A DNA stretch of 64,000 nt from Prevotella sp. KH2C16 (GTDB lineage: Bacteria > Bacteroidota > Bacteroidia > Bacteroidales > Bacteroidaceae), in assembly GCF_900113305.1 (NCBI RefSeq), contig NZ_FOOW01000003.1, positions 1 through 64,000 on the forward strand, written 5' to 3'. The translations under genes and the position numbers were made by a program. How positions within the stretch are numbered: the first letter of the stretch is position 1; each line of letters opens with the position of its first letter. Positions 1-64,000 of the stretch are shown one piece after another. Below the pieces are notes generated by a model that made no database searches, was not told where the DNA came from, and saw only the letters and a list, made by a program, of their open reading frames with translations.

Positions 1-610
1 TGCCGTCCTGCCTGAAGGACTTCACGGCGAATATCGTGTTGCCGGCCTTGCCCAGGGAGAGGTTACCGGAGGTGTAGGTCTTCTTCCTGACCTCGAGCTC
101 GGCGATGCTCATCTGCCTGCGTACCTTGAGGTTGTCGACCTCGAGCGTGCCCGTGCCGTCCTCGCTCTCGTAGAGGGAGTAGCCCAGACCCTCGTCGCCA
201 GCCGTGTAGCGGCTGCTCGTTACGGAGCTTGCCACAACACGGAAGAGCCGTGCGAAGCCGTCCGCGTCGAGGTAGTATTTCCCGTCCTCGCTGCCGAGGG
301 CGATGCCCTCCAGGAAGGTTATCAGCCTCTGGGCCGTGTCGGGGATGTCCTTGCGGAGTGCATGGTCGTTGGTATAGGTCTCGGCAGCGTCCAGCGTCGC
401 CGCATCCTTGCCATCGATGGTGTCCCAGTCCGACGAGTCCTGCGTGAGGTTGCGCGCCTTGTCCGCCCTGTCGGCGGTGGCGGCGCGACCGGCCTCCTTG
501 GCATACTCCGCCGTGGATACCGTACCGACCTCACCGCCGGAACCCTGTACGAAGACCCCGGATATTGACGAGGTCGCGCCCTTCGGTATGTCTATCTTCC
601 TTATCTTCAT
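1..610 (-). CDS. Phage tail-associated structural protein, partial (C-terminus beyond window)
   Basis: The reading frame opens with ATG at 610 and stays open to base 1, giving the first 203 residues. The start overlaps the stop of the upstream tail gene by four bases (ATGA), as in the rest of this operon. The protein begins MKIRKIDIPKGA and is rich in Ala, Asp, Gly and Thr, with a repeated A/D/K-rich stretch near residues 35-55. I see no catalytic motif. Its place after the tape measure and the large tail protein suggests a tip, fibre or baseplate component that would face the host surface, but that is inferred from gene order only. Confidence 0.6.
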   Translation of the reverse strand, partial: MKIRKIDIPKGATSSISGVFVQGSGGEVGTVSTAEYAKEAGRAATADRADKARNLTQDSSDWDTIDGKDAATLDAAETYTNDHALRKDIPDTAQRLITFLEGIALGSEDGKYYLDADGFARLFRVVASSVTSSRYTAGDEGLGYSLYESEDGTGTLEVDNLKVRRQMSIAELEVRKKTYTSGNLSLGKAGNTIFAVKSFRQDG

Positions 611-3033
611 TTCTTCTCGATTAATACGATGTCCTGAACATCCCTCTTGTAGTCGACGCTATAGGTGTCGACGATGAACTTCCTCCCCGGCAGATGCGGG
701 TCGGTATACAGGCCGTACGGCTTGTTGTCGTTACGCAGGGACAGGCAGAGCTTGACGGACGGCGTGGCATACTGGTTGCTGAGCCGATATACGAGGTGCT
801 CCTCCTGACGGAGACCCGATGAGGCTTCCGGCGCGTCGTCGTCGGAGCCGCTCCACTCCTGCTCACCCTGATAGCACGCCCTGTTATAGGTTTTGTCAAG
901 AAAATACATATCCGAGCCGTCAGAGTACGCCACGCACGAGTAGTTCGGGCTCTTGTCGTCCCATGTGCATATCTTGAAGGAGATGTCCTCCAGCTCCACG
1001 ACATTATCGGCGGCGATGATGTTGGTATAGGCGGTGTCGCTGTCCATGTCCCTGCTGTAGGTGGGGTCGGCGATGCCCGCCTTGATGGCGAAGTCCTTGA
1101 TAAACACATGTTCGGCATTGTAGTCGTGTGAGAACCTGTGCAGGTGGTACAGGGTGAATTCCGGCATGCCGCTCATCACGGGACCGTCGGCAGGTAGCGG
1201 TATCATATATCCCGCGTCGTCGGCACCGAGCCGCCATGAAACCGTATTCGGTATCTGGTGCGCCTTGAAGTACACATTGCGGACGAGGTCGTCCTGAAGG
1301 AGGAACGGTATGCGGAAGGTGGACTGCGCGGTCGACCACCGTGCGCCGTCCCAGTACTTCCCGCCCCATTTCAGCTCGGCCTCGAGATAGGCCTCGGAGG
1401 CATACGACTTGTCGTCGTTGGAGGCGATGAAGTGCTTGCCGTAGTCGCCCTCCGGGATGGGATAGAACGCCTTGTGCTCCTCGTGGACGATGACATCCCC
1501 GGAGATGACCAGGTACGCGTTCTCGCCACCGAAGAGGGCGGTGTTGTCCGCGTCGTAGTTCGTCGAGAACATCTTCAGGCGGCCGCCGCCGTCCTCGTTG
1601 ACGGCGTCGCGGACGAGGTGCCCGTCGTAGTCCACCTGCGAGAGCATCATGAAGTTGGACAGGGACACCGACGACTTAGGGCTGCCCTGCCCAAAGTCGG
1701 AGAGCATCAGGTCGAAGACCTCCGCAGAGGTCAGCGTGCGCCCGTATGCCTTCTCGAACATCTCCTTTATCTTCGGGAATGAAAACAGGGACAGGATACC
1801 CGCCCCGATGTTCTTGCACTCGCACATTATCAGCGACGCGCCGACGACATCCTGGGATTTTCCGTAGTCGAGGCTGTCCGTGGAGTACTCGACGAACTTC
1901 CGCTGCGTCGTGTCGTATCGGTACAGGTATGTCCGTATGAGCGGGTTGCGGAAGTACTTCATGAACACGGAGAACACGAACGCGTCCTCCTGTCCCAGCA
2001 TGCACTCCATGTGCACATTATCCCGGTTCGCGCCCTGACTGATGTCCGACTCCACGAACTCCTTGTAGGTGATGTCGCCGCGCGTCCCCACGGCTCTGTC
2101 GGGGTGCGTGTCGCTGCCTGCCGTAATGTTCTCGAGGAGCGACTTGTCGAACATGTCCGGAAAGACATCCTCGAAAGTGTACAGGTCGTCCTTGACGGTA
2201 ATCTTGTTGTAGACCTCCGTCATGGAGAGCGTAGCCCCGGTGCCCGAGTAGTCGGTGCCGGAGACGGCCTTCTTGAATGCCGCCTCAACGCGCTGCCCTG
2301 ACAATGCGCCTATGTCGTACCTGTAATATGTGTTCTGCCCGGCCCCGATGGCGTCGTAATCGAGAAAGTACACCTCGTCCCCGACGGCGGTGCACGACAC
2401 GCCCATGTACCGGCATATCTCGTCGAGAACCTCGCGGTCTGTCCACGCCACATCGGTGTCGACATTACCGGCCTCTTTCTTTTTGAAAAACAGCTTTTCC
2501 GACAGGAACAGCCGCTCCAGCACGGGTTCCGTGGCATCCTTCCCCGTCAGCTGCGTGTTGTCGGGGAAGTAGAAGCGGGTGTAGCACCCGCACGCCGAGA
2601 GCACCCTGTTGAGCACCTCGAGAAACGACACGACGCGCTTCTCCTCGCACTCGTACTTGATGTAGGACAGCGTGGCGAGGCCGTCTATGCACTCCACCTG
2701 TATCGTCTCCCGGTCGTGGACATACGGCATGCTGTACAGGTTCGGCGTGGCGTAGCCCGTCCACACGACATCGTCGCCGCGGAGGAGCTCCACCCGCGTG
2801 CCCTGTGCCCGCTTGGAGTACACATCAAAGGCGTAGCCGCCGACGCGTATCTCCACCGTCGCACCGGTACACTTGCATGGCGCGTAGATGGTGTCCTTGC
2901 CGTCGTCCATGCGCGTACAGAACGGCGACGCGCCGAGGGTAACCTCCTGTATGCCGTCGCCCGTCTCCGTGGTAATCACCACCCTGTAGCGCGAGCGGCC
3001 GTGGATGTCGCTGAATTCTCCGGTGTATATCAT
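607..3033 (-). CDS. Large phage tail protein (distal tail/baseplate type)
   Basis: An 808-residue protein directly downstream of the tape measure gene, overlapping it by four bases. The first 130 residues (YTGEFSDIHGRSRYRV, then VELLRGDDVVWTGY) resemble the N-terminal part of tail-tip proteins seen in many Bacteroidales prophages, where a distal-tail-like fold leads into a hub. There is no signal peptide or membrane segment. In siphophages the slot after the tape measure encodes the distal tail or tail-associated hub that nucleates tail assembly, so a baseplate role is the best inference. No peptidoglycan hydrolase motif is evident. Confidence 0.65.
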   Translation of the reverse strand: MIYTGEFSDIHGRSRYRVVITTETGDGIQEVTLGASPFCTRMDDGKDTIYAPCKCTGATVEIRVGGYAFDVYSKRAQGTRVELLRGDDVVWTGYATPNLYSMPYVHDRETIQVECIDGLATLSYIKYECEEKRVVSFLEVLNRVLSACGCYTRFYFPDNTQLTGKDATEPVLERLFLSEKLFFKKKEAGNVDTDVAWTDREVLDEICRYMGVSCTAVGDEVYFLDYDAIGAGQNTYYRYDIGALSGQRVEAAFKKAVSGTDYSGTGATLSMTEVYNKITVKDDLYTFEDVFPDMFDKSLLENITAGSDTHPDRAVGTRGDITYKEFVESDISQGANRDNVHMECMLGQEDAFVFSVFMKYFRNPLIRTYLYRYDTTQRKFVEYSTDSLDYGKSQDVVGASLIMCECKNIGAGILSLFSFPKIKEMFEKAYGRTLTSAEVFDLMLSDFGQGSPKSSVSLSNFMMLSQVDYDGHLVRDAVNEDGGGRLKMFSTNYDADNTALFGGENAYLVISGDVIVHEEHKAFYPIPEGDYGKHFIASNDDKSYASEAYLEAELKWGGKYWDGARWSTAQSTFRIPFLLQDDLVRNVYFKAHQIPNTVSWRLGADDAGYMIPLPADGPVMSGMPEFTLYHLHRFSHDYNAEHVFIKDFAIKAGIADPTYSRDMDSDTAYTNIIAADNVVELEDISFKICTWDDKSPNYSCVAYSDGSDMYFLDKTYNRACYQGEQEWSGSDDDAPEASSGLRQEEHLVYRLSNQYATPSVKLCLSLRNDNKPYGLYTDPHLPGRKFIVDTYSVDYKRDVQDIVLIEKK

Positions 3034-5279
3034 CTTATCTTTCCTGTCTTAGAGTTCTGGTTCCTGAGCACGCCGACGAGCTTCGTTCCCTCTATCTCGA
3101 AGCGCACATCGCCGTTGATGCCGCCGCCGAGGGCATTGCTCTTGATGGCGCGGAACAGGTTCGCCGACTGCGCCGTCGTCAGCACCATCTCGCCGGAGTT
3201 GAGCATCGCCGGGACATGGTCGCCCGTATACGACGACCCCTGCACGACGCCGCCCGTGTTGAAGCTCTCGATGGTGGAAATGGCGACGGATGCCGCCGCA
3301 AGGCCTGCACCGAGAAATGCCAGCCAAGCATACGGGTTATGAGCTGCGGCCTGTGCCGACGCCGAGGCAAAACCGAGGATTATCTGGCCGATGGCAGCCA
3401 TCACGGCACCCGCCTTGGCTATCGCGCCGTTGCTCCCGAGCTGGCGCAGCGAGTCGCCGAGCACCACGAGGCCGGATGCCGCGTTCGTCAGCGTGTCCCT
3501 GCTACTCTTCATCGTCTTGGCGAGTGCTATCCATGTGCCGGTGATGGCCGTGGCGTCGCCGCCGAGGTTGTCCTTGAAGCCGCGGATGGACTCCTGAAGG
3601 TCGTTCCATGCCTCCGCCTGCCGGTTCGTCTCCTCGCGGATGGCGTCCGTGATGTCGTTGAGCTTTCCCAGGTCAAAAGCGGGCACGGAGAGCGTGCCGA
3701 TGTCGGACGGCTGCAGGCCGCCCATATCCTTCAGGACGGACTGCCGCTGCTTCCACGCGCTGTCGTCGATGATGCCCTGCACCTGCTTGCGGAACGCCTC
3801 CACCTCCTTCAGTTCCTTGTCGAGGCTCAGCTTCTTGTGGATGTCGGGCGTCTTGGCTATCGCCGCGTTGAGGCTCTCTATGAGGGCGTCGGCCTCGGCG
3901 AGGGTGCGTATACTGTCGGTGGCGTCCTTCTTCGTCCCGGACGCCTTTTCCTTCTTGGTTTTCTTCTTTTCGGCCTTGATTTCCTTGCCGGAGAGGCTGT
4001 CGAGGCGGTTCTGCGCGTCCACCTGGTCCCGTGTGATGGACAGCAGCTCCTTGCGCAGGTCGCGCTCAGCCTTGCCCAGCAGGTAGGCGTTGCGGGCACG
4101 CGCACCCTCTTCCGTCCAGTGCACGGTCTCACTGCCGCGCTCGCGGCCGATGTAGCCCTTGCCGTACAGCTCGCGACGCTGCTCTTTGGTAAACTCCTCG
4201 CCTATCTCCTGCCCGGCAATCACGGATTTTCCCTTCAGGGCGTCCATGTACTTCTGCTGCGCAAGGGCGGCCTTGGCGGCTGCCACGGAGCGGTCTATGA
4301 GGGCTTTCACGACCGCCCCGGAGTTGCTCACGAAGAGGCGCTCGGCGTCCGCGATGTCGTTGATGCGGATGCCCAGCTCCTTGAAGGCGGACTGGTTCTC
4401 CTTTATCCAAGCGGTCTTGGAGTGCTCGTCCCGGAGGACGCGGTACTGCGCCTGAAGGGCGAAGTACTTGCCGGTAACCTTGCCGACCTCCTCGCTGAGG
4501 CTGTCCAGACGCGACCGCATGGCCTCCGCATGCTTCGCGGCCTCCTCCTCCGCGGTCTTGTATCTCTGATACGCCTTGTATATGGCCACGCCGACGGCGG
4601 CGATGCCTGCCGCGGCGATGCCCCAGACGCCGCCCTTGGAGACCGCACGGAGTGCCACCTGTGCCGCCGTGGCACCCTTGGTGGCCTTGGCGAGGCCGTT
4701 CGTGGCCACCGTGGCGACCACCTCCCCCGCCGCCTGTGCATGCGCCGCACCGGCGATGGCGTTCTTGACGAGCAGGTAGCCCTTTCCGATAATCGTCGAT
4801 TTCGAGGTGATGTCGGTGCCGAGCTTCTGCACCACATTGAGCAGCTGCTGCGCCGCCATCATCTTCTGGATGGCCTTGGCGGCCGTCTCGTTACTGCCCC
4901 CGAAGAGGCTCATCGCGCTCTGGTAGCCCTGTAGAAGGCTGATGCCGTCGCCGAAGGCTCCGAAGGCGAGCGTCATATTGCGAGTGTCGTTCGCCTGTGC
5001 CCGTATCTCCTCGTCGACATCCGCCATCGCGTCGCGGAGCTGGCCGGCACGCGCAGCCAGCTTGCGGTACTCGTCCGCCGTGGGGCTCACGCCGTTCGCG
5101 AGCATCGACGACATCGCGTTCTGTATCTGGCGGAGCTCGCGGCGCACGGGCATGCCGGTTCTCTTCACGGCATCGGCGACCTGCCGCGCGCTTCTCTCCG
5201 CGAGGCTCGCCGCGTCGCTGACCTCCTTCTTGAAGCCCGACGCGTTCGCGCTGATGTTCAATCTTGCATCCTTATCCAT
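3030..5279 (-). CDS. Tape measure protein
   Basis: A 749-residue protein. The first 110 residues are a charged, predicted helical region (SANASGFKKEVSDAASLAE), followed by long Ala/Lys-rich coiled-coil-like segments around 230-300 and 400-500. Two hydrophobic Gly/Ala-rich stretches occur near 180-235 and 610-670, the second being a likely membrane-interacting segment. This layout and the position right after the tail assembly chaperone fit the protein that sets tail length and is ejected into the host. The start ATG at 5279 overlaps the end of the frameshifted chaperone by eight bases. No lysozyme or peptidase domain is recognisable. Confidence 0.85.
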   Translation of the reverse strand: MDKDARLNISANASGFKKEVSDAASLAERSARQVADAVKRTGMPVRRELRQIQNAMSSMLANGVSPTADEYRKLAARAGQLRDAMADVDEEIRAQANDTRNMTLAFGAFGDGISLLQGYQSAMSLFGGSNETAAKAIQKMMAAQQLLNVVQKLGTDITSKSTIIGKGYLLVKNAIAGAAHAQAAGEVVATVATNGLAKATKGATAAQVALRAVSKGGVWGIAAAGIAAVGVAIYKAYQRYKTAEEEAAKHAEAMRSRLDSLSEEVGKVTGKYFALQAQYRVLRDEHSKTAWIKENQSAFKELGIRINDIADAERLFVSNSGAVVKALIDRSVAAAKAALAQQKYMDALKGKSVIAGQEIGEEFTKEQRRELYGKGYIGRERGSETVHWTEEGARARNAYLLGKAERDLRKELLSITRDQVDAQNRLDSLSGKEIKAEKKKTKKEKASGTKKDATDSIRTLAEADALIESLNAAIAKTPDIHKKLSLDKELKEVEAFRKQVQGIIDDSAWKQRQSVLKDMGGLQPSDIGTLSVPAFDLGKLNDITDAIREETNRQAEAWNDLQESIRGFKDNLGGDATAITGTWIALAKTMKSSRDTLTNAASGLVVLGDSLRQLGSNGAIAKAGAVMAAIGQIILGFASASAQAAAHNPYAWLAFLGAGLAAASVAISTIESFNTGGVVQGSSYTGDHVPAMLNSGEMVLTTAQSANLFRAIKSNALGGGINGDVRFEIEGTKLVGVLRNQNSKTGKIR

Positions 5280-5577
5280 TGCCAGATATAGTCTTTTCCA
5301 TGTTCCTCGCGGCCTCCGTCAGGCGGCGGCGTTCGTCAGCACTCACGCTGGTGTCTGCATCCTCGTCCCACGGGAACCGCATCCTGAAGGTGCCCTTGAA
5401 GAGGGCGTTGTGTATGTAGTTGCACACGAGCCGGGTCTGCTCCCAGCTCTCCCTGTCCCGGAGATACGCCTTGTCTATGAGCGGCTGCATCTCGTAGACC
5501 TGCATCTCGTCAAGGACATATCCAGGACTGAGGCCGAGCTCGCAGACAAGCACCTGATAGGCCTCAGTCCAGCTTAG
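5272..5577 (-). CDS. Tail assembly chaperone C-terminal extension (gpT-like), read by -1 frameshift
   Basis: This segment lies in the -1 frame relative to the short chaperone. After the slip the ribosome would read CTA AGC TGG ACT GAG GCC TAT CAG and continue into VLVCELGLSPGYVLDEMQ to a TAA at 5272-5274, giving a fusion of about 203 residues. The only in-frame initiation codon near the beginning is a GTG at 5551-5553 with no convincing ribosome binding site, so independent translation is unlikely. In lambda the T domain recruits the tail tube protein to the tape measure; the same division of labour is inferred here. Confidence 0.75.
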   Translation of the reverse strand, partial: LSWTEAYQVLVCELGLSPGYVLDEMQVYEMQPLIDKAYLRDRESWEQTRLVCNYIHNALFKGTFRMRFPWDEDADTSVSADERRRLTEAARNMEKTISGNG

Positions 5578-5583
5578 TTTTTT
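5525..5583 (-). promoter_or_regulatory. Programmed -1 ribosomal frameshift signal
   Basis: On the minus strand the heptamer A AAA AAC (5583-5577) sits in the zero frame. Six bases later an 11-bp perfect stem starts: GGACTGAGGCC (5570-5560) pairs with GGCCTCAGTCC (5535-5525) across a 24-nt loop. Slippery site, 5-9 nt spacer and stable stem are the three parts of a classic -1 frameshift signal. The zero-frame stop TAA lies inside the spacer. A loop of 24 nt could also allow a pseudoknot. Confidence 0.85.
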
Positions 5584-5882
5584 CCGGAATCCTCCGTCTT
5601 CTTGTCGCCGAGGAGGCTGCGCTCCGCGTCGATGGCCGACTGCATGAACTCCGTGTACTGCACGAACAGCCCGGGCTCCTCGTCAAGGCAGTCAAGGAAG
5701 CGGTCGTAGCCGGGCACGCCGTCGCCGGAACCGGCAATCAGCATGCTGTAGAAGTATACGGTCTGGTCGGTGATGGTGTTCAGGTTCCACATCTTCCCCG
5801 TGATGGACTCGAAGATGATTCGGGCGCGGATGCAGTGCTTCAGGGTGTATTCCTTTCCGTCTATCTTGATGGTCTTTTTCAT
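5574..5882 (-). CDS. Tail assembly chaperone, short form (gpG-like)
   Basis: A 102-residue protein (KTIKIDGKEYTLKHCIRARI) between the tail tube gene and the tape measure gene, the position of lambda gpG. In tailed phages this protein coats the tape measure protein while the tail tube polymerises. The last codons are GGA AAA AAC TAA, so the gene ends on a canonical A_AAA_AAC slippery heptamer immediately before the stop. That supports production of a longer gpGT-like fusion (see next entries). The role is inferred from position and the frameshift signal, not from strong sequence motifs. Confidence 0.8.
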   Translation of the reverse strand: MKKTIKIDGKEYTLKHCIRARIIFESITGKMWNLNTITDQTVYFYSMLIAGSGDGVPGYDRFLDCLDEEPGLFVQYTEFMQSAIDAERSLLGDKKTEDSGKN

Positions 5883-5939
5883 ACTTTCGTGGCTTTAGGT
5901 TACCGGCACCCCGTGGGGATGCCGGTATGGTTTCCGGGC

Positions 5940-6407
5940 TTACGCGCCCGTCTTCTTGATGTGCTTCACATCCCCTGTGATGGTGAAGTCGGCCGTGAAG
6001 GTCGCCGTCTCGCCGTTCGGGGCGTTCGTGTCGAGCGAGGTCAGGAAGCACTTTCCGGAGAGGTAGTCGTCTATGGCGGCGCTCTCCTCCCACCCGTTCG
6101 CGGGAGCCACGCCGTCCTCGGTGGGCGTCGCGTCCTGATAGGTGAAGTCGATGGGCGTCTTCGCCTTCATCAGGTCGAAGAGGTCGAAGTACCCGAGACC
6201 CTTCACGGAGTCCCCGACCGTGAACATGTTCTCGGTGTGCAGGGTTCCGGAAATCGTCGTTACCTCGATGTCCGTCATCCCGTCCGCCGTATCCTTGTTC
6301 GTAACCTCCGTGGTGTTCGCGCTGAACGAATTCGTACAGGTGGTAGCTGCTGCGATGCTCTTACCATTGATAAAAAGCATCAGGTTCTTTCCTTTCTTGT
6401 AACTCAT
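5940..6407 (-). CDS. Major tail (tube) protein
   Basis: A 155-residue protein (KKGKNLMLFINGKSIAAAT) with alternating beta-strand-like segments and a high Thr/Ser/Gly content, no signal peptide and no membrane segment. It lies between the tail terminator gene and the tail assembly chaperone gene, exactly where siphophages encode the tube subunit that stacks as hexameric rings. The sequence LFINGKSIAAATTCTNSF resembles the N-terminus of TP901-1/phi13-type major tail proteins. Identification rests on this similarity plus gene order. Confidence 0.75.
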   Translation of the reverse strand: MSYKKGKNLMLFINGKSIAAATTCTNSFSANTTEVTNKDTADGMTDIEVTTISGTLHTENMFTVGDSVKGLGYFDLFDLMKAKTPIDFTYQDATPTEDGVAPANGWEESAAIDDYLSGKCFLTSLDTNAPNGETATFTADFTITGDVKHIKKTGA

Positions 6408-6410
6408 TTT

Positions 6411-6809
6411 TTATCTTATTTTTAAATTAAAAACCAAGGCCTGTGCATAGGTGCCGTTGATGTAGTCCTCCGTCTTCGAGTCGAACTCGATGGAGTCGAT
6501 GTCGATGCCCTCGACGCTCGCGCCGTCGGGCTTCGCCAGCGCACGGAGAACATCCGTGGCGAGGGTGATTCCGCCCGCATACTTGTCCGTGCACACCACC
6601 ACGCCCATCTGGGCGCGCTGGCTGTAGAAGTACGAGTCCTTGTCGCTGGCGGAGGTTAGGGACATGCAGGTGTATGTGATGTACGGGAATTCCGTGTTCT
6701 CCGGGGCTATGATGGGGTATATGCGCCCGTTCACGGCCTCGCTGACCGCCGTGCTGTCTGCAAGCAGCCGGCGGACGGCCTTCCCGATGTCTATGTTCTG
6801 TACTCTCAT
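6411..6809 (-). CDS. Tail completion/terminator protein (DUF3168-like)
   Basis: A 132-residue protein. The pattern of an N-terminal helix (IGKAVRRLLADSTAVSEAVNGRIYPIIAP), the motif PYITY, and a final set of beta-strands (TYAQALVFNLKIR) matches the DUF3168/tail terminator fold that caps the tail tube before head joining. It is three bases upstream of the tail tube start and overlaps the previous gene by four bases, as expected in a tightly coupled morphogenesis operon. Confidence 0.65.
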   Translation of the reverse strand: MRVQNIDIGKAVRRLLADSTAVSEAVNGRIYPIIAPENTEFPYITYTCMSLTSASDKDSYFYSQRAQMGVVVCTDKYAGGITLATDVLRALAKPDGASVEGIDIDSIEFDSKTEDYINGTYAQALVFNLKIR

Positions 6810-7264
6810 TGTCCAAGCTTTTTACCGAACTGCTCGAAGATGGCGTTACGCAGCATGTCGAAGACGACGGGCTCTACCTCCGCCTTGGCGGCCTGCATGA
6901 AGAACAGGCCGGAGATGCGGCCGCGGTACAGGCCTTCCTTGGTCTTGCGCTCCTTGCTCCCGGCGTTGAAGATATACAGCCATATGTGCGAGTCGAGGTA
7001 GGTCGTGAAGCCCACGCCGTAGGAAAACGGTTTCGACTTCACGCCGCGGACGGCGAGACGCGTGAGGCTCCCGTTGTACGGGTCCCGGTCAGCGACATTG
7101 CGCCGCACGGCGTTCTCGACGAAGGTCATCGCGCCGCGCATGGCGGGGGCTATGTCGGCCTTGATGTCGAGGTATCCTATCTGCCGGAGCGTGGGCGAGA
7201 TGGTGTCCTTAATCTCGACCTTCACTGCATGGTTGTTGACGGTAATCCTGTTCTCCTGTGCCAT
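6806..7264 (-). CDS. HK97 gp10-like head-tail/minor tail protein
   Basis: 152 residues when started at the ATG at 7264-7262, which overlaps the stop of the upstream gene; the open frame extends farther upstream but those codons lie inside the neighbouring gene. The segment MRGAMTFVENAVRRNVADRDPYNGSLTRLAVRGV, with a helical repeat then Arg/Gly-rich loop, resembles HK97 gp10 family proteins, which join tail to head. Position between the head closure protein and the tail terminator supports this. Confidence 0.6.
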   Translation of the reverse strand: MAQENRITVNNHAVKVEIKDTISPTLRQIGYLDIKADIAPAMRGAMTFVENAVRRNVADRDPYNGSLTRLAVRGVKSKPFSYGVGFTTYLDSHIWLYIFNAGSKERKTKEGLYRGRISGLFFMQAAKAEVEPVVFDMLRNAIFEQFGKKLGQ

Positions 7265-7587
7265 TATTCGTTCACTCTTCTGACATTGATTGCAAGCTCG
7301 TTCCGCCGCGGGTTCCCCGCGATGGATGTGATGGCGTACAGATGACCGTCCCACCGCAGCAGGAAGGTCTCGTCTATCCTCGGCCTCATGAAGTAGTAGC
7401 AATAGAATGTCGCCTCGTAGGTCTGCACGATTTCATGCCGTTCCTCGCTCTTCGCGCCGCGCAGGGCGTCGACCTTCATGCGCAGGCGCATGACCTCTTC
7501 GTAGTCATGCTCCTCCTCGCCGAACTCGTTCCGCGTGCTGACGGCACGCAGCAGGACGACCTCCTCACGCAATTCTCCGCTGTTCAT
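7264..7587 (-). CDS. Head-tail adaptor / head closure protein
   Basis: A 107-residue protein starting MNSGELREEVVLLRAVSTRN. The small beta-barrel pattern (RMKVDALRGAKSEERHEIVQTYEATFYCYY then FLLRWDGHLYAITSIAGNPRRNELAI) is characteristic of phage head-tail joining proteins of the SPP1 gp16/HK97 gp7 type, which seal the connector after DNA packaging. It overlaps both neighbours by a few bases. Confidence 0.7.
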   Translation of the reverse strand: MNSGELREEVVLLRAVSTRNEFGEEEHDYEEVMRLRMKVDALRGAKSEERHEIVQTYEATFYCYYFMRPRIDETFLLRWDGHLYAITSIAGNPRRNELAINVRRVNE

Positions 7588-7895
7588 ACTGACCAGGGCT
7601 TGTATTGGTATATCAGCCTCCGGAAGGCCTTGGTCTCCTGTGTGTTCGCGTAGACCTCGCTCTCCCTGTTGTTGTAAAGCGTGCCGACGAGCAGCAGGAG
7701 CCCCTCCTTCACCTGAGGCTTCTCCAGTATCTCCTCCCTCCTCGCGACCGTGGCGGCATCCGTACCGTCCAGCTCAAGGAGGGTGGCGGCGTATGCCTCC
7801 GCCACCGCTCCGAGGTGGACCAGGTACTCGTCATCCTCCGCGTAGTCCGCTGGGATGTTGAGATGCTTCTTCAGTATCGAGAGGTTCAGAGTCAT
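7584..7895 (-). CDS. Head-tail connector (gp6-like)
   Basis: 103 residues from the ATG at 7895-7893, which overlaps the end of the capsid gene (stop at 7892-7894). It starts MTLNLSILKKHLNIPADYAEDDEYL, an all-helical pattern with a final YKPWSV, typical of gp6-like connector proteins that form the ring below the portal. The open frame continues upstream for 51 codons but inside the capsid gene, so the shorter start is preferred. Confidence 0.7.
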   Translation of the reverse strand: MTLNLSILKKHLNIPADYAEDDEYLVHLGAVAEAYAATLLELDGTDAATVARREEILEKPQVKEGLLLLVGTLYNNRESEVYANTQETKAFRRLIYQYKPWSV

Positions 7896-9079
7896 TTCAG
7901 GATGATTTTCTCGAAAGGTACGATGCCGTCGCCCTTCTTGTCGTAGCCGCGGCGTACGAAGTAGTCGAAGTAGGCGTTGACGATGAGGCGTACTGTGCCG
8001 TTCAAAGCCTGAGTGTACGGGTCGACGGTAACCTCTATGCCGCCCCACTGGCCGATGGTCAGCTCGGAAAAGTCGCCGAGGATGAGACCTTTCGATGCGA
8101 CATTGTTGCTGCCGTAGACGGGTCTGCCGTCGATGAGGCCGCCCTCGTAGAGGTATACGGGTTGTCCGGCCACCTTCTCGGTTTTCTTCAGGATGCCGAG
8201 GGCGTCATAGGCACCGACCCAATTCAGGCTCCTGAAGTTGTTCTTGTAGAGCACGGTCTCTGCGTCCACGAGCAGCCCGTAGGTAGGTGCTGCCGTCTGT
8301 GCCACCACGCCGTTGAGCAGACCGGCGGGCTTGTTGTCCGCAGCGTCGTCCGCGCTGAACATGGTACCCTCGAGGGTCTGCCGTACGGCCTCCACGAGGG
8401 AGCTCTGGATGTACGCCTCTATGCTGTCGTTGCTCTGGATGAGCAGCTGGCGACTGAGGTCTACATACCCCGTGATGCGTTTCGGCGACAGGGTCTTCTT
8501 CTTGAACTTGCCCGAGCCGTCGGCAGCAGCCTCCACCTCGCCTGCCCATCCGGCGGTGGTGCCGGTGTAGAACGGGATGTCGATGTTGCCCTGAAGGCCG
8601 GCGAGGAATGTAGCACCCGCACGGGCTGCGATGAGCTCGTTCTCCAGCGGAGTTACGAGGTCGAGAAGGTCGGTTGCAACATCCTCGATGCCCTGCTCCG
8701 CGAGCGTGGCCTGAAGGGCGGCGCGCTTCTCCATGGGAATGAACAGCGAGCGACCCTCGCCGGTGCGTACGGAAGACCGTGCGCCGACCTTGGAGACCTC
8801 TGCCTCCGGGGCTTCGAACTCACGGTTCTCGACGAGCGAGCGGATGGCCTGCACATAAGAGAACTTGCGGGAGGTCTTCTTCTGAGGCTTCTGCTTCGAG
8901 AGGAAGTCCTCGAGCTGGTCTATCCTGTCGGTCCACATGCGGACCTCTTCCTTCAGGCTCTCGAACTCGGCGGTCTCGTCGGCGTTCAGGGCCCTGCTTT
9001 CCTTCTTCGCGCCATTAAGCAGCTCCTCCATCTTCTTCTGGGCGGCTGCGCGCTTTTCTTTCATTTCAAGTGTAGTCAT
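7892..9079 (-). CDS. Major capsid protein, HK97 family
   Basis: A 395-residue protein. Residues 1-95 form a charged coiled coil (MKEKRAAAQKKMEELLNGAK), the delta domain that acts as internal scaffold and is removed by the protease; cleavage probably falls near residues 95-115. The remainder (LVTPLENELIAARAGATFLAGL, then YVDLSRQLLIQS and the C-terminal NAYFDYFVRRGYDKK) is typical of HK97-fold capsids. The gene follows the prohead protease with a 16-base gap. This is the main building block of the icosahedral head. Confidence 0.9.
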   Translation of the reverse strand: MTTLEMKEKRAAAQKKMEELLNGAKKESRALNADETAEFESLKEEVRMWTDRIDQLEDFLSKQKPQKKTSRKFSYVQAIRSLVENREFEAPEAEVSKVGARSSVRTGEGRSLFIPMEKRAALQATLAEQGIEDVATDLLDLVTPLENELIAARAGATFLAGLQGNIDIPFYTGTTAGWAGEVEAAADGSGKFKKKTLSPKRITGYVDLSRQLLIQSNDSIEAYIQSSLVEAVRQTLEGTMFSADDAADNKPAGLLNGVVAQTAAPTYGLLVDAETVLYKNNFRSLNWVGAYDALGILKKTEKVAGQPVYLYEGGLIDGRPVYGSNNVASKGLILGDFSELTIGQWGGIEVTVDPYTQALNGTVRLIVNAYFDYFVRRGYDKKGDGIVPFEKIILK

Positions 9080-9095
9080 TTTTTTTCGTGATTGA

Positions 9096-9689
9096 TTAGT
9101 AAATATTTTTTTTCAAATTCTCGTAGTATGCCTCGTCAGGGGCGGCGGGCGGGTTCACCGCCTTCAGACCTTCCAGCTTGTTCACCTCCACCGAGGTGGC
9201 GTCGTATGCCGGTGTTACCACCAGCGATACATCATACAGCTGCTCCACTTGGTCGATGGTGCGGACATAGCGGTCGTCGTCGGTATGTTCCCAGGTATCC
9301 TTGGACACCGTAAACGCAAAGGACATCCCGCGGATGTCGCCGCGGCGCACGGATTCCAGCATGTCGTCGCCGAGACGGGTGTGCGGGGCGTCGAACTCAC
9401 AGCGCAGGCCTTTGTCGTCGACGGTGAGCCGCAGCGTCCCGTCGCCGTTCACCGACCGTGCCAGCACGCCCGGTTCCTCGCTGTGGTTGTACAGCGCGAC
9501 CACATCCGACCGCTCTATCACGCCGTCGAAACAGCCGCTCGCAAGCCGCTCGGTAAATCCCATGTCTACGGAGTCGCTGTCGAAGACGGCGGCATATCCG
9601 GTGATGGTACGGCTCTCCTCGGAGCCCTCGGCGGCGCGTACCTCAAGGGGGACGCCGCAGTATCTCTTCTCTATCTTCGTAGTTTCCAT
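9096..9689 (-). CDS. Prohead (capsid maturation) protease, HK97 family S78
   Basis: 197 residues starting METTKIEKRYCG at 9689; an upstream in-frame ATG at 9710 is less likely because the conserved region starts after this Met. The motif VVALYNHSEEPGVLARS carries the catalytic His, and the segment RGMSFAFTV carries the catalytic Ser, as in HK97 gp4-type serine proteases. The C-terminal P/A/E-rich tail is dispensable in relatives. It cleaves the delta domain of the capsid during maturation. It is the first gene of the leftward operon. Confidence 0.88.
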   Translation of the reverse strand: METTKIEKRYCGVPLEVRAAEGSEESRTITGYAAVFDSDSVDMGFTERLASGCFDGVIERSDVVALYNHSEEPGVLARSVNGDGTLRLTVDDKGLRCEFDAPHTRLGDDMLESVRRGDIRGMSFAFTVSKDTWEHTDDDRYVRTIDQVEQLYDVSLVVTPAYDATSVEVNKLEGLKAVNPPAAPDEAYYENLKKNIY

Positions 9690-9787
9690 ATGCCTTTTCT
9701 TATAATACACGGTCGTCTATATTAGGAAACCGCATATATTTCCCATAAATCGCTTGAAATAAAAGATTTACGATAAAATTTTTATCC

Positions 9788-9810
9788 TTATTTAGACAGA
9801 ATCTAAATAA
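9788..9810. promoter_or_regulatory. 23-bp perfect palindrome, probable operator
   Basis: Nine-base arms TTATTTAGA and TCTAAATAA flank the five bases CAGAA. The palindrome ends six bases before the -7 box of the rightward phage promoter, so a bound repressor would cover the -33 region. The first gene downstream encodes a ribbon-helix-helix protein, a class that commonly autoregulates through such sites. Binding is inferred. Confidence 0.6.
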
Positions 9811-9816
9811 TTTTAC

Positions 9817-9824
9817 TATATTTG
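9817..9824 (+). promoter_or_regulatory. -7 box of the rightward phage operon promoter
   Basis: TATATTTG matches the Bacteroidota -7 consensus TAnnTTTG. It lies 26 bases before the ATG of the ribbon-helix-helix gene. A clear -33 TTTG is not seen at the usual spacing; the palindrome occupies that position, so the promoter may depend on or be blocked by a factor. Confidence 0.6.
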
Positions 9825-9850
9825 CAGTAGGATACGAAAAATACGCGGAT

Positions 9851-9997
9851 ATGAAGAAGACCTATCAGACCATGCTCGACCCGCACGAGGCGCGGCTCGT
9901 GGAAGAGATTAGCCGGAAGACGGGGTGCTCGGCCTCCGCCGTCATCAGGTATGCCGCCAAGGACTTGTGCGACCGGTATGACAAGACGAGGAGATGA
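9851..9997 (+). CDS. Small ribbon-helix-helix (CopG/Arc-type) DNA-binding protein
   Basis: A 48-residue basic protein, MKKTYQTMLDPHEARLVEEI and onward, too short for many gene finders. The pattern of a short beta-strand (YQTMLD), a helix (PHEARLVEEISRKTG) and a second helix starting CSASAVIRYAAKDLC is the ribbon-helix-helix fold of small phage and plasmid repressors. It is the first gene after the divergent promoter and its palindrome, so it probably regulates the packaging operon, the structural operon, or both. The next gene overlaps its end. Confidence 0.65.
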   Translation: MKKTYQTMLDPHEARLVEEISRKTGCSASAVIRYAAKDLCDRYDKTRR

Positions 9998-10340
9998 GCG
10001 ATGCGCCGAACTGATGACGCAGCACTACAGGGAGCTCGCCTATCTGGCGGACATGGACGCGGACATCTTTCAGGACACCTACCTGTGGATGGCCGCCCAT
10101 CCCAGTCATACCCGCGACTTCGTGCGGGAGTTCCGCATGCGCTTCCACTTCCTCAGGAGGAGTGCCGCGCACGGTGCCTTCTGCACCGGCACGCCGGACA
10201 TCCCAGACGACCAAGAGCCGTACGCAGAAGAGTGTTCAGGAGAGATGGAAGAGGATTTCATAAAAAAAATAAAGGATGCCGTATATCAGGAGACACACGC
10301 CAAGAGAAGGGCGAAGAGAAAGGGAGCTCGCCGACATTAA
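9978..10340 (+). CDS. Small sigma-70 region-2-like protein
   Basis: 120 residues from the ATG at 9978, overlapping the previous gene by 20 bases; a second in-frame ATG at 10014 is possible but would cut the first helix. The core CAELMTQHYRELAYLADMDA followed by DIFQDTYLWMAAHP resembles region 2 of ECF sigma factors (aspartate-rich helix, then a Q-D-T-alpha-L-W motif). No region 4 helix-turn-helix is seen; the C-terminus is a basic tail (KRRAKRKGARRH). It could be a phage transcription factor for late genes or an RNA polymerase binder. The assignment is by motif resemblance only. Confidence 0.5.
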   Translation: MTRRGDERCAELMTQHYRELAYLADMDADIFQDTYLWMAAHPSHTRDFVREFRMRFHFLRRSAAHGAFCTGTPDIPDDQEPYAEECSGEMEEDFIKKIKDAVYQETHAKRRAKRKGARRH

Positions 10341-10605
10341 GCGGCGGAAGAGACGGAAGGTGTACGCCTCGGCGCGGTGGAGGCGGATGAGCGCGGCCTA
10401 CCTGCTGCGCCATCCCCTGTGCGAGCAGTGCATGCAGCGGGGGCTTACCGTCCCCGCCGTCGATGTGCACCACAGGGTGTCCTTCACCGCTTTCGACGGC
10501 ATGCAGATGCTCGCCGTCGCCTATAATCCGGATAACCTCGTGGCGCTCTGTAAGGAGTGCCACACGAAAATACATTTACATGCAAAAGAAAAAGACGCTG
10601 TTTGA
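10276..10605 (+). CDS. HNH endonuclease of the packaging module
   Basis: 109 residues. After a very basic N-terminus come the zinc-binding and catalytic elements: CEQC (about residues 49-52), VDVHHRVSF with the catalytic His pair, the Asn in NPDNLVALC, and CKECHTKIHLH. This is the compact HNH protein encoded next to terminase genes in many cos phages, where it works with the terminase in cleaving concatemers. It overlaps the sigma-like gene by 65 bases and TerS by 26 bases. Confidence 0.85.
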   Translation: MPYIRRHTPREGRRERELADIKRRKRRKVYASARWRRMSAAYLLRHPLCEQCMQRGLTVPAVDVHHRVSFTAFDGMQMLAVAYNPDNLVALCKECHTKIHLHAKEKDAV

Positions 10606-10957
10606 TATGCCACGCGGCCTCAGCGAGCCGGTCATAGCATACATGACGGATGTGGTGGGCTATCTCGAAGCCAACGGAAAGTACTCAAGAATCGACGATG
10701 CCAGCCTGCACATGCTGGCACGGCAGCTCGATGTGTTCTATTGTGCGGCCGCCGCCGTCAATGTCGAGGGGCTGATGGTATACGACGACAAGCAGAAGCT
10801 CATCGCCAATCCGAAGATATTCATCATGAACCAGGCGGAGACGATGTGCGTGAAGGTGATGAAGGAATACGGCCTGATGGCTAAGGCGCGCAAGGAGCTC
10901 GGCGGCATGGCGGCGAGCATGAAGAAGTCGCCCCTCGAGCAGTTCATGGACAAGTAA
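10580..10957 (+). CDS. terS: Terminase small subunit, P27 family
   Basis: 125 residues from the ATG at 10580 (MQKKKTLFDMPRGLSEPV). The helical core with DASLHMLARQLDVFYCAAAAV and the conserved C-terminal AKARKELGGMAASMKKSPLEQF match P27-type small terminases that bind phage DNA and regulate the large subunit. The open frame extends upstream but there it lies within the HNH gene. The stop TAATG overlaps the TerL start by one base. Confidence 0.82.
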   Translation: MQKKKTLFDMPRGLSEPVIAYMTDVVGYLEANGKYSRIDDASLHMLARQLDVFYCAAAAVNVEGLMVYDDKQKLIANPKIFIMNQAETMCVKVMKEYGLMAKARKELGGMAASMKKSPLEQFMDK

Positions 10958-12594
10958 TGGCGAAGGCGCGTCCGTACATAGCATACGCAAGGGATGTCGT
11001 CTCGGGGAAACAGCCCGCCGGGACGCTCATCAAGCTGGCGTGCCGGCGGTTCCTCGACGACATGAAGCGGAAAGACCTCGTCTTCAGGCGGAGCGAGGTG
11101 GACAGGTGCATCGCCTTCATCGGCCTGCTCAGGCACACCACGGGCAAGTTCTCGGGGAAGCCGTTCGTCATGCAGCCGTGGCAGCAGTGGGTCGTGGCGA
11201 ACATCGTTGGGCTGTATAAAAAATCCACGGGGACGCGGAAGTACACGCAGTCGTATATCGAGATGTGCAGGAAACAGGGGAAGACCGCCATGCTCGCCGC
11301 CCTGTCGCTGTACTTTCTCATCGCCGACGGCGAGGATGCCGCGGAGGTAGACCTCGCCGCAAATTCAAAAGAACAGGCGAAGATAGCCTTTCGCCACTCC
11401 AAGATGTTCTGCAAGAGCATAGACCCGGAGAAGAAGATGCTGCTCCCCTACCGCGACACCATCCGCTTCGACTCCACCGACAGCATCATGAATGTCTTCG
11501 CCTCAGACGACTCCACCCTCGACGGATACAACGCCTCGTTCGGCGTCATCGACGAATACCACTCCGCGCCGGACTCCTCGGTGCGCGATGTCATCAAGTC
11601 GTCCATGGGCATGCGCACGAACCCGCACCTGTGCACCATCACCACGGCGGGATTCGACAAGTCGCTGCCGTGCTACGAGCTGCGGACATACGGCGTGGAG
11701 GTGCTCAACAGACTGAAGAATGACGACGACTTCTTCGTCGCCATCTACGAGATGGACGAGGACGACGACTGGCGCGACGAGGCGAACTGGATAAAGTGCG
11801 CGCCCAACCTCGATGTTACCGTTACCAGGGAGTGGCTGCGCGCCGAGGTCAACACCGCCGTGAACTCGCCGCGCGAGGAGGTCAATGTCAAGACCAAGAA
11901 CCTGAACATCTGGTGCGACACCGCGAAGGTCTGGATACCTGAGTCGAAGATTATAAAGTGCTCCCGTCCCATAGACTGGACGGAATTCAATCCGGACGAA
12001 GACCTGTGCTATGTCGGCGTAGACCTCTCCGCCGTCAGCGACCTCACCGCCGTCGCATACCTCATCATCCACGACGGGAAGTACTATGTGTATGTCGACT
12101 ACTACTGTCCGCAGGAAGCCCTCGAGACCAAGACCGACAAGGACAAGTACCGGCTGTGGCACCAGCTCCACGAGCTGCATGTTACACCCGGCAATGTTAC
12201 CGACTACGACTACATCACGCAGGACATCATCCGCCACAATCAGTTCGTAACGATCGTGAAGATAGGCTATGACAAGTGGAACGCCACCCAGTGGGCGATA
12301 GACTGCACGAACCTCGGCATGCCGCTCGAGGAGTATCCCCAGACCCTCGGCAACTTCAACAGGCCGACGCGGGAGCTCGAGAGGCTGATGCTGAAGGGCG
12401 ACATCATCCTCGACGACAACGAAATCAACCGCTTCTGCTTCCGCAATGTGGAGCTCAAGAGCGACTGGAACGGCAATGTCAAGCCGATAAAGGATGTCAA
12501 CAAGAAGAAGATTGACGGTGTCATCGCCATTATCGAGGCACTCGGCTGCATGCTCCTCAACCCGCGCCATGTCGGGCCGCTGCTGACGACATGA
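10957..12594 (+). CDS. terL: Terminase large subunit (HK97-type)
   Basis: 545 residues. The ATPase half has MCRKQGKTAMLAA (Walker A variant, about residue 105), a Walker B with its glutamate in FGVIDEYHSAP (about 195) and TITTAGFDKSLPC (coupling motif). The nuclease half has VGVDLSAVSDLTAVAY with the first metal-binding Asp (about 355). This motor packages DNA into the prohead and cuts it. It follows TerS without a gap and is separated from the portal by a 350-base AT-rich spacer holding a strong hairpin. Confidence 0.95.
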   Translation: MAKARPYIAYARDVVSGKQPAGTLIKLACRRFLDDMKRKDLVFRRSEVDRCIAFIGLLRHTTGKFSGKPFVMQPWQQWVVANIVGLYKKSTGTRKYTQSYIEMCRKQGKTAMLAALSLYFLIADGEDAAEVDLAANSKEQAKIAFRHSKMFCKSIDPEKKMLLPYRDTIRFDSTDSIMNVFASDDSTLDGYNASFGVIDEYHSAPDSSVRDVIKSSMGMRTNPHLCTITTAGFDKSLPCYELRTYGVEVLNRLKNDDDFFVAIYEMDEDDDWRDEANWIKCAPNLDVTVTREWLRAEVNTAVNSPREEVNVKTKNLNIWCDTAKVWIPESKIIKCSRPIDWTEFNPDEDLCYVGVDLSAVSDLTAVAYLIIHDGKYYVYVDYYCPQEALETKTDKDKYRLWHQLHELHVTPGNVTDYDYITQDIIRHNQFVTIVKIGYDKWNATQWAIDCTNLGMPLEEYPQTLGNFNRPTRELERLMLKGDIILDDNEINRFCFRNVELKSDWNGNVKPIKDVNKKKIDGVIAIIEALGCMLLNPRHVGPLLTT

Positions 12595-12775
12595 CGGGTG
12601 CGCCCCATGGCAGCGATGTACATCCGCACTCACAGGTATTTCTTTTTTCGAGACAAAGAGGCTACGGTCAGCCTCTTACCCTATAATTTTCCTTTTGGGA
12701 CAATTTGGGGACACCAAAAAAACCTATTTTCCATTTGTAAAATATTTTTAACCATGGAAAACTACCATCTTACCA

Positions 12776-12870
12776 CCCCCCCCCTATATATATATATACT
12801 ATACTTATCGCCCCCCTCTATCTATCTATAAATAGATAGAGGGGGGCAGCTTAATATATATATAGGGGGG
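12776..12870. repeat. Nested double hairpin between terL and portal
   Basis: The 352-base gap between terL and portal contains two nested inverted repeats. The inner one has 16-bp perfect arms (GCCCCCCTCTATCTAT, 12810-12825, and its complement, 12832-12847) around a 6-base loop. The outer one pairs six C and eleven alternating TA bases (12779-12795) with the matching segment 12854-12870. C-runs of up to nine and (TA)7 make the site prone to slippage. It could end terL transcription, protect an mRNA end, or extrude as a cruciform; no T-tract follows, so a simple intrinsic terminator is not clear. Confidence 0.8.
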
Positions 12871-12946
12871 TAGATATGGTAAGGGCGACGGTGTAAAGAA
12901 AACAGAAAATCATAATATAGCGAATCGTGTATTATAGAAAAAGACC

Positions 12947-14221
12947 ATGCCGAATATTTTCAAGAGGCTATTCAGCCGCAAGTCAGAGAACAGGAGCAGC
13001 GACGGCACCACCACGGTGTCCTTCACGAACGGAATGCTGGGGGCGTTCACCGAGAACAGGAGCCTCCAGCTGTCAACGGTATACAGGTGCGTGGACTGCA
13101 TCAGCGATGCGGTGGCACAGCTGCCTATAGAGATTATGAGGGTAAACAGTAACGGATACAAGCGTAACGCCTACGACCACCCGGCCTACTACCTCATCGC
13201 CAAGGAGCCGAACCGCCGCATGTCCCGGTACATGATGATGAAGGCTGCCGTGTCGGCGATGATACTCAAGGGCAACGCGTATATCTATATCAGCAGGGAC
13301 GATGCGGGCAACGCTATAGGTCTCGAGTTCCTGAAGCCCGGGACGGTTACCGTCATCGACGACGAGCACGGGCACATCATGGCGTACGGCCATCCCGCCT
13401 ACGGGTGGATAGAGCCCGACAACATGATTCACCTGATCAACTTCAGCACCGACGGCGAGCATGGCATGAGCACCATCAGCTATGCCGCGCAGGCCATAGA
13501 GCTTGCAGTCGATTCCGAGAACCATGCGAAGGGGTTCTTCAAGGGCGGTGCGAACCTCTCCGGCGTCGTTACCGTGAACAGCGTGCTGACGCAGAAGCAG
13601 AAGAAGGACTTCCTCGCCTCGTGGTATCAGAACTTCGACCCGAACACCGGACACCCGAACGGCGTCGCCATCATGGAGGCGGACATGGACTTCAAGCCCA
13701 TCACCGTGAACCCCGCCGACGCGCAGCTCCTCGAGACGCGCAAGTACAATGTAGAAGACATCTGCCGCTTCTTCGGCGTGTCGCCCGTGAAGGCCTACGA
13801 CCTCAGCAAGTCGAGCTATTCCACCATCGAGGCCACGCAGCTGGCGTTTCTCACCGACACCCTGCAGCCCCTTCTCGAGAAGATAGAGCTCGAGTTCGAG
13901 CGCAAGGTCTTCGTCCCTTCCGAACGGTTCCTCTATGATGTGCGCTTCGATACCTCGTCCCTCATCAGGACGGACAAGAACGCCCTCGCGGAATATTACA
14001 CGAAGCTCTTCCAGCTCGGCGTGTTCACCACGAACGACATACGCCGCCAGCTCGACCTCGAGCCAGTCGAGGCCGGTAATCAGGCATTCATCCAGTCCAA
14101 CCTCGTGCCCATAGACCGGCCGCTCGGAGCCACGCAGGCGCAGCAGCAGCCGGGCAACACCGTGAACGGCAGCAACAACCAGGACGAGGACGACATCTCC
14201 AGTCAGGGCGGGCAGGGATAG
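12947..14221 (+). CDS. Portal protein, HK97 family
   Basis: 424 residues. LSTVYRCVDCISDAVAQLPI, KGNAYIYISRD and the stretch FGVSPVKAYDLSKSSYSTIEA are hallmark segments of HK97-type portals. The Gln-rich, low-complexity C-terminus (QAQQQPGN) is typical. The dodecameric portal is the vertex through which DNA enters and leaves the head. In most relatives the protease and capsid follow directly on the same strand; here those genes are 3.3 kb away on the opposite strand. Confidence 0.92.
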   Translation: MPNIFKRLFSRKSENRSSDGTTTVSFTNGMLGAFTENRSLQLSTVYRCVDCISDAVAQLPIEIMRVNSNGYKRNAYDHPAYYLIAKEPNRRMSRYMMMKAAVSAMILKGNAYIYISRDDAGNAIGLEFLKPGTVTVIDDEHGHIMAYGHPAYGWIEPDNMIHLINFSTDGEHGMSTISYAAQAIELAVDSENHAKGFFKGGANLSGVVTVNSVLTQKQKKDFLASWYQNFDPNTGHPNGVAIMEADMDFKPITVNPADAQLLETRKYNVEDICRFFGVSPVKAYDLSKSSYSTIEATQLAFLTDTLQPLLEKIELEFERKVFVPSERFLYDVRFDTSSLIRTDKNALAEYYTKLFQLGVFTTNDIRRQLDLEPVEAGNQAFIQSNLVPIDRPLGATQAQQQPGNTVNGSNNQDEDDISSQGGQG

Positions 14222-14317
14222 CCGTGTCCGTTAACAAAATCCACCCCCAAAATAGCCCCGTGCGCGAAAGCAACAGTTCCACGCGGTTTCGGGCGTGCCG
14301 CCCGCAGAATCCTGGGC

Positions 14318-15511
14318 CTATGGGGTCTGTCCCCTCACGCCGTTGAGATAGTCTATCACCTTCCTGTTGGCCTCGTCGATTTTTTTGTTGTCGAAGTCGA
14401 TATAGATGTCCGCGGTCATGCTGTCCGCGTGTCCGAGAGCCTTTGCTATGGTATCCCGCGGTATGTCCAGCTTTGCCGCCGTCGTCGCCCATGTATGCCG
14501 TGCCCAGTATGTCGTGAGCTCCGGGAACAGCGGCGACCTTTCCACCTTCCTCATCTTCCCGCACTTGTCCTTGATTATCCGTGCCGGTCCGATTTTCTTC
14601 AGGGCTTCGTCCATCTGGTGCATGTATGTGCGGTACTGTCTTCCGTCGTCGAGGCATGCCAGCAGCCAGTGCCGTCCCTTGTATCTGTCTATTATCTCCT
14701 TTGCTTCCGGCTGTACGGCGATGTCATAGAGGCGTCCCGTCTTCTGTCGGTGGTATACGCAGCGTCCGTCCGTCAGTCCCCTGAGCTGTAGCAGGTCTGC
14801 CCCGTTGATGCCGATGAGGTACACCATCAGCACGAAGATGTCGCGGTACTGTACCTGCCACGGCTCGCACGGGTAGTCGCGCAGCGTGGCAAACTGTTCC
14901 GGCGTAAGTGCCCTCTTCCGTGTTGTCTCCGTCTTTATGCGATAGTGTCGGAACGGGTACCGTGTCGTCAGTTCCTTGTCTATCGCCCAGTTGAATACCG
15001 CCCGTATGTTCCGCAGCACTATTGATATGCCGTTCGTGTGCATGCCTGTCGTCCGGCAGTACTGTTCTAGCCGTGCGAGCCAGTCGGCATCCACGCTATT
15101 GAATGTCGCCGTCGCGTCGAACCTCCCTACCTTCCGTGCCGTCTGCTTGTACAGGTCTCGCGTACCTGGTGCCGTGCGTGTATTCCCGAACTCCTGTATA
15201 TAGTCCGTTAGCCTCTTCGTGCGCGGCCTTCCGTGTATCTCGGCGAGGATGTATTCCTTCATCATGTGCGGTGGCAGGTCAGGGTTCCGCAGTCCTATCT
15301 CCTCAATCTTCAGCCATATCGCCATCAGGCGTGATGTCTTCGCCTGACTGTTCGGTATGCTATTCGGGAAGGCGGTACCGCTGAACTTCGTCGGCGACGA
15401 CAGTCCCGTATTGACATAGAACCGCTTGCCGTTGTGGTTGACGGATATGTATACGCCGTATTCTCCGTGTCCGTTCTTTCTCGAGCCGTCCACATATACT
15501 TGCATTTTCAT
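14318..15511 (-). CDS. int: Phage integrase, tyrosine recombinase
   Basis: 397 residues. N-terminal arm-type DNA-binding region (about 1-80), SAM-like core-binding domain (about 95-190) and catalytic domain (about 210-390). Visible catalytic parts are the beta-hairpin Lys in YHRQKTGRLYDI, YWARHTWAT with the second Arg, ALGHADS with its His, and the nucleophile Tyr in TADIYIDF. The usual first Arg is not at its normal place: the segment reads VYLIGINGADLLQL with Asn there, as in several Bacteroidota recombinases. It points away from the tRNA-Gly gene whose 3' end is the likely attachment site. Confidence 0.9.
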   Translation of the reverse strand: MKMQVYVDGSRKNGHGEYGVYISVNHNGKRFYVNTGLSSPTKFSGTAFPNSIPNSQAKTSRLMAIWLKIEEIGLRNPDLPPHMMKEYILAEIHGRPRTKRLTDYIQEFGNTRTAPGTRDLYKQTARKVGRFDATATFNSVDADWLARLEQYCRTTGMHTNGISIVLRNIRAVFNWAIDKELTTRYPFRHYRIKTETTRKRALTPEQFATLRDYPCEPWQVQYRDIFVLMVYLIGINGADLLQLRGLTDGRCVYHRQKTGRLYDIAVQPEAKEIIDRYKGRHWLLACLDDGRQYRTYMHQMDEALKKIGPARIIKDKCGKMRKVERSPLFPELTTYWARHTWATTAAKLDIPRDTIAKALGHADSMTADIYIDFDNKKIDEANRKVIDYLNGVRGQTP

Positions 15512-15669
15512 GAGCTGCTTGCGTTTTTACTTGCATTTTTGCATACTAATAAGTGCCGAAAAGCGGCAATAATGCGTATGTGTGCAAAGTGTATTGGTTG
15601 TTTTGTTTGTACCTGTCGGTTGTCGTGGTTTTCTGTAGTCCCTTTGTTTATCGTGGTTTCAGGGTGTTG

Positions 15670-15740
15670 AGCGGAATACGGGAGTCGAACCCGCCTCCCA
15701 GGCTTGGGAAGCCCGTGCACTACCGATGTGCTAATTCCGC
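15670..15740 (-). tRNA. tRNA-Gly (CCC anticodon), probable prophage attachment site
   Basis: Minus-strand cloverleaf: acceptor stem GCGGAAT/ATTCCGC, T-loop GGTTCGACTCC, anticodon loop TTCCCAA giving CCC (reads GGG). No encoded CCA: the bases after the discriminator are CAA. The 3' end faces the phage integrase gene about 160 bases away, the usual arrangement after integration into a tRNA 3' end. The second att copy would lie left of the window. Confidence 0.9.
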
Positions 15741-15771
15741 GAATATGCCGTGTGTTTAAGCCGACCTTCAG

Positions 15772-15844
<73 letters not shown>

Positions 15845-16060
15845 GAATGCGGTTGCAAAGATAGCTATTTTTTTCTGTAGTAAAAAACAAAACCAGATAT
15901 TTTTTTCTTTCCCGCCATTCTTTTATGGAATTTTTCCATTCTCATTCAACAAGGTTCCACCTATCTCACAGCATGATTCATGCGTCTATATAATATAATG
16001 TAGCAACTATCAGAAGAACATTTTACGATAAAAAATAAATTCAAAAAAAACGGGGAAATA

Positions 16061-16092
16061 TTTGGTAGTTCTCTCAAATAGTAGTACCTTTG
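16061..16092 (+). promoter_or_regulatory. Promoter of the tRNA-Lys pair
   Basis: TTTG at 16061-16064, 20 bases, then TACCTTTG at 16085-16092: a full match to the Bacteroidota sigma-ABfr consensus. The first tRNA begins 45 bases after the -7 box. The 216 bases before it, back to tRNA-Thr, are AT-rich and hold nothing I can name. Confidence 0.8.
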
Positions 16093-16136
16093 CACACGCA
16101 ATTCGGAAACTGCGTTTCGAGGAACAACGACAGAAT

Positions 16137-16212
16137 GCACCCTTAGCTCAGTTGGTAGAGCAACTGACTCTTAATCAGTGGGTCTAGGGTTCGAATCCCT
16201 AAGGGTGTACCA
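16137..16212 (+). tRNA. tRNA-Lys (CTT anticodon), copy 1 with encoded CCA
   Basis: Cloverleaf with acceptor GCACCCT/AGGGTGT (G1-U72 wobble), D-arm GCTCAGTTGGTAGAGC, anticodon loop CTCTTAA (CTT, reads AAG), T-arm TAGGGTTCGAATCCCTA. The discriminator A is followed by CCA in the DNA. The 73-base body is identical to copy 2. Confidence 0.93.
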
Positions 16213-16240
16213 CAACTGTCAAGACACAAGACCATTACGA

Positions 16241-16313
16241 GCACCCTTAGCTCAGTTGGTAGAGCAACTGACTCTTAATCAGTGGGTCTAGGGTTCGAAT
16301 CCCTAAGGGTGTA
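16241..16313 (+). tRNA. tRNA-Lys (CTT anticodon), copy 2 without CCA
   Basis: Same 73-base body as copy 1, 28 bases after it, so a recent tandem duplication or gene conversion. Here the bases after the discriminator are CAC, so CCA must be added after transcription. A strong terminator follows within six bases. Confidence 0.93.
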
Positions 16314-16318
16314 CACAG

Positions 16319-16357
16319 GCAAAGGCAATCGGGATATCCCGGTTGCCTTTGCTTTTT
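16319..16357 (+). terminator. Intrinsic terminator of the tRNA-Lys operon
   Basis: GCAAAGGCAA pairs with TTGCCTTTGC, extended by CGGG/CCCG around an ATAT loop, and is followed by five T. Confidence 0.88.
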
Positions 16358-16376
16358 AGTTATTTTTGGCACAACT

Positions 16377-16410
16377 TTTGCCTATATTATTCAGGAAATA
16401 ATTATATTTG
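16377..16410 (+). promoter_or_regulatory. Probable clpC promoter
   Basis: TTTG (16377-16380), 22 bases, TATATTTG (16403-16410), then 39 bases to the clpC ATG. The spacer is slightly longer than ideal; no CtsR or CIRCE-type operator is seen. Confidence 0.6.
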
Positions 16411-16449
16411 CAATAACGATATCATAAAAAGAAAGGATAAAAGAGAGAT

Positions 16450-18975
16450 ATGACCAGTCAATTTTCACCTAAAGTTTCCGAAATCCTTGCGTTTTCGCGT
16501 GAAGAGGCAACAAGATTGGCCAGTCGGTCAGTCGGGCCGGAACATCTGCTGCTCGGAATTCTGAGAGAAAGAACAGGTATCATCCCCGGCCTCTTCGCCT
16601 GCATGAATGTAAATGTTCAGTCGGTCAAGACAGAGCTCGAGTTGCGCGTGCGCGAGGACGAGATTAACGAGCCTATTGTTACAGCGGAGCTTGTGCTTAA
16701 CGAAAAGGCCAGCAACATTCTTAAACTGGCCGTCTTGGAGGCCCGGGTACAGCATACCCAGATGGTGGATGTCCACCACCTTCTCCTTGCAATCCTGCAT
16801 GATCAGGTAAATAACGGTGCAAAGGAAATACTTGAGTTCAACAATATAAACTACGAGGACACCCTTGCGTATCTGCAAAAGCAGACGAGCACTCATGACG
16901 GAATTGGCTTGCCGGACGATGACGAGATGGACGAAGACGATAGATCTGCCGATAACGGCAAGACCCAACAGCGACAAACTGTCACACAAACAGGCCGACA
17001 AAATGGCAAGACCCCTGTATTGGACAACTTTTCTACCGATCTCACGCTGGCTGCCGAGCAAGATAAACTCGACCCTGTGGTGGGCCGCGAGAAAGAGATT
17101 CAACGGGTCATTGAGATTATCGGCCGTCGGAAGAAGAACAATCCGATTCTCATTGGTGAGCCAGGAGTCGGCAAGAGTGCCATCGTAGAGGGACTGGCTC
17201 AGCTTATAGCCAAGAAGAAGACTTCTCCAGCCTTGTTCAATAAGCGGTTGGTCAGCCTCGACATGACCGCCATCGTTGCGGGAACCAAGTATCGTGGCCA
17301 GTTCGAAGAGCGCATTCGTGCCCTGCTCAAAGAGCTGGAACAGAATCCTGACATTATCATCTTTATCGACGAGATTCACACTTTGATCGGTGCGGGAAGC
17401 ACTCCGGGCAGCATGGATGCCGCCAACATCATGAAGCCGGCATTGGCACGGGGAACCATCCAATGCATCGGCGCGACTACTTTGGACGAATACCGCAATT
17501 CCATAGAGAGAGACGGAGCTCTGGAGAGGCGGTTTCAAAAGGTGCTCGTAGAGCCTGCTACGGCCGAAGAAACCTTACAGATACTCCGCAACATCAAAGA
17601 CCGCTATGAGGGTCATCATCATGTGAGCTATACGGACGAGGCGTTGCAAGCCTGCGTGAAGCTTACAGACCGATATGTCAACGACCGCTTCTTCCCCGAT
17701 AAGGCCATCGACGCAATGGACGAGGTCGGCTCCAGGATACACCTCCAGAATGCCGTTATTCCACCGGAAATTACGGAGAAGGAGAAGCAAATAGAGGATT
17801 TGAAACAGAAAAAGCAGCAAGCTGTAAAGAATCAGAACTTCGAACTTGCGGCGGGCTTCCGCGACAAACAGCTTGAATCCGAGGCCGAATTGGCCGAACT
17901 GCAGCAGCAATGGAAAAACGGAGATACGGCTAATCGTGTTGAAATCACGGACAAGGAAGTTGCTGATGTCGTCTCGATGATGACCGGCGTGCCTGTTCAG
18001 AAAATGGCACAAGCCGAAGGAATCCGTCTGAAGGGCATGGCCGATGAGCTTAAGAAAGCCGTGATAGCTCAAGACACGGCCATCGACAAGATGGTTAAGG
18101 CTATTCAGCGCAATCGTGTGGGACTGAAAGAACCGAATCATCCCATCGGCGCTTTCATGTTTCTGGGCCCCACGGGAGTCGGAAAAACCTACCTCGCAAA
18201 AAAGCTTGCAGAGTTCATGTTCGGTTCTCCTGACGCTCTCATCCGCATTGATATGAGCGAGTATACAGAGAGCTTCAATGTCTCGAGGCTCATCGGAGCA
18301 CCTCCGGGATATGTCGGATATGAAGAGGGAGGCCAGCTTACGGAAAGAGTTCGCCGCCATCCCTACTCCATCGTGCTCCTTGATGAGATTGAGAAAGCAC
18401 ACGGAAATGTGTTCAACCTCTTGCTGCAGGTGCTCGACGAAGGTCGTCTCACCGACGGAAACGGTCGTTTAATTGACTTCCGCAACACGGTTATCATCAT
18501 GACCTCAAACGCAGGAACCCGCCAACTGAAAGAATTCGGGCATGGAATCGGATTCAATGCGAGCGGTTCCACCGGTCTTAGTGTCAACGAGGAGGACAAG
18601 CAATATGCCCGCTCCATCATCCAGAAGAGCCTGAGTAAGCAGTTTGCACCGGAGTTTCTCAATCGTCTCGATGAGATTATTACCTTCGACCAGCTGGATA
18701 TCAATGCCATCAAGCAGATTATAGATGTCGACTTGAGGGATCTCTTCAAGCGAGTTGAGGAAATGGGCTATCATCTCCAGATTACTGACAAGGCGAAGGA
18801 ATTCGTGGCCTCAAAGGGCTATGATGTGCAGTTTGGAGCCCGTCCGTTGAAGAGAGCCATTCAGAACTATATCGAAGACGGACTCTCGGAACTCATCCTC
18901 TCAGGCGAGCTCAAGCCCGGGGACACGATATCCATCGGCAAGAATCCCAACAAGGAAGAGCTTACCTTCAAGTAA
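16450..18975 (+). CDS. clpC: ClpC-type AAA+ unfoldase of the Clp protease
   Basis: 841 residues, normal length for ClpC. Two Clp N-terminal repeats (about 1-150), an acidic linker, AAA+ module 1 with GEPGVGKSA (Walker A, about 237) and IIFIDEIH (Walker B), a UVR-like middle region [20 protein letters not shown] (about 430-480), and AAA+ module 2 with GPTGVGKTY (about 576) and LLDEIEKAH. It unfolds substrates and feeds them to ClpP in the cytoplasm. The gene stands alone between the tRNA-Lys operon and a convergent glycosidase gene. Confidence 0.95.
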
Positions 18976-19016
18976 GCTGTCGTTTCAAGTATAGTTACGG
19001 GATATTTCTAAATAGA

Positions 19017-19099
19017 TTACCAGTCGTTGGCAATGGTATTACAAGCAGCTTGTAACACCGTTACCAGCGGCTGGTAATTCTGTTACAAGCCGTTTGTAA
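19017..19099. repeat. Array of four 17-bp palindromes with 22-bp period
   Basis: Units start at 19017, 19039, 19061 and 19083, exactly 22 bases apart: TTACCAGTCGTTGGCAA, TTACAAGCAGCTTGTAA, TTACCAGCGGCTGGTAA, TTACAAGCCGTTTGTAA. Spacers are five bases (TGGTA, CACCG, TTCTG). CCAG-type and CAAG-type units alternate. Units 2 and 3 are perfect palindromes apart from the three central bases; units 1 and 4 have one or two mismatches. The array fills the convergent gap between clpC and the GH2 gene, so it may form 3'-UTR hairpins for both, or be an array of protein sites on one DNA face. Confidence 0.95.
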
Positions 19100-19138
19100 T
19101 TGCGCCGCGGGCATTCGTTCTTTCTCCTCAAGCTTTCT

Positions 19139-21616
19139 TCATTTGCTACTGTAGGTAGCCCCGATGCATCCGTCCGTTACCTTCAGCTTATACTGCCCGT
19201 TAGGCTTGGTTCTCTTCAAAGTGATGACGAGTTTCCCCTTAAACAGCTTCATCCGTGGCTTCGTGAAGGATTCCAGACTCGTGGCATCGCCGTTGCATAC
19301 GGCCTTGAACTCTGCGTTGCCACTCACAAGGAAGCTTAAGTCATTGTCGGCTTCAGGTACTTCAATACCATTCTTGTCTATTGCACTGACCGTAAGATAT
19401 ATCAGGTCGCTGCCATTGTATGACGAAAGCTCTCGGGAAGCATCTATGCGATACCCTGCGACGGTGCCTGCGGTGCGGCGCACATCCTCGCCAATCTTGT
19501 TCCCATCAGAGTCATAGACCACGACGCGCAGTTCGCCGGGCTCATAGCGCACATTGTTCCAACGCAGGCGATACCTGTCCAGCAACGGCTGGACATTCAC
19601 GCTGTCAGGCTCTATGTCCCATGCGTGCTTGGAAAAGTCTTTCTTGACCCGTCCCTGCGACTTGCCGTTGATGAACAATTCGCCCTCTACCCCATCCGTA
19701 TAGCAATATACCGGCGTAACCTTTCCTTCCCTTCCCGGCCATGTCCAATGGGGAAGCAGGTGGACGGTATGGCTCTTCTTGTTCCATTGCGAGCGATAGA
19801 GGTAATACCTGTCCTTGGGAATCCCTGCCAAATCGCAGATTCCGAAATAGCTGGAACGCGACGGCCAATACTTGTCGTAGGGGGTAGGCTCTCCCAGATA
19901 GTCGAATCCCGTCCACACAAACTGCCCTATCGTCCATGGATAATCGTCCTGCATCATGAAGTCGGTCTCCGGCAGATTGCTCCACGGACAATACTGATTG
20001 TCATATCCGTTCACCTGTCCGTCAGGATAGGTTACATCAGCGTTTACCGCAACGGGGAACTTGTATACTCCCCGACTGCTGATCGTAGAGGCAGTTTCGG
20101 AGCCAAGGAGGAATCCTTGCGGCAGCATTTCATGCCCTTTGCCGTATCGGTGTACCCGATAGTTGAAGCCGGGCACATCCATCACTTGTGCAAATCCCGA
20201 CTTCAAGGCGTTGTCCACCTGGTCTAATCCCTGGGTTACCATGTGCGCGGAATCCAGCTTGTGGCAGAGTTCCTGCAAATGCCGTGCATACTTCACACCT
20301 TCTTCGCTCCCTTGTTCCGGTATCTCGTTTCCGATACTGTACATTATCAGGGAGGCATGATTGCGATGATTCAGCACGAGGTTGGTAATGTCCTTATCAG
20401 CCCAATCCTTGAAAAAGCGTGCGTAGCCGTTCTTGCACTTCGGATAGATCCACATGTCGAAGCTCTCGGCCATGACCATCATACCCAGCGAATCATAGAC
20501 TTCCATCTGCATCGTAGAGGGCATGTTGTGCGCTGTTCGTATGGCATCGCAACCCATCTCCTTTAGAATCTTCACCTGCCGAATGAGTGCGTCCTTATTG
20601 ACAGCCGCCCCCAAGGGTCCCAAATCATGGTGCAGGCAGACGCCCTGGAGCTTCCGCGGCACCCCGTTCAATTGGAATTCCCGCTCCCGGTCAATCTTCA
20701 CGGTGCGCACGCCCACTTTCTTCACCAGCTCGTCAAACAGGGTATTATCACAATAGAGCTGGCAGACAAGGGTATACAGGTTAGGAGTCTCTGGAGACCA
20801 TAGCCGTGGGCTTGGCAACTTTATCCGTGTACCAGCCTTGTCTTTCTTGTCTAATGGTACATCCTGCAAAGCCACCTCCCGCCCCTTCTCGTCTAAAAGC
20901 ATGAACCTGACAAACGCGGGCATGTCTTCAAACTGCAAGGCATTGACGGCCTGTATATCGACTGCCACGACCGCCTCGCTGGCATTCTGGCTTACGGTAC
21001 GGAAATAAACGGACCAGTCATCCAGACGACAATTACTCGAGCTGACCAGCTGCACGGGGCGATAGAGTCCGGCTCCGGGATACCAGCGACTGCTTTCCTC
21101 CATGTTCCGCAAATGCACGAGCACCTCGTTCTTTTCCCCCGGCTTATTTAAATAAGGTGAGATGTCAATGCGGAAAGCATTATATCCATAAGGCCAATAT
21201 CCCGCGCGCATGCCGTTCACATAAACTATGGGCTCGGACATGGCACCATCGAACCAAAGCTCCGTGTGTGCTCTGAAATCATAGACATCGTCATCTGCCG
21301 GTGGAATGACTACCGAGGTCCTATACCAGCCTTCTCCTATCCAGGGAAGAGCCCCCGAACGGCCGCTCTTCTCCGTGGCCACCGACTCTCCATTCTGGGT
21401 TATCGCCACCTTCTGCAAGTCCCATTTCTTGTCAAACGGGCCGTTGATTGCCCAGTCATGGGGCACTTTCACTGATTCCCAATGCAGACTGTCGCGGGAG
21501 AATTCCCAGTCCGCAAGATTTGCATTCCACCTTACCTGGGCTGAAACCGTGAGCCTGGAAACGGCAAGGCAAAAACCAAGTACTCCAACTTTAAAAATCT
21601 TCTTCATTCTTCTCAA
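19139..21616 (-). CDS. Secreted glycoside hydrolase family 2 enzyme (beta-galactosidase type)
   Basis: 825 residues with an N-terminal signal peptide (FKVGVLGFCLAVSRLTVSA; ATG at 21616 or 21607). Sugar-binding jelly-roll domain (about 30-200), Ig-like domain (about 200-310), TIM barrel (about 310-600) with acid/base Glu in YSIGNEIPE (about 431) and nucleophile Glu in LLGSETAST (about 506), then C-terminal Ig-like/DUF4982 domains with GVEGELFINGKSQG. It likely removes terminal beta-linked sugars in the periplasm. No susCD pair is adjacent. The substrate cannot be read from sequence. Confidence 0.88.
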   Translation of the reverse strand: MRRMKKIFKVGVLGFCLAVSRLTVSAQVRWNANLADWEFSRDSLHWESVKVPHDWAINGPFDKKWDLQKVAITQNGESVATEKSGRSGALPWIGEGWYRTSVVIPPADDDVYDFRAHTELWFDGAMSEPIVYVNGMRAGYWPYGYNAFRIDISPYLNKPGEKNEVLVHLRNMEESSRWYPGAGLYRPVQLVSSSNCRLDDWSVYFRTVSQNASEAVVAVDIQAVNALQFEDMPAFVRFMLLDEKGREVALQDVPLDKKDKAGTRIKLPSPRLWSPETPNLYTLVCQLYCDNTLFDELVKKVGVRTVKIDREREFQLNGVPRKLQGVCLHHDLGPLGAAVNKDALIRQVKILKEMGCDAIRTAHNMPSTMQMEVYDSLGMMVMAESFDMWIYPKCKNGYARFFKDWADKDITNLVLNHRNHASLIMYSIGNEIPEQGSEEGVKYARHLQELCHKLDSAHMVTQGLDQVDNALKSGFAQVMDVPGFNYRVHRYGKGHEMLPQGFLLGSETASTISSRGVYKFPVAVNADVTYPDGQVNGYDNQYCPWSNLPETDFMMQDDYPWTIGQFVWTGFDYLGEPTPYDKYWPSRSSYFGICDLAGIPKDRYYLYRSQWNKKSHTVHLLPHWTWPGREGKVTPVYCYTDGVEGELFINGKSQGRVKKDFSKHAWDIEPDSVNVQPLLDRYRLRWNNVRYEPGELRVVVYDSDGNKIGEDVRRTAGTVAGYRIDASRELSSYNGSDLIYLTVSAIDKNGIEVPEADNDLSFLVSGNAEFKAVCNGDATSLESFTKPRMKLFKGKLVITLKRTKPNGQYKLKVTDGCIGATYSSK

Positions 21617-21742
21617 AATATCTATATAGCGACAAAAATATAAAAAAAATAACGATTATTATTACTTCCATGAAGAATTGCACAAACAAAAAGCTGTTGT
21701 GCGGGCACACAGCTTGAATTTTCAAAAAAGTTTCTTTAAAAA

Positions 21743-21774
21743 TTTGGAATTTTCAGAAAAACATATTACTTTTG
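21743..21774 (+). promoter_or_regulatory. Strong promoter in front of a short terminated transcript
   Basis: TTTG (21743-21746), 20 bases, TACTTTTG (21767-21774): a full consensus match. The next gene on this strand starts more than 500 bases away and an intrinsic terminator occurs within 90 bases. Confidence 0.75.
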
Positions 21775-21781
21775 TTCTCGT

Positions 21782-21866
21782 TATCCTGAAAACAATCTTT
21801 TTACCTTAAAGAAAGCTAATACCTATTGAATGTGGAGCGATTGACTGTGAAGTTCATCGCTTTTTT
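21782..21866 (+). ncRNA. Candidate small RNA of about 85 nt
   Basis: Predicted from a consensus promoter and a rho-independent terminator (GCGAT, a bulged ACT/AGT inner stem, ATCGC, then six T at 21861-21866). There is no open reading frame with a start codon of useful length. It lies in the divergent gap between the GH2 gene and rplU. The family is not recognised. The alternative is an attenuated leader. Confidence 0.55.
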
Positions 21867-21983
21867 GTTTTCCCCCATTTTCATGAATCTGCGAAATGTC
21901 TGAACCTCTTCGGTTTCAGCTCTATCGGCTGTCTTCTGATGTTACGACAACTAACGCATTCGTCATTAAGTACATTCCCTTTT

Positions 21984-22061
21984 ACAAAATCGCCGAAATC
22001 ATTCGACAAAATCGCCGATTTTGTTCGACAACTTCGCCGATTTTGTCGCACTTTAAACGGC
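21984..22061. repeat. Three-unit palindrome array, 22-bp period (GACAAAATCG/CGATTTTGTC family)
   Basis: The central TCGCCGA recurs at 21990, 22012 and 22034. Each is flanked by CAAAA-type left arms and ATTTTG-type right arms; the middle unit is the most regular (GACAAAATCG, C, CGATTTTGTT). The element AACGGC begins at 22056, again 22 bases on. The same design is found near 36.9 and 50.8 kb. It lies in the divergent gap upstream of rplU. Confidence 0.9.
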
Positions 22062-22191
22062 CTTTTACATGACTGCCTGATTTCCTTACCCCCGAGAATC
22101 ATCACAAATCAGAGACGAAATCGATATGTTAATCTGTCTTAAAATTAAGAATTCTGATTAGCCGTCTCATCCTACTTTCAACTTTTATTAT

Positions 22192-22199
22192 TAATTTTG
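22192..22199 (+). promoter_or_regulatory. -7 box of the rplU-rpmA promoter
   Basis: TAATTTTG matches TAnnTTTG and would start transcription near 22206, leaving a leader of about 77 bases. The -33 box is weak. Confidence 0.6.
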
Positions 22200-22206
22200 C
22201 ATCCGA

Positions 22207-22282
22207 TTTAGTCCGTTTGGGCTCGAACAAGTGCCGACATAAGGTCGGACGCCTTGCGGAAAAACCCGTTTATAAAATTAAA
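22207..22282 (+). promoter_or_regulatory. Structured rplU leader, possible autoregulatory site
   Basis: Two pairings compete. CCGAC (22234-22238) can pair with GTCGG (22244-22248). Alternatively GTCCG (22211-22215) can pair with CGGAC (22246-22250). The leader therefore looks switchable, as in ribosomal-protein feedback leaders. I do not recognise a known family. Confidence 0.4.
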
Positions 22283-22600
22283 ATGTACGCAATTGTAGAA
22301 ATTAACGGTCAGCAGTTCAAGGCTGAGGAAGGCAAGAAGCTCTTCGTGCATCACATTAAAGATGTTGAGGCTGGCAAGACTGTTGAATTTGACAAAGTTC
22401 TCCTCTTGGACAATGAGGGAACTGTCAAAGTAGGCGCCCCCACAGTAGAAGGCGCAAAAGTTGTAGTAGAAGTGGTGAACCCTCTCGTCAAGGGAGACAA
22501 GGTTATCGTCTTCAAGATGAAGCGTCGCAAGGACTATCGCAAGAAGAACGGTCATCGCGCTCAGTTCACTGAAGTTGAAGTTAAACAAGTAATCGCTTAA
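22283..22600 (+). CDS. rplU: 50S ribosomal protein L21
   Basis: 105 residues starting [20 protein letters not shown], the usual L21 opening; the C-terminal [21 protein letters not shown] is the conserved rRNA-binding part. The frame is open further upstream but conservation starts at this ATG. It is followed 17 bases later by rpmA, the universal pairing. Confidence 0.98.
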
Positions 22601-22617
22601 ATCAAGGAGGATTAGAA

Positions 22618-22908
22618 ATGGCACATAAAAAAGGTGTAGGTAGTTCTAAGAACGGACGCGAGTCAGCTTCTCAGAGATTAGGCGTTAAGATTTGGGGTGG
22701 TCAGAAGATCGTGGCTGGCAACATTATCGTTCGCCAGCGCGGCAACAAGCACTTCCCGGGAGAAAATGTAGCCCAGGGCAAAGATGATACCCTCTATGCT
22801 CTTGCCGATGGTGTGGTTTACTTCCACAGAGGTCGCAGAAACAAGAGCACGGTTTCAGTTCTCTCACCGGAGGCTTACGCCGAGAAAACCAAGAAAGCTG
22901 AAGCTTAA
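22618..22908 (+). CDS. rpmA: 50S ribosomal protein L27
   Basis: 96 residues, slightly longer than the common 85. [20 protein letters not shown] and the segment [14 protein letters not shown] are diagnostic. There is no N-terminal cleavable extension of the Firmicutes type; the flexible tail that reaches the peptidyl transferase centre starts right after Met. The site AGGAGG precedes the ATG, one of few clear Shine-Dalgarno sequences in the window. Confidence 0.98.
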
Positions 22909-22943
22909 CACAACAAACAAAATTTATTCCAAACAAACGAATA

Positions 22944-22976
22944 GGATGCCAATCTTCGACTCGAGGATTGGCATCC
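22944..22976 (+). terminator. Hairpin after rpmA
   Basis: GGATGCCAATC pairs with GATTGGCATCC around an 11-base loop. The following bases are TTCATTG, a weak T-tract, so termination may be partial. Confidence 0.65.
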
Positions 22977-23074
22977 TTCATTGATAGATATTCCCCCAAG
23001 AAACTTTAAAGGAAACAAAAAATATTCATTATGGTTTTAAATATTATTTGTTATTTTGTTTGAAATATATTTTG

Positions 23075-23082
23075 TATCTTTG
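23075..23082 (+). promoter_or_regulatory. -7 box of the serS promoter
   Basis: TATCTTTG, 34 bases before the serS ATG. Several TTTG copies upstream could act as the -33 box, none at ideal spacing. Confidence 0.6.
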
Positions 23083-23116
23083 CAAAAATAAAAAGAATCT
23101 TATAAAATATAGCGAC

Positions 23117-24406
23117 ATGCTTACATTGAAACTCATCAGTGAGGAAACTGAACGCGTTATCCAAGGTCTGGAAAAGAAACACTTCGACGATGCCCGTGGT
23201 GCCGTAGAAAAAGTCTTGGAATATGACAAGCTCCGCCGCCTGACGCAGCAGAAGCTGGATGCCAATAAGCAACAGCAGAATCAACTCTCACGGCAGATTG
23301 GCAGCTTGATGAAGGATGGTAAAAAAGATGAAGCAAACGAGATAAAGAATCAAGTGGCAGACCTGAAGTCGGCCGACAAAGCCCTTCAGGAAATCATGGA
23401 GAAGGCGCAACAGGATATGACAGAAGTACTGCTCACCATCCCGAATATTCCCAATGAGGATGTTCCTGAGGGGAAAGACGCGACGGATAATGTGGTTGTA
23501 AAAGAAGGAGGCGCGATTCCCGACCTTGGTCCTGAACCTCTCTGCCACTGGGATCTCCTGAAAAAGTATAATCTGGTAGACTTCGACCTTGGCGTTAAGA
23601 TCACAGGTGCGGGATTTCCGGTCTATATCGGTAAGATGGCGCGCTTCCAGCGTGCCTTAGAAGCGTTCTTCTTAGAGGAGGCTCGCAAGTCGGGATATCT
23701 CGAAATTCAGCCTCCCTATGTAGTAAACCAGGCCTCAGGACTGGGCACGGGGCAGCTTCCAGACAAGGAGGGACAGATGTATCACGCTAATCTTGACGAC
23801 CTCTACCTCATCCCGACGGCAGAAGTTCCTGTTACAAATATATTCCGCGATGTAATCCTCGACGAAAAAGACCTGCCGATCAAGCGATGCGCCTATTCTG
23901 CATGTTTTCGTCGCGAGGCCGGCAGCTATGGCAAGGATGTAAGAGGACTGAACCGTCTCCACCAGTTCGACAAGGTTGAAATTGTGCGCATCGACAAACC
24001 GGAACATTCCTATGAAAGCCTGCGGGAAATGCTCGTACATGTGGAGGGATTGCTTCAGAAACTTGAACTACCCTATCACATTCTGAAGCTTTGCGGAGGA
24101 GACATGAGCTTTACCTCGGCAATCTGCTATGATTTCGAAACTTATAGTGCCGCCCAGAAGCGTTGGTTAGAGGTTTCCTCTGTAAGTAATTTCGAAAGCT
24201 ATCAGGCCAACCGGTTGCATTGTCGCTATCGCCATACAGACGACAAGAAGATAGAACTCTGCCATACCTTGAACGGATCGGCACTGGCGCTCCCCCGTAT
24301 CGTCGCTACCATCATCGAGAACAATCAGACGCCGGAAGGAATCCGCGTGCCCAAGGTGCTCGTTCCGTATTGCGGTTTTGAGATTCTTGACGACAAGAAT
24401 TCTTGA
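23117..24406 (+). CDS. serS: Seryl-tRNA synthetase
   Basis: 429 residues from MLTLKLISEETERVIQGL; upstream in-frame codons overlap the promoter and are not used. N-terminal coiled-coil arm (about 25-105) that grips the long variable arm of tRNA-Ser, then a class II core with motif 2 (AYSACFRREAGSYGKDVRG) and motif 3 (HTLNGSALALPRIVATIIE). It charges tRNA-Ser in the cytoplasm. The order rplU-rpmA-serS is common in Bacteroidales. Confidence 0.97.
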   Translation: MLTLKLISEETERVIQGLEKKHFDDARGAVEKVLEYDKLRRLTQQKLDANKQQQNQLSRQIGSLMKDGKKDEANEIKNQVADLKSADKALQEIMEKAQQDMTEVLLTIPNIPNEDVPEGKDATDNVVVKEGGAIPDLGPEPLCHWDLLKKYNLVDFDLGVKITGAGFPVYIGKMARFQRALEAFFLEEARKSGYLEIQPPYVVNQASGLGTGQLPDKEGQMYHANLDDLYLIPTAEVPVTNIFRDVILDEKDLPIKRCAYSACFRREAGSYGKDVRGLNRLHQFDKVEIVRIDKPEHSYESLREMLVHVEGLLQKLELPYHILKLCGGDMSFTSAICYDFETYSAAQKRWLEVSSVSNFESYQANRLHCRYRHTDDKKIELCHTLNGSALALPRIVATIIENNQTPEGIRVPKVLVPYCGFEILDDKNS

Positions 24407-24414
24407 GTATTTCG

Positions 24415-24466
24415 ATAAGCTCTCTTCACTCTTTTATATAAGGTGAAGAGAGCTTATTATATTTTA
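24415..24466. terminator. Terminator after serS
   Basis: A 15-bp perfect stem (24415-24429 with 24443-24457, AGCTCTCTTCAC/GTGAAGAGAGCT core) with a 13-base AT-rich loop, followed by TATATTTT. Confidence 0.85.
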
Positions 24467-24488
24467 CAAAGACATTAATCTTTATATC

Positions 24489-26831
24489 ATGTATAGAATC
24501 GTTTCCAAAAAGCAATATTCAGAGAAAGTTTTCAATATAGAGGTTGAGGCACCGCTGATAGCTAAGAGTTGCAAGCCAGGCAACTTTATCATCGTCCGTG
24601 TTGACCACAATAGTGAACGAGTTCCCTATACCATTGCCAAGTCTGATGCGGAGAAAGGTACACTCAGTCTGGTAATTCAAGAAGTAGGACTTTCTTCTAC
24701 TAAATTCTGCAGTCTGAATGTCGGCGACGAGGTAAAGGACATTGTGGGACCTCTGGGCAATCCCTCAAGAATTGAGAACTATGGAACGGTTCTATGTGCC
24801 GGCGGCGGTATCGGAATTGCCGCCATCCTCCCTATTCTAACGGCTCTGAAACAAGCGGGCAACCGCATCATTTCCATTCTTGCCGGCCGCACGAAAGAAC
24901 TTGTCATCATGGTAGATGGTGTAAGAAGGTATTCCGATGAGGTTGTCATTATGACAGACGACGGTTCTTGGGGAGAAAAGGGTGTCATTACGGTTGGCAT
25001 GGAGAAAGTGATTAATCGGGAGCATATAGACAAGGTACTTGCCATCGGGCCTCCTATCATGATGAAATTCTGTTCTTTACTTGCCAAGAAATACAATATC
25101 CCTAATGATGTATCCTTAAATACCATCATGGTAGACGGTACCGGCATGTGCGGGGCATGCAGGCTCACCATCGGTGGAAAGACCAAGTTTGTGTGCATTG
25201 ACGGTCCGGAATTTGACGGAGACTTGGTTGATTGGGACGAGATGTTCAAGCGCATGGGTACATTCAAAAGTGTAGAGCGCAACGAGATGGAACATTATGC
25301 GGAACACACAGCGAAGATAAGTTCTGAAGCTTCAAAGCCTCAAAAGGATGCAGAAGGAAAGATAAAAGTAACAGATTCTATTGCACAATTAACGGATCGT
25401 AACGCTCAGTGGCGCAAAAACTTGCGGACTTCCATGAAACCAAAGGAACGGATGGCCATTGAGCGCGTTAAGATGCCCGAGCTCGATCCAGCCTATCGTG
25501 CAACTACACGGCTGGAAGAAGTAAACAAAGGACTCACGGAGGAAATGGCCGTTATGGAAGCGAAGCGCTGTCTCGACTGTGCAAAGCCAACCTGTGTAGA
25601 GGGTTGTCCCGTGAACATCAATATACCTTCGTTCATTAAGAACATTGAGCGTGGGGATTTTCTGGCCGCTGCCAAGGTCTTGAAGAGCACCTCTGCCCTT
25701 CCGGCTGTATGCGGCCGTGTCTGTCCGCAGGAAAAACAATGTGAAAGCCAATGTATTCACCTTAAGATGAATGAGCCTGCGGTTGCTATTGGGCACCTTG
25801 AAAGATTTGCTGCTGATTATGAACGAGAAAGTGGAAGCATTTCGCTGCCAGAAATGGAACCTGCTAATCGCATCAAGGTTGCCGCTATAGGTTCTGGGCC
25901 AGCTGGGCTAAGCTTTGCCGGCGATATGGCAAAACACGGATTCGATGTTTATGTTTTTGAGGCTTTGCATGAAATTGGTGGAGTCTTGAAATATGGCATT
26001 CCCGAATTCCGTCTTCCCAACTATATTGTTGATGTCGAGATAGAAAACCTGAAGAAGATGGGAGTTCATTTCCAGACCGATTGCATTGTCGGAAAGACCA
26101 TTACCATTGATGAACTTGAGCAAAAAGGGTTTAAGGGCATCTTCGTTGGTTCGGGAGCAGGACTTCCAAACTTCATGAACATTCCCGGCGAGAATCTCAT
26201 CAACATCATGAGTTCCAACGAGTATCTCACTCGTGTGAATCTCATGGATGCTGCAAATCCGAAAACCGACACTCCCATCATACTTGGGAAAAAAGTCTTA
26301 GTAGTAGGTGGTGGCAACACGGCCATGGACTCTTGCCGCACAGCCAAGCGCCTCGGCGCCGATGTTACTTTGGTCTATCGTCGCTCAGAGGCAGAGATGC
26401 CCGCTCGTCTGGAGGAAGTCAAGCATGCAAAAGAGGAAGGCATCAAGTTCCTAACCTTGCACAATCCCAAGGAATATATCTCTGACAAAGACGGCAGGGT
26501 TGCTGCAGCAGTTCTCGATGTAATGAAGCTTGGAGAGCCTGACGCAAGTGGGCGTCGCAGACCAGAAGTTACCGGACAGACGCTTACTGTGGAATGCGAC
26601 CAAGTGATCGTTGCAGTCGGGGTCAGTCCTAACCCATTGGTTCCAAAGTCAATTCCTGGCCTGGAACTCGGACGAAAGAACACGATCGTTGTCAATGACG
26701 AAATGCAAAGTTCACAGGCCAATATCTTTGCAGGAGGAGACATTGTCCGCGGTGGCGCAACAGTAATCCTTGCCATGGGAGACGGGCGACGCGCGGCAAC
26801 CAACATGGCAAAAAAACTCCTGCACTCATGA
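24489..26831 (+). CDS. Fused NfnA/NfnB-like flavin oxidoreductase (NADPH:ferredoxin or GltD-like)
   Basis: 780 residues. Residues 1-280 are a ferredoxin-NADP reductase-like subunit (VPYTIAKSDAEKGTLSLV, then GTGMCGACRLTIGGKTKFVC with 2Fe-2S cysteines). Residues 330-780 are a glutamate-synthase small-chain-like subunit: CLDCAKPTCVEGCP and CGRVCPQEKQCESQC bind 4Fe-4S clusters, GSGPAGLSFAGDMA binds FAD, VVGGGNTAMD binds NAD(P). As separate genes these are NfnA and NfnB, or SudB and SudA. The natural fusion is annotated in many Bacteroidales. It probably shuttles electrons between NADPH, NADH and ferredoxin. The exact reaction is not proven by sequence. Confidence 0.85.
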   Translation: MYRIVSKKQYSEKVFNIEVEAPLIAKSCKPGNFIIVRVDHNSERVPYTIAKSDAEKGTLSLVIQEVGLSSTKFCSLNVGDEVKDIVGPLGNPSRIENYGTVLCAGGGIGIAAILPILTALKQAGNRIISILAGRTKELVIMVDGVRRYSDEVVIMTDDGSWGEKGVITVGMEKVINREHIDKVLAIGPPIMMKFCSLLAKKYNIPNDVSLNTIMVDGTGMCGACRLTIGGKTKFVCIDGPEFDGDLVDWDEMFKRMGTFKSVERNEMEHYAEHTAKISSEASKPQKDAEGKIKVTDSIAQLTDRNAQWRKNLRTSMKPKERMAIERVKMPELDPAYRATTRLEEVNKGLTEEMAVMEAKRCLDCAKPTCVEGCPVNINIPSFIKNIERGDFLAAAKVLKSTSALPAVCGRVCPQEKQCESQCIHLKMNEPAVAIGHLERFAADYERESGSISLPEMEPANRIKVAAIGSGPAGLSFAGDMAKHGFDVYVFEALHEIGGVLKYGIPEFRLPNYIVDVEIENLKKMGVHFQTDCIVGKTITIDELEQKGFKGIFVGSGAGLPNFMNIPGENLINIMSSNEYLTRVNLMDAANPKTDTPIILGKKVLVVGGGNTAMDSCRTAKRLGADVTLVYRRSEAEMPARLEEVKHAKEEGIKFLTLHNPKEYISDKDGRVAAAVLDVMKLGEPDASGRRRPEVTGQTLTVECDQVIVAVGVSPNPLVPKSIPGLELGRKNTIVVNDEMQSSQANIFAGGDIVRGGATVILAMGDGRRAATNMAKKLLHS

Positions 26832-27195
26832 ATGGATTGTATACCATATTACTGCTTTTGCTTAGCAATGTCTTTATGACATTTGCATGGTATGGACACT
26901 TGCGCCTCCAGCAGGCGGGACTTTCCCGAGACTGGCCAATCCTCGGCATTATCCTGTTTTCATGGGAATAGCTTTTTTTGAATACTGCTGTCAGGTTCCT
27001 GCAAACAGAATCGGATTCTCCGGTAACGGCGGTCCATTCTCATTGGTGCAATTAAAAGTGATCCAGGAGTGTGCAAGTCTCGCCATATTTGCCATTATCA
27101 CGAATATCATGTTTCAAGGGCAGAGCCTGCATTGGAACCATGTTCTGGCCTTCTTTCTACTCATCTGCGCAGTATATTTGGTTTTCATGAAATAG
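26828..27195 (+). pseudogene. DUF486 (DMT-like) small membrane protein, frameshifted
   Basis: ATG at 26828 overlaps the stop of the previous gene (ATGA). The first frame reads MNGLYTILLLLLSNVFMTFA onward to ILFSWE and a TAG. The rest (GIAFFEYCCQVPANRIG, then FQGQSLHWNHVLAFFLL) is in another frame. Adding one G to the GGG at 26964-26966 restores a continuous 122-residue protein with about four membrane segments, the normal DUF486 length. So either a one-base deletion in a G-run, a sequencing error, or a phase-variable tract of very short length. Confidence 0.8.
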
Positions 27196-27213
27196 ACTTT
27201 TCACATCCCAGAT

Positions 27214-27244
27214 TTTGTAATATAAGATATTATTGCTATCTTTG
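27214..27244 (+). promoter_or_regulatory. Promoter abutting the PD40 gene start
   Basis: TTTG (27214-27217), 19 bases, TATCTTTG (27237-27244). The ATG is at 27251, about where transcription should begin. Confidence 0.7.
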
Positions 27245-27250
27245 CCGAAT

Positions 27251-28375
27251 ATGAAAAAAGTGAACATCGTTTTACTATTGCTTGTATTTTTCCTAATCAG
27301 TGCGTCGGCGCAAAGGAGAAAGGCAAGGGTAATGCCTAAGCCTGTTGTGAAGCAAGAGTCTCCACAGGATAAGCTATATAAGTCGATGCTGCCATCAACG
27401 GCAAAGGTGATGTTTATTGACAGCCTTGTTGTTGACAAGGACTCCTTCCTGACAAGGATTCCTCTTAATCGGGAGTCCGGTTACCTTTATGCAACCAAAG
27501 ACGGTATCAATGGCTATACAAATGAGTTTGAGAATCGCACCTATTACTCTGCGGAGAAAGATTCAGCACGCTATCTCTACTCTGCCGACAAATTAGGGAA
27601 AGACTGGGGAAAGGGAACCATGCTTGATGGCATTGGAGACGATTATAGCACGCAGGACTTTCCCTTCCTTATGTCAGATGGTATCACTCTGTTCTTTGCA
27701 GCCAAGGGAAAATATAGTTTGGGAGGATACGACATCTTCACCACTATGTTTGACAGCCAGTCCGGCCAATTCTATGAGCCGCAGAACTACGGCCTTCCTT
27801 TCAATTCCCGTGCCAACGACTATCTGCTTGCCATTGATGAAGTAGATACCCTTGGCTGGCTTGTCAGCGATCGCTTCCAACCCGAAGGAAAAGTCTGCAT
27901 CTATACCTTTGTCCCCACCACCCCACGGCAGAGCTTTGAGGACGAAGACATTACAAATGAAGAAATCTCTAAATATGCGAACCTGAATGCCATTGATGAT
28001 ACCTGGGAGTTTGGCAACCACAAGACGGCCATTGCCAGACTTGAGAGCATGAAGGCTCGAGAAGGGAAAAAGCATAATGCAAACGCAATTGACTTCGCCA
28101 TAAATGATGATACGGTATATCATGACATCCATGACTTCAAGTCTGCGAGCAATCGGCAACTGTTCCTCGAGTGGAAAGGCCAGAAGGGCTTGATGACAAG
28201 TGAGGAAGAAAAACTTCATAAGCTGCGGGAAGCCTATGCCAAAGGGAGTGAGTCTATACGGCAACAACTTCAACAAGAAATCATCCGTACAGAAGAGAAT
28301 ATTGGACAGCTAAGGCAATCCCTCCATCAAATGGAGAAGAAAATCAGGAATAATGAAATTAGCATACTAAAATAA
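27251..28375 (+). CDS. Secreted PD40 beta-propeller protein with C-terminal coiled coil
   Basis: 374 residues with a signal peptide (KKVNIVLLLLVFFLISASAQ). Residues 90-230 hold WD40-like PD40 repeats: FPFLMSDGITLFFAAKG, GGYDIFTTMFD, DYLLAIDEVDTLGWLVSDR. The last 70 residues are a charged coiled coil. PD40 domains in Bacteroidota often bind peptidoglycan-associated or T9SS partners (PorE-like), but there is no OmpA domain here. The ATG almost coincides with the predicted transcription start, so the mRNA may be leaderless. Nucleoside phosphorylase and mnmE follow within short gaps and may be co-transcribed. Confidence 0.75.
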   Translation: MKKVNIVLLLLVFFLISASAQRRKARVMPKPVVKQESPQDKLYKSMLPSTAKVMFIDSLVVDKDSFLTRIPLNRESGYLYATKDGINGYTNEFENRTYYSAEKDSARYLYSADKLGKDWGKGTMLDGIGDDYSTQDFPFLMSDGITLFFAAKGKYSLGGYDIFTTMFDSQSGQFYEPQNYGLPFNSRANDYLLAIDEVDTLGWLVSDRFQPEGKVCIYTFVPTTPRQSFEDEDITNEEISKYANLNAIDDTWEFGNHKTAIARLESMKAREGKKHNANAIDFAINDDTVYHDIHDFKSASNRQLFLEWKGQKGLMTSEEEKLHKLREAYAKGSESIRQQLQQEIIRTEENIGQLRQSLHQMEKKIRNNEISILK

Positions 28376-28392
28376 CTAAAACCAGATGCCAT

Positions 28393-29265
28393 ATGAACAA
28401 GTATTTTGCTCCATCAGAGTTGATTATTAATGAGGACGGAAGCTGCTTCCATCTCCATTTGAAGCCAGAACAATTGGCTGACAAGGTAATCTTAGTCGGT
28501 GATCCTGACAGAGTATCTCTGATTGCCTCTCATTTTGAGAACATTGAAAACACTGTTCAGAGCCGCGAGTTTCATTCTGTTACTGGGACATATAAGGGTA
28601 AGCGCATCACGGCGCAAAGTACAGGTATAGGGTGCGACAACATTGATATTGTGATGAATGAGTTAGATGCCCTTGCCAATATTGATTTCAAGACCCGTAC
28701 GGAGAAAGCTAAGCACCGTACACTATCTGTCTGCCGCATAGGGACTTGTGGCGGTCTGCAGCCTAACACCCCTGTCGGCACATATATTGCCAGTGTAAAG
28801 AGTATAGGCTTTGACGGCCTCATTAACTTTTATGCGAATCGCAATGGAATCTGCGACTTGGATTTCGAACACGAATTCAGAAACCAAGTCAAATGGAATG
28901 ACCAACTTGGGAATCCGTATGTCGTAGATGCAGACAAGGAACTCATTAAGCGTATTGCAGGCGAGGAAATGGTATATGGTGTTACAATTGCATGCGGTGG
29001 CTTCTATGGTCCACAGGGGCGTGTGCTTCGTGTTCCATTAGCAGATCCTAATCTTAATGAGAAGATTGAGAGCTTTGAATACAAAGGTTTGAGAATCACA
29101 AACTTTGAAATGGAAAGCAGTGCCCTTGCCGGCCTTGCCAAGTTGATGGGACACAAGGCGATGACATGCTGTATGGTAATTGCTAATCGCCGTATTCTCG
29201 AGGCCAATACAGGCTACAAAAACAGTATTGATGGACTAATCAAATTAGTCCTTGAAAGAATTTAA
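28393..29265 (+). CDS. Nucleoside phosphorylase (PNP/UDP family)
   Basis: 290 residues. VILVGDPDRVSLIASHF (phosphate-binding Gly and Asp/Arg), STGIGCDNIDIVMNEL, CRIGTCGGLQPNTPVGTYI and the ribose-binding NFEMESSALAGLA are family hallmarks. It cleaves nucleosides with phosphate for base salvage in the cytoplasm; the substrate (uridine or purine nucleosides) is not certain. It lies 17 bases after the PD40 gene and 9 bases before mnmE. Confidence 0.88.
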   Translation: MNKYFAPSELIINEDGSCFHLHLKPEQLADKVILVGDPDRVSLIASHFENIENTVQSREFHSVTGTYKGKRITAQSTGIGCDNIDIVMNELDALANIDFKTRTEKAKHRTLSVCRIGTCGGLQPNTPVGTYIASVKSIGFDGLINFYANRNGICDLDFEHEFRNQVKWNDQLGNPYVVDADKELIKRIAGEEMVYGVTIACGGFYGPQGRVLRVPLADPNLNEKIESFEYKGLRITNFEMESSALAGLAKLMGHKAMTCCMVIANRRILEANTGYKNSIDGLIKLVLERI

Positions 29266-29274
29266 ACTGATTTA

Positions 29275-30633
29275 ATGATACAAAATCCTCAAGATACTAT
29301 TGCAGCAATGGCGACACCTGCGGGTGGCGCCATTGGTGTTATTAGAGTCTCCGGCTCTGAAGCAATTACTATTACCTCTAAACTTTTCAGTAAAAACCTT
29401 GCCGCCTCAAAGGCCAATAGTCTCCATTATGGAAACTTTCACACCCTACAGGGCGAGTTACTGGATGATGTTATAATAAGCGTCTATCGTGCGCCTCACT
29501 CTTATACTGGAGAAGATGCAACGGAAATTAGCTGCCATGGCTCTCGGTATATTATGCAGAGAATTCTTCAATCTCTTGTTGATGCCGGATGTCGGCAAGC
29601 TATGCCGGGCGAATATACAGAGCGCGCTTACCTAAACAACAAAATGGATTTAAGTCAGGCGGAAGCTATAGCAGATTTGGTATCTTCGACCAATCGTGCC
29701 TCACATAAATTAGCACTAAGCCAACTTCGCGGGCACTTCAGTAGTGAGCTTGGTCAACTTCGAGAACAGTTACTAAAGATAACTTCACTCTTGGAATTAG
29801 AGCTCGACTTCAGTGATCATGAAGAGTTGGAATTTGCCGACCGCACAGAACTGTTAGAACTGACGGATAAAATTCTAAATCACATCAATGCGCTAATTCA
29901 TTCCTTTGAGACCGGGAACGCCCTGAAGAACGGCATACCGGTTGCTATTATCGGTAAGACCAATGTTGGTAAGAGCACACTGCTGAACAAGCTCCTTCAC
30001 GAAGAAAAGGCCATTGTGAGCGATATCCATGGTACGACGCGGGATGTCATCGAGGACACCACGGAAATAGACGGAATAACTTTCCGTTTCATCGACACGG
30101 CTGGTATACGCAACACGCAGGATAAGGTTGAACAGCTCGGTATAGAGCGAACTTACCAGAAATTGGATGAAGCCATCATCGTTTTATGGATTATAGACAG
30201 AAGCACAACGGACGCTGAAGTTAACGAGATGAAGAAAAAGTGCAAAAACAAGAAACTTATCCTTGTGCGCAACAAGATAGACTTAGAACAAGAACACATG
30301 GATCCCATCGACTATAACCCCCTTGTTGAGATTAGTGCAAAATACGGCCAAGGTATTGCAGATTTAGAAACGGCATTGGTCAATAGTGCCGATATCCCGG
30401 AAATCAATGAGAACAGCGTTATTGTTACCAATGTGCGACATTATGAAGCCCTGACTAAGGCCCGCGAAAGTATTCTGAGAGTCATTGAATCTATGCAAAT
30501 GGGAGTGAGTGGCGACCTCATTTCAGAAGATCTCCGCATTTGCATTGAGCAACTTGCAGAAATTACCGGTACGCCAATTACACCTAATGAAGTCCTCGGT
30601 AACATTTTCAAACACTTTTGCGTGGGAAAATAG
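29275..30633 (+). CDS. mnmE: tRNA modification GTPase MnmE
   Basis: 452 residues. N-terminal tetrahydrofolate-binding domain (ATPAGGAIGVIRVSG), central helical domain, and an inserted G domain with IGKTNVGKSTLLN (P-loop, about 224), DTAGIR (G3) and RNKID (G4). It ends in FCVGK, the C-(I/L/V)-G-K tail needed for catalysis. With MnmG it installs cmnm5 groups on wobble U34. Ninth in spacing from the upstream phosphorylase gene, likely the same transcript. Confidence 0.97.
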   Translation: MIQNPQDTIAAMATPAGGAIGVIRVSGSEAITITSKLFSKNLAASKANSLHYGNFHTLQGELLDDVIISVYRAPHSYTGEDATEISCHGSRYIMQRILQSLVDAGCRQAMPGEYTERAYLNNKMDLSQAEAIADLVSSTNRASHKLALSQLRGHFSSELGQLREQLLKITSLLELELDFSDHEELEFADRTELLELTDKILNHINALIHSFETGNALKNGIPVAIIGKTNVGKSTLLNKLLHEEKAIVSDIHGTTRDVIEDTTEIDGITFRFIDTAGIRNTQDKVEQLGIERTYQKLDEAIIVLWIIDRSTTDAEVNEMKKKCKNKKLILVRNKIDLEQEHMDPIDYNPLVEISAKYGQGIADLETALVNSADIPEINENSVIVTNVRHYEALTKARESILRVIESMQMGVSGDLISEDLRICIEQLAEITGTPITPNEVLGNIFKHFCVGK

Positions 30634-30671
30634 ATTTTGCATGGGAAGGAGTCAGCATAAGCTGATGCAAA

Positions 30672-30706
30672 AGCCCTTCGAGCATCGAAAATGACTCGAA
30701 GGGGCT
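30672..30706. terminator. Hairpin after mnmE
   Basis: AGCCCTTCGAG (30672-30682) pairs with CTCGAAGGGGCT (30695-30706) with one bulge. The T-tract is poor on the plus strand. It separates mnmE from the convergent GNAT gene. Confidence 0.55.
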
Positions 30707-30747
30707 GCTTACAATTTTAGTTAATCCCACTGCCCTATTCTATCATG

Positions 30748-31281
30748 TCATCCTTCCTGGATGTCGTCAGGCCACCAGAACTGTTGCAGTTCGTGGATGA
30801 TGTCATCCCAATCTTTCATGGTGAACATACCTTCGCCTCTCATCATGATTGTCATGGTGATGTCGTTATAAGTGCGATAGAGTTTTGTGTCCCTAAATCC
30901 ATTACGGATGTAGAACGCTTGGCGTTGTTTTCGTTGCTCCAGGTTATCGCAAACTTGGGTGGTACTCTCCATGTCCAAAATGAAAGGTTGACCCTTATAT
31001 CGTTCAATCAGCTGAGTGAGAATCTGCTGGCCATAGTCTTTCCCTCGCAGTTCCTTACTGACAGCGAAGTACCAAAACCAGTTGAATTTCTTACATGGAT
31101 AGACGATGGTGAAGCCGATGAAGGTTTGACCATCGTAGTAGGCGGTGAAATCCAGCGGCATTTCCCCAACAAGGCGCATCAGATCTACCCATGGAATCTG
31201 CTCTCCTTCGGGGAATGCCGTTTCATAGAGCTGTTTTATCTTTTCATCAGCATTGGCTGATGTTATCTGGATGGTTTGCAT
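30748..31281 (-). CDS. GNAT family N-acetyltransferase
   Basis: 177 residues. GFTIVYPCKKFNWFWYFAVS followed by KELRGKDYGQQILTQLI gives the conserved acetyl-CoA binding turn (R-G-x-x-Y-G). FYIRNGFRDTKLYRTYND is the last motif with its aromatic residue. The acceptor substrate is unknown. The start overlaps the stop of the MmcQ gene by one base, so the genes are coupled. Confidence 0.85.
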   Translation of the reverse strand: MQTIQITSANADEKIKQLYETAFPEGEQIPWVDLMRLVGEMPLDFTAYYDGQTFIGFTIVYPCKKFNWFWYFAVSKELRGKDYGQQILTQLIERYKGQPFILDMESTTQVCDNLEQRKQRQAFYIRNGFRDTKLYRTYNDITMTIMMRGEGMFTMKDWDDIIHELQQFWWPDDIQEG

Positions 31282-31625
31282 TATTTCTTCTTATATTTGG
31301 CTTTTACTATCTCATATGAGTTTCGAGTCAGTTCCTGTAGGAGTTCATCTGGAGCATTGCCTGGATCTATACCAATCCAATGCTTAGGTGCCATGTTATA
31401 TGGTTTGCCGATGCAACTATGATTTGCACAGAGTTCTTCGATGCGGTCTGGTTGACATTTCAGTATAATGATGCAGAAATCATCGCAATCGAAGAATGAA
31501 AACATGTGGTCATGAATGTAGAAGACCAACACGCTACTGGCATGATGAAACGCTGTGAAAGGCAGCTTCTCTTCCACATCTTCGCCCAAAGAAAGACAAT
31601 ACTCACGATAGTCTTCTATGTTCAT
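31281..31625 (-). CDS. MmcQ/YjbR family DNA-binding-fold protein
   Basis: 114 residues. The N-terminal EDYREYCLSLGEDVEEKLPF and the LKCQPDRIEELCANHSCIGKPYNM region, ending KHWIGIDPGNAPDELLQELTRNSYEIV, fit the YjbR double-wing fold. The molecular role of the family is unclear despite the DNA-binding-like fold. It begins ten bases after the end of the broken GNAT gene. Confidence 0.82.
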   Translation of the reverse strand: MNIEDYREYCLSLGEDVEEKLPFTAFHHASSVLVFYIHDHMFSFFDCDDFCIIILKCQPDRIEELCANHSCIGKPYNMAPKHWIGIDPGNAPDELLQELTRNSYEIVKAKYKKK

Positions 31626-31634
31626 TCCGTTCTT

Positions 31635-32117
31635 TTATTTGCTTAATCGCTCCAATGCCGTAGCGTCAAGTCGGTAAATTGTCCATTCCTTCATGGGCAC
31701 GGCTCAAAGTGAGAGATAGAAGTCGATGCTGAGCTGGTTCCAGTTGAGACATGTCCATTCCATGCGTCCGCAATGATGCTCGCGCGCTATCCTGACCAGA
31801 TGCAGCAGGAGAGCCTTGCCATAACCCTTTCCTCGCTCTTCCGGCCATACGAACAGGTCTTCCAGATACAGCCCGGAGTGTCCGATGAATGTCGAGAAAT
31901 TGTAGAAGTAGAGTGCGAAGCCCACTTCCCGGCCATCCACTACGGCAAACACAGCCTCCGCCCTGTGTTCATCGAACATTTCACGATCCAGCACTTCTCG
32001 CGAAGCAATCACCTCGTTCTCCATCTTCTCATACCGGGCTATACCTCGTATGAAATCCAGTAACAGCGGCACATCCTGCCGTTCTGCCCTACGAATCAAT
32101 ATATTGTCTTTAGTCAT
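31635..32117 (-). pseudogene. GNAT family N-acetyltransferase with in-frame stop
   Basis: Reading from the ATG at 32117 gives 137 residues (RRAERQDVPLLLDFIRGIA, then EDLFVWPEERGKGYGKALL with the acetyl-CoA loop) ending SIDFYLSL and a TGA at 31704-31706. In the same frame 22 more codons follow, AVPMKEWTIYRLDATALERL then SK and TAA at 31635, which is the normal end of this subfamily (FYLSLGAxPMxEWTxYRL). So a GGA glycine codon has probably become TGA. The lost part forms the last strands of the fold; the product is likely weak or inactive. The start overlaps the FKBP stop (ATGA). Confidence 0.82.
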
Positions 32118-32514
32118 GCTATTCCCAACAACTCAATTTCAAATATCAATGTCGAACCACCGGGGATGCCTGGCTGGGAGAATTTTCCATAGCCCATGTC
32201 GGCTGGGATATAGACTTCCCATTTGTCGCCAATGTACATCTGCTGCATGGCGATGATCCAGCCCTCTATGAGGTCACAGAGCCTGCAAACTAATGGCACA
32301 CCACCACGACTGCTGTCAAACATTTTGCCGTCGATAGTCTTGCCCGTATAGTGAGCCGTCACAATACTTCTTACACTGGGTGTCGCACTCTGGGCATTAC
32401 CCTCTGCCAACACCTTATAGTAAATTCCCTTTGGAAGAGCCTTTATGCCTTCCTCCTGTGTGATTTGACTACCAGCCAATCCTTATTTTCTTGTATATAT
32501 GCTCTCTTGTTCAT
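32114..32514 (-). pseudogene. FKBP-type peptidyl-prolyl isomerase, N-terminus frameshifted
   Basis: The FKBP domain (SIVTAHYTGKTIDGKMFDSS, then IPADMGYGKFSQPGIPGGST) is intact to the stop at 32114. The only long open frame for it starts at a TTG at 32479. The ATG at 32514 opens a different frame (NKRAYIQENKDWLVVKS) that matches the expected N-terminus and slips into the FKBP frame at the CACACA tract (TGTGTG, 32457-32462). A two-base gain or one-base loss there explains the break. The relatives I recall are cytoplasmic or periplasmic prolyl isomerases of about 190 residues or fewer. Confidence 0.65.
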
Positions 32515-32580
32515 ATTTCTGATGTTCGCTAAATTGGAATTTACTTAATAAAGGATACAGGGATGAGTTCTGACCTTACG

Positions 32581-32649
32581 CTATGTTCTGGAGCCTCCAA
32601 AGACGGGCTTACCCGATGCCATGTAATCACGAAACTCTTGTATTGTCAT
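32581..32649 (-). pseudogene. Possible N-terminal remnant of a sugar O-acetyltransferase
   Basis: A 22-codon frame starting ATG at 32649 reads MTIQEFRDYMASGKPVFGGS, then RT and TAG. This resembles the opening of maltose/galactoside O-acetyltransferases of Bacteroidales, but nothing of the hexapeptide-repeat body follows. It sits in a 219-base gap beside two other broken genes. The resemblance is from memory of the family and short, so weak. Confidence 0.28.
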
Positions 32650-32733
32650 TCTCAACAGAATTCAATAATAGCACTTACATCTTCTCCTATTGATAGGGAA
32701 ACTATAATGTCATGAACCGCTTCTTGTTTACGA

Positions 32734-33381
32734 CTATTTGTCTTTAATACACTCTGCCATTCTCTTTCCTGCATCGAATGCCTTCTGCAAGTCCTCCTCC
32801 CAATGTTCCTCACGATACTTCCGCTTGTCTGGTTCTGAGAAACCGCGCAACTCGTAGTTGTCGTAGTTCTTCACCTGATAGGTGTTGTAGGCAATCAGCT
32901 TCTCAGGTTCTCCGAGGGCTTGGGTGATGCTGTATTCCATCGTGCCGTAGCCGTTGCAGTTATTGAACTCCTTTGTGCCGTTCTGTGTCTCTACAAGCAC
33001 CACCGGCATGCGTTTCGGTGCTGTCAAACTGTGGTCGTTGTAAGAGAGCCAGGCAAAGGCCAGCCGTTCCAGGAATGCACGCATCTGTGCCGTGATCTCT
33101 CCGAAATAGTTGGGTGACCCCAGCACCAGTCCGTCGGCTTCTGCCACTTCCTGCAGCACAGGAGTTAGGGCATCCTTGAACTTGCAAACATTCGAAACCT
33201 TGCCTCTGATCTTACAGACCATACACGACATGCAGCCCTTGTAGTCAAGGCCATACAAGCGCACGGTCTTTACTTCGATTTGGTCACTTACTGAAGTAGC
33301 ACCTTCGGCGAACTTCTTCAGCATAGAGGCCGTATTGAATGTCTTTCTTGGGCCTCCGTCGATAATCATAATCTTTTTCAT
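32734..33381 (-). CDS. NAD(P)H-dependent FMN reductase / iron-sulfur flavodoxin-type protein
   Basis: 215 residues. MKKIMIIDGGPRKTFNTASM is the FMN-phosphate loop; CMSCMVCKIRGKVSNVCKF has clustered cysteines as in iron-sulfur flavoproteins; SPNYFGEITAQMRAFLERL binds the flavin ring. It is the last gene of a four-gene minus-strand redox cluster, five bases after a flavin reductase gene. Confidence 0.82.
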   Translation of the reverse strand: MKKIMIIDGGPRKTFNTASMLKKFAEGATSVSDQIEVKTVRLYGLDYKGCMSCMVCKIRGKVSNVCKFKDALTPVLQEVAEADGLVLGSPNYFGEITAQMRAFLERLAFAWLSYNDHSLTAPKRMPVVLVETQNGTKEFNNCNGYGTMEYSITQALGEPEKLIAYNTYQVKNYDNYELRGFSEPDKRKYREEHWEEDLQKAFDAGKRMAECIKDK

Positions 33382-33386
33382 CGTAT

Positions 33387-33902
33387 TTAATCTTCAATAA
33401 TGTATGCAGAAACAATTTCTCCGTAATAGCAGAAGTGGTCGCCTGTTTCCATCGTATAGAACTGGCGGGTAATCTCGTCGTTGAACTTGTATGATTCCTG
33501 CTCTTGGCTATAGAGCACACGGCACTCCAATGTCAGGGGCAGTTCCTTGATGCCTGGCGTGTTGATGACCTCGGGGTCCACAGGCGTAAGCCCTGCCACT
33601 TCAATCTTATCCATATCCCGACCGCTCTTTGAGCCGCATATGCCCAAAATTTTCCTTCGATATTCACCAACAGGCACATTAATAGTAAATTCGCGGCACT
33701 TGTCAAGCATCTCCCTAGTATAACGCTGATGTCTCACATATGCCACAAATATAGGTCGCTCCCAAATGATGCCAAGTGTTCCCCAGCCGATGGTCATTGA
33801 ATTAACCTTGTCACCAACCTTTGTGGTAAGTAGGATTCCTGGTCTCATGGCCTTGATAATCTCGCCCGCATAGTCGCGGATGTCAATCTTCTTCTTTGTC
33901 AT
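33387..33902 (-). CDS. Flavin reductase family protein
   Basis: 171 residues. RPGILLTTKVGDKVNSMTIG, then WGTLGIIWERPIFVAYVRHQRYT, is the FMN-binding split-barrel pattern; GICGSKSGRDMDK follows. It probably transfers electrons from NAD(P)H to flavin or binds FMN itself. Coupled to the downstream flavodoxin-like gene. Confidence 0.85.
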   Translation of the reverse strand: MTKKKIDIRDYAGEIIKAMRPGILLTTKVGDKVNSMTIGWGTLGIIWERPIFVAYVRHQRYTREMLDKCREFTINVPVGEYRRKILGICGSKSGRDMDKIEVAGLTPVDPEVINTPGIKELPLTLECRVLYSQEQESYKFNDEITRQFYTMETGDHFCYYGEIVSAYIIED

Positions 33903-33944
33903 GGCTTCTTTTTTTATAAGTGATTCTACTTTTATAAAGGTAAC

Positions 33945-34247
33945 CTAACACCCACTTCCATCAATACTGCAAGAGGCACCGATGTTTTCGTCAGGCATCG
34001 GCTCCAAGCCTGCATCTTTGGAAGACAGGGTTACCGTTCCATCCTCCAGTACATAGCAAGGAATACCCACATCACCAATCTTTTTAGCTTCGTCGAAAGC
34101 AGGATGATTATCTCTCAAATCAAGGAACTGTTTCAGATTACGCACATGTTTACTTATATCTATCACCTCAAAATGAGGATTACCTTCAACCTGCTTCTCT
34201 ATATACTCACAATACGGGCAGGTCTGCATTACAAACATCTTAATCAT
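33945..34247 (-). CDS. Glutaredoxin-like protein
   Basis: 100 residues from the ATG at 34247 (MIKMFVMQTCPYCEYIEKQV). The CPYC active site is at residues 10-13, GIPCYVLEDG carries the cis-Pro region. The Cys-containing C-terminal tail (ASCSIDGSGC) is unusual for a glutaredoxin and could bind metal or form extra disulfides. The longer open frame upstream lies inside the nitroreductase gene. Confidence 0.85.
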   Translation of the reverse strand: MIKMFVMQTCPYCEYIEKQVEGNPHFEVIDISKHVRNLKQFLDLRDNHPAFDEAKKIGDVGIPCYVLEDGTVTLSSKDAGLEPMPDENIGASCSIDGSGC

Positions 34248-34275
34248 TGTATCTATTATTTTGTTTAACTTATAT

Positions 34276-34956
34276 CTACTCAAAATTGACTTTGCCTGAA
34301 CCAATCTCAAAGTGGTATTTGACAATGCCTAAATCTATCTGTGTGTAGCCAATCAGGGAAAATCCTTTCTTGGCTCGTACCCGATGACGATTGTTACTCA
34401 TGTCGACATACTCAAACGAGAACTTTTGCTGGTTCACGGCTGTAGGAGCAAATAATGCTGCCTCCACTCCTTTCTTGAACCACGACGGAGTGATGTCAGA
34501 CGCATTGCTCACTTGCTCTACGGTCTTGATCTTATGCCCGACACCTTGTGTCTCACCATAGCCGATGGCAATGTAACAGGCAATCTTTTCGCCCTCTTCA
34601 AGCACATATGTTCCTGGCACTTTCGAGTAGCTGAGTCCAACCCAGCAGGTGTTCAAACCAAGTGTTTGGGCGAGTAAGACGAGATGCTCGCCGTAGTAGC
34701 CTACACGCTCGTCTAAGTCATCGGATTTCTTTCCAGCCATGACAAGATAGTTGTTGGCATTGCGGAACTTCCCGTATTTGGCCATAGTCCCTTGGAATGC
34801 CTTTGGCTCATTGCATACCAACTGAATGTGAAGTTGGCCCTCATTGTTCAACTTCACAATTTCATCTTCAAGCAATTTGACGATTTCCTCGCTCAATGGC
34901 TGGTCTTTGTAAGCCCTCACACTATGCCGGGCTTCTATGGCTTCCTGTATTGTCAT
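34276..34956 (-). CDS. Nitroreductase family protein
   Basis: 226 residues. It starts MTIQEAIEARHSVRAYKDQP, the conserved FMN-phosphate-binding RHSVR motif; YYGEHLVLLAQTLGLNTCWVG and AIGYGETQ are typical of the fold. FAPTAVNQQKFSFEY matches the family. First gene of the redox cluster nitroreductase, glutaredoxin, flavin reductase, flavodoxin-like protein, suggesting joint use of NAD(P)H and flavin, for instance against electrophile or oxygen stress. Confidence 0.87.
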   Translation of the reverse strand: MTIQEAIEARHSVRAYKDQPLSEEIVKLLEDEIVKLNNEGQLHIQLVCNEPKAFQGTMAKYGKFRNANNYLVMAGKKSDDLDERVGYYGEHLVLLAQTLGLNTCWVGLSYSKVPGTYVLEEGEKIACYIAIGYGETQGVGHKIKTVEQVSNASDITPSWFKKGVEAALFAPTAVNQQKFSFEYVDMSNNRHRVRAKKGFSLIGYTQIDLGIVKYHFEIGSGKVNFE

Positions 34957-35108
34957 ATTTTAGATGATATATTACTATTCAATTATTATATGTCTTCTTT
35001 GCTACATTAAGATACATACCGCTACATTTTCGCTATATTGAATCATTGTCGTTATAGCATGTTAGTCGTTGTGTATCAGTCCCGCTACATCATGCTATGT
35101 GTTTTCCT

Positions 35109-36365
35109 TTATTGAAGCGATCGTTGGAATACCTGTTCAAACACATCCACTTCTCGCTTGGCTATACCCAGGCGAGTGGCTATGGACTTCCAATGCTTCA
35201 CACCAGCCTTCACTTCATCGATGATACGCACGGCTTCGTCTTTGCCTATCATATACTCCTCCGAGGAATCAAGCAACACCTGAAGGTCCGCATGATTCGT
35301 TGTGGAGTTGATGAGCAAAGACTGGTATTCATTCAGAGTCGGATTCATATCGTATGCCGGTGATAGCGTCCAGCCCCGTGGAGTCAGCAGGAATCCGTGG
35401 TTGCGGAAATGGTCATCGCTATTGCCGATGGCTATATTGAATGCCACTCGACGATAGAGCTGACGAAGGTTCTGCTCCACGTCACAACAGTTCTGGAGGA
35501 TGAAGTCCACGATGTCCAGATAGCCGTTACCCGTTTTGGCATCACAGCCATCAGTCAAGCCCAGCAGGGTCATGGCTGATGCGAAATGCTTTCTTCGACC
35601 ATCGGCTGTCCTGTCGAAACGCCTGGAAAGTAAGGCATGGTATTTCCCACCTGTCTCAATGACACTAGTCTCTGCAGCTATGACTCCAGCCTCTTTCGCC
35701 AACAGATGACTGTGGTGTTCCCAAAGACCTACATCATAGTCATCGTTCCTTGACGGGAACTTGGCTACGCAAAGCCGGCCTTCATCATTAATCACACCAG
35801 CCTTGGGACGGGCACCGCCAAGCGAAGTGCCAGGATGAACGAGTTGCAAGAGCCATTTCTTCTCAGGCAACTGGTTCTGCTCCTCACTCTTCTCTATCTC
35901 CATACTGGCTGCCACCAATGCCCGTATGTCGGTCAAAGGGGGAATACGAAGCGATTCCTCACAATTGATGTACTCTCCATCTTGTTTTTCCTTAAAGCGG
36001 AAACCACCCATGCGGGAGTAGTCATCGATACCCATGAGGTAATCAAACGACGAAAGCTTACGTACCGGGCGTTTCTCTTCCGTAGCAAGGATTTGTTCGC
36101 GACGGTTAAGCAGTAATCTTCCCCAACGGTCAGGCAAGGCATCGCTGAAGCAGCTGAAGATGTCCCTGTCCGGCTGGGTATATTGCTGACCAGGATAGTT
36201 GTTGATGTCGGCACTCAGAAAGAGGCTGCCATACTGACGGAGCCAGTCGTTATCATACTTGAACGAATAGGAGTCTGAGCCACGGAGGGATTCATAGCCA
36301 AGTTCACCGACCAGCATTGGTTCGTCAAGCCAGTCAAAATCCGCATATACATACAGTGTCTTCAT
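35109..36365 (-). CDS. hipA: HipA-type Ser/Thr kinase toxin
   Basis: 418 residues, single-chain full-length HipA. HPGTSLGGARPKAGVIND is the Gly-rich loop, CVAKFPSRNDD the ATP-binding Lys, IGNSDDHFRNHGFL the catalytic loop, SPAYDMNP the metal-binding Asp. HipA kinases typically phosphorylate an aminoacyl-tRNA synthetase and induce dormancy. The gene starts three bases after hipB. It carries two of the three ACGT tetranucleotides seen in this window, suggesting recent arrival. Confidence 0.93.
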   Translation of the reverse strand: MKTLYVYADFDWLDEPMLVGELGYESLRGSDSYSFKYDNDWLRQYGSLFLSADINNYPGQQYTQPDRDIFSCFSDALPDRWGRLLLNRREQILATEEKRPVRKLSSFDYLMGIDDYSRMGGFRFKEKQDGEYINCEESLRIPPLTDIRALVAASMEIEKSEEQNQLPEKKWLLQLVHPGTSLGGARPKAGVINDEGRLCVAKFPSRNDDYDVGLWEHHSHLLAKEAGVIAAETSVIETGGKYHALLSRRFDRTADGRRKHFASAMTLLGLTDGCDAKTGNGYLDIVDFILQNCCDVEQNLRQLYRRVAFNIAIGNSDDHFRNHGFLLTPRGWTLSPAYDMNPTLNEYQSLLINSTTNHADLQVLLDSSEEYMIGKDEAVRIIDEVKAGVKHWKSIATRLGIAKREVDVFEQVFQRSLQ

Positions 36366-36368
36366 ACC

Positions 36369-36689
36369 TTATTGCTTTTTTGAAGCACGTTCACGATGTT
36401 TCAGTGCAAGATCCTGTAAGGCCCTTCCCATTTCATCGTTCTTCGCCAACAACAGGATGTCATCATCAAGCTGGAGGGCATAGAGCACACGGAGATAGAT
36501 ACCAATCGCTACTGTCGGAGTTCCTTTTTCTATCCTCGAAACGGTCAGAGGAGAACAAGTAGCCCGTTCTGCCACCTGCACTACACTAAGATTACGACGC
36601 AGGCGAGCCAGCTTTATTTGCTCACCTACCGTCTGCATCTTCTGTTCCAGTTTTCGGGGCAACTTATTGCCCATTGTTGTCTTGCTCAT
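36369..36689 (-). CDS. hipB: HipB-type XRE antitoxin
   Basis: 106 residues from the ATG at 36689. The helix-turn-helix is GEQIKLARLRRNLSVVQVAE, followed by RATCSPLTVSRIEKGTPTV. The basic C-terminus (KHRERASKKQ) may be the flexible degron seen in such antitoxins. It neutralises HipA and represses the operon. A -7-like TATCTTTA lies on the minus strand at 36718-36725. One ACGT lies here (36387-36390). Confidence 0.92.
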   Translation of the reverse strand: MSKTTMGNKLPRKLEQKMQTVGEQIKLARLRRNLSVVQVAERATCSPLTVSRIEKGTPTVAIGIYLRVLYALQLDDDILLLAKNDEMGRALQDLALKHRERASKKQ

Positions 36690-36867
36690 ATTGTTGCTCA
36701 ACTTATATTTACGAGCATAAAGATACAACAAATACTTTATTTTATGATATGTTATAACAATAAATATAGTTATTCAAGGCATTTTTAACAATTCAAGTCA
36801 TCTTTTGGAACCAAAAGCATACTCCTGAGATAGAATATCGCATGGACATTGGGAATACCCAGTCAAT

Positions 36868-36903
36868 GACAAAAATCGGCGATTTTGTCGCGCTGACAAC
36901 GGC
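36868..36903. repeat. Single palindrome of the 22-bp family plus AACGGC element
   Basis: GACAAAAATCGGC followed by GATTTTGTC (36868-36889), then AACGGC at 36898, which is 22 bases after the start of TCGGCGA at 36876. This is the short member of the family also found at 22.0 and 50.8 kb. The remaining bases between hipB and the next gene (36690-37083) show no gene. Confidence 0.85.
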
Positions 36904-37083
36904 TTCTTACCTTACTGGGCGGAAGCAGCATGGCAAAATGCGACTTCCTTGTAATTCTCCAAGGGCTTACCGGAAGTTGCTCCTTTTCCACCTATTAGTC
37001 TTTTAATATATGTTTTCAAGTAGTGGGACATAATAGAAATTGTATATTTTTTAGAAATTCCCATCCCGCACAAACAGAAGGGA

Positions 37084-37845
37084 TCATCTGTGAACTCTCA
37101 GATAAGTTGAACTTATGTAATTTGCCCAATATTCATTATGCAATTTTAAAAGTGCTACTAATTCTTGTATTTCCACTTGACAATGTGTTATATCCACATG
37201 ATTGAGAATTTCAATATAAGACACAAAATCAAGATATGTTTGGGGATAGCGACCATTAGAGCATGCATGGAGAATGCTCTCTAATGTCTCTTTTTGTTTC
37301 ATCGGGTCATGGAAAGAAGCTAATATCGTCCGTTGTTTAGAGCCGACTAATGACTTCTGTACTTTGTCATAATAATCAAAGGTTACGGAAAAATCATCCC
37401 ATGTTGATTGGTCATAGGTTGCCCTCTTATACCTATACCAGTTCTGCAGTTTCACATCATAAGAATAGAAATCATATACAGCCTTAACCGTTCCCCCTGT
37501 TGTCATGTGTAAATATTTGATAATAATTCCTTGTTGGGGAGATATATAGGTTAGCTCTCCTCCCATTGACTCATCAAGGTCAGCATTGTCTGTGAAAGAT
37601 AAAACCACCTTATTCCCCAATCGTATCTTTCCTTTTACATAGACCTCTGATGCATGCCAGTCATTACGATTCTCTTCGTCTCTGTAGAAAATAGTCTTAT
37701 GAACTATAGACATCTTGTCAGCAAGATTATCCATGTCAAAGAGTCCTTCTATTGTCTGGTATTCTGTTTCAACACGCTGTGCATAGCATGGTACAGCTAA
37801 CATTGTTAGAACAAAATATATAAATATGTATTTAAGATTTTCCAT
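37084..37845 (-). CDS. Secreted protein of unknown function
   Basis: 253 residues with a signal peptide (YIFIYFVLTMLAVPCYA). The mature part has no Cys and is rich in Tyr, Asp and aromatic beta-strand-like segments (KTIFYRDEENRNDWHASEVY, KLQNWYRYKRATYDQSTWDD). No family is recognised. It lies next to an IS30 remnant and hipBA, so it may belong to an accessory region. No partner gene is adjacent. Confidence 0.65.
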   Translation of the reverse strand: MENLKYIFIYFVLTMLAVPCYAQRVETEYQTIEGLFDMDNLADKMSIVHKTIFYRDEENRNDWHASEVYVKGKIRLGNKVVLSFTDNADLDESMGGELTYISPQQGIIIKYLHMTTGGTVKAVYDFYSYDVKLQNWYRYKRATYDQSTWDDFSVTFDYYDKVQKSLVGSKQRTILASFHDPMKQKETLESILHACSNGRYPQTYLDFVSYIEILNHVDITHCQVEIQELVALLKLHNEYWANYISSTYLRVHR

Positions 37846-37911
37846 TATTATACTTGTTTTAATTGTTTTAATCTCTCTCGAGCACGGCGGATTCCATAAG
37901 CAAGTGCAAAG

Positions 37912-38104
37912 TTACGCTATTTTTTCTTTAATCATGTTTTTTGGCTTGCAAAATCCGTTTTTCTTTCTTGGCCTGTTGTTTAATTTTTCAATTATGTTCC
38001 TGATATACAGCCTTGATATACCCCTGAAGTCCGTCTTCTTCGGAATGTGTTGCCTGATGAGACCGTTCATGTTCTCGATGGCTCCTTTTTCCCACGAGCA
38101 GTAC
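37912..38104 (-). mobile_element. IS30-family transposase fragment (C-terminal end)
   Basis: Reading the minus strand from 38104 gives YCSWEKGAIENMNGLIRQHI, PKKTDFRGISRLYIRN, IIEKLNNRPRKKNGF and a TAA at 37912. WEKGxxEN with the catalytic Glu, NGLIRQ and LNNRPRK are diagnostic of IS30 transposases. Only the last 63 residues remain; there is no start, DDE Asp pair or second terminal repeat, so it cannot move by itself. Confidence 0.88.
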
Positions 38105-38430
38105 TAATCATTTGGAAAGAATAGATAACACTTTCAATATATCTAAAGGTCGCCTTTATATTTTTATAAACAAATATCATAATAACTCGAATATTTTTTA
38201 TTTTTTCCTATATATTTTTTAATTATTAGCGTCTTTATTTTATACATTAACTAAAGAACCAATTGTATGAATCTTAAGATCTTACCCTGTTACAATTATT
38301 GGTATTACCACAATACAAAGATACAATATACTATCTCAATATCCTGCATTTCTCTGATATAATAAAGGGCTTCGTGAGTCGCAGTGATAATAAAATAATC
38401 AACCAACAGATAAATCTATATTTTTAAGTT
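38105..38430. other. AT-rich gap without recognisable gene
   Basis: These 326 bases between the IS30 remnant and the DUF4886 gene are AT-rich. I see no open frame, tRNA or clear hairpin. A weak promoter for the next gene may lie here but no full TAnnTTTG match is seen. Confidence 0.5.
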
Positions 38431-40635
38431 ATGATAAGAATTATAATCTTGACATTGGCTTTTTCACTTGCAACGGTAATTTCCGTAGCAAGTGAACCTC
38501 TCAAAGTTCTGGCCTTAGGTAACAGCTTCTCACAAGACGCAATAGAACAATATCTTCATGAACTTGCCCAAGCTGATGGTAAGGAACTAATTATTGGAAA
38601 TATGTATATCGGGGGTTGTTCACTGGAGAGACATTATAACAATATGCTTAATAACACCGCAGACTATGCATACCGAAAAATAGGCCTTGACGGAGTGAAA
38701 CATGAGACGGTCAATATGACAATTGATAATGCACTCATCGATGAGCAATGGAATTATATCAGTCTGCAGCAAGTGAGCGGTTTGTCTGGTGACTACAACA
38801 CATACAACCCTTATCTACCCGCACTTATTGCATATATCAGGGCTAAGCTTCCATCTGTAAAGCTTATTCTTCACCAGACTTGGGCATATTCTATGAACTC
38901 CACACACAGTGACTTCAAACGCTACGATAATAGTCAGATAAAAATGTATCACAGCATCATTGAGGCTACAACCAAAGCCTTCAATGAAAATGCCATGGAT
39001 TTACTTGTTCCTTGTGGAACAGCCATTCAGAATGCACGAACTACATTTATTGGCGACTATATGAATCGTGATGGTTATCACCTTAATGTCATTTATGGGC
39101 GCTATACCGCTGCTTGCACATGGTACGAAGCTTTATTCAAAACTAATGTAGTAGGTAATACATATTCTCCTGAAGGCATGAATGAATCTCTGAAACTCGC
39201 AACCCAGACTTCTGCACACGAGGCTGTAAAAAATCCCTATACAGTCACCGACTTGAGTTTCATACAAAATTCGGTAAATTCACATAAGTATTTTATCAAT
39301 ATAAAGGGTAAAGGTAAAAGAAATGGAAGCAGTTGGGATGACGCAATGTCATTCGACGATTTTTACGCCGATGTAAACCGTTTCGACGATGGCGACCAAT
39401 TTTTCTTTACCGGAGGAGTTTACAAGCCTAATCAAATTACTGAGATTACGAAAGGTTATACTTTTGTTGGAGGATTTTCTCCAGAACTTACCGGAATGGA
39501 TACTACCTTGCCAATTTATCCGTCGTCAACCCCTACGATTTTTTCAGGCGACAAGAATAACAATGAGATTGCTGACAATGGTGATGCTGTAGCTATTCTC
39601 AATTTCTCAACATCTACCGAGGATGGATCTATGCTTAAAGCTGTAACACTACACGGATTAGAATTTACTTGTGCTTACGATGCTACAGATGGAGAAAATC
39701 ATGGAGCTTTATGGCTTAAACACTGTGGTTTTGTTAACATAAAGGACTGCCGTTTCTATGGCAATGTTGGTAAAGGTAAGCTTGGTGGTATGGCCATCAC
39801 CTCACAGTATAGTCATCTTGTAGCAACCAACTGTCAATTTTTTGATAACGAAGCAAAAAGCCGAGGAGCAGCATTACGCTTCTCCTCAAACGATAAAAAT
39901 CGTGGGGTAGGCATCATCAACCGTTGTGCTATATATAATAATAAGGTAGAAGACGGTGTGGGGAGTGCCATCCTCGTACAACATGGCAAGGCTCTATATG
40001 TTGTCAATTCCACCATAACAGGAAATAGTACAAAAACACAGTCTGGAGCAATTTACTCTAATGGATCTGGAACATATTCTAATAAGGTGATAGTCATAGG
40101 CTCCACCATATCAGGAAACCAAGGTGGTCCGCAAATACAAATAGCCGCGAATGCTGATTTGAGTATTGCGAACTCCATTGTCGTAGGCGATAAATTTCCG
40201 GCTTTTACCCTTGCTTCAGTTAAGAACTTTCTTTCTGGTGGTTTTAACTTAACTAGTGATACAACTCAAGAATGGATTTTCAGCGATGATGCCGATGAGC
40301 AGAACGATTTTAGCAAAATCTATGGCAATGTTCAGATTAATGAAAACTACCTTCTCGTACCACAAATAACAGAAGGAAAATATAACATGGAAACACTGGG
40401 CGACGCTGTCTCAACATGGAATATTCCTGTTGATATTACGGTTGACCAGACTGGCACTGTACGCACAAACAAGTCGCTTCCTGGTGCATATGCTTCTGTC
40501 TTAACTTCGGGTATAAAGCAAGTGAATCGGAACATGTCGATTAATAAGGTACAATATGGTATTGACGGAGTGCGTATAGGCGGTATTCATCATGGAATAA
40601 GCATTATCAACGGAAAAAAAATAATCAACAGATAA
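38431..40635 (+). CDS. Secreted DUF4886 (SGNH-like) protein fused to a right-handed beta-helix
   Basis: 734 residues with signal peptide. Residues 22-270 are DUF4886: KVLALGNSFSQDAIEQY carries the SGNH Ser, GGCSLERHYNN follows, and DGYHLNVIYGRYTAA holds the Asp-x-x-His pair. Residues 290-680 are Gly/Asn-rich parallel beta-helix repeats (DCRFYGNVG, NCQFFDNEAKSRG, RCAIYNNKV, NSTITGNST) like surface adhesin or polysaccharide-lyase folds. It ends GISIINGKKIINR, a pattern like the terminal beta-strand of Bacteroidota sorting domains. Probably a surface carbohydrate esterase with a binding module. Confidence 0.78.
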   Translation: MIRIIILTLAFSLATVISVASEPLKVLALGNSFSQDAIEQYLHELAQADGKELIIGNMYIGGCSLERHYNNMLNNTADYAYRKIGLDGVKHETVNMTIDNALIDEQWNYISLQQVSGLSGDYNTYNPYLPALIAYIRAKLPSVKLILHQTWAYSMNSTHSDFKRYDNSQIKMYHSIIEATTKAFNENAMDLLVPCGTAIQNARTTFIGDYMNRDGYHLNVIYGRYTAACTWYEALFKTNVVGNTYSPEGMNESLKLATQTSAHEAVKNPYTVTDLSFIQNSVNSHKYFINIKGKGKRNGSSWDDAMSFDDFYADVNRFDDGDQFFFTGGVYKPNQITEITKGYTFVGGFSPELTGMDTTLPIYPSSTPTIFSGDKNNNEIADNGDAVAILNFSTSTEDGSMLKAVTLHGLEFTCAYDATDGENHGALWLKHCGFVNIKDCRFYGNVGKGKLGGMAITSQYSHLVATNCQFFDNEAKSRGAALRFSSNDKNRGVGIINRCAIYNNKVEDGVGSAILVQHGKALYVVNSTITGNSTKTQSGAIYSNGSGTYSNKVIVIGSTISGNQGGPQIQIAANADLSIANSIVVGDKFPAFTLASVKNFLSGGFNLTSDTTQEWIFSDDADEQNDFSKIYGNVQINENYLLVPQITEGKYNMETLGDAVSTWNIPVDITVDQTGTVRTNKSLPGAYASVLTSGIKQVNRNMSINKVQYGIDGVRIGGIHHGISIINGKKIINR

Positions 40636-40723
40636 ATATCAATGAAAGCAAAACAAACGACTCACAGCAGGTAAACGATAAGGAACAGGGTATGTCGTAT
40701 ATGCACAGTAAAACACCCCCATG

Positions 40724-40762
40724 CCCTTCGAATATTACATTTAACTCGAAGGGCTGTTTTCT
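40724..40762 (+). terminator. Terminator after the DUF4886/beta-helix gene
   Basis: GCCCTTCGA pairs with TCGAAGGGC around 14 bases, followed by TGTTTTCT. Confidence 0.8.
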
Positions 40763-40852
40763 ATAGAGTTACTATCGATATCAGACAAAGCAGAAGTTTC
40801 ACCTTTCTATGCGTAAGTACCTGTTTTTATATTACTGTTCAGATTCTAAAAG

Positions 40853-40892
40853 AAAAAAGCTGCGCCAATCAGTATGTATTGGACGCAGCTCT
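40853..40892 (-). terminator. Terminator after rubredoxin gene
   Basis: On the minus strand AGCTGCG..CCAAT pairs with ATTGG..CGCAGCT, followed by six T. Confidence 0.8.
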
Positions 40893-40914
40893 TTTATATC
40901 AAGGCTATTGGGAA

Positions 40915-41076
40915 TCAGTCTTCAGGACTGAAATCCTCTTTCCCGACACCGCATTCCGGGCATACCCAGTCTTCGGGTAAGTCCTCGAATGCTGTTCCGG
41001 GCTGAATGCCGTTATCCGGGTCTCCTACTTCCGGGTCATAAACCCATCCGCAAACATTACATACATACTTCTTCAT
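40915..41076 (-). CDS. Rubredoxin
   Basis: 53 residues, standard rubredoxin length: [20 protein letters not shown], then a [18 protein letters not shown] segment. The two CxxC(G) knuckles (CNVCG and CPECG) bind one iron. It carries single electrons, in anaerobes usually to oxygen or peroxide-reducing partners. It stands alone with its own terminator; AAGGAC lies before the ATG. The 234 bases upstream hold no other gene. Confidence 0.96.
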
Positions 41077-41310
41077 GATGTCCTTGTTTTAATAATTAGA
41101 AAAAATTAATCTACTACTATCTTTTCAGAATATATATTCCGACGATTTTTAGATTTGTCTACAAAAATAATAAATAATATCAAATAAGACAGGGTTTTTA
41201 TATATAATTTTTATTAAAAGCTTTGTTATATGCTTCGCTTGAGAGAAAGAAGAAAATTGATTAATAAATCTTGAATGGCAGAACTTCGGAGGAAGTTTCT
41301 CAAAGAAAAA

Positions 41311-41342
41311 TTTGGATTCCGCAAATGAATTTGCTATATTTG
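41311..41342 (+). promoter_or_regulatory. Promoter of the small lipoprotein gene
   Basis: TTTG (41311-41314), 20 bases, TATATTTG (41335-41342). It overlaps the first codons of the longest open frame, which shows that the true start is downstream. Confidence 0.75.
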
Positions 41343-41386
41343 CATGCGTTTGGACATTATCATTGGGAAATATAGAATGGGGTAAG

Positions 41387-41860
41387 ATGTTTTTATGTGT
41401 ATGCGTTCTCTGTAGTTGTCAACATAACTACATCAAAGATAAAACAGAGACCTGCAATGACTCTCTCATTCAGGTCAAGTTTAATTTATCCCCTGAAAGA
41501 TATCAAAAGAAAGGACTTTTCTTTGTTCTTGATAATGATACTGTCCATGTCTATAATAGATATTTCTCTGATAAGGGAAAGAACCGGCTGGTTTTACAAT
41601 TCAGCATTTCCCTCGATTCTATCATTATACATGAATATCAGACCTGCGGAATAAAGTCTTTGCTGTCAAAATATTGCGAGATCATACAATATGATAAGAA
41701 TACAGCAGACACCGTCCTCCGCAACCAAAAGGATTTTAATCGCAAATGGACAATAATCTATGTTTTATCTAAACATAATCTCAAATATTTCAAACATGAC
41801 TTAACTGGGTATGAAGTATTCAGATATACTCATAATGCAGATCTGCATGAGGACAAGTAA
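41387..41860 (+). CDS. Small putative lipoprotein of unknown function
   Basis: 157 residues from the ATG at 41387: FLCVCVLCSCQHNYIKDKTE is a short hydrophobic signal with a lipobox-like LCSC. The frame is open to 41312 but that start lies inside the promoter. The mature protein has beta-strand-like alternation and an aromatic C-terminal half (YVLSKHNLKYFKHD). No family is recognised. Confidence 0.6.
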   Translation: MFLCVCVLCSCQHNYIKDKTETCNDSLIQVKFNLSPERYQKKGLFFVLDNDTVHVYNRYFSDKGKNRLVLQFSISLDSIIIHEYQTCGIKSLLSKYCEIIQYDKNTADTVLRNQKDFNRKWTIIYVLSKHNLKYFKHDLTGYEVFRYTHNADLHEDK

Positions 41861-41907
41861 AGACATGTAATTCGGAAATCCCCTGATAAAATAACTTCTT
41901 TGCATCA

Positions 41908-41958
41908 CAAAAAAATAGACAATAGGCCTGTTGCACATAGTTTGGTCAAGCCTATTGT
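41908..41958 (-). terminator. Terminator after ald
   Basis: ACAATAGGC and GCCTATTGT form the stem (41919-41927, 41950-41958); on the minus strand CTATTTTTTTG follows. Confidence 0.78.
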
Positions 41959-42012
41959 GCTATTAATTTCCCGCAAGGATATATGGGGCAAGAATCTACC
42001 ATGCTCCTGCTA

Positions 42013-43119
42013 TTACAATGTCAAAGGCTCATAAGTTAAGCCAAACACATCTGCTATGGCTTTAAAGACAACTTTTCCGCCAACGATGTTCAGACCTTTA
42101 TATAGAGCAGCATCTTCCTTGCAAGCTTGCTTCCATCCTTTATCTGCCAGTTTCAGGGCATAACGAAGCGTGGCGTTCGTAAGAGCGATGGTTGAGGTGT
42201 TCGGGACAGCTCCTGGAATATTGGCAACCGCATAATGAACAATACCATCCACGGTATAAATCGGATTGCTATGGGTCGTCGGATGCGAGGTCTCGAAACA
42301 CCCGCCTTGGTCTATTGCTACATCAACTAACACCGTTCCCGGTTCCATGAGTTTCAGCATATCTCGGGTAATAAGATGGGGAGCTTTATCCCCCGGGACA
42401 AGTACGGAGCCAACAACAATATCGACATCACTTAACTCTCGCTGTATATTATGAACTGAGGAATAGAGCGTATGTACATTCACGGGCAACTCCAGCTGCA
42501 ACTGGCGCAATCTGGACAGGTTGATGTCCGTGATATATACTTCAGCTCCCATACCGGCAGCCATACGCGCTGCAGCCTCTCCTACTGTACCACCACCAAG
42601 CACAAGCACCTTGGCCGGCTTCACTCCGGGAACACCACTAATAAGCTTGCCCTTACCGCCATGCGTTTTCTGCAGATAGTAGGCACCTTCCATAACTCCC
42701 ATTCGTCCTGCAACCTCGCTCATTGGGACAAGAAGGGGCAAACGGCCATCTGAAGTCTGAACCGTCTCATAAGCTAAACATACGGCTCCACTCTTTAGCA
42801 TGGCATCTGTCAGCGGACGATCACATGCGAAATGGAAGTAAGTAAAGATTAGTTGTCCATCACGGACCAGTGAGTATTCTGGCATAATAGGCTCCTTTAC
42901 TTTCAGAACCATGTCAGCTATAGCATATACATCTTCTATGCTCGGGAGTATTCTGGCTCCCACCTTCTCGTACATTTCATCAGTAAAGCCGCTCCCCTCT
43001 CCTGCCGTATGTTGTACATACACTTCATGGCCATGGCGGATCAATTCAGATACTCCCGCCGGGGTCATACCCACGCGATTCTCATTGTCTTTGATCTCTT
43101 TTGGAATACTAATTCTCAT
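42013..43119 (-). CDS. ald: Alanine dehydrogenase
   Basis: 368 residues, normal length. MRISIPKEIKDNENRVGMTP is the conserved opening; the NAD-binding loop VLVLGGGTVGEAAARMAAGM and SVLVPGDKAPHLITRDMLKL are diagnostic. It interconverts alanine with pyruvate and ammonia using NAD, with Lys and His residues in the N-terminal half. Monocistronic by its terminator and the 86-base gap to the next gene. Confidence 0.95.
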   Translation of the reverse strand: MRISIPKEIKDNENRVGMTPAGVSELIRHGHEVYVQHTAGEGSGFTDEMYEKVGARILPSIEDVYAIADMVLKVKEPIMPEYSLVRDGQLIFTYFHFACDRPLTDAMLKSGAVCLAYETVQTSDGRLPLLVPMSEVAGRMGVMEGAYYLQKTHGGKGKLISGVPGVKPAKVLVLGGGTVGEAAARMAAGMGAEVYITDINLSRLRQLQLELPVNVHTLYSSVHNIQRELSDVDIVVGSVLVPGDKAPHLITRDMLKLMEPGTVLVDVAIDQGGCFETSHPTTHSNPIYTVDGIVHYAVANIPGAVPNTSTIALTNATLRYALKLADKGWKQACKEDAALYKGLNIVGGKVVFKAIADVFGLTYEPLTL

Positions 43120-43205
43120 GATAGAATGATTTAAGAAGTTAAAAATTATCTGCGGTAAATATACAAAAAAATCCTATACAGTGTACAGGATTTAAATATT
43201 TTTTA

Positions 43206-43919
43206 TCATTCGTAGTCGTCTATCACTGAATTTATGATGTCCATCATGGGTTTAGCTATCTTGAAGTAGTCTGTAATCTTCTTTATCCAGCCATCACCTT
43301 CAAAGAACTCCTCTGATACTATATGCCATGCAGCATAGTCTTTCATCTTCAGGTAGTCGAGAAATTCATAGTCAGAGGGAAATCCCTTAGGCGCGGTACG
43401 GAGAAAAGAAATGCCGAATCCTTTTTCAGAAATAGTCCCATCCTCTTCCCAATATCCTTTGCCTGGATAGCCATAGAGCTTTATGAACTTCCCGTTTTCT
43501 ACCGCGTGTCGCCATCCGTCAATATTCCCCATTATCTCGTTTCGGCATGAAGTGAGGATGTTTGTTGGAAGCCAATAATTCCCAGTGCAAACGAAACATT
43601 GGCCTGGTTGGATATGAATATAATAACCACCACGCAATGCCTTACGCCCGTGGGAGCAGATAAAGGCTCCAAAATGTCTTTTATAAGGCGACTTGTCTTT
43701 TGAGAAACGGATATCCCGATAAAATCGGTAACAGCAGTCCTTGGCCGTAAGATGGGATATCTCCGGATCAAACTTGGATATTTCGGCTATCAGCCTCCCC
43801 ACCCCGTCTTCAAAATCAGCCTTACACGCCTCGTATTCAGCCTTATGTTCTTGAAACCATGGGCGATTATTATTAGCTGCAATATCTGAGAGAAACTTCA
43901 ATATTCTCTGTATGTCCAT
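43206..43919 (-). CDS. DUF2461 (TIGR02453) family protein
   Basis: 237 residues. LKFLSDIAANNNRPWFQEHK and FRDIRFSKDKSPYKRHFGAF are the family signatures; GGYYIHIQPGQCFVCTGNYW follows. Function unknown in the family. It follows nth by 12 bases on the minus strand and is likely co-transcribed with it. Confidence 0.88.
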   Translation of the reverse strand: MDIQRILKFLSDIAANNNRPWFQEHKAEYEACKADFEDGVGRLIAEISKFDPEISHLTAKDCCYRFYRDIRFSKDKSPYKRHFGAFICSHGRKALRGGYYIHIQPGQCFVCTGNYWLPTNILTSCRNEIMGNIDGWRHAVENGKFIKLYGYPGKGYWEEDGTISEKGFGISFLRTAPKGFPSDYEFLDYLKMKDYAAWHIVSEEFFEGDGWIKKITDYFKIAKPMMDIINSVIDDYE

Positions 43920-43931
43920 AATCTTTGATCT

Positions 43932-44579
43932 TTATAATTTGGAATTTTCCAATAGCTTCGGGCAAATTTCGTCAAAAGGACATGCTGCACATTTGGGGCG
44001 AGTGCTCTGGCAAATATAACGACCATGTAGCAAAAGCCAGTGATGCGCACTGGGAACATCACTCTCTGGGATATTCTTCATTAACTCCTGTTCTACTTTC
44101 AATGGAGTATTGGCTGCCTGAGAGACAAGTCCTAAGCGATGGCTTACCCGATAGACATGAGTATCAACTGCCATGGCTGCCCTTCCAAACCATACGGCTT
44201 GAAGCACATTCGCGGTCTTGCGACCAACTCCAGGAAGTTTAATCAGGTCTTCCATTACAGAAGGCACCTCACCTGCAAAATCATTTACTATCATACGGGA
44301 CATCTCAACCAAATGACGCGACTTAGCGTTGGGATAACTTACCGACCGCACAAATTCAAAAACATCTTCCGGTTCCGCCTTTGCCATCTCTTCTGCTGTC
44401 GGATAGCGGCGAAAGAGTTCTGGGGTAACCTGATTGATACGCTTGTCGGTACACTGGGCACTAAGCACCGTAGCACAAAGCAACTGGAAAGCATTGGAGA
44501 ACTGGAGTTCCGTAGTTACAATCGGTTCCTTTTCACGAAAGTATTCAAGTATGTATTGATAGCGTTGCTGACGGGTCAT
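43932..44579 (-). CDS. nth: Endonuclease III (DNA glycosylase/AP lyase)
   Basis: 215 residues. The helix-hairpin-helix LPGVGRKTANVLQAVWF contains the catalytic Lys; VDTHVYRVSHRLGL the catalytic Asp. Four cysteines with spacing C-x6-C-x2-C-x5-C (CQSTRPKCAACPFDEIC) bind 4Fe-4S. It removes oxidised pyrimidines in base excision repair. Confidence 0.97.
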   Translation of the reverse strand: MTRQQRYQYILEYFREKEPIVTTELQFSNAFQLLCATVLSAQCTDKRINQVTPELFRRYPTAEEMAKAEPEDVFEFVRSVSYPNAKSRHLVEMSRMIVNDFAGEVPSVMEDLIKLPGVGRKTANVLQAVWFGRAAMAVDTHVYRVSHRLGLVSQAANTPLKVEQELMKNIPESDVPSAHHWLLLHGRYICQSTRPKCAACPFDEICPKLLENSKL

Positions 44580-44686
44580 ATAAGAATAAGAATAAGATTA
44601 AGGTACGCATACAATAATATATCTGGAAAATCCCTGTCTTCCTTTCGAAAGAGCAGGGACTTAAATCTACAAAGCCACGACAGATA

Positions 44687-45319
44687 CTACTTTTTCTTTG
44701 CAGGAGCATTATTTTCTTCTACAGAAGTTTCCTTTTTAGCAGGAGCACCTCTATAAGCCTTATTCAGACCTGTAACAACTTCGTCGGTAATATTAAAAGC
44801 CTTATCAGCATAAAGGAGGTTATCTCCAGACTTGCTCAGAATGAGACTGTATTTCTTGTCTGCATTATACTTTGCGAGGAAATGTTGAATGGAATCCCTA
44901 AGAGCCTCGTTATATTTTTCTGTTTCTGCCTGAAACTCATTAGTAAGACGCTGGTTTAATGCCTGAAGGTCATTACCCTGCTTTTGAAGATTAGCCTGAA
45001 TACCCTCAGCTTGTTCACGAGTATAGGCATTTTGCTGAAGCTTCTGCTGGAAATTGGCTGCAGCTGCTTGCAGTTGTTGTTGCTTGGCAGTTAGTGTATT
45101 TTGTATATTGTTACCCTTCTTCTCGAGAATCTTGGCATATTCCTTACAGAAGGCATATTGCGTCATGATAGAGTCCACCTCTACATAGGCAATCTTTAAA
45201 TCTGAAGGAGCACTCTGTCCCGGAGTCTTTTGATCTACTTGTGGATTACTTTGGTTACATGATGCTACGGCACAAGCTATTGTTGCGACTGCCATTGCTT
45301 TGAAAATCATTTTTTTCAT
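44687..45319 (-). CDS. OmpH/Skp-like periplasmic chaperone with lipobox
   Basis: 210 residues. Signal peptide ending AVASCNQS, a lipobox, so it is probably membrane-anchored unlike classical soluble Skp. DLKIAYVEVDSIMTQY is the Skp N-terminal strand, then a long coiled coil (about 65-150) rich in Gln and Lys forms the tentacles. It would hold outer-membrane proteins in the periplasm. Divergent from pepD; the small membrane protein gene precedes it. Confidence 0.82.
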   Translation of the reverse strand: MKKMIFKAMAVATIACAVASCNQSNPQVDQKTPGQSAPSDLKIAYVEVDSIMTQYAFCKEYAKILEKKGNNIQNTLTAKQQQLQAAAANFQQKLQQNAYTREQAEGIQANLQKQGNDLQALNQRLTNEFQAETEKYNEALRDSIQHFLAKYNADKKYSLILSKSGDNLLYADKAFNITDEVVTGLNKAYRGAPAKKETSVEENNAPAKKK

Positions 45320-45330
45320 AATCTAATATT

Positions 45331-45531
45331 TTATTTTTTCAAATTCCGGTTCTTCCCTCTCTCCTCTCGATCCTGATCAATTACGCAATGAATACCGAGT
45401 TTACGGAGCGCAGGATTATCGTGAACATGCTGCGAAGAGAATCTTCCATTCTTTCTAACAATCACCTTTACGCAAAGTAAAGCAACTGCTATAGCAATTA
45501 TTAACACGCTTAATAGCAATGTTCCAATCAT
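45331..45531 (-). CDS. Small single-pass membrane protein
   Basis: 66 residues: one membrane helix (GTLLLSVLIIAIAVALLCVK), then a basic cytosolic tail RKNGRFSSQHVHDNPALRKL. Small proteins with this HVHDNPALRKLGI type tail are widespread in Bacteroidales, often beside membrane or envelope genes; the function is unknown. Eleven bases before the OmpH-like gene. Confidence 0.7.
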   Translation of the reverse strand: MIGTLLLSVLIIAIAVALLCVKVIVRKNGRFSSQHVHDNPALRKLGIHCVIDQDREERGKNRNLKK

Positions 45532-45619
45532 TTTTGTTAAATTTGCAATGTCAACAATGACGATTATCGGAACAAAGGTAACATTTTAATATCAAAAGAC
45601 AAAATAAAATATCACAAAA

Positions 45620-47074
45620 ATGAGTAATGTAGAGTTAAAACCTGCTCGCGTCTTTGAGCAATTCGCAAAAATTAATCAGATTCCCCGTCCTTCGAAGCAC
45701 GAAGAAAAGATGATTGACTATCTAAAAACTTTTGGGAAAAGTCATGGCCTTGAGACAAAAGTCGACGAGACGGGAAATGTACTTATAAAGAAGCCAGCAA
45801 CTCCAGGTTATGAAAATTGCAAGACCACGATTCTTCAAAGCCATATGGATATGGTGTGCGATAAACTGGTAGATGTTGATTTTAACTTTGAAACCGACCC
45901 GATTCAGACTTATATAGATGGAGAATGGATGCATGCTAAAGGCACCACCTTGGGTGCTGATGACGGCATTGGTGTTGCCATCGAACTTGCCATACTCGAT
46001 TCTGACGATATTGAGCATGGTCCCTTAGAGTGTATGTTCACGCGTGATGAAGAGACAGGACTTACAGGAGCCTTTGGGATGAAGCCCGGATTCATGAGTG
46101 GAGACTATCTCATTAATCTTGACTCGGAAGATGAAGGTGAAATCTTCATCTCGTGTGCCGGAGGTATCAATACCGCAGCTACACTCACATATACACGCGA
46201 ATCTGCACCAGAGAATTATTTCTTTATGCTCGCATCCCTAAAGGGGCTGAATGGCGGCCATTCGGGGGATGACATTGAGAAGAAGCGGGCCAATGCCATC
46301 AAGATTCTGTCTCGATTCCTGTATAATGAATCCCAGAAAACTGACCTTCGCCTTGCACAATGGAATTCTGGACGAATGCATAATGCAATTCCCCGGGACG
46401 GAAAGATTATCTTCGCTGTCCCATTTGACAAGAAAGAAGAAATCAAGGCCGATTGGAATCAGTTTACGGTAGCGGTTGAAGATGAATACCATGTTACTGA
46501 TGCAACAATGGTATGGACTCTCGAAAGTACCGATGTACAAACCGTCATGCCCAAGACAACAAGCGAAAAACTGATTCTTGCACTTCAGGCACTTGATAAC
46601 GGTGTGTTTGCAATGTGCCAGGACGAAGCACTTGCATGGATGGTAGAGACATCCAGTAATGTGGCAAGCGTACAGAGCTCAGAAGATAAAGTTGTTGTCG
46701 TAACCAGCCAGCGTTCTAATGTTATGAGCAACCTCCGCAATATGGCCAATACCATCAAAGCTACATTTCAGTTAGCTGGTGCAGATGTTGTCCAGAATGA
46801 TGGTTATCCAGCCTGGAAGATGCGTACCGACTCTAAACTTCAGGAAATCACAATTGAGGCCTATAAAAAACTTTTTGGCAAAGAACCTAAAGTCCTGGGA
46901 ATCCATGCCGGGCTTGAATGTGGACTTTTCTCTGAAAAATATCCCAACCTCGACATGGTAAGCTTCGGCCCAACTCTTCGTAATGTGCATACTCCGGACG
47001 AGAAGCTTCTTATCCCCACAGTACAAATGGTGTGGAATCATTTATTGGAAATTCTGAAGAATATACCTAAATAA
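45620..47074 (+). CDS. pepD: Aminoacyl-histidine dipeptidase (PepD, M20 family)
   Basis: 484 residues. Metal-binding motifs are QSHMDMVCD, GADDGIGVA, TRDEETGLTGAFG and the C-terminal GIHAGLECGLF. It cleaves Xaa-His and other dipeptides in the cytoplasm; no signal peptide. The next gene starts on the base after its stop. Confidence 0.94.
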   Translation: MSNVELKPARVFEQFAKINQIPRPSKHEEKMIDYLKTFGKSHGLETKVDETGNVLIKKPATPGYENCKTTILQSHMDMVCDKLVDVDFNFETDPIQTYIDGEWMHAKGTTLGADDGIGVAIELAILDSDDIEHGPLECMFTRDEETGLTGAFGMKPGFMSGDYLINLDSEDEGEIFISCAGGINTAATLTYTRESAPENYFFMLASLKGLNGGHSGDDIEKKRANAIKILSRFLYNESQKTDLRLAQWNSGRMHNAIPRDGKIIFAVPFDKKEEIKADWNQFTVAVEDEYHVTDATMVWTLESTDVQTVMPKTTSEKLILALQALDNGVFAMCQDEALAWMVETSSNVASVQSSEDKVVVVTSQRSNVMSNLRNMANTIKATFQLAGADVVQNDGYPAWKMRTDSKLQEITIEAYKKLFGKEPKVLGIHAGLECGLFSEKYPNLDMVSFGPTLRNVHTPDEKLLIPTVQMVWNHLLEILKNIPK

Positions 47075-47446
47075 ATGAAGCACAGTTTTGTTATTCTCAT
47101 GTTTCTATCCGCAGCCATTTTTACAGGCTGCGGACAGAAACATTATGCCAAACAACTTATCTCTGACTTTCTTGACAAAAACCTGAACGATCCGAATATC
47201 GGAAGTATGTCGTATGGTGAGCTTGATTCAACAATCTACATTACCGACAGTATAATTCAAGTCATGCATCAACAGGCAGACACGATGAAGGCTTTCAGGC
47301 CGAAGATTCAATATAATGCAAAAGACAAACTTGCCGAGAAACTGCTTTTCATGACTGTGAAATTCAAGCAAGACAACGAAAAGCATACATATACATTCTA
47401 CTTTGACTACGGACTTCAGGAGATTTTGGCTTTTAAGAGAAACTGA
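47075..47446 (+). CDS. Small lipoprotein of unknown function
   Basis: 123 residues. Signal with lipobox FLSAAIFTGCGQKH. The rest is charged with helical IQVMHQQADTMKAF and a final strand pair KHTYTFYFDYGLQEILAFKR. No family is recognised. It directly abuts pepD and is probably translated from the same mRNA. Confidence 0.72.
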   Translation: MKHSFVILMFLSAAIFTGCGQKHYAKQLISDFLDKNLNDPNIGSMSYGELDSTIYITDSIIQVMHQQADTMKAFRPKIQYNAKDKLAEKLLFMTVKFKQDNEKHTYTFYFDYGLQEILAFKRN

Positions 47447-47557
47447 AATAGCATAACCTCATTATATTAAAAAGAGTTATAGCTATATATCAACATGTCT
47501 TTTTTACTTAAAAAGTAGTCTATTTAGTACATTTTAAAAATAAAAAACTCCAAAAGA

Positions 47558-47587
47558 TTGGAGATTTCTATATTTGTCGTATATTTG
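47558..47587 (+). promoter_or_regulatory. Promoter of the 47.6-kb ncRNA, with tandem -7 boxes
   Basis: TTGG at 47558-47561 acts as an imperfect -33 box. TATATTTG occurs twice, at 47569-47576 and 47580-47587; only the second has the right spacing (about 18-19 bases). Confidence 0.65.
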
Positions 47588-47593
47588 CAACAT

Positions 47594-47793
47594 AGTATTA
47601 GGGTAAGAAAAGATCAGCCTGTCCAGTCTGGTGGATTCCTTCTCATGTGAATGACGAGTTTCTCTGCTAAATTTATGTATTCCCTTTTAGTTGACTGTCC
47701 AACTGGTTATATTCAACTTACCCATGTAAATTATACTTTCATTTAAAGCAATTTAATAATCCTCAGCAAGTGATTTGTAGAGGATTATTTTTC
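47594..47793 (+). ncRNA. Candidate structured ncRNA of about 200 nt (6S-like?)
   Basis: A consensus promoter and a strong terminator (AATAATCCTC/GAGGATTATT, then TTTTT, 47755-47793) bracket 200 bases with no good open frame. GGGTAAG (47601-47607) can pair with CTTACCC (47717-47723), closing a long domain that contains the hairpin AGTTG/CAACT. Length, a closing stem and an open central region recall 6S RNA, but I do not see a diagnostic 6S sequence. The rest of the 47447-47923 gap is AT-rich. Confidence 0.55.
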
Positions 47794-47844
47794 ATATGTC
47801 CTATTCATGGAGATGAAAGATAGATAATTTAAATGCTTAGCCAA

Positions 47845-47878
47845 TAAAAAAAGAAAGGCCTCCAATTCAGGAGGCCTC
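47845..47878 (-). terminator. Terminator after gyrA
   Basis: AGGCCTCC pairs with GGAGGCCT around six bases; on the minus strand TTCTTTTTTT follows. Confidence 0.88.
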
Positions 47879-47923
47879 ACTTTTCAAATTCACTCTTTCC
47901 GCCTAAGGAAAAACAGAAAGGGC

Positions 47924-50569
47924 TTATTCATCTATTGGCTCAGCATCATCAAAACTTACAAGTGGAGCCTGGTTATCAGAAGAATTGTCTTCCAAGGCGT
48001 CAATCTCGTCGTCAGGTACTGTCGCAGAGGTGTTGTCGCTCTTGATTTCCCCGCTCTTCTTTGCCCACTCGGCACGACTTTCTTCTTCGACCGTAGCCTC
48101 GAGTTCAGAACTCATGACCTTGCAAACACTTGCAATTACATCATTCTTCTTGGCAAGGTTGATGAGCCGGACGCCCTGAGTATTCCGGCCCATTACACGA
48201 ACATCGGCAACGGCAAGTCGGATTGCAATACCACTCTTGTTGATAATCATCAGGTCGTTTTCATCCGTAACAATCTTGATGGCAACGAGCTCGCCCGTCT
48301 TTTCCGTAACATTCAAGGTGCGCACCCCTTTGGAGCCGCGGTGAGTCTTGCGATACTCTACTACCTGAGAACGCTTGCCATATCCTTCTTCACTCACTAC
48401 CATCACGGTTTCCTCATCCGGTTTGTTGACAACCACCATTCCTATCACGGCGTCGTCAGCGCCGTCAAGGGTCATTCCCTTAACACCGGTGGCAGTACGC
48501 CCCATAGTGCGCACCTCTGTCTCATCAAAGCGGCAGGCACGACCGTGCTTGTCGGCAAGAATCAACTCGTTCTCACCATTGGTCAGACGAACATCTACCA
48601 CCTCGTCGCCTTCGGCAATGTTAATGGCAATCACACCCTTGGAGCGTGGGTTAGAATAAGCCTTCAGGGAGGTTTTCTTGACGGTGCCGTCCTTGGTTGC
48701 AAAGACTACATAATGACTATTCACGAATTCCTCGTCCTCCAAGCCACGGCCGCGAAGACGAAGGAAAGCGTTTACGGCATCATCGGCCTCTATGTTCAGC
48801 AAGTTCTGAATGGCACGCCCCTTGGAAGTCTTGTCGCCCTCAGGGATATTGTAGCACTTGAGCCAGTAGCAGCGTCCCTTCTTCGTGAAGAAAAGCAATG
48901 TCTGGTGCATGGTCGCGGGATAGATATACTCCGTGAAGTCGGTGTCCCGCGTATGGGCTCCCTTACTCCCGACGCCGCCTCGGGCCTGCTCACGGAAGTC
49001 CGCCAAGGGAGTGCGTTTGATATAGCCCAAATGACTCACCGTAATAACCACGGGATCGTTCGGATAGAAATCCTCGGCGTTAAACTCGTGTTCGGCGGGG
49101 ATAATCTCTGTGCGTCGTGCGTCGCCGTATTTCTCCTTTACCTCGTTGAGTTCGTCCTTCATTACCTTCTTGCAGAGTTCCGGATCATCGAGAATAGACT
49201 GCAGATAGACAATCTGAGCCTGCAACTCGTCAAATTCTGCATGCAACTGATCCATGCGCAGGCCTGTAAGCTGCGAGAGGCGCATGTCTACAATGGCCTT
49301 ACTCTGCAAACTGTCGAGTTCAAAACGCTGCTCCAAGTTTGTCTGGGCTTCTGCCGGCGTCTTGGAAGCACGGATAATGTGCACCACCTCGTCAATGTTG
49401 TCGCAGGCAATAATCAGCCCCTCGAGGATATGAGCACGCTCCTGGGCTTTCTTCAAGTCGAATTTCGTGCGGCGGATGGTTACATCATGGCGATGCTCTA
49501 CGAAGTATTTGATGCACTCCCGCAAGCTAAGCAAGCGAGGACGGCCCTTTACGAGGGCGATGCAGTTGACGGAGAACGAACTCTGAAGTGCCGTCATCTT
49601 GAAGAGCTTGTTCAAAATCACATTGGCATTGGCATCTCTCTTCACATCGACAACGATACGCATGCCTTGCCGGCCGGTCTCGTCGTTGACATTGGAGATA
49701 CCGTCGAGCTTGCCTTCCTTCACCAAGTCGGCAACATACTCTATGAGCTGCTGCTTGTTCACGCCGTAGGGAATCTCCGTAACGACGATCTTGTCGTGGT
49801 TGTCGCCGGCCTCGATTTCTGCCTTCGCACGCATTACGATGCGACCGCGACCCGTCTCATAAGCCTGCCGGACACCTTCCAGACCATAGATATACGCTCC
49901 CGTGGGGAAATCCGGAGCAGGAATATACTCCATCAGGCCGTCTATGTCAATCTCCGGATTATCAATATAGGCGCAGCAACCGTCAATGACCTCACCCAGG
50001 TTATGGGTCGGGATGTTGGTTGCCATACCCACTGCGATACCATTGCCGCCGTTTACCAGCAGGTTTGGAATCTTCGTGGGCATTACGACGGGCTCCTGAA
50101 GCGTGTCGTCGAAGTTGTTCGTCATGTCGACGGTATCCTTCTCCAGGTCGTCCATGATATGCTCGCCCATGCGGGAGAGGCGGCACTCAGTATAACGCAT
50201 GGCCGCAGGGGAGTCTCCGTCAACGGAGCCGAAGTTACCCTGCCCGTCGACAAGTTTGTAGCGCATGTTCCAGTCCTGTCCCATACGCACCAGCGCCCCG
50301 TACACCGAACTGTCGCCATGAGGATGATACTTACCTAATACCTCGCCTACTACGCGGGCGCATTTCTTATAAGGGGTGTTACTGGTGTTTCCGATTCCAA
50401 GCATTCCGTAGAGAATTCGGCGGTGCACCGGCTTGAACCCATCACGAACATCCGGAAGGGCGCGAGCTACGATTACCGACATACTATAGTCGATGTAGGA
50501 GCTCTTCATCTCTTCCTCGATGTTAATCTTTTTGATCCTGTCCTGATCAATCGTCAGATCTTCATCCAT
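47924..50569 (-). CDS. gyrA: DNA gyrase subunit A
   Basis: 881 residues. The winged-helix DNA-binding region has [19 protein letters not shown] (quinolone-determining region) and the catalytic Tyr in [10 protein letters not shown]. The C-terminal beta-pinwheel (about 530-800) has the GyrA box QARGGVG, at residues near 560. The acidic tail (EPIDE) is usual. With GyrB it introduces negative supercoils. Monocistronic with its own terminator. Confidence 0.98.
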
Positions 50570-50808
50570 TTTTCTTAATATTTATTTTTCTGATTAATTA
50601 TAATCGTTTACTCTGCAGTTTAGAAACCTCGAAATCGCCACAGAGCCCCTTTAAACGCCCCAGAATCGATTTTCGCGTTTTCTAACAAGGTTCAAAATTA
50701 CAAAAAAAAATCGACATGCGAAAACTTTTCAAGCTGTTTTTAGGGCATATATCACTACTTCGCCCACCTTTTTTAATAGATAGTTTAGGCAGAGGCCGCT
50801 TACTGCAC

Positions 50809-50887
50809 GACAAAATCGGCGAAATCGTGGGACAAAATCGGCGATTTTGTAGTATAATCTCGCCGATTTTGTCAGGCTCGCAACGGC
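50809..50887. repeat. Three-unit palindrome array, 22-bp period, plus AACGGC element
   Basis: TCGGCGA at 50816 and 50838 and TCGCCGA at 50860, each exactly 22 bases apart and flanked by GACAAAA or TTTTGTC-type arms; AACGGC begins at 50882, again 22 bases on. It lies in the divergent gap between gyrA and the GH92 gene; the rest of 50570-51022 has no gene. Confidence 0.92.
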
Positions 50888-51022
50888 TTTTTATACTTGT
50901 CATTATATGTAGCTGTCAAACAAGAACTCGTCTCTGCCGATTCGATTCCTATTAAAAGGCACGATATACATACTTTTTATATAAAATAAAACGGGCATAA
51001 GGAGAAAGTCAAAAAAAAGTAG

Positions 51023-51030
51023 TATCTTTG
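51023..51030 (+). promoter_or_regulatory. -7 box of the GH92 operon promoter
   Basis: TATCTTTG, 25 bases before a small leader ORF and 124 bases before the GH92 start. Confidence 0.6.
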
Positions 51031-51055
51031 CCATCGTAATCCAAATACCGGAAAG

Positions 51056-51157
51056 ATGAATGTGTTCCCAATGGCAATCGGCATAGACGATGCGGGCTGC
51101 GCCCTACTCGTCTTAGTCCGATTCCTATACGACAACGAAAAACAAGCATACCTATGA
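51056..51157 (+). CDS. 33-codon leader ORF overlapping the GH92 start
   Basis: ATG at 51056 opens a frame of 33 codons (MNVFPMAIGIDDAGCALLVL, then VRFLYDNEKQAYL) whose TGA at 51155-51157 overlaps the GH92 ATG as ATGA. GGAAAG lies just before the ATG. The peptide has a hydrophobic middle. It could couple translation of the glycosidase to the leader or act as an attenuator peptide; it may also be chance. Confidence 0.4.
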   Translation: MNVFPMAIGIDDAGCALLVLVRFLYDNEKQAYL

Positions 51158-53484
51158 ACAAGAAGACTATCATTGCTACCCTGTTGGTTCTCAACAGCCT
51201 TAACCTTTGTGCTCAACAACCCGGAAGACTGTCGGCCTATGTGAACCCGATGATCGGCACGGGAGGCATGGGACATACCTTCCCCGGAGCCTGTGCACCG
51301 TTCGGCATCGTACAGCTAAGTCCCGAGACCGATACCATTCCACAGAACCTAAACGGCAAATACCAGCCGAAGGTCTATTCCTATTGCGCCGGCTATCAGT
51401 ATGACGACACCTCTATCGTAGGCTTCTCGCACACGCACCTGAGCGGAACGGGGCACAGCGACCTCGGCGATATCATGGTGATGCCGCAGACCGGGAAGCT
51501 GGTTTTGAACCCCGGCACCAAAGACAATCCCGATGGCGGCTATCGGTGCCGTTATTCACACTCCACGGAGAAGGCTTTCCCCGGCTACTACGAAGTAACG
51601 CTAAGCGACAACCAGGTGCGCTGCCAGTTCACGGCCACTCCACGAGTAGGCATTCACAAATACACCTTCCCGAAAGATACGGAAGAACGACTTATCATCG
51701 ACCTCCTGCATGGAATCTACAACTACGACGGCAAGGTTTTGTGGAGTTCCCTGCGGGTGGAGAACGACACCTTGCTCACCGGTATGCGCCTGACTAACGG
51801 ATGGTCGCGCGGCAACTATACCTACTTTGCCATCTCCCTTTCAAAACCGATTAGGGATTATGGGTATAAAGACATGAGAGAGCCGAAATACAAAGGCTTC
51901 TGGAGGAAGTTCGACACCCATCACAACTTCCCCGAAATGGCGGGGCAAAGCATCGTAACTTACTTCAATTTTGAGAACGACGGACAGCCTCTCATCCTGA
52001 AAGTCGCGCTTTCCGGAGTAAGCACAGACGGGGCTTTAAAGAACTTGAAGTCAGAAGTTTCCGGAAAGCCTTTCGAGCAAATAGTCAGAGAAACCAATGA
52101 TTCATGGGAACGGGAGCTAAGCATATTGGAATGCAAGGGAACCTCAGACCAGAAGACGATGCTCTACACCTCGCTCTATCACACCATGATCAATCCGTCG
52201 ATTTACATGGATGTCGACCGCAAATACCGTGGCGTGGACGGCAATATACACACGGCAGAAGACTTCGACAACTATACCATCTTCTCCGTATGGGACACCT
52301 ATCGCGCCGAACACCCGCTGCTCGGGTTGCTGAAGACCTCGCGCAACACCAATATGGTCAAGTCGATGATCAAGCACCAGCAACAGGAACGGCTCCACAT
52401 GCTTCCCGTATGGAGCCTCATGGGCAACGAGGGCTGGTGCATGACGGGGTATCATGCCGTAACCGTAGTAGCAGACGCACTGGTCAACGGGGCTGCCCTT
52501 GACACGGAAGAAGCCCTGAAGGCCATGGTGGAAACCTCTAACTGCAAGTATTTTCCAAGTGTTGAGAAGTATCGCAAGCTGGGCTATGCCCCCTATGACA
52601 AGGATGCTACCGCAGCCTCCAATACCCTTGAATACTCACTTGACGACTTTACCATCTACGCAGCGGCACATAAGCTCGGCAATAAAACCGTCTCGGACGA
52701 ATATGCCAAGCGCGCCCTGTTCTATCGGAACACATTTGACCGCAAGGCCGGATTCGCCTCTCCCCGTTACGAGAACGGCAAGTTCAAGGACAATCTGGAC
52801 CCCTATCAGACCTATGACGAAGGTTTCATCGAAGGCAATTCCTGGAATTTCTCCTTCTCTGCACCGCAAGATGTCAAAGGCCTGATGAATGAATTCGGCG
52901 GCGAGAAGACCTTCCAGAAGAAGTTAGACCAGCTCTTCGAGATGAACCTTCCTGCCAAATACTATGAAGACAATGAGGACATAGAGGCGGAATGCTTGGT
53001 CGGAGGCTATGTACACGGCAATGAGCCGAGCCACCACATACCTTATTTATATGCATGGACATCGGCTCCGTGGAAGACGCAGAAATGGATGCGCACCATC
53101 ATGAACCAGATGTACAGGAACGATATACGAGGACTGGGAGGCAACGATGACTGTGGCCAGATGTCGGCATGGTACATATTCTCAGCCATGGGCTTCTATC
53201 CAGTCTGCCCGGCTACCGGCCAGTATGTACTCGGGGCTCCCTACCTTCCCTATGCCAAGGTTGCGCTGGAGAACGGAAAGACGATAACCGTCATTGCAAA
53301 AGGCGTCAGCGACAAGAATCGCTATGTAAGGAGCGTGAAGCTAAACGGCCGTCCTTACAGCAAGCTCTACATCACTTATGAAGACTTGACAAAGGACTGT
53401 ACGATAGAATTCACCATGGGGAGCAAGCCCAACAAGGACCGGGGCTTGAATCCGGAGGACAAACCTTTCTCGCTGGAGAAATAA
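51154..53484 (+). CDS. GH92 family alpha-mannosidase, secreted
   Basis: 776 residues with signal peptide (KKTIIATLLVLNSLNLCAQ). VNPMIGTGGMGHTFPGACAP is the conserved GH92 opening. The C-terminal alpha/alpha barrel holds EAECLVGGYVHGNEPSHHIP (catalytic acid Glu) and GGNDDCGQMSAWYIFSAMGF (calcium/base Asp pair). GH92 enzymes are calcium-dependent exo-alpha-mannosidases that trim mannose from N-glycans or yeast mannan. Nineteen bases before the DUF4886 gene, so an operon for glycan use. Confidence 0.93.
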   Translation: MNKKTIIATLLVLNSLNLCAQQPGRLSAYVNPMIGTGGMGHTFPGACAPFGIVQLSPETDTIPQNLNGKYQPKVYSYCAGYQYDDTSIVGFSHTHLSGTGHSDLGDIMVMPQTGKLVLNPGTKDNPDGGYRCRYSHSTEKAFPGYYEVTLSDNQVRCQFTATPRVGIHKYTFPKDTEERLIIDLLHGIYNYDGKVLWSSLRVENDTLLTGMRLTNGWSRGNYTYFAISLSKPIRDYGYKDMREPKYKGFWRKFDTHHNFPEMAGQSIVTYFNFENDGQPLILKVALSGVSTDGALKNLKSEVSGKPFEQIVRETNDSWERELSILECKGTSDQKTMLYTSLYHTMINPSIYMDVDRKYRGVDGNIHTAEDFDNYTIFSVWDTYRAEHPLLGLLKTSRNTNMVKSMIKHQQQERLHMLPVWSLMGNEGWCMTGYHAVTVVADALVNGAALDTEEALKAMVETSNCKYFPSVEKYRKLGYAPYDKDATAASNTLEYSLDDFTIYAAAHKLGNKTVSDEYAKRALFYRNTFDRKAGFASPRYENGKFKDNLDPYQTYDEGFIEGNSWNFSFSAPQDVKGLMNEFGGEKTFQKKLDQLFEMNLPAKYYEDNEDIEAECLVGGYVHGNEPSHHIPYLYAWTSAPWKTQKWMRTIMNQMYRNDIRGLGGNDDCGQMSAWYIFSAMGFYPVCPATGQYVLGAPYLPYAKVALENGKTITVIAKGVSDKNRYVRSVKLNGRPYSKLYITYEDLTKDCTIEFTMGSKPNKDRGLNPEDKPFSLEK

Positions 53485-53503
53485 AAAATAAAGGAAAAAA
53501 GAA

Positions 53504-54307
53504 ATGAGGAAGACTGTTTTTTTATTGCTGTTGACCGTCGCCTTGTGTACACAAGCCCGACAAATAAAAGTATTGGCCATTGGCAACAGCTTCTCCGAAG
53601 ATGCCGTGGAGCAGTATCTTTGGCAACTGGCAGCCGCCCAAGGTGATACCCTCGTCATCGGGAACGCCTATATTCCGGGGTGTCCGATTGAGCGGCACTA
53701 TAATAACATCCTTGTCGACAAGAAGGAATATGAGTATCGGAAAGTGGTGGATGGCAAGAAAACCAATACCAAGAAGACAGGACTTAGACAGATTATCGAG
53801 GACGAAGCATGGGAAATCATCTCCTTACAACAGGCAAGCCACTTCTCCGGAGTGCCCCAGACTTATGAACATCTGCAAGGACTAAAGGCAGAAGTATTAA
53901 AGTTTACAACCAATCCAAAGGCTGAAATCATATGGCATCTCACATGGGCCTATGCCCATGATGCCACACATGAAGGCTTTAAGAGTTACGGCCGCAACCA
54001 GCGAAACATGTATGAGGCCATTCTGAATGCGGTACGCCGGGAACTTCCGAAAGCCGGAATCCGGCACCTTATCCCGTCGGGCATCGCCATTCAGAACGCC
54101 CGCAAAAAGATAGGCGACTACCTAAACCGGGATGGATTCCATCTTTCTTACTCTCTGGGGAGATACACGGCGGCATGCACTTGGTGTGAGTTTCTTACGG
54201 GAAAATCAGTTGTCGGAAACCCTTACCACCCAGAAACCTTCTACAGGAAAGAAGCCCGGACTGCCCAGAAAGCTGCTCATAAAGCCTTCAAGACTAAGGT
54301 GCTATAA
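53504..54307 (+). CDS. Secreted DUF4886 (SGNH-like) protein
   Basis: 267 residues with signal peptide (RKTVFLLLLTVALCTQA). The SGNH blocks are KVLAIGNSFSEDAVEQYLW, GCPIERHYNNI and LNRDGFHLSYSLGRYTAA. It is a free-standing paralogue of the N-terminal half of the 38.4-kb protein. SGNH folds often are deacetylases or esterases; with a mannosidase in the same operon it may remove acyl groups from a glycan. The linkage is inferred. Confidence 0.82.
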   Translation: MRKTVFLLLLTVALCTQARQIKVLAIGNSFSEDAVEQYLWQLAAAQGDTLVIGNAYIPGCPIERHYNNILVDKKEYEYRKVVDGKKTNTKKTGLRQIIEDEAWEIISLQQASHFSGVPQTYEHLQGLKAEVLKFTTNPKAEIIWHLTWAYAHDATHEGFKSYGRNQRNMYEAILNAVRRELPKAGIRHLIPSGIAIQNARKKIGDYLNRDGFHLSYSLGRYTAACTWCEFLTGKSVVGNPYHPETFYRKEARTAQKAAHKAFKTKVL

Positions 54308-54314
54308 CGGCAGA

Positions 54315-54357
54315 AATCCCCTTTTTCGCTTTTGGAAGAAGGGGATTCCTGTTTTAT
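54315..54357. terminator. Shared terminator between convergent DUF4886 and P-type ATPase genes
   Basis: AATCCCC and GGGGATT arms with a 19-base loop, then TTTTATT on the plus strand. Confidence 0.72.
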
Positions 54358-56241
54358 TCATGCCCTCAATGTACGCATGGCATTGAGAACCGCCAAAACC
54401 ATCACCCCCACATCGGCAAACACGGCCATGCCCATGGTGGCCAGTCCGAAAGTGGCAAGGATGAGTACAGCCACTTTTACAGAGATGGCAAACGCGACAT
54501 TCTGGCGCGCGATGCCAATTGTCCGGCGCGCAATTTTTATCGCCGTAGCCAACTTGGACGGTTTGTCATCCATCAAAACCACATCGGCAGCCTCGATCGC
54601 GGCATCAGAACCTAAGCCTCCCATGGCTATTCCCACATCCGCACGCGCCAAGACAGGGGCGTCATTGATGCCGTCGCCGACAAAGACAAGGCTTTGGCCG
54701 GCCGGCTTTGAACGCAAGATTTCCTCAACCTTGGAAACCTTTTCCGTAGGAAGTAGCTCTGCCTGATACTCATCGAGCCCGAGCTGGCCGGCAACGGAGG
54801 CACCCACCTCTCGCCGGTCGCCGGTGAGCATAATCACTTTCTCTACCCCCAGGCCTTTCAGGCGGGAAATCACCTCACGGGAGTCAGCCTTTATCTCGTC
54901 GGATATTACGATGTGCCCGGCATATTCACCGTCAATAGAGACATGAATCGTCGTCCCAGTCTGTTCCTTACACTGCTCACACTCGTGGATTTGAACGCCC
55001 TGAGCCGCCATCAGCTTCGCATTTCCCACACCTACCAGCTTCCCGTTAATCATGGCGTGGATACCGTTTCCGGCAACTTCCTCGACATCCTCGACCGAGC
55101 AGTTGTCTGGCTCGTCCGGGTAAGCCTGGCGCAATGCTGCGGCAATGGGATGAGTGGAATATCGCTCTACATGCGCTGCCATATGCAAGAGTTCGGTGTC
55201 AGAGATTCTTTCGGGATGCACGGCGTTGACCGAGAAAACACCCTTGGTGAGCGTTCCCGTCTTGTCAAAGACCACGATGCCGGCCTTGGCAAGCGTATCC
55301 ATATAATTGCCTCCTTTGACCAAGATGCCGCGACGGGCAGCCCCACCAATTCCCCCGAAAAAGGTGAGGGGCACCGAAATGACCAAGGCGCACGGACAGG
55401 AAACGACCAGGAAAGTCAATGCCCGATATAGCCAGACGGAGAAAGACTCGGTGTAACTGTCGGCAAAGAAGGGTGGAATGAATGCCAACGCAAGGGCAAG
55501 AAACACTACGATGGGTGTATAGACACGGGCAAAGCGAGTGATAAAGCTTTCGCTCTTCGATTTGTTTTTTCCTGCATTCTCCACAAGGGAGATGATTTTA
55601 GAGGCCGTGGACTCATTGAAGACCTTGGTAGTCTGGACTTTAAGCACTCCCGAAATGTTCACGCACCCGGACACAACCTCATCTCCCACGCTGACATCTC
55701 GCGGCAAGCTCTCACCCGTCAAGGCAACCGTATTCAGACTCGAACGACCCTCTATGACAACTCCGTCCAATGGAATACGCTCCCCTGGACGGACGATGAT
55801 GCACTCTCCCACCCCAACCGTCTCCGGAGAAACCGACAATACCTCGCCGTTACGCTCCACATTGGCGGTGTCGGGGCGAATGTCCATCAGGTCGGAAATC
55901 GAACCGCGGCTTTTGTCTTCGGCATAGTCTTCGAACAGTTCGCCCACCTGGAAGAACAACATCACAAACACCGCTTCGAGGAACTGGTTTTCTGCACCGG
56001 GCAGAAAACCAATCAGCAATGCTCCCAAAGTGGCTATCGACATCAGGAAGTCTTCGTCGAAAGGGTCGCCCTTGCATATTCCCTCCCATGCCTCAGCCAG
56101 CACATCGTAGCTTATCAGCAAATAAGGGACGAGATAAACCATGAGTATCCCCCACATTGGAAAATTCAGATGTTCCTCCACAAGCCAAGCTCCGAAAAGG
56201 AGTATGGCCGTGAGAATAATTCGTAATAGCTTTTTGTTCAT
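54358..56241 (-). CDS. Heavy-metal P1B-type ATPase (Zn/Cd/Pb exporter type)
   Basis: 627 residues. Eight membrane segments; VVSCPCALVISVPLTF has the CPC metal site, DKTGTLTKG the phosphorylated Asp, TGESLP the actuator loop, GDGINDAP the hinge. The CPC plus a late conserved Asp region is typical of Zn/Cd exporters. There is no N-terminal heavy-metal-binding domain, unlike ZntA. An internal CEQCKEQ segment in the nucleotide domain is unusual. No regulator gene is adjacent. Confidence 0.9.
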   Translation of the reverse strand: MNKKLLRIILTAILLFGAWLVEEHLNFPMWGILMVYLVPYLLISYDVLAEAWEGICKGDPFDEDFLMSIATLGALLIGFLPGAENQFLEAVFVMLFFQVGELFEDYAEDKSRGSISDLMDIRPDTANVERNGEVLSVSPETVGVGECIIVRPGERIPLDGVVIEGRSSLNTVALTGESLPRDVSVGDEVVSGCVNISGVLKVQTTKVFNESTASKIISLVENAGKNKSKSESFITRFARVYTPIVVFLALALAFIPPFFADSYTESFSVWLYRALTFLVVSCPCALVISVPLTFFGGIGGAARRGILVKGGNYMDTLAKAGIVVFDKTGTLTKGVFSVNAVHPERISDTELLHMAAHVERYSTHPIAAALRQAYPDEPDNCSVEDVEEVAGNGIHAMINGKLVGVGNAKLMAAQGVQIHECEQCKEQTGTTIHVSIDGEYAGHIVISDEIKADSREVISRLKGLGVEKVIMLTGDRREVGASVAGQLGLDEYQAELLPTEKVSKVEEILRSKPAGQSLVFVGDGINDAPVLARADVGIAMGGLGSDAAIEAADVVLMDDKPSKLATAIKIARRTIGIARQNVAFAISVKVAVLILATFGLATMGMAVFADVGVMVLAVLNAMRTLRA

Positions 56242-56394
56242 ATCCTTTAGTTTTATTCTTTTTCCGATGCAAAGATACGAACTAAAAGATGCAACTCGGT
56301 TGCAAAGTCATCCATAGATCTGCCCGTAATTGATATTGGCCATCCTACCCCAACCTCCCAAAATGACTGTCTTAGTGTGCCCGTTATTAGGAGA

Positions 56395-57696
56395 TTAGAA
56401 AGAGTATGAGAATCCAATTGACATATACTCTTTCAGCTGCCAATAGCCATGGTTGCCTATACGGGCAACGCCATCGTCAAAGCGGGGATAGACAAACAGC
56501 TTGGTCGAAATCCACTTGTTGAACTGGAAGGTAAAGGTGTTCTCCCATTCCAGTTCCGCACGCTCATAGGTTGTATATCCATAAAGGCGGGTCTTCCAAC
56601 TGATGTTGTCGCTGAACTTCCAGTTTAGGTCTATCGTGAACTGCGAACCGAAATCGTGCAGCTGGTGCTTGTTCTCCTCTATGCCATAGCGGGTGGCAAG
56701 GATAGTCCTTTTTACATACTTAAAGTTATAAGCGATGGGGGCAAGGTGAATGGTTCCCGTGAGCCGCTTTTTCAGCCACAACACATTATAGTCCATACCG
56801 AGGGAGATGTTCATCACAAAGGGTCCCAAGAACTCAGTGGTAAGCTCGTCGGAATTGCTCTTCCACTGTCTCATGAATTGGGTATACCCCATCACCTGAG
56901 CAGTATAATACCATTTCTTTGAGGCCTGCAACCCGAGCTTGCTGGTAAGTCGGAGCAAGTTCTCACTGGTGCGGAAGCTGTGTCTGGTGTCCTCGCGCGA
57001 TGTCTGAAAGCCGAGTTTCATTTCCAGCCGGTTGTCCCATTTCACTTTCTGCTTGTTGTTATAGTCGGCATTCAAAGTGATTGCTCCCACCATGGAATAG
57101 TTGCTCTCACCACCTTGGTACCAGTTCGACGAGACATAGTTCTGCAGGAATTGCAGATAATAATCTCCTGTGAATGCCCAGAAGTTCGGCTTCAGGATTA
57201 CCACATCTACCGGCGCAACATCAGGCTCAATAGCCTTGGGAGCTACCTGATCTACGATTTCCGGAGCATGGTCTATGCGAATAGGCTCTGCATCGACCGT
57301 GCCCCCGATTCTTTCAAGTTGTGTCTCAGTCCTCACAACAAGGTCCGGACGACTCAGATAAAGGTTCAGCATGGCCTTGTCGAGCAGGGTCGGAGTCTTG
57401 TCCAAGGAGAAGTTCTTACGGGAAACGCTCTTATAGAAAGTAGGTGGGAGGAAGATGGAATTATATTCTATGCCCGGTTCGGATTCACCCAGCCTTTCCC
57501 GTAAAAGCCGCCGTTTGGCAGCACCTGAAAGCTCTGAATCTGCAAGCAGACTGTCTAATTTCTGTCGGAAAATATTGAGGGAGTCCTCGTATTGGAGCAA
57601 ACGGAGATGATGCCTTTCCCTGCCAAAAGAGGATTGCGCAGAAACCGTAGAAACTCCAAAACACAGACTTAAAAATAGTAAATATTTAAACTTCAT
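56395..57696 (-). CDS. DUF3078 outer-membrane-type protein
   Basis: 433 residues with signal peptide (FKYLLFLSLCFGVSTVSAQ). Residues 160-433 are alternating strands with aromatic girdles (NKQKVKWDNRLEMKLGFQTS, KWYYTAQVMGYTQFMRQWKS) and a C-terminal phenylalanine (YMSIGFSYSF), as in beta-barrel outer-membrane proteins. DUF3078 has no known function; it may be a porin or secretion partner. Divergent from pyrG. Confidence 0.82.
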   Translation of the reverse strand: MKFKYLLFLSLCFGVSTVSAQSSFGRERHHLRLLQYEDSLNIFRQKLDSLLADSELSGAAKRRLLRERLGESEPGIEYNSIFLPPTFYKSVSRKNFSLDKTPTLLDKAMLNLYLSRPDLVVRTETQLERIGGTVDAEPIRIDHAPEIVDQVAPKAIEPDVAPVDVVILKPNFWAFTGDYYLQFLQNYVSSNWYQGGESNYSMVGAITLNADYNNKQKVKWDNRLEMKLGFQTSREDTRHSFRTSENLLRLTSKLGLQASKKWYYTAQVMGYTQFMRQWKSNSDELTTEFLGPFVMNISLGMDYNVLWLKKRLTGTIHLAPIAYNFKYVKRTILATRYGIEENKHQLHDFGSQFTIDLNWKFSDNISWKTRLYGYTTYERAELEWENTFTFQFNKWISTKLFVYPRFDDGVARIGNHGYWQLKEYMSIGFSYSF

Positions 57697-57803
57697 ACAG
57701 TAAACTCAAAATTACGATTGCAAAGTTAAGAAAAAAAATGGAAGAATGAGCAAAAGCGGGGATTAAAAAACAGAAATAGCTTGTTCTTTTCATATTTTTA
57801 TAG

Positions 57804-57811
57804 TATCTTTG
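57804..57811 (+). promoter_or_regulatory. -7 box of the pyrG-yidC promoter
   Basis: TATCTTTG, 26 bases before the GTG start of pyrG. Confidence 0.65.
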
Positions 57812-57837
57812 CAACCTGAATTAAATATTTAAATATT

Positions 57838-59442
57838 GTGGCAGAAACAAAGTATATCTTCGTTACTGGCGGAGTGGTTTCGTCTCTTGGCAAGGGAATC
57901 ATTTCCTCTTCTATCGGTAAGTTGCTTCAGGCAAGGGGTTATAATATTACCATTCAGAAATTCGACCCGTATATCAATATCGACCCGGGCACGCTGAATC
58001 CTTATGAGCACGGCGAGTGCTATGTTACGGCGGACGGTATGGAGACCGACTTAGACCTTGGACACTATGAGCGCTTTACGGGTATCCAGACCACTAAAGC
58101 AAATTCCATGACGACGGGAAGAATTTATAAAAGCGTTATTGACAAGGAGCGTCGTGGAGATTATCTCGGCAAAACAATCCAAGTGGTTCCACATATTACA
58201 GACGAAATCAAGCGTAACATCAAATTGCTCGGCCAGAAATATCATTACGATTTTGTGATTACTGAGATTGGAGGCACTATCGGAGATATTGAGAGTGCAC
58301 CTTTCATGGAGGCCATCCGACAGATGAAATGGGAACTGGGAAAGAACGCTGTTAATGTACACCTCACTTATGTACCTTATCTCAAGGCTGCCGGCGAGCT
58401 GAAGACAAAGCCCACCCAGCATAGCGTCAAGGAATTGCAAAGCGTGGGTATTCAACCAGACATACTGATTCTCAGGACGGAAAGGCATCTTGAGGAGAAT
58501 GTCCGCCGCAAAGTTGCGGCATTCTGTAATGTGGACTTTGACTGTGTCATCCAGAGCGAAGACCTCCCGAGTATCTATGAGGTACCCGTGAACATGCAGG
58601 ATCAAGGGCTCGATGCGGCCATCCTAAGAAAGATGGGAGAACCCGTAGGCCCTACTCCTGAGTTAGGACCTTGGAAAGCCTTCCTTGAAAGGAGGAATAA
58701 GGCATCAGAGATTGTATGCATCGCATTAGTCGGGAAATACGATTTGCAAGACGCCTACAAAAGTATTCGGGAAAGCCTCTCACATGCCGCAACCTATAAT
58801 GACCACAAAGTGAAGATTACTTTTGTAAATTCTGAAGAGATAACAGAAGAGAATGTTGCGGAAAAGCTCAAGGGACATGATGGAGTTGTCATATGTCCTG
58901 GATTCGGACAGCGAGGTATAGAAGGCAAAATCGTTGCCGCTCACTACACCCGCACCCATGATATTCCAACTTTTGGAATATGTCTCGGCATGCAAATGAT
59001 GGTTATTGAATTCGCGCGGAATGTACTTGGATACAAGGATGCGAACTCCCGGGAAATGGATGAAAAGACTCCGCATAATGTCATTGACATCATGGAGGAA
59101 CAGAAAAACATCACAAATATGGGAGGGACTATGCGCCTTGGCCAGTATGAATGTATATTAAAACAAGGGGCAAGGGTATTTGAGATTTATAAGAAAGAAA
59201 ATGTTCGTGAACGCCACCGCCATCGTTATGAATTCAATAGTAACTATGAGCACGAGTTCGAGCGCAATGGTATGATGTGTGTTGGCCGTAATCCGGAAAG
59301 TGATTTAGTGGAAATCGTTGAGATTCCCGGGCTAAAATGGTACATAGGAACACAGTTCCATCCGGAATATCAGAGCACGGTGCTGAAGCCCCACCCACTT
59401 TTCGTAAACTTCATTGAAACAGCTATAAAGAATCACAAATAA
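57838..59442 (+). CDS. pyrG: CTP synthase
   Basis: 534 residues with GTG start (VAETKYIFVTGGVVSSLGKG). Synthetase domain 1-265 with the P-loop GGVVSSLGKGIISSSIGKLL; glutaminase domain 290-534 with the nucleophile in GICLGMQMMV and the His/Glu pair in FHPEYQS. It converts UTP to CTP with glutamine ammonia. yidC follows three bases later. Confidence 0.98.
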   Translation: MAETKYIFVTGGVVSSLGKGIISSSIGKLLQARGYNITIQKFDPYINIDPGTLNPYEHGECYVTADGMETDLDLGHYERFTGIQTTKANSMTTGRIYKSVIDKERRGDYLGKTIQVVPHITDEIKRNIKLLGQKYHYDFVITEIGGTIGDIESAPFMEAIRQMKWELGKNAVNVHLTYVPYLKAAGELKTKPTQHSVKELQSVGIQPDILILRTERHLEENVRRKVAAFCNVDFDCVIQSEDLPSIYEVPVNMQDQGLDAAILRKMGEPVGPTPELGPWKAFLERRNKASEIVCIALVGKYDLQDAYKSIRESLSHAATYNDHKVKITFVNSEEITEENVAEKLKGHDGVVICPGFGQRGIEGKIVAAHYTRTHDIPTFGICLGMQMMVIEFARNVLGYKDANSREMDEKTPHNVIDIMEEQKNITNMGGTMRLGQYECILKQGARVFEIYKKENVRERHRHRYEFNSNYEHEFERNGMMCVGRNPESDLVEIVEIPGLKWYIGTQFHPEYQSTVLKPHPLFVNFIETAIKNHK

Positions 59443-59445
59443 CAA

Positions 59446-61377
59446 ATGGACAAGAATACCATTATCGGCATCATCCTGATAGCCGTAGTATTGATAGGCT
59501 TCAGCTGGTGGAATCAGCCTTCTGAAGAAGAGATCAAGGCTCAACAGGAACAGTTGGCTAAAGAAAAAGCAGCAAAAGCCAAAGCCGCCAAAACGGCGCA
59601 ACTCCAAGCAAAGCAACAGCAAAAGACCAGACAAAAGGTGGAAGAAGATACCACCTCGCTTTTTCATCATGCACTGAAAGGCACTGCTCAAGACATCGTT
59701 CTTAAGAATGGGAAAGTAGAACTTACACTAAGTACGAAAGGGGCTACGGTCGAAAAGGTCATCATCAAAAACTATATTTCCCATGAGAAAACCATTAAAA
59801 CAAAAAGTAATGATGATGACAAGATGGATGTTACTCTTTTCGAGGAGAAAGATCAATCCCTGAATTATACCTTTGCAACAAAGGAAGCCAACATATCCAC
59901 ACAAGATTTATTCTTCCAGCCATCAGAAGTAACCGACACAACGGTTCTCTTTACTGCTCAGGCAGGTGCTGATAAAACCATCCAGCTAAAGTATGTGCTC
60001 GGCAAAGACTACATGCTTCACCTGAAGATGAATGTCAAGAATATGGGTGATTTGTTTGCCCCAAACACATCTACGATGTTTGTAGACTGGTATGACAAAT
60101 GCCGGCAGCAGGAAAAAGGATTTACATTTGAAAACCGCTATGCCACCCTCACCTATCATCAGACTTCCGGCGGTACGGATTATCTAAGTGAGACTTCGGA
60201 GAAAGTTGACGAGATGATTGATGATAAAATTGACTGGGTGGCCTTTAAGAACCAATTCTTTTCGGCAGTAATGATAGCCAAGAACGACTTTGCGGAAAAG
60301 TCGCTTATGACCTCAATCCCGCAAGAAAAGGAATCGGGGTATTTAAAAAGCTATCGGGCCAAGATGAACACCTTCTTCGATCCGACCGGCAAAACCCCGT
60401 CTGAATTTGATTTCTATTATGGTCCTAACGATTTCCGCCTCTTGCAGAAAGTTGAAAACGAAAGCACATTTGGGAAAAATCTGCAGATGCAACGCCTGGT
60501 TTATCTCGGCTGGCCGTTGTTCCGCATCATCAACCGGTGGTTCACCATCTATGTATTTGACTGGTTAAGCAAGATTTTCCCGATGGGCGTGGTGCTCATC
60601 CTTATCACGCTGCTCCTCAAGGCCATCACCTACCCCATGGTAAAAAAGAGCTACATGAGTTCCGCGAAAATGCGTGTCTTGAAGCCAAAACTCGACGAGG
60701 CGACCAGACAATATGACAAACCAGAGGATCAGATGCAAAAACAACAGGCCATGATGAGTGAATATGCCAAGTATGGTGTCTCGCCATTAAGCGGTTGCTT
60801 GCCGATGCTCATTCAAATGCCAATCTGGATAGCCATGTTCAATTTTGTCCCGAATGCCATCCAACTGCGTGGACAAAGCTTCCTGTGGATGGAAGATCTG
60901 AGCACTTACGACCCCATTTTTGAGTGGGGAAAGAATATTCCGCTGATCGGAGACCACTTAAGTCTTACCTGCATCCTTTTCTGCATTGCCCAGATTCTGT
61001 ACTCTTGGATGACGATGCGGCAGCAAAAAGACCAGATGGTTGGGGCACAGGCCGACCAAATGAAGATGATGCAATGGATGATGTACTTAATGCCCCTGAT
61101 GTTTTTCTTCATCTTCAACGATTATTCATCCGGACTTAACTTCTATTATTTCATAAGCCTCTTCTTCAGCGCTGCCATTATGTGGATTCTGCGCAAAACG
61201 ACCAATGATGAAAAACTATTGGCTATCCTGGAAGCTAAATATAAGGAAAACCAGAATAATCCGCAGAAAATGAAGGGACTCGCAGCCAGAATGCAAGCCA
61301 TGCAACAGCAGCAACTTGACATGCAAAGAAAGAGAGAAGAACTTGAACGCAAAAAGAGCAAGCTTTATGGCAAATAA
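59446..61377 (+). CDS. yidC: Membrane protein insertase YidC
   Basis: 643 residues. N-terminal membrane anchor, large periplasmic beta-domain (about 60-350), then five membrane segments from about residue 365: VVLILITLLLKAITYPMVKK, PLSGCLPMLIQMPIWIAMFN and MMYLMPLMFFFIFNDYSSGLN. The conserved hydrophilic groove Arg is in the first of these loops. The basic C-terminus (RKREELERKKSKL) may contact ribosomes. Its end overlaps the next start by 11 bases. Confidence 0.96.
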   Translation: MDKNTIIGIILIAVVLIGFSWWNQPSEEEIKAQQEQLAKEKAAKAKAAKTAQLQAKQQQKTRQKVEEDTTSLFHHALKGTAQDIVLKNGKVELTLSTKGATVEKVIIKNYISHEKTIKTKSNDDDKMDVTLFEEKDQSLNYTFATKEANISTQDLFFQPSEVTDTTVLFTAQAGADKTIQLKYVLGKDYMLHLKMNVKNMGDLFAPNTSTMFVDWYDKCRQQEKGFTFENRYATLTYHQTSGGTDYLSETSEKVDEMIDDKIDWVAFKNQFFSAVMIAKNDFAEKSLMTSIPQEKESGYLKSYRAKMNTFFDPTGKTPSEFDFYYGPNDFRLLQKVENESTFGKNLQMQRLVYLGWPLFRIINRWFTIYVFDWLSKIFPMGVVLILITLLLKAITYPMVKKSYMSSAKMRVLKPKLDEATRQYDKPEDQMQKQQAMMSEYAKYGVSPLSGCLPMLIQMPIWIAMFNFVPNAIQLRGQSFLWMEDLSTYDPIFEWGKNIPLIGDHLSLTCILFCIAQILYSWMTMRQQKDQMVGAQADQMKMMQWMMYLMPLMFFFIFNDYSSGLNFYYFISLFFSAAIMWILRKTTNDEKLLAILEAKYKENQNNPQKMKGLAARMQAMQQQQLDMQRKREELERKKSKLYGK

Positions 61378-63538
61378 AATCATAACGCTGTTCGCGGCTC
61401 TCCTATTGGGCTGCAGCAGCATGCAAGCACAGACAATGATAGGCAAAAACAATATTAAACTCTCGTCAGACCTTATGTCGCCGGAGGCATTGTGGGCTAT
61501 GGGGAGAATCGGCGGAGCACAAGTTTCGCCCGATGGGAAGCATGTGGTTTATCAAGTTTCCTATTATAGCGTAAAGGAAAACAAGAGCCATACCATGCTT
61601 TTCATTCAGTCAACAAAGGCTGGCAAGCAAATCTCCAAACCTACTCAGCTTACTGTAGACGCAAAGAACGAGACAGATGCGGCATGGATTGAAGGAGGAG
61701 AAAAGATTGCCTTTCTCCGCGAAGGGCAGCTTTGGAAGATGAATCCTGACGGAACCGGCAGAGTGAAGCTCACTTCTTCCAAGATAGACATTGAGGGATT
61801 CAAGTTCTCTCCTGATGGAAAACGGGTACTCCTCATCAAAAGTCTGGAATCCCATCAATCCATCCAGAAGAATCCGGAAGACCTCCCGAAGGCAACGGGA
61901 AGGGTCGTTACCGACCTCAACTACCGGCATTGGGACCACTATGTAGAATCGGTGGCACATCCATTTATCGCAGAGGTTACAGGAAACAAGGTCGACGATG
62001 GAATTGATCTTCTGGAGGGAGAGCCCTATGAGTCTCCCACGGCTCCTTTCGGGGGTATCGAACAGTTTGACTGGAGCAGAGATTCCAAAGAGGTGGCCTA
62101 CACCTGCCGCAAGAAGACTGGCGTTGACTATGCCGTCTCCACGGATGCAGACATCTACCTATATAATATAGAGACCAAGGTCACAAAGAACCTTTGCAAG
62201 CCGGGAAACTATGTAGAGCCAAAGATCGACCCGACCAAGAGCATGCGCAATCAGGCCGTAAACCATCAGTCAGGCGATATGAATGTGGGCTATGATGTCA
62301 ATCCCAAGTTCTCTCCCGACGGACAATACATCGCGTGGCAGAGCATGGCCCGCAACGGATATGAAAGCGACCGAAACCGCTTGTGTATCTACAATCTGAC
62401 CACGGGAGAAAAGAAGTATGTAACGGAGAGTTTCGATTCCAATGTAGATGACTATTGCTGGAACAGCGATTCGAAGTCTTTATACTTCATTGGTGTATGG
62501 CATGCGGTGGAAATGGTCTACCAAACCAACCTGAACGGAGAAGTAAAACAACTCACCGACGGCTGGTACGACTACGGCTCGGTACAACTATTAGGAAATA
62601 CCAAGCAACTGCTTGTTACCCGCCATTCATACCTCCACCCGGACGACCTCTTTGTATTAACTCCCAACAAGAAGGAAAAGAAGTCGGAAGTGAGTCAGAT
62701 TACAGACGAGAACAAGCACATTTTCGACCAGCTCGCAATTCCTACTGTCCAACAACGCTGGGTCAAGACAACCGACGGAAAGCAAGAACTTGTCTGGATA
62801 ATTCTCCCTCCGCATTTTGACGCAAATAAGAAATATCCAACCTTGCTCTTCTGTGAAGGCGGACCGCAAAGCCCCGTCTCACAGTTCTGGAGCTATCGTT
62901 GGAACATGTCGATTATGGCAGCACACGGCTATGTGGTCGTTGCCCCTAACCGCAGAGGCCTTCCGGGATTCGGAATGGAATGGAACGAAGCCGTGAGCCA
63001 AGACTGGACCGGGCAGTGCATGGATGACTATCTCTCGGCCATTGACGATGCTGCCGAGAATCTCCCGTTCGTTGACAAGGAACGCCTGGGGGCAGTTGGA
63101 GCCTCTTTCGGCGGTTTCTCGGTTTATTATCTTGCCGGGCATCATGACAAGCGCTTCAAGTGCTTTATTGCCCATGACGGAGCGTTCAACCTCGAGTCGA
63201 TGTATACCGATACCGAAGAGGCATGGTTCTCTAATTGGGAATATGACGATGCCTACTGGAACAAAGACCAGACCGAGGCGGCAAGGCGCACTTACGAGAA
63301 CTCTCCTCACAAGGCAGTAGATAAGTGGGATACGCCTATCCTGTGCATCCATGGGGAAAAGGATTACCGCATCAATGCCAATCAGGGATTCGGAGCCTTT
63401 AATGCCGCACGCATGAGAGGTATTCCTGCCGAACTTCTCATTTATCCTGATGAGAACCACTGGGTATTGAAGCCCCAGAACGGCATCTTGTGGCAACGCA
63501 CTTTCTTCAACTGGCTCGACCGTTGGCTGAAACAGTAA
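61367..63538 (+). CDS. S9 family prolyl oligopeptidase/dipeptidyl peptidase
   Basis: 723 residues from the ATG at 61367 (signal-like ANKIITLFAALLLGCSSMQA). N-terminal beta-propeller (about 45-450) and C-terminal alpha/beta hydrolase with Ser in GASFGGFSVYYLAG, Asp in HGEKDYRINANQ and His in DENHWVLKP. Probably a periplasmic peptidase releasing dipeptides or acyl-peptides. It follows yidC as in many Prevotella and Bacteroides genomes. Confidence 0.92.
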   Translation: MANKIITLFAALLLGCSSMQAQTMIGKNNIKLSSDLMSPEALWAMGRIGGAQVSPDGKHVVYQVSYYSVKENKSHTMLFIQSTKAGKQISKPTQLTVDAKNETDAAWIEGGEKIAFLREGQLWKMNPDGTGRVKLTSSKIDIEGFKFSPDGKRVLLIKSLESHQSIQKNPEDLPKATGRVVTDLNYRHWDHYVESVAHPFIAEVTGNKVDDGIDLLEGEPYESPTAPFGGIEQFDWSRDSKEVAYTCRKKTGVDYAVSTDADIYLYNIETKVTKNLCKPGNYVEPKIDPTKSMRNQAVNHQSGDMNVGYDVNPKFSPDGQYIAWQSMARNGYESDRNRLCIYNLTTGEKKYVTESFDSNVDDYCWNSDSKSLYFIGVWHAVEMVYQTNLNGEVKQLTDGWYDYGSVQLLGNTKQLLVTRHSYLHPDDLFVLTPNKKEKKSEVSQITDENKHIFDQLAIPTVQQRWVKTTDGKQELVWIILPPHFDANKKYPTLLFCEGGPQSPVSQFWSYRWNMSIMAAHGYVVVAPNRRGLPGFGMEWNEAVSQDWTGQCMDDYLSAIDDAAENLPFVDKERLGAVGASFGGFSVYYLAGHHDKRFKCFIAHDGAFNLESMYTDTEEAWFSNWEYDDAYWNKDQTEAARRTYENSPHKAVDKWDTPILCIHGEKDYRINANQGFGAFNAARMRGIPAELLIYPDENHWVLKPQNGILWQRTFFNWLDRWLKQ

Positions 63539-63586
63539 ATTGCGCATGTAACGAATTATCATTTGAGAGAATAAAACATATTAAAT

Positions 63587-64000
63587 ATGACAGAACAAAT
63601 TAAAAAAACACTGAGAGACTCGGCAGCCTTGCGCTGGACAGCCCTTCTCCTTCTGGCACTGGCAATGTTTTGTGCCTACATCTTTATGGATATACTGTCT
63701 CCTATCAAGGACTTGATGCTCAGTGAGCGCGGATGGAGTTCCACGGCGTTTGGCACGATGCAAGGGGCAGAGACCTTCCTGAATGTCTTCGTGTTCTTCC
63801 TGATTTTTGCGGGTATTATCCTCGATAAGATGGGCGTGCGCTTCACGGCCGTGCTTTCCGGTGTCGTGATGCTTGTGGGAGCTGTCATTAAATATTATGC
63901 CATCAGCGAGAACTTTATGGGCAGCGGGCTTGAAGCCTGGTTTACGAACAATCTTAATCATATTCCCGTATTTGAGCAGCTGGGAGTCTCGCCGTTCTAC
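63587..64000 (+). CDS. MFS transporter, partial (5' end)
   Basis: 138 residues to the window edge: MTEQIKKTLRDSAALRWTAL, then membrane segments LLLALAMFCAYIFMDILSPI, NVFVFFLIFAGIILDKMGVR and FTAVLSGVVMLVGAVIKYYA. The loop LDKMGVR is the MFS A-motif region (DRxGRR type). The rest lies beyond the window. Substrate unknown; the upstream peptidase suggests peptides or organic acids, a guess. Confidence 0.8.
   Translation, partial: MTEQIKKTLRDSAALRWTALLLLALAMFCAYIFMDILSPIKDLMLSERGWSSTAFGTMQGAETFLNVFVFFLIFAGIILDKMGVRFTAVLSGVVMLVGAVIKYYAISENFMGSGLEAWFTNNLNHIPVFEQLGVSPFY

Follow-up and report, generated by a model that had tools for sequence, protein, structure and literature searches.

The window analysed here is a stretch of 64,000 nucleotides from the genome of Prevotella sp. 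KH2C16 (G000 hereafter). Two of its ORFs converge: clpC (16450..18975, plus strand), which encodes a ClpC-type AAA+ ATPase with the Pfam domains AAA_2, ClpB_D2-small and Clp_N, and a glycoside hydrolase family 2 gene (GH2; 19139..21616, minus strand) with Glyco_hydro_2 domains. Direct reading of the gap between their ends confirmed the four palindromes in exact 22-bp phase that an earlier note on this DNA had placed at 19017-19099: each unit is 17 bp long, the spacers are exactly 5 nt throughout, and units of the TTACCAG and TTACAAG types alternate (CAG/AAG), as the note had said. By half-site typing, unit 1 (19017..19033, TTACCAG-TCG-TTGGCAA) and unit 3 (19061..19077, TTACCAG-CGG-CTGGTAA) are of the C type, and unit 2 (19039..19055, TTACAAG-CAG-CTTGTAA) and unit 4 (19083..19099, TTACAAG-CCG-TTTGTAA) of the A type. 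The 7-bp arms of units 1 to 4 pair at 5/7, 7/7, 7/7 and 6/7 positions, so that unit 1 is an imperfect palindrome. A degenerate fifth unit may lie in phase upstream of it, where the candidate TTACGGGATATTTCTAA (18995..19011) retains TTAC, has GTAA changed to CTAA, and forms 3/7 arm pairs. The clpC stop codon is 41 bp before unit 1 and the GH2 stop codon 39 bp after unit 4.

The array stands out from the rest of the window. With up to two mismatches, the unit pattern matches 8 times against 1.82 +/- 1.47 expected, a number reached in 0 of 100 shuffles, and all eight matches are the four units of the array read on two strands. In a scan that used no consensus and looked for three palindromes at a 22-bp period, the array scores 19 and 20 of a possible 21, the rest of the 64 kb stays below 17, and the maximum in 50 block-shuffled windows is 16; scans of the window at periods of 19, 20, 21, 23, 24 and 25 gave no match at a score of 17. 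That the array is not a CRISPR, as had been claimed, is borne out by its anatomy, 17-bp units and 5-nt spacers as opposed to the long, almost identical repeats and roughly 30-nt spacers of a CRISPR array. When 60 genomes were searched for an empty clpC-GH2 site, none of the matches listed spanned both genes, the closest clpC of a relative among them being at 77%. Elsewhere in the window, positions 12947-15844 contain a phage portal gene (PF04860) and a tyrosine integrase gene (PF13102/PF00589) beside tRNA-Gly (15669-15740) and tRNA-Thr; a prophage or integrated element may end here, adjoining the tRNA genes.

The genome-wide pattern search that the earlier note had proposed found the exact unit pattern 37 times in the forward and 41 times in the reverse direction in the 3.22 Mb of G000 (control 0), and the two-unit pattern with up to three mismatches gave 119 and 111 matches (control 0). 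From G000, 33 loci were retrieved; the counts given below use the 31 arrays of at least two units, 113 units in total. A spacing scan of these loci that also permitted 21, 23 and 44 found solely 22. In the flanks of loci L063-L094, a GCNGC core with the same 22-bp periodicity runs about three periods past the TTAC..GTAA units on both sides (periodicity scores of 2.44, 1.98 and 1.98 against 0.97 +/- 0.18); its arms differ from the TTAC type, and it is perhaps a fourth site class or a series of decayed units. An outer stem formed by the flanks was considered and rejected: the duplex energy of true flank pairs (mean -21.4) is barely above that of mismatched pairs (-19.5 +/- 5.9), and therefore no outer stem is conserved.

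Three phased TTAC-N9-GTAA units are present in 40 of 299 genomes of the genus, with 79 forward matches in G000, 75 in G128 and 26 in G028, and the unit interiors vary by lineage. The reversed control of this pattern has matches in a single genome (G168, 3 per strand). A class-wide draw of 295 genomes yielded TTAC-type arrays in two, namely G000 and one AT-rich case; just three of the others belong to the same family and four to the same order outside the genus, and the draw is therefore a weak test of absence from the sister genera.

An all-against-all comparison of the ORFs beside arrays brought out one family, in six loci of six genomes; other shared families had two members each. In five of the six loci the end of the ORF and the array, as called, are 5 to 15 bp apart, and all six ORFs match Pfam PF19555 (DUF6078), which is named in no paper of the literature searched. 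DUF6078 is present in 33 of the 40 array-bearing genomes of the genus and in 17 of 40 drawn from the remaining 259 (Fisher p 4e-4); completeness of 99% was the criterion for nearly all of the latter, a choice that biases against finding the association. Among the seven array-bearing genomes in which a DUF6078 match is absent, G137 and G012 are 99% complete. The linkage was quantified in 105 distinct DUF6078 genes, made up of 66 named loci, chosen by peptide patterns close to the TTACC clade, and 50 unnamed loci, taken from 125 DUF6078 matches as the best of 30 genomes plus 20 chosen by hand, less 11 duplicates. With a threshold of three phased palindromes of period 22 no more than 260 bp from the gene, an array lies downstream of 69 of the 105 genes and upstream of three (shuffled 0). 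Other periods from 14 to 40 give zero to four genes with a downstream array, except 33, which is 1.5 x 22 and gives 50. The median distance from the stop codon to the first unit is 25 bp, and the 69 gene-linked arrays have three units in 27 cases, four in 17, five in 19 and more in six. The protein-array pair extends beyond the genus to metagenome-assembled genomes of Bacteroides and Parabacteroides (for example L254, L257, L258 and L266), where the arrays 3′ of DUF6078 have other or similar arms. The earlier note had named, as the outcome that would count against it, an array found nowhere else and tied to no protein; instead, the arrays recur across the genus and a protein family is associated with them. 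On this comparison the arrays are a genuine trait of the genus, to which a protein family can now be linked.

G000 itself has three DUF6078 matches (C22:363-773, C24:119155-119586 and C17:55537-55944). The C17 gene is followed by three TTACA units that start 2 bp past its stop codon, and the C24 gene by GTTTCA-N5-TGAAAC-like units. The C22 gene, one of the 36 of 105 that fall below the downstream-array threshold, has one full TTACCAG unit 12 bp past its stop codon, then a partial unit, then IS-like sequence. The sequence ACGCGAGTTCGGGATAAG abuts a truncated array at both L177 and L093 (the start of C22 and the end of C43 of G000) and appears to be one end of an insertion sequence that inserted into both arrays.

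The AlphaFold2 model of DUF6078 (pLDDT 94.2, pTM 0.81) has helices at residues 82-93 and 96-103 with a short turn between them and a further helix at 111-123. Four cysteines, all in the N-terminal half, are invariant or nearly so in the alignments, and our guess would be that this part binds a metal. DUF6078 is most likely a small dimeric DNA-binding protein with a putative C-terminal helix-turn-helix (HTH) of the lambda-repressor/XRE-like kind. VIA and Foldseek gave no clear fold family for it: Foldseek returned no PDB match at E <= 0.001, and the top VIA rows for residues 64-133 are weak matches (Aca10, Z 4.5; C.Kpn2I, 4.1; lambda cI, 4.0), with unrelated folds such as PBP2x and PII-like proteins ranking among the HTH rows. 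Short uncharacterised phage proteins head the viral rows (best E 0.029), several rows named HTH_XRE rank lower, and a PDB sequence search found none below E 0.6. In this reading of the model Asn96 and Arg101 would be positions 1 and 6 of the recognition helix, positions that contact bases in classical repressors.

Arm sequence and protein sequence change together. Besides TTACC and TTACA, the gene-linked arm types include GTTTC, TTTTC, GTCCA, GTCCC, TTCCC, CTCCC, GTACC and others, and protein identity is correlated with array similarity (Mantel r 0.445; maximum of 999 permutations 0.209). A table of residues against bases was drawn up for 28 of the 69 arrays, those with at least two TTAC-type units. 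Where residue 101 (Prevotella falsenii numbering), which follows the Tyr pair and lies in the predicted recognition helix, is Arg, base 5 is mostly C in 21 of 21 genes; where it is Lys or Leu, base 5 is mostly A in six of seven (Fisher p 2e-5 overall), the single exception being L190. On a tree of 38 proteins the Arg label requires five changes and the Lys label three, of which well-supported branches force at least three and at least two. L286 (Leu, A) and L249 (Arg, C) are neighbours with 92/90 support, and L203 (Leu, A) and L201 (Arg, C) fall in one strongly supported group. At residue 96, His in an LGGHG motif occurs in 11 genes whose arrays have other outer bases, and none of the 28 TTAC-type genes has His in that column, both of these being post hoc observations.

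The GTTTCA array linked to the C24 gene led to the prediction that dispersed arrays of the same kind would exist, and they were found. Among 53 genomes searched for two GTYTCA units with at most one mismatch, there are 31 matches in G000, 18 in G003, 32 in G026, one in G186 and none in the other 49; G000, G003 and G026 all have GTTTCA-type gene-linked arrays, which cover just part of the matches listed. G061 and G055 have local arrays of a GTTTC variant, yet gave no GTYTCA two-unit match. The reversed control has matches in four of the 53 genomes (G028, five per strand; G062, G046 and G191, one each); those in G028 are phased CARAGT-N5-ACTYTG sequences, perhaps another array type.

Site types also occur together within one array. 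On contig C12 of G000, a TTACCAG unit at 27967 is followed by GTTTCA units from 27989, exactly 22 bp on, and therefore different site types share one phase. Eleven of the 31 G000 arrays mix C and A types, ten by units and one by half-sites. In the window, unit 1 (C type) matches the unit behind the C22 gene and unit 2 (A type) the units behind the C17 gene, and on this correspondence we infer that the products of these two genes are their respective cognates. Since the window array alternates between C and A types, two of the three G000 paralogues should occupy it side by side.

The symmetry of the units might instead serve a transcript, as chains of small hairpins acting as a terminator, stabiliser or attenuator, given that every unit can fold and that the arrays lie near gene ends. 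The mismatches within arms bear on this alternative. On the transcribed strand of the 69 gene-linked arrays, G-U and A-C mismatches balance (92 versus 103, p 0.47), and therefore the signal looks DNA-level; the G-U share also equals the one found in windows outside the arrays on the same stretches (469:542, p 0.88). Windows displaced by 5 bp, which still take in parts of the array with its conserved bases, have a lower share than the units (157:281 versus 92:103, p 0.008), and this comparison speaks for RNA. No Rfam family is above its gathering score, and no GC-rich stem with a T run lies inside the array of the window, in agreement with the claim that it is not a terminator; a single weak match of the terminator scan falls at the end of clpC, on the minus strand (18978-18959). 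By eye, a GC-rich stem distinct from the array can be seen after it at L205 and L272. A role as an RNA element is thus very improbable, and the remark that RNA from either strand would fold into four hairpins is left without support, the transcribed strand having no G-U excess. As to the DNA, half-site classes agree in 94% of cases within a unit (113 units), 78% across a spacer and 75% two units apart, where chance gives 51%. At a locus shared by three species, made up of a DUF6078 gene, an array and what we read as a threonyl-tRNA synthetase gene, the DUF6078 gene and array have been inherited in place. Arms there are identical at 114 of 126 positions and spacers at 18 of 45, totals that add up three pairwise comparisons which are not independent.

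A cooperative dimeric protein bound to one face of the DNA, as the earlier note had envisaged, gains comparative support from the linked family of predicted HTH proteins, the covariation, the homotypy, the 22-bp period and the cognate prediction. One of the closest parallels is the binding of lambda CI and Cro at OR and OL, in which an HTH dimer binds 17-bp palindromes, several of them a few bases apart, with cooperation between neighbours. Unlike the lambda operators, the DUF6078 arrays are many per genome, are held in exact 22-bp phase and usually have three to five units; they lie 3′ of genes rather than over promoters, and several paralogues and mixed arrays are involved. DUF6078 also differs from the lambda repressors in its additional four-cysteine N-terminal part.

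By this analogy the arrays could form an ordinary transcription-factor regulon, lambda-operator-like clusters that control nearby promoters; clusters of several 17-bp palindromes and a protein with a predicted HTH are what such a regulon would have. One gene family, moreover, occurs in 22 of the 105 DUF6078 neighbourhoods, directly downstream in 18, and an array reaches the threshold in 14 of these 22 loci; L282, the member that was scanned, encodes a primase-helicase of the BT4734/VapE type. Position tells against promoter control. Arrays lie 3′ of the DUF6078 gene in 69 of 105 cases and 5′ in just three, and the window array lies between two gene ends, with no promoter-like site there by a sigma-70 scan, which does not cover Bacteroidetes promoters. 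Of 31 G000 arrays, 29 could be placed, in 13 convergent, 13 codirectional and three divergent gaps, compared with five convergent, 21 codirectional and eight divergent among baseline gaps of at least 100 bp. With crude ORF calls, the bias towards convergent gaps is modest (13/29 versus 5/34, p 0.012) and the divergent deficit has p 0.20. The three divergent placements, and one array of G026 in front of a sigma-factor-like gene, point the other way. On balance a conventional regulon is unlikely.

The primase-helicase neighbour may point to a mobile-element origin. Of 70 pattern stretches examined for viral DUF6078, none was a relative, and for three proteins PHROGs gave nothing better than E 0.015 and PADLOC none. 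The same neighbour, found beside a subset of the genes, together with the 22-bp phase, could suggest that the arrays serve replication in the manner of iterons, with DUF6078 as the initiator of a replicon that is integrated or ancestral. The iterons of Rep_3 plasmids are protein sites in 22-bp phase next to the gene whose product binds them, and the sole IMG/VR stretch that matches the pattern (L125, IMGVR_UViG_3300011989_000009) has, at 10110-10440, 22-bp iteron-like arrays that flank a RepB-like ORF (in our reading) and whose units happen to fit TTAC-N9-GTAA. In contrast to Rep_3 iterons, the arrays discussed here are dispersed, many on one chromosome, and linked to another protein family. 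Rep_3 itself (PF01051) is absent from G000 and occurs in 14 of 40 genomes both with and without arrays, and hence without association; an iteron function is highly unlikely.

A further alternative is a selfish family resembling REP sequences and REPINs, in which DUF6078 would propagate the array that belongs to it from one intergenic place to another, by itself or together with an enzyme of the host. Gene-linked and dispersed arrays of the same type, differing by paralogue, would parallel REPINs, which are outlined in PMC3116915 as distinct groups of extragenic palindromes, each tied to one linked protein gene (RAYT); the patchy distribution of the arrays in the genus would fit as well. Here, however, the linked protein is DUF6078 rather than a Y1 transposase, and the units are phased 17-bp palindromes without conserved ends. 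Membership of the REP/RAYT system was rejected: the two genomes richest in arrays, G000 and G128, have no RAYT (PF01797), and across 80 genomes this family is found in 18 of 40 with arrays and 23 of 40 without, which is no association. No catalytic fold is recognised in the DUF6078 model, spacers and loops vary among the 31 G000 arrays, and the three-species locus keeps gene and array in place. BrickBuilt, a MITE of Porphyromonas gingivalis, likewise in the Bacteroidales, is described as intergenic tandem units of about two helical turns, 23-nt units without spacers between a leader and a tail with IS5-like inverted ends (PMC4596501). The DUF6078 arrays differ as palindromes with free spacers, and a BrickBuilt-like MITE was rejected in that the flanks of the 31 arrays have no common end beyond the 22-bp core within 40 bp.

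Comparison of the sister genomes G003 and G026 at five loci, a set that leaves out L311 and L188 of G003, which are DUF6078 loci and not dispersed arrays, as well as L314 of G026, indicates how arrays change. Two of the five loci are collinear, with arrays in both genomes; at the other three a segment has been gained or lost, the distance has changed, or there is an inversion with its junction at the array. One of these three (L328) has no array in G003, and its flanks are rearranged, which a selfish family might explain. At one of the two collinear loci, the L312 array of G026 has at least 13 units against six at L309 of G003 and consists of near-identical 44-bp repeats, an expansion whose sequence marks it as recent tandem growth in place. 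At L313 of G026, a segment of about 4 kb between two arrays, with genes that we read as ECF sigma, anti-sigma and TonB-receptor-like, is missing from the corresponding G003 locus (L308), which has one array stretch. Taken together, a selfish origin is rather doubtful.

The array in the window is, with good confidence on these comparisons, a cooperative binding array for DUF6078 dimers, one of many dispersed in the genome. Comparison shows linkage, period, covariation, cognate prediction and DNA-level symmetry; from them we infer binding by DUF6078, its dimeric state, cooperativity and co-occupancy by paralogues. One DUF6078 dimer would read one 17-bp palindrome; successive dimers, 22 bp or two helical turns apart, would sit on the same face of the DNA and bind cooperatively; paralogues with different recognition helices would use different half-sites, and two of the three in G000 would meet on the window array. 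Judged from its sequence, the array is of a kind that works like a phased operator array and is no member of the REP/RAYT, BrickBuilt or Rep_3 iteron families. The dispersed systems that organise the nucleoid, MatP/matS, Noc and SlmA, rely on single palindromic dimer sites, tens per genome, whereas here there are phased multi-unit arrays whose sequence is specific to lineage and paralogue. The weakest part of this interpretation is the role: with arrays placed close to the 3′ ends of genes and in convergent gaps, the likeliest would be a nucleoprotein barrier or boundary that limits read-through or takes part in structuring the nucleoid, ahead of promoter control. A broader proposal, offered tentatively and possible rather than probable, is that Prevotella and its relatives have a DNA-organising system in which DUF6078 paralogues with an HTH, of which some species have several, co-assemble in mixed order on 22-bp-phased gene-end arrays and so form chromosome boundaries, with a helix code in which residue 96 would specify the outer base and residue 101 base 5, and with arrays as junctions of rearrangement.

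Among the titles and abstract openings of the literature searched, none refers to such arrays in Prevotella. Palindromic candidate RNAs of Bacteroidetes, as described in PMC8040213, could conceivably be an earlier, unexplained sighting of the arrays. For DUF6078, a family of unknown function, the results propose a target sequence and a task open to experiment, and they would account for a type of repeat found time and again between genes in Prevotella and related bacteria. The paralogue-specific arrays, together with the match between a single residue and a single base, would provide a natural specificity series for an HTH-like protein, and the mixed arrays pose the question of whether different paralogues assemble on one DNA lattice.
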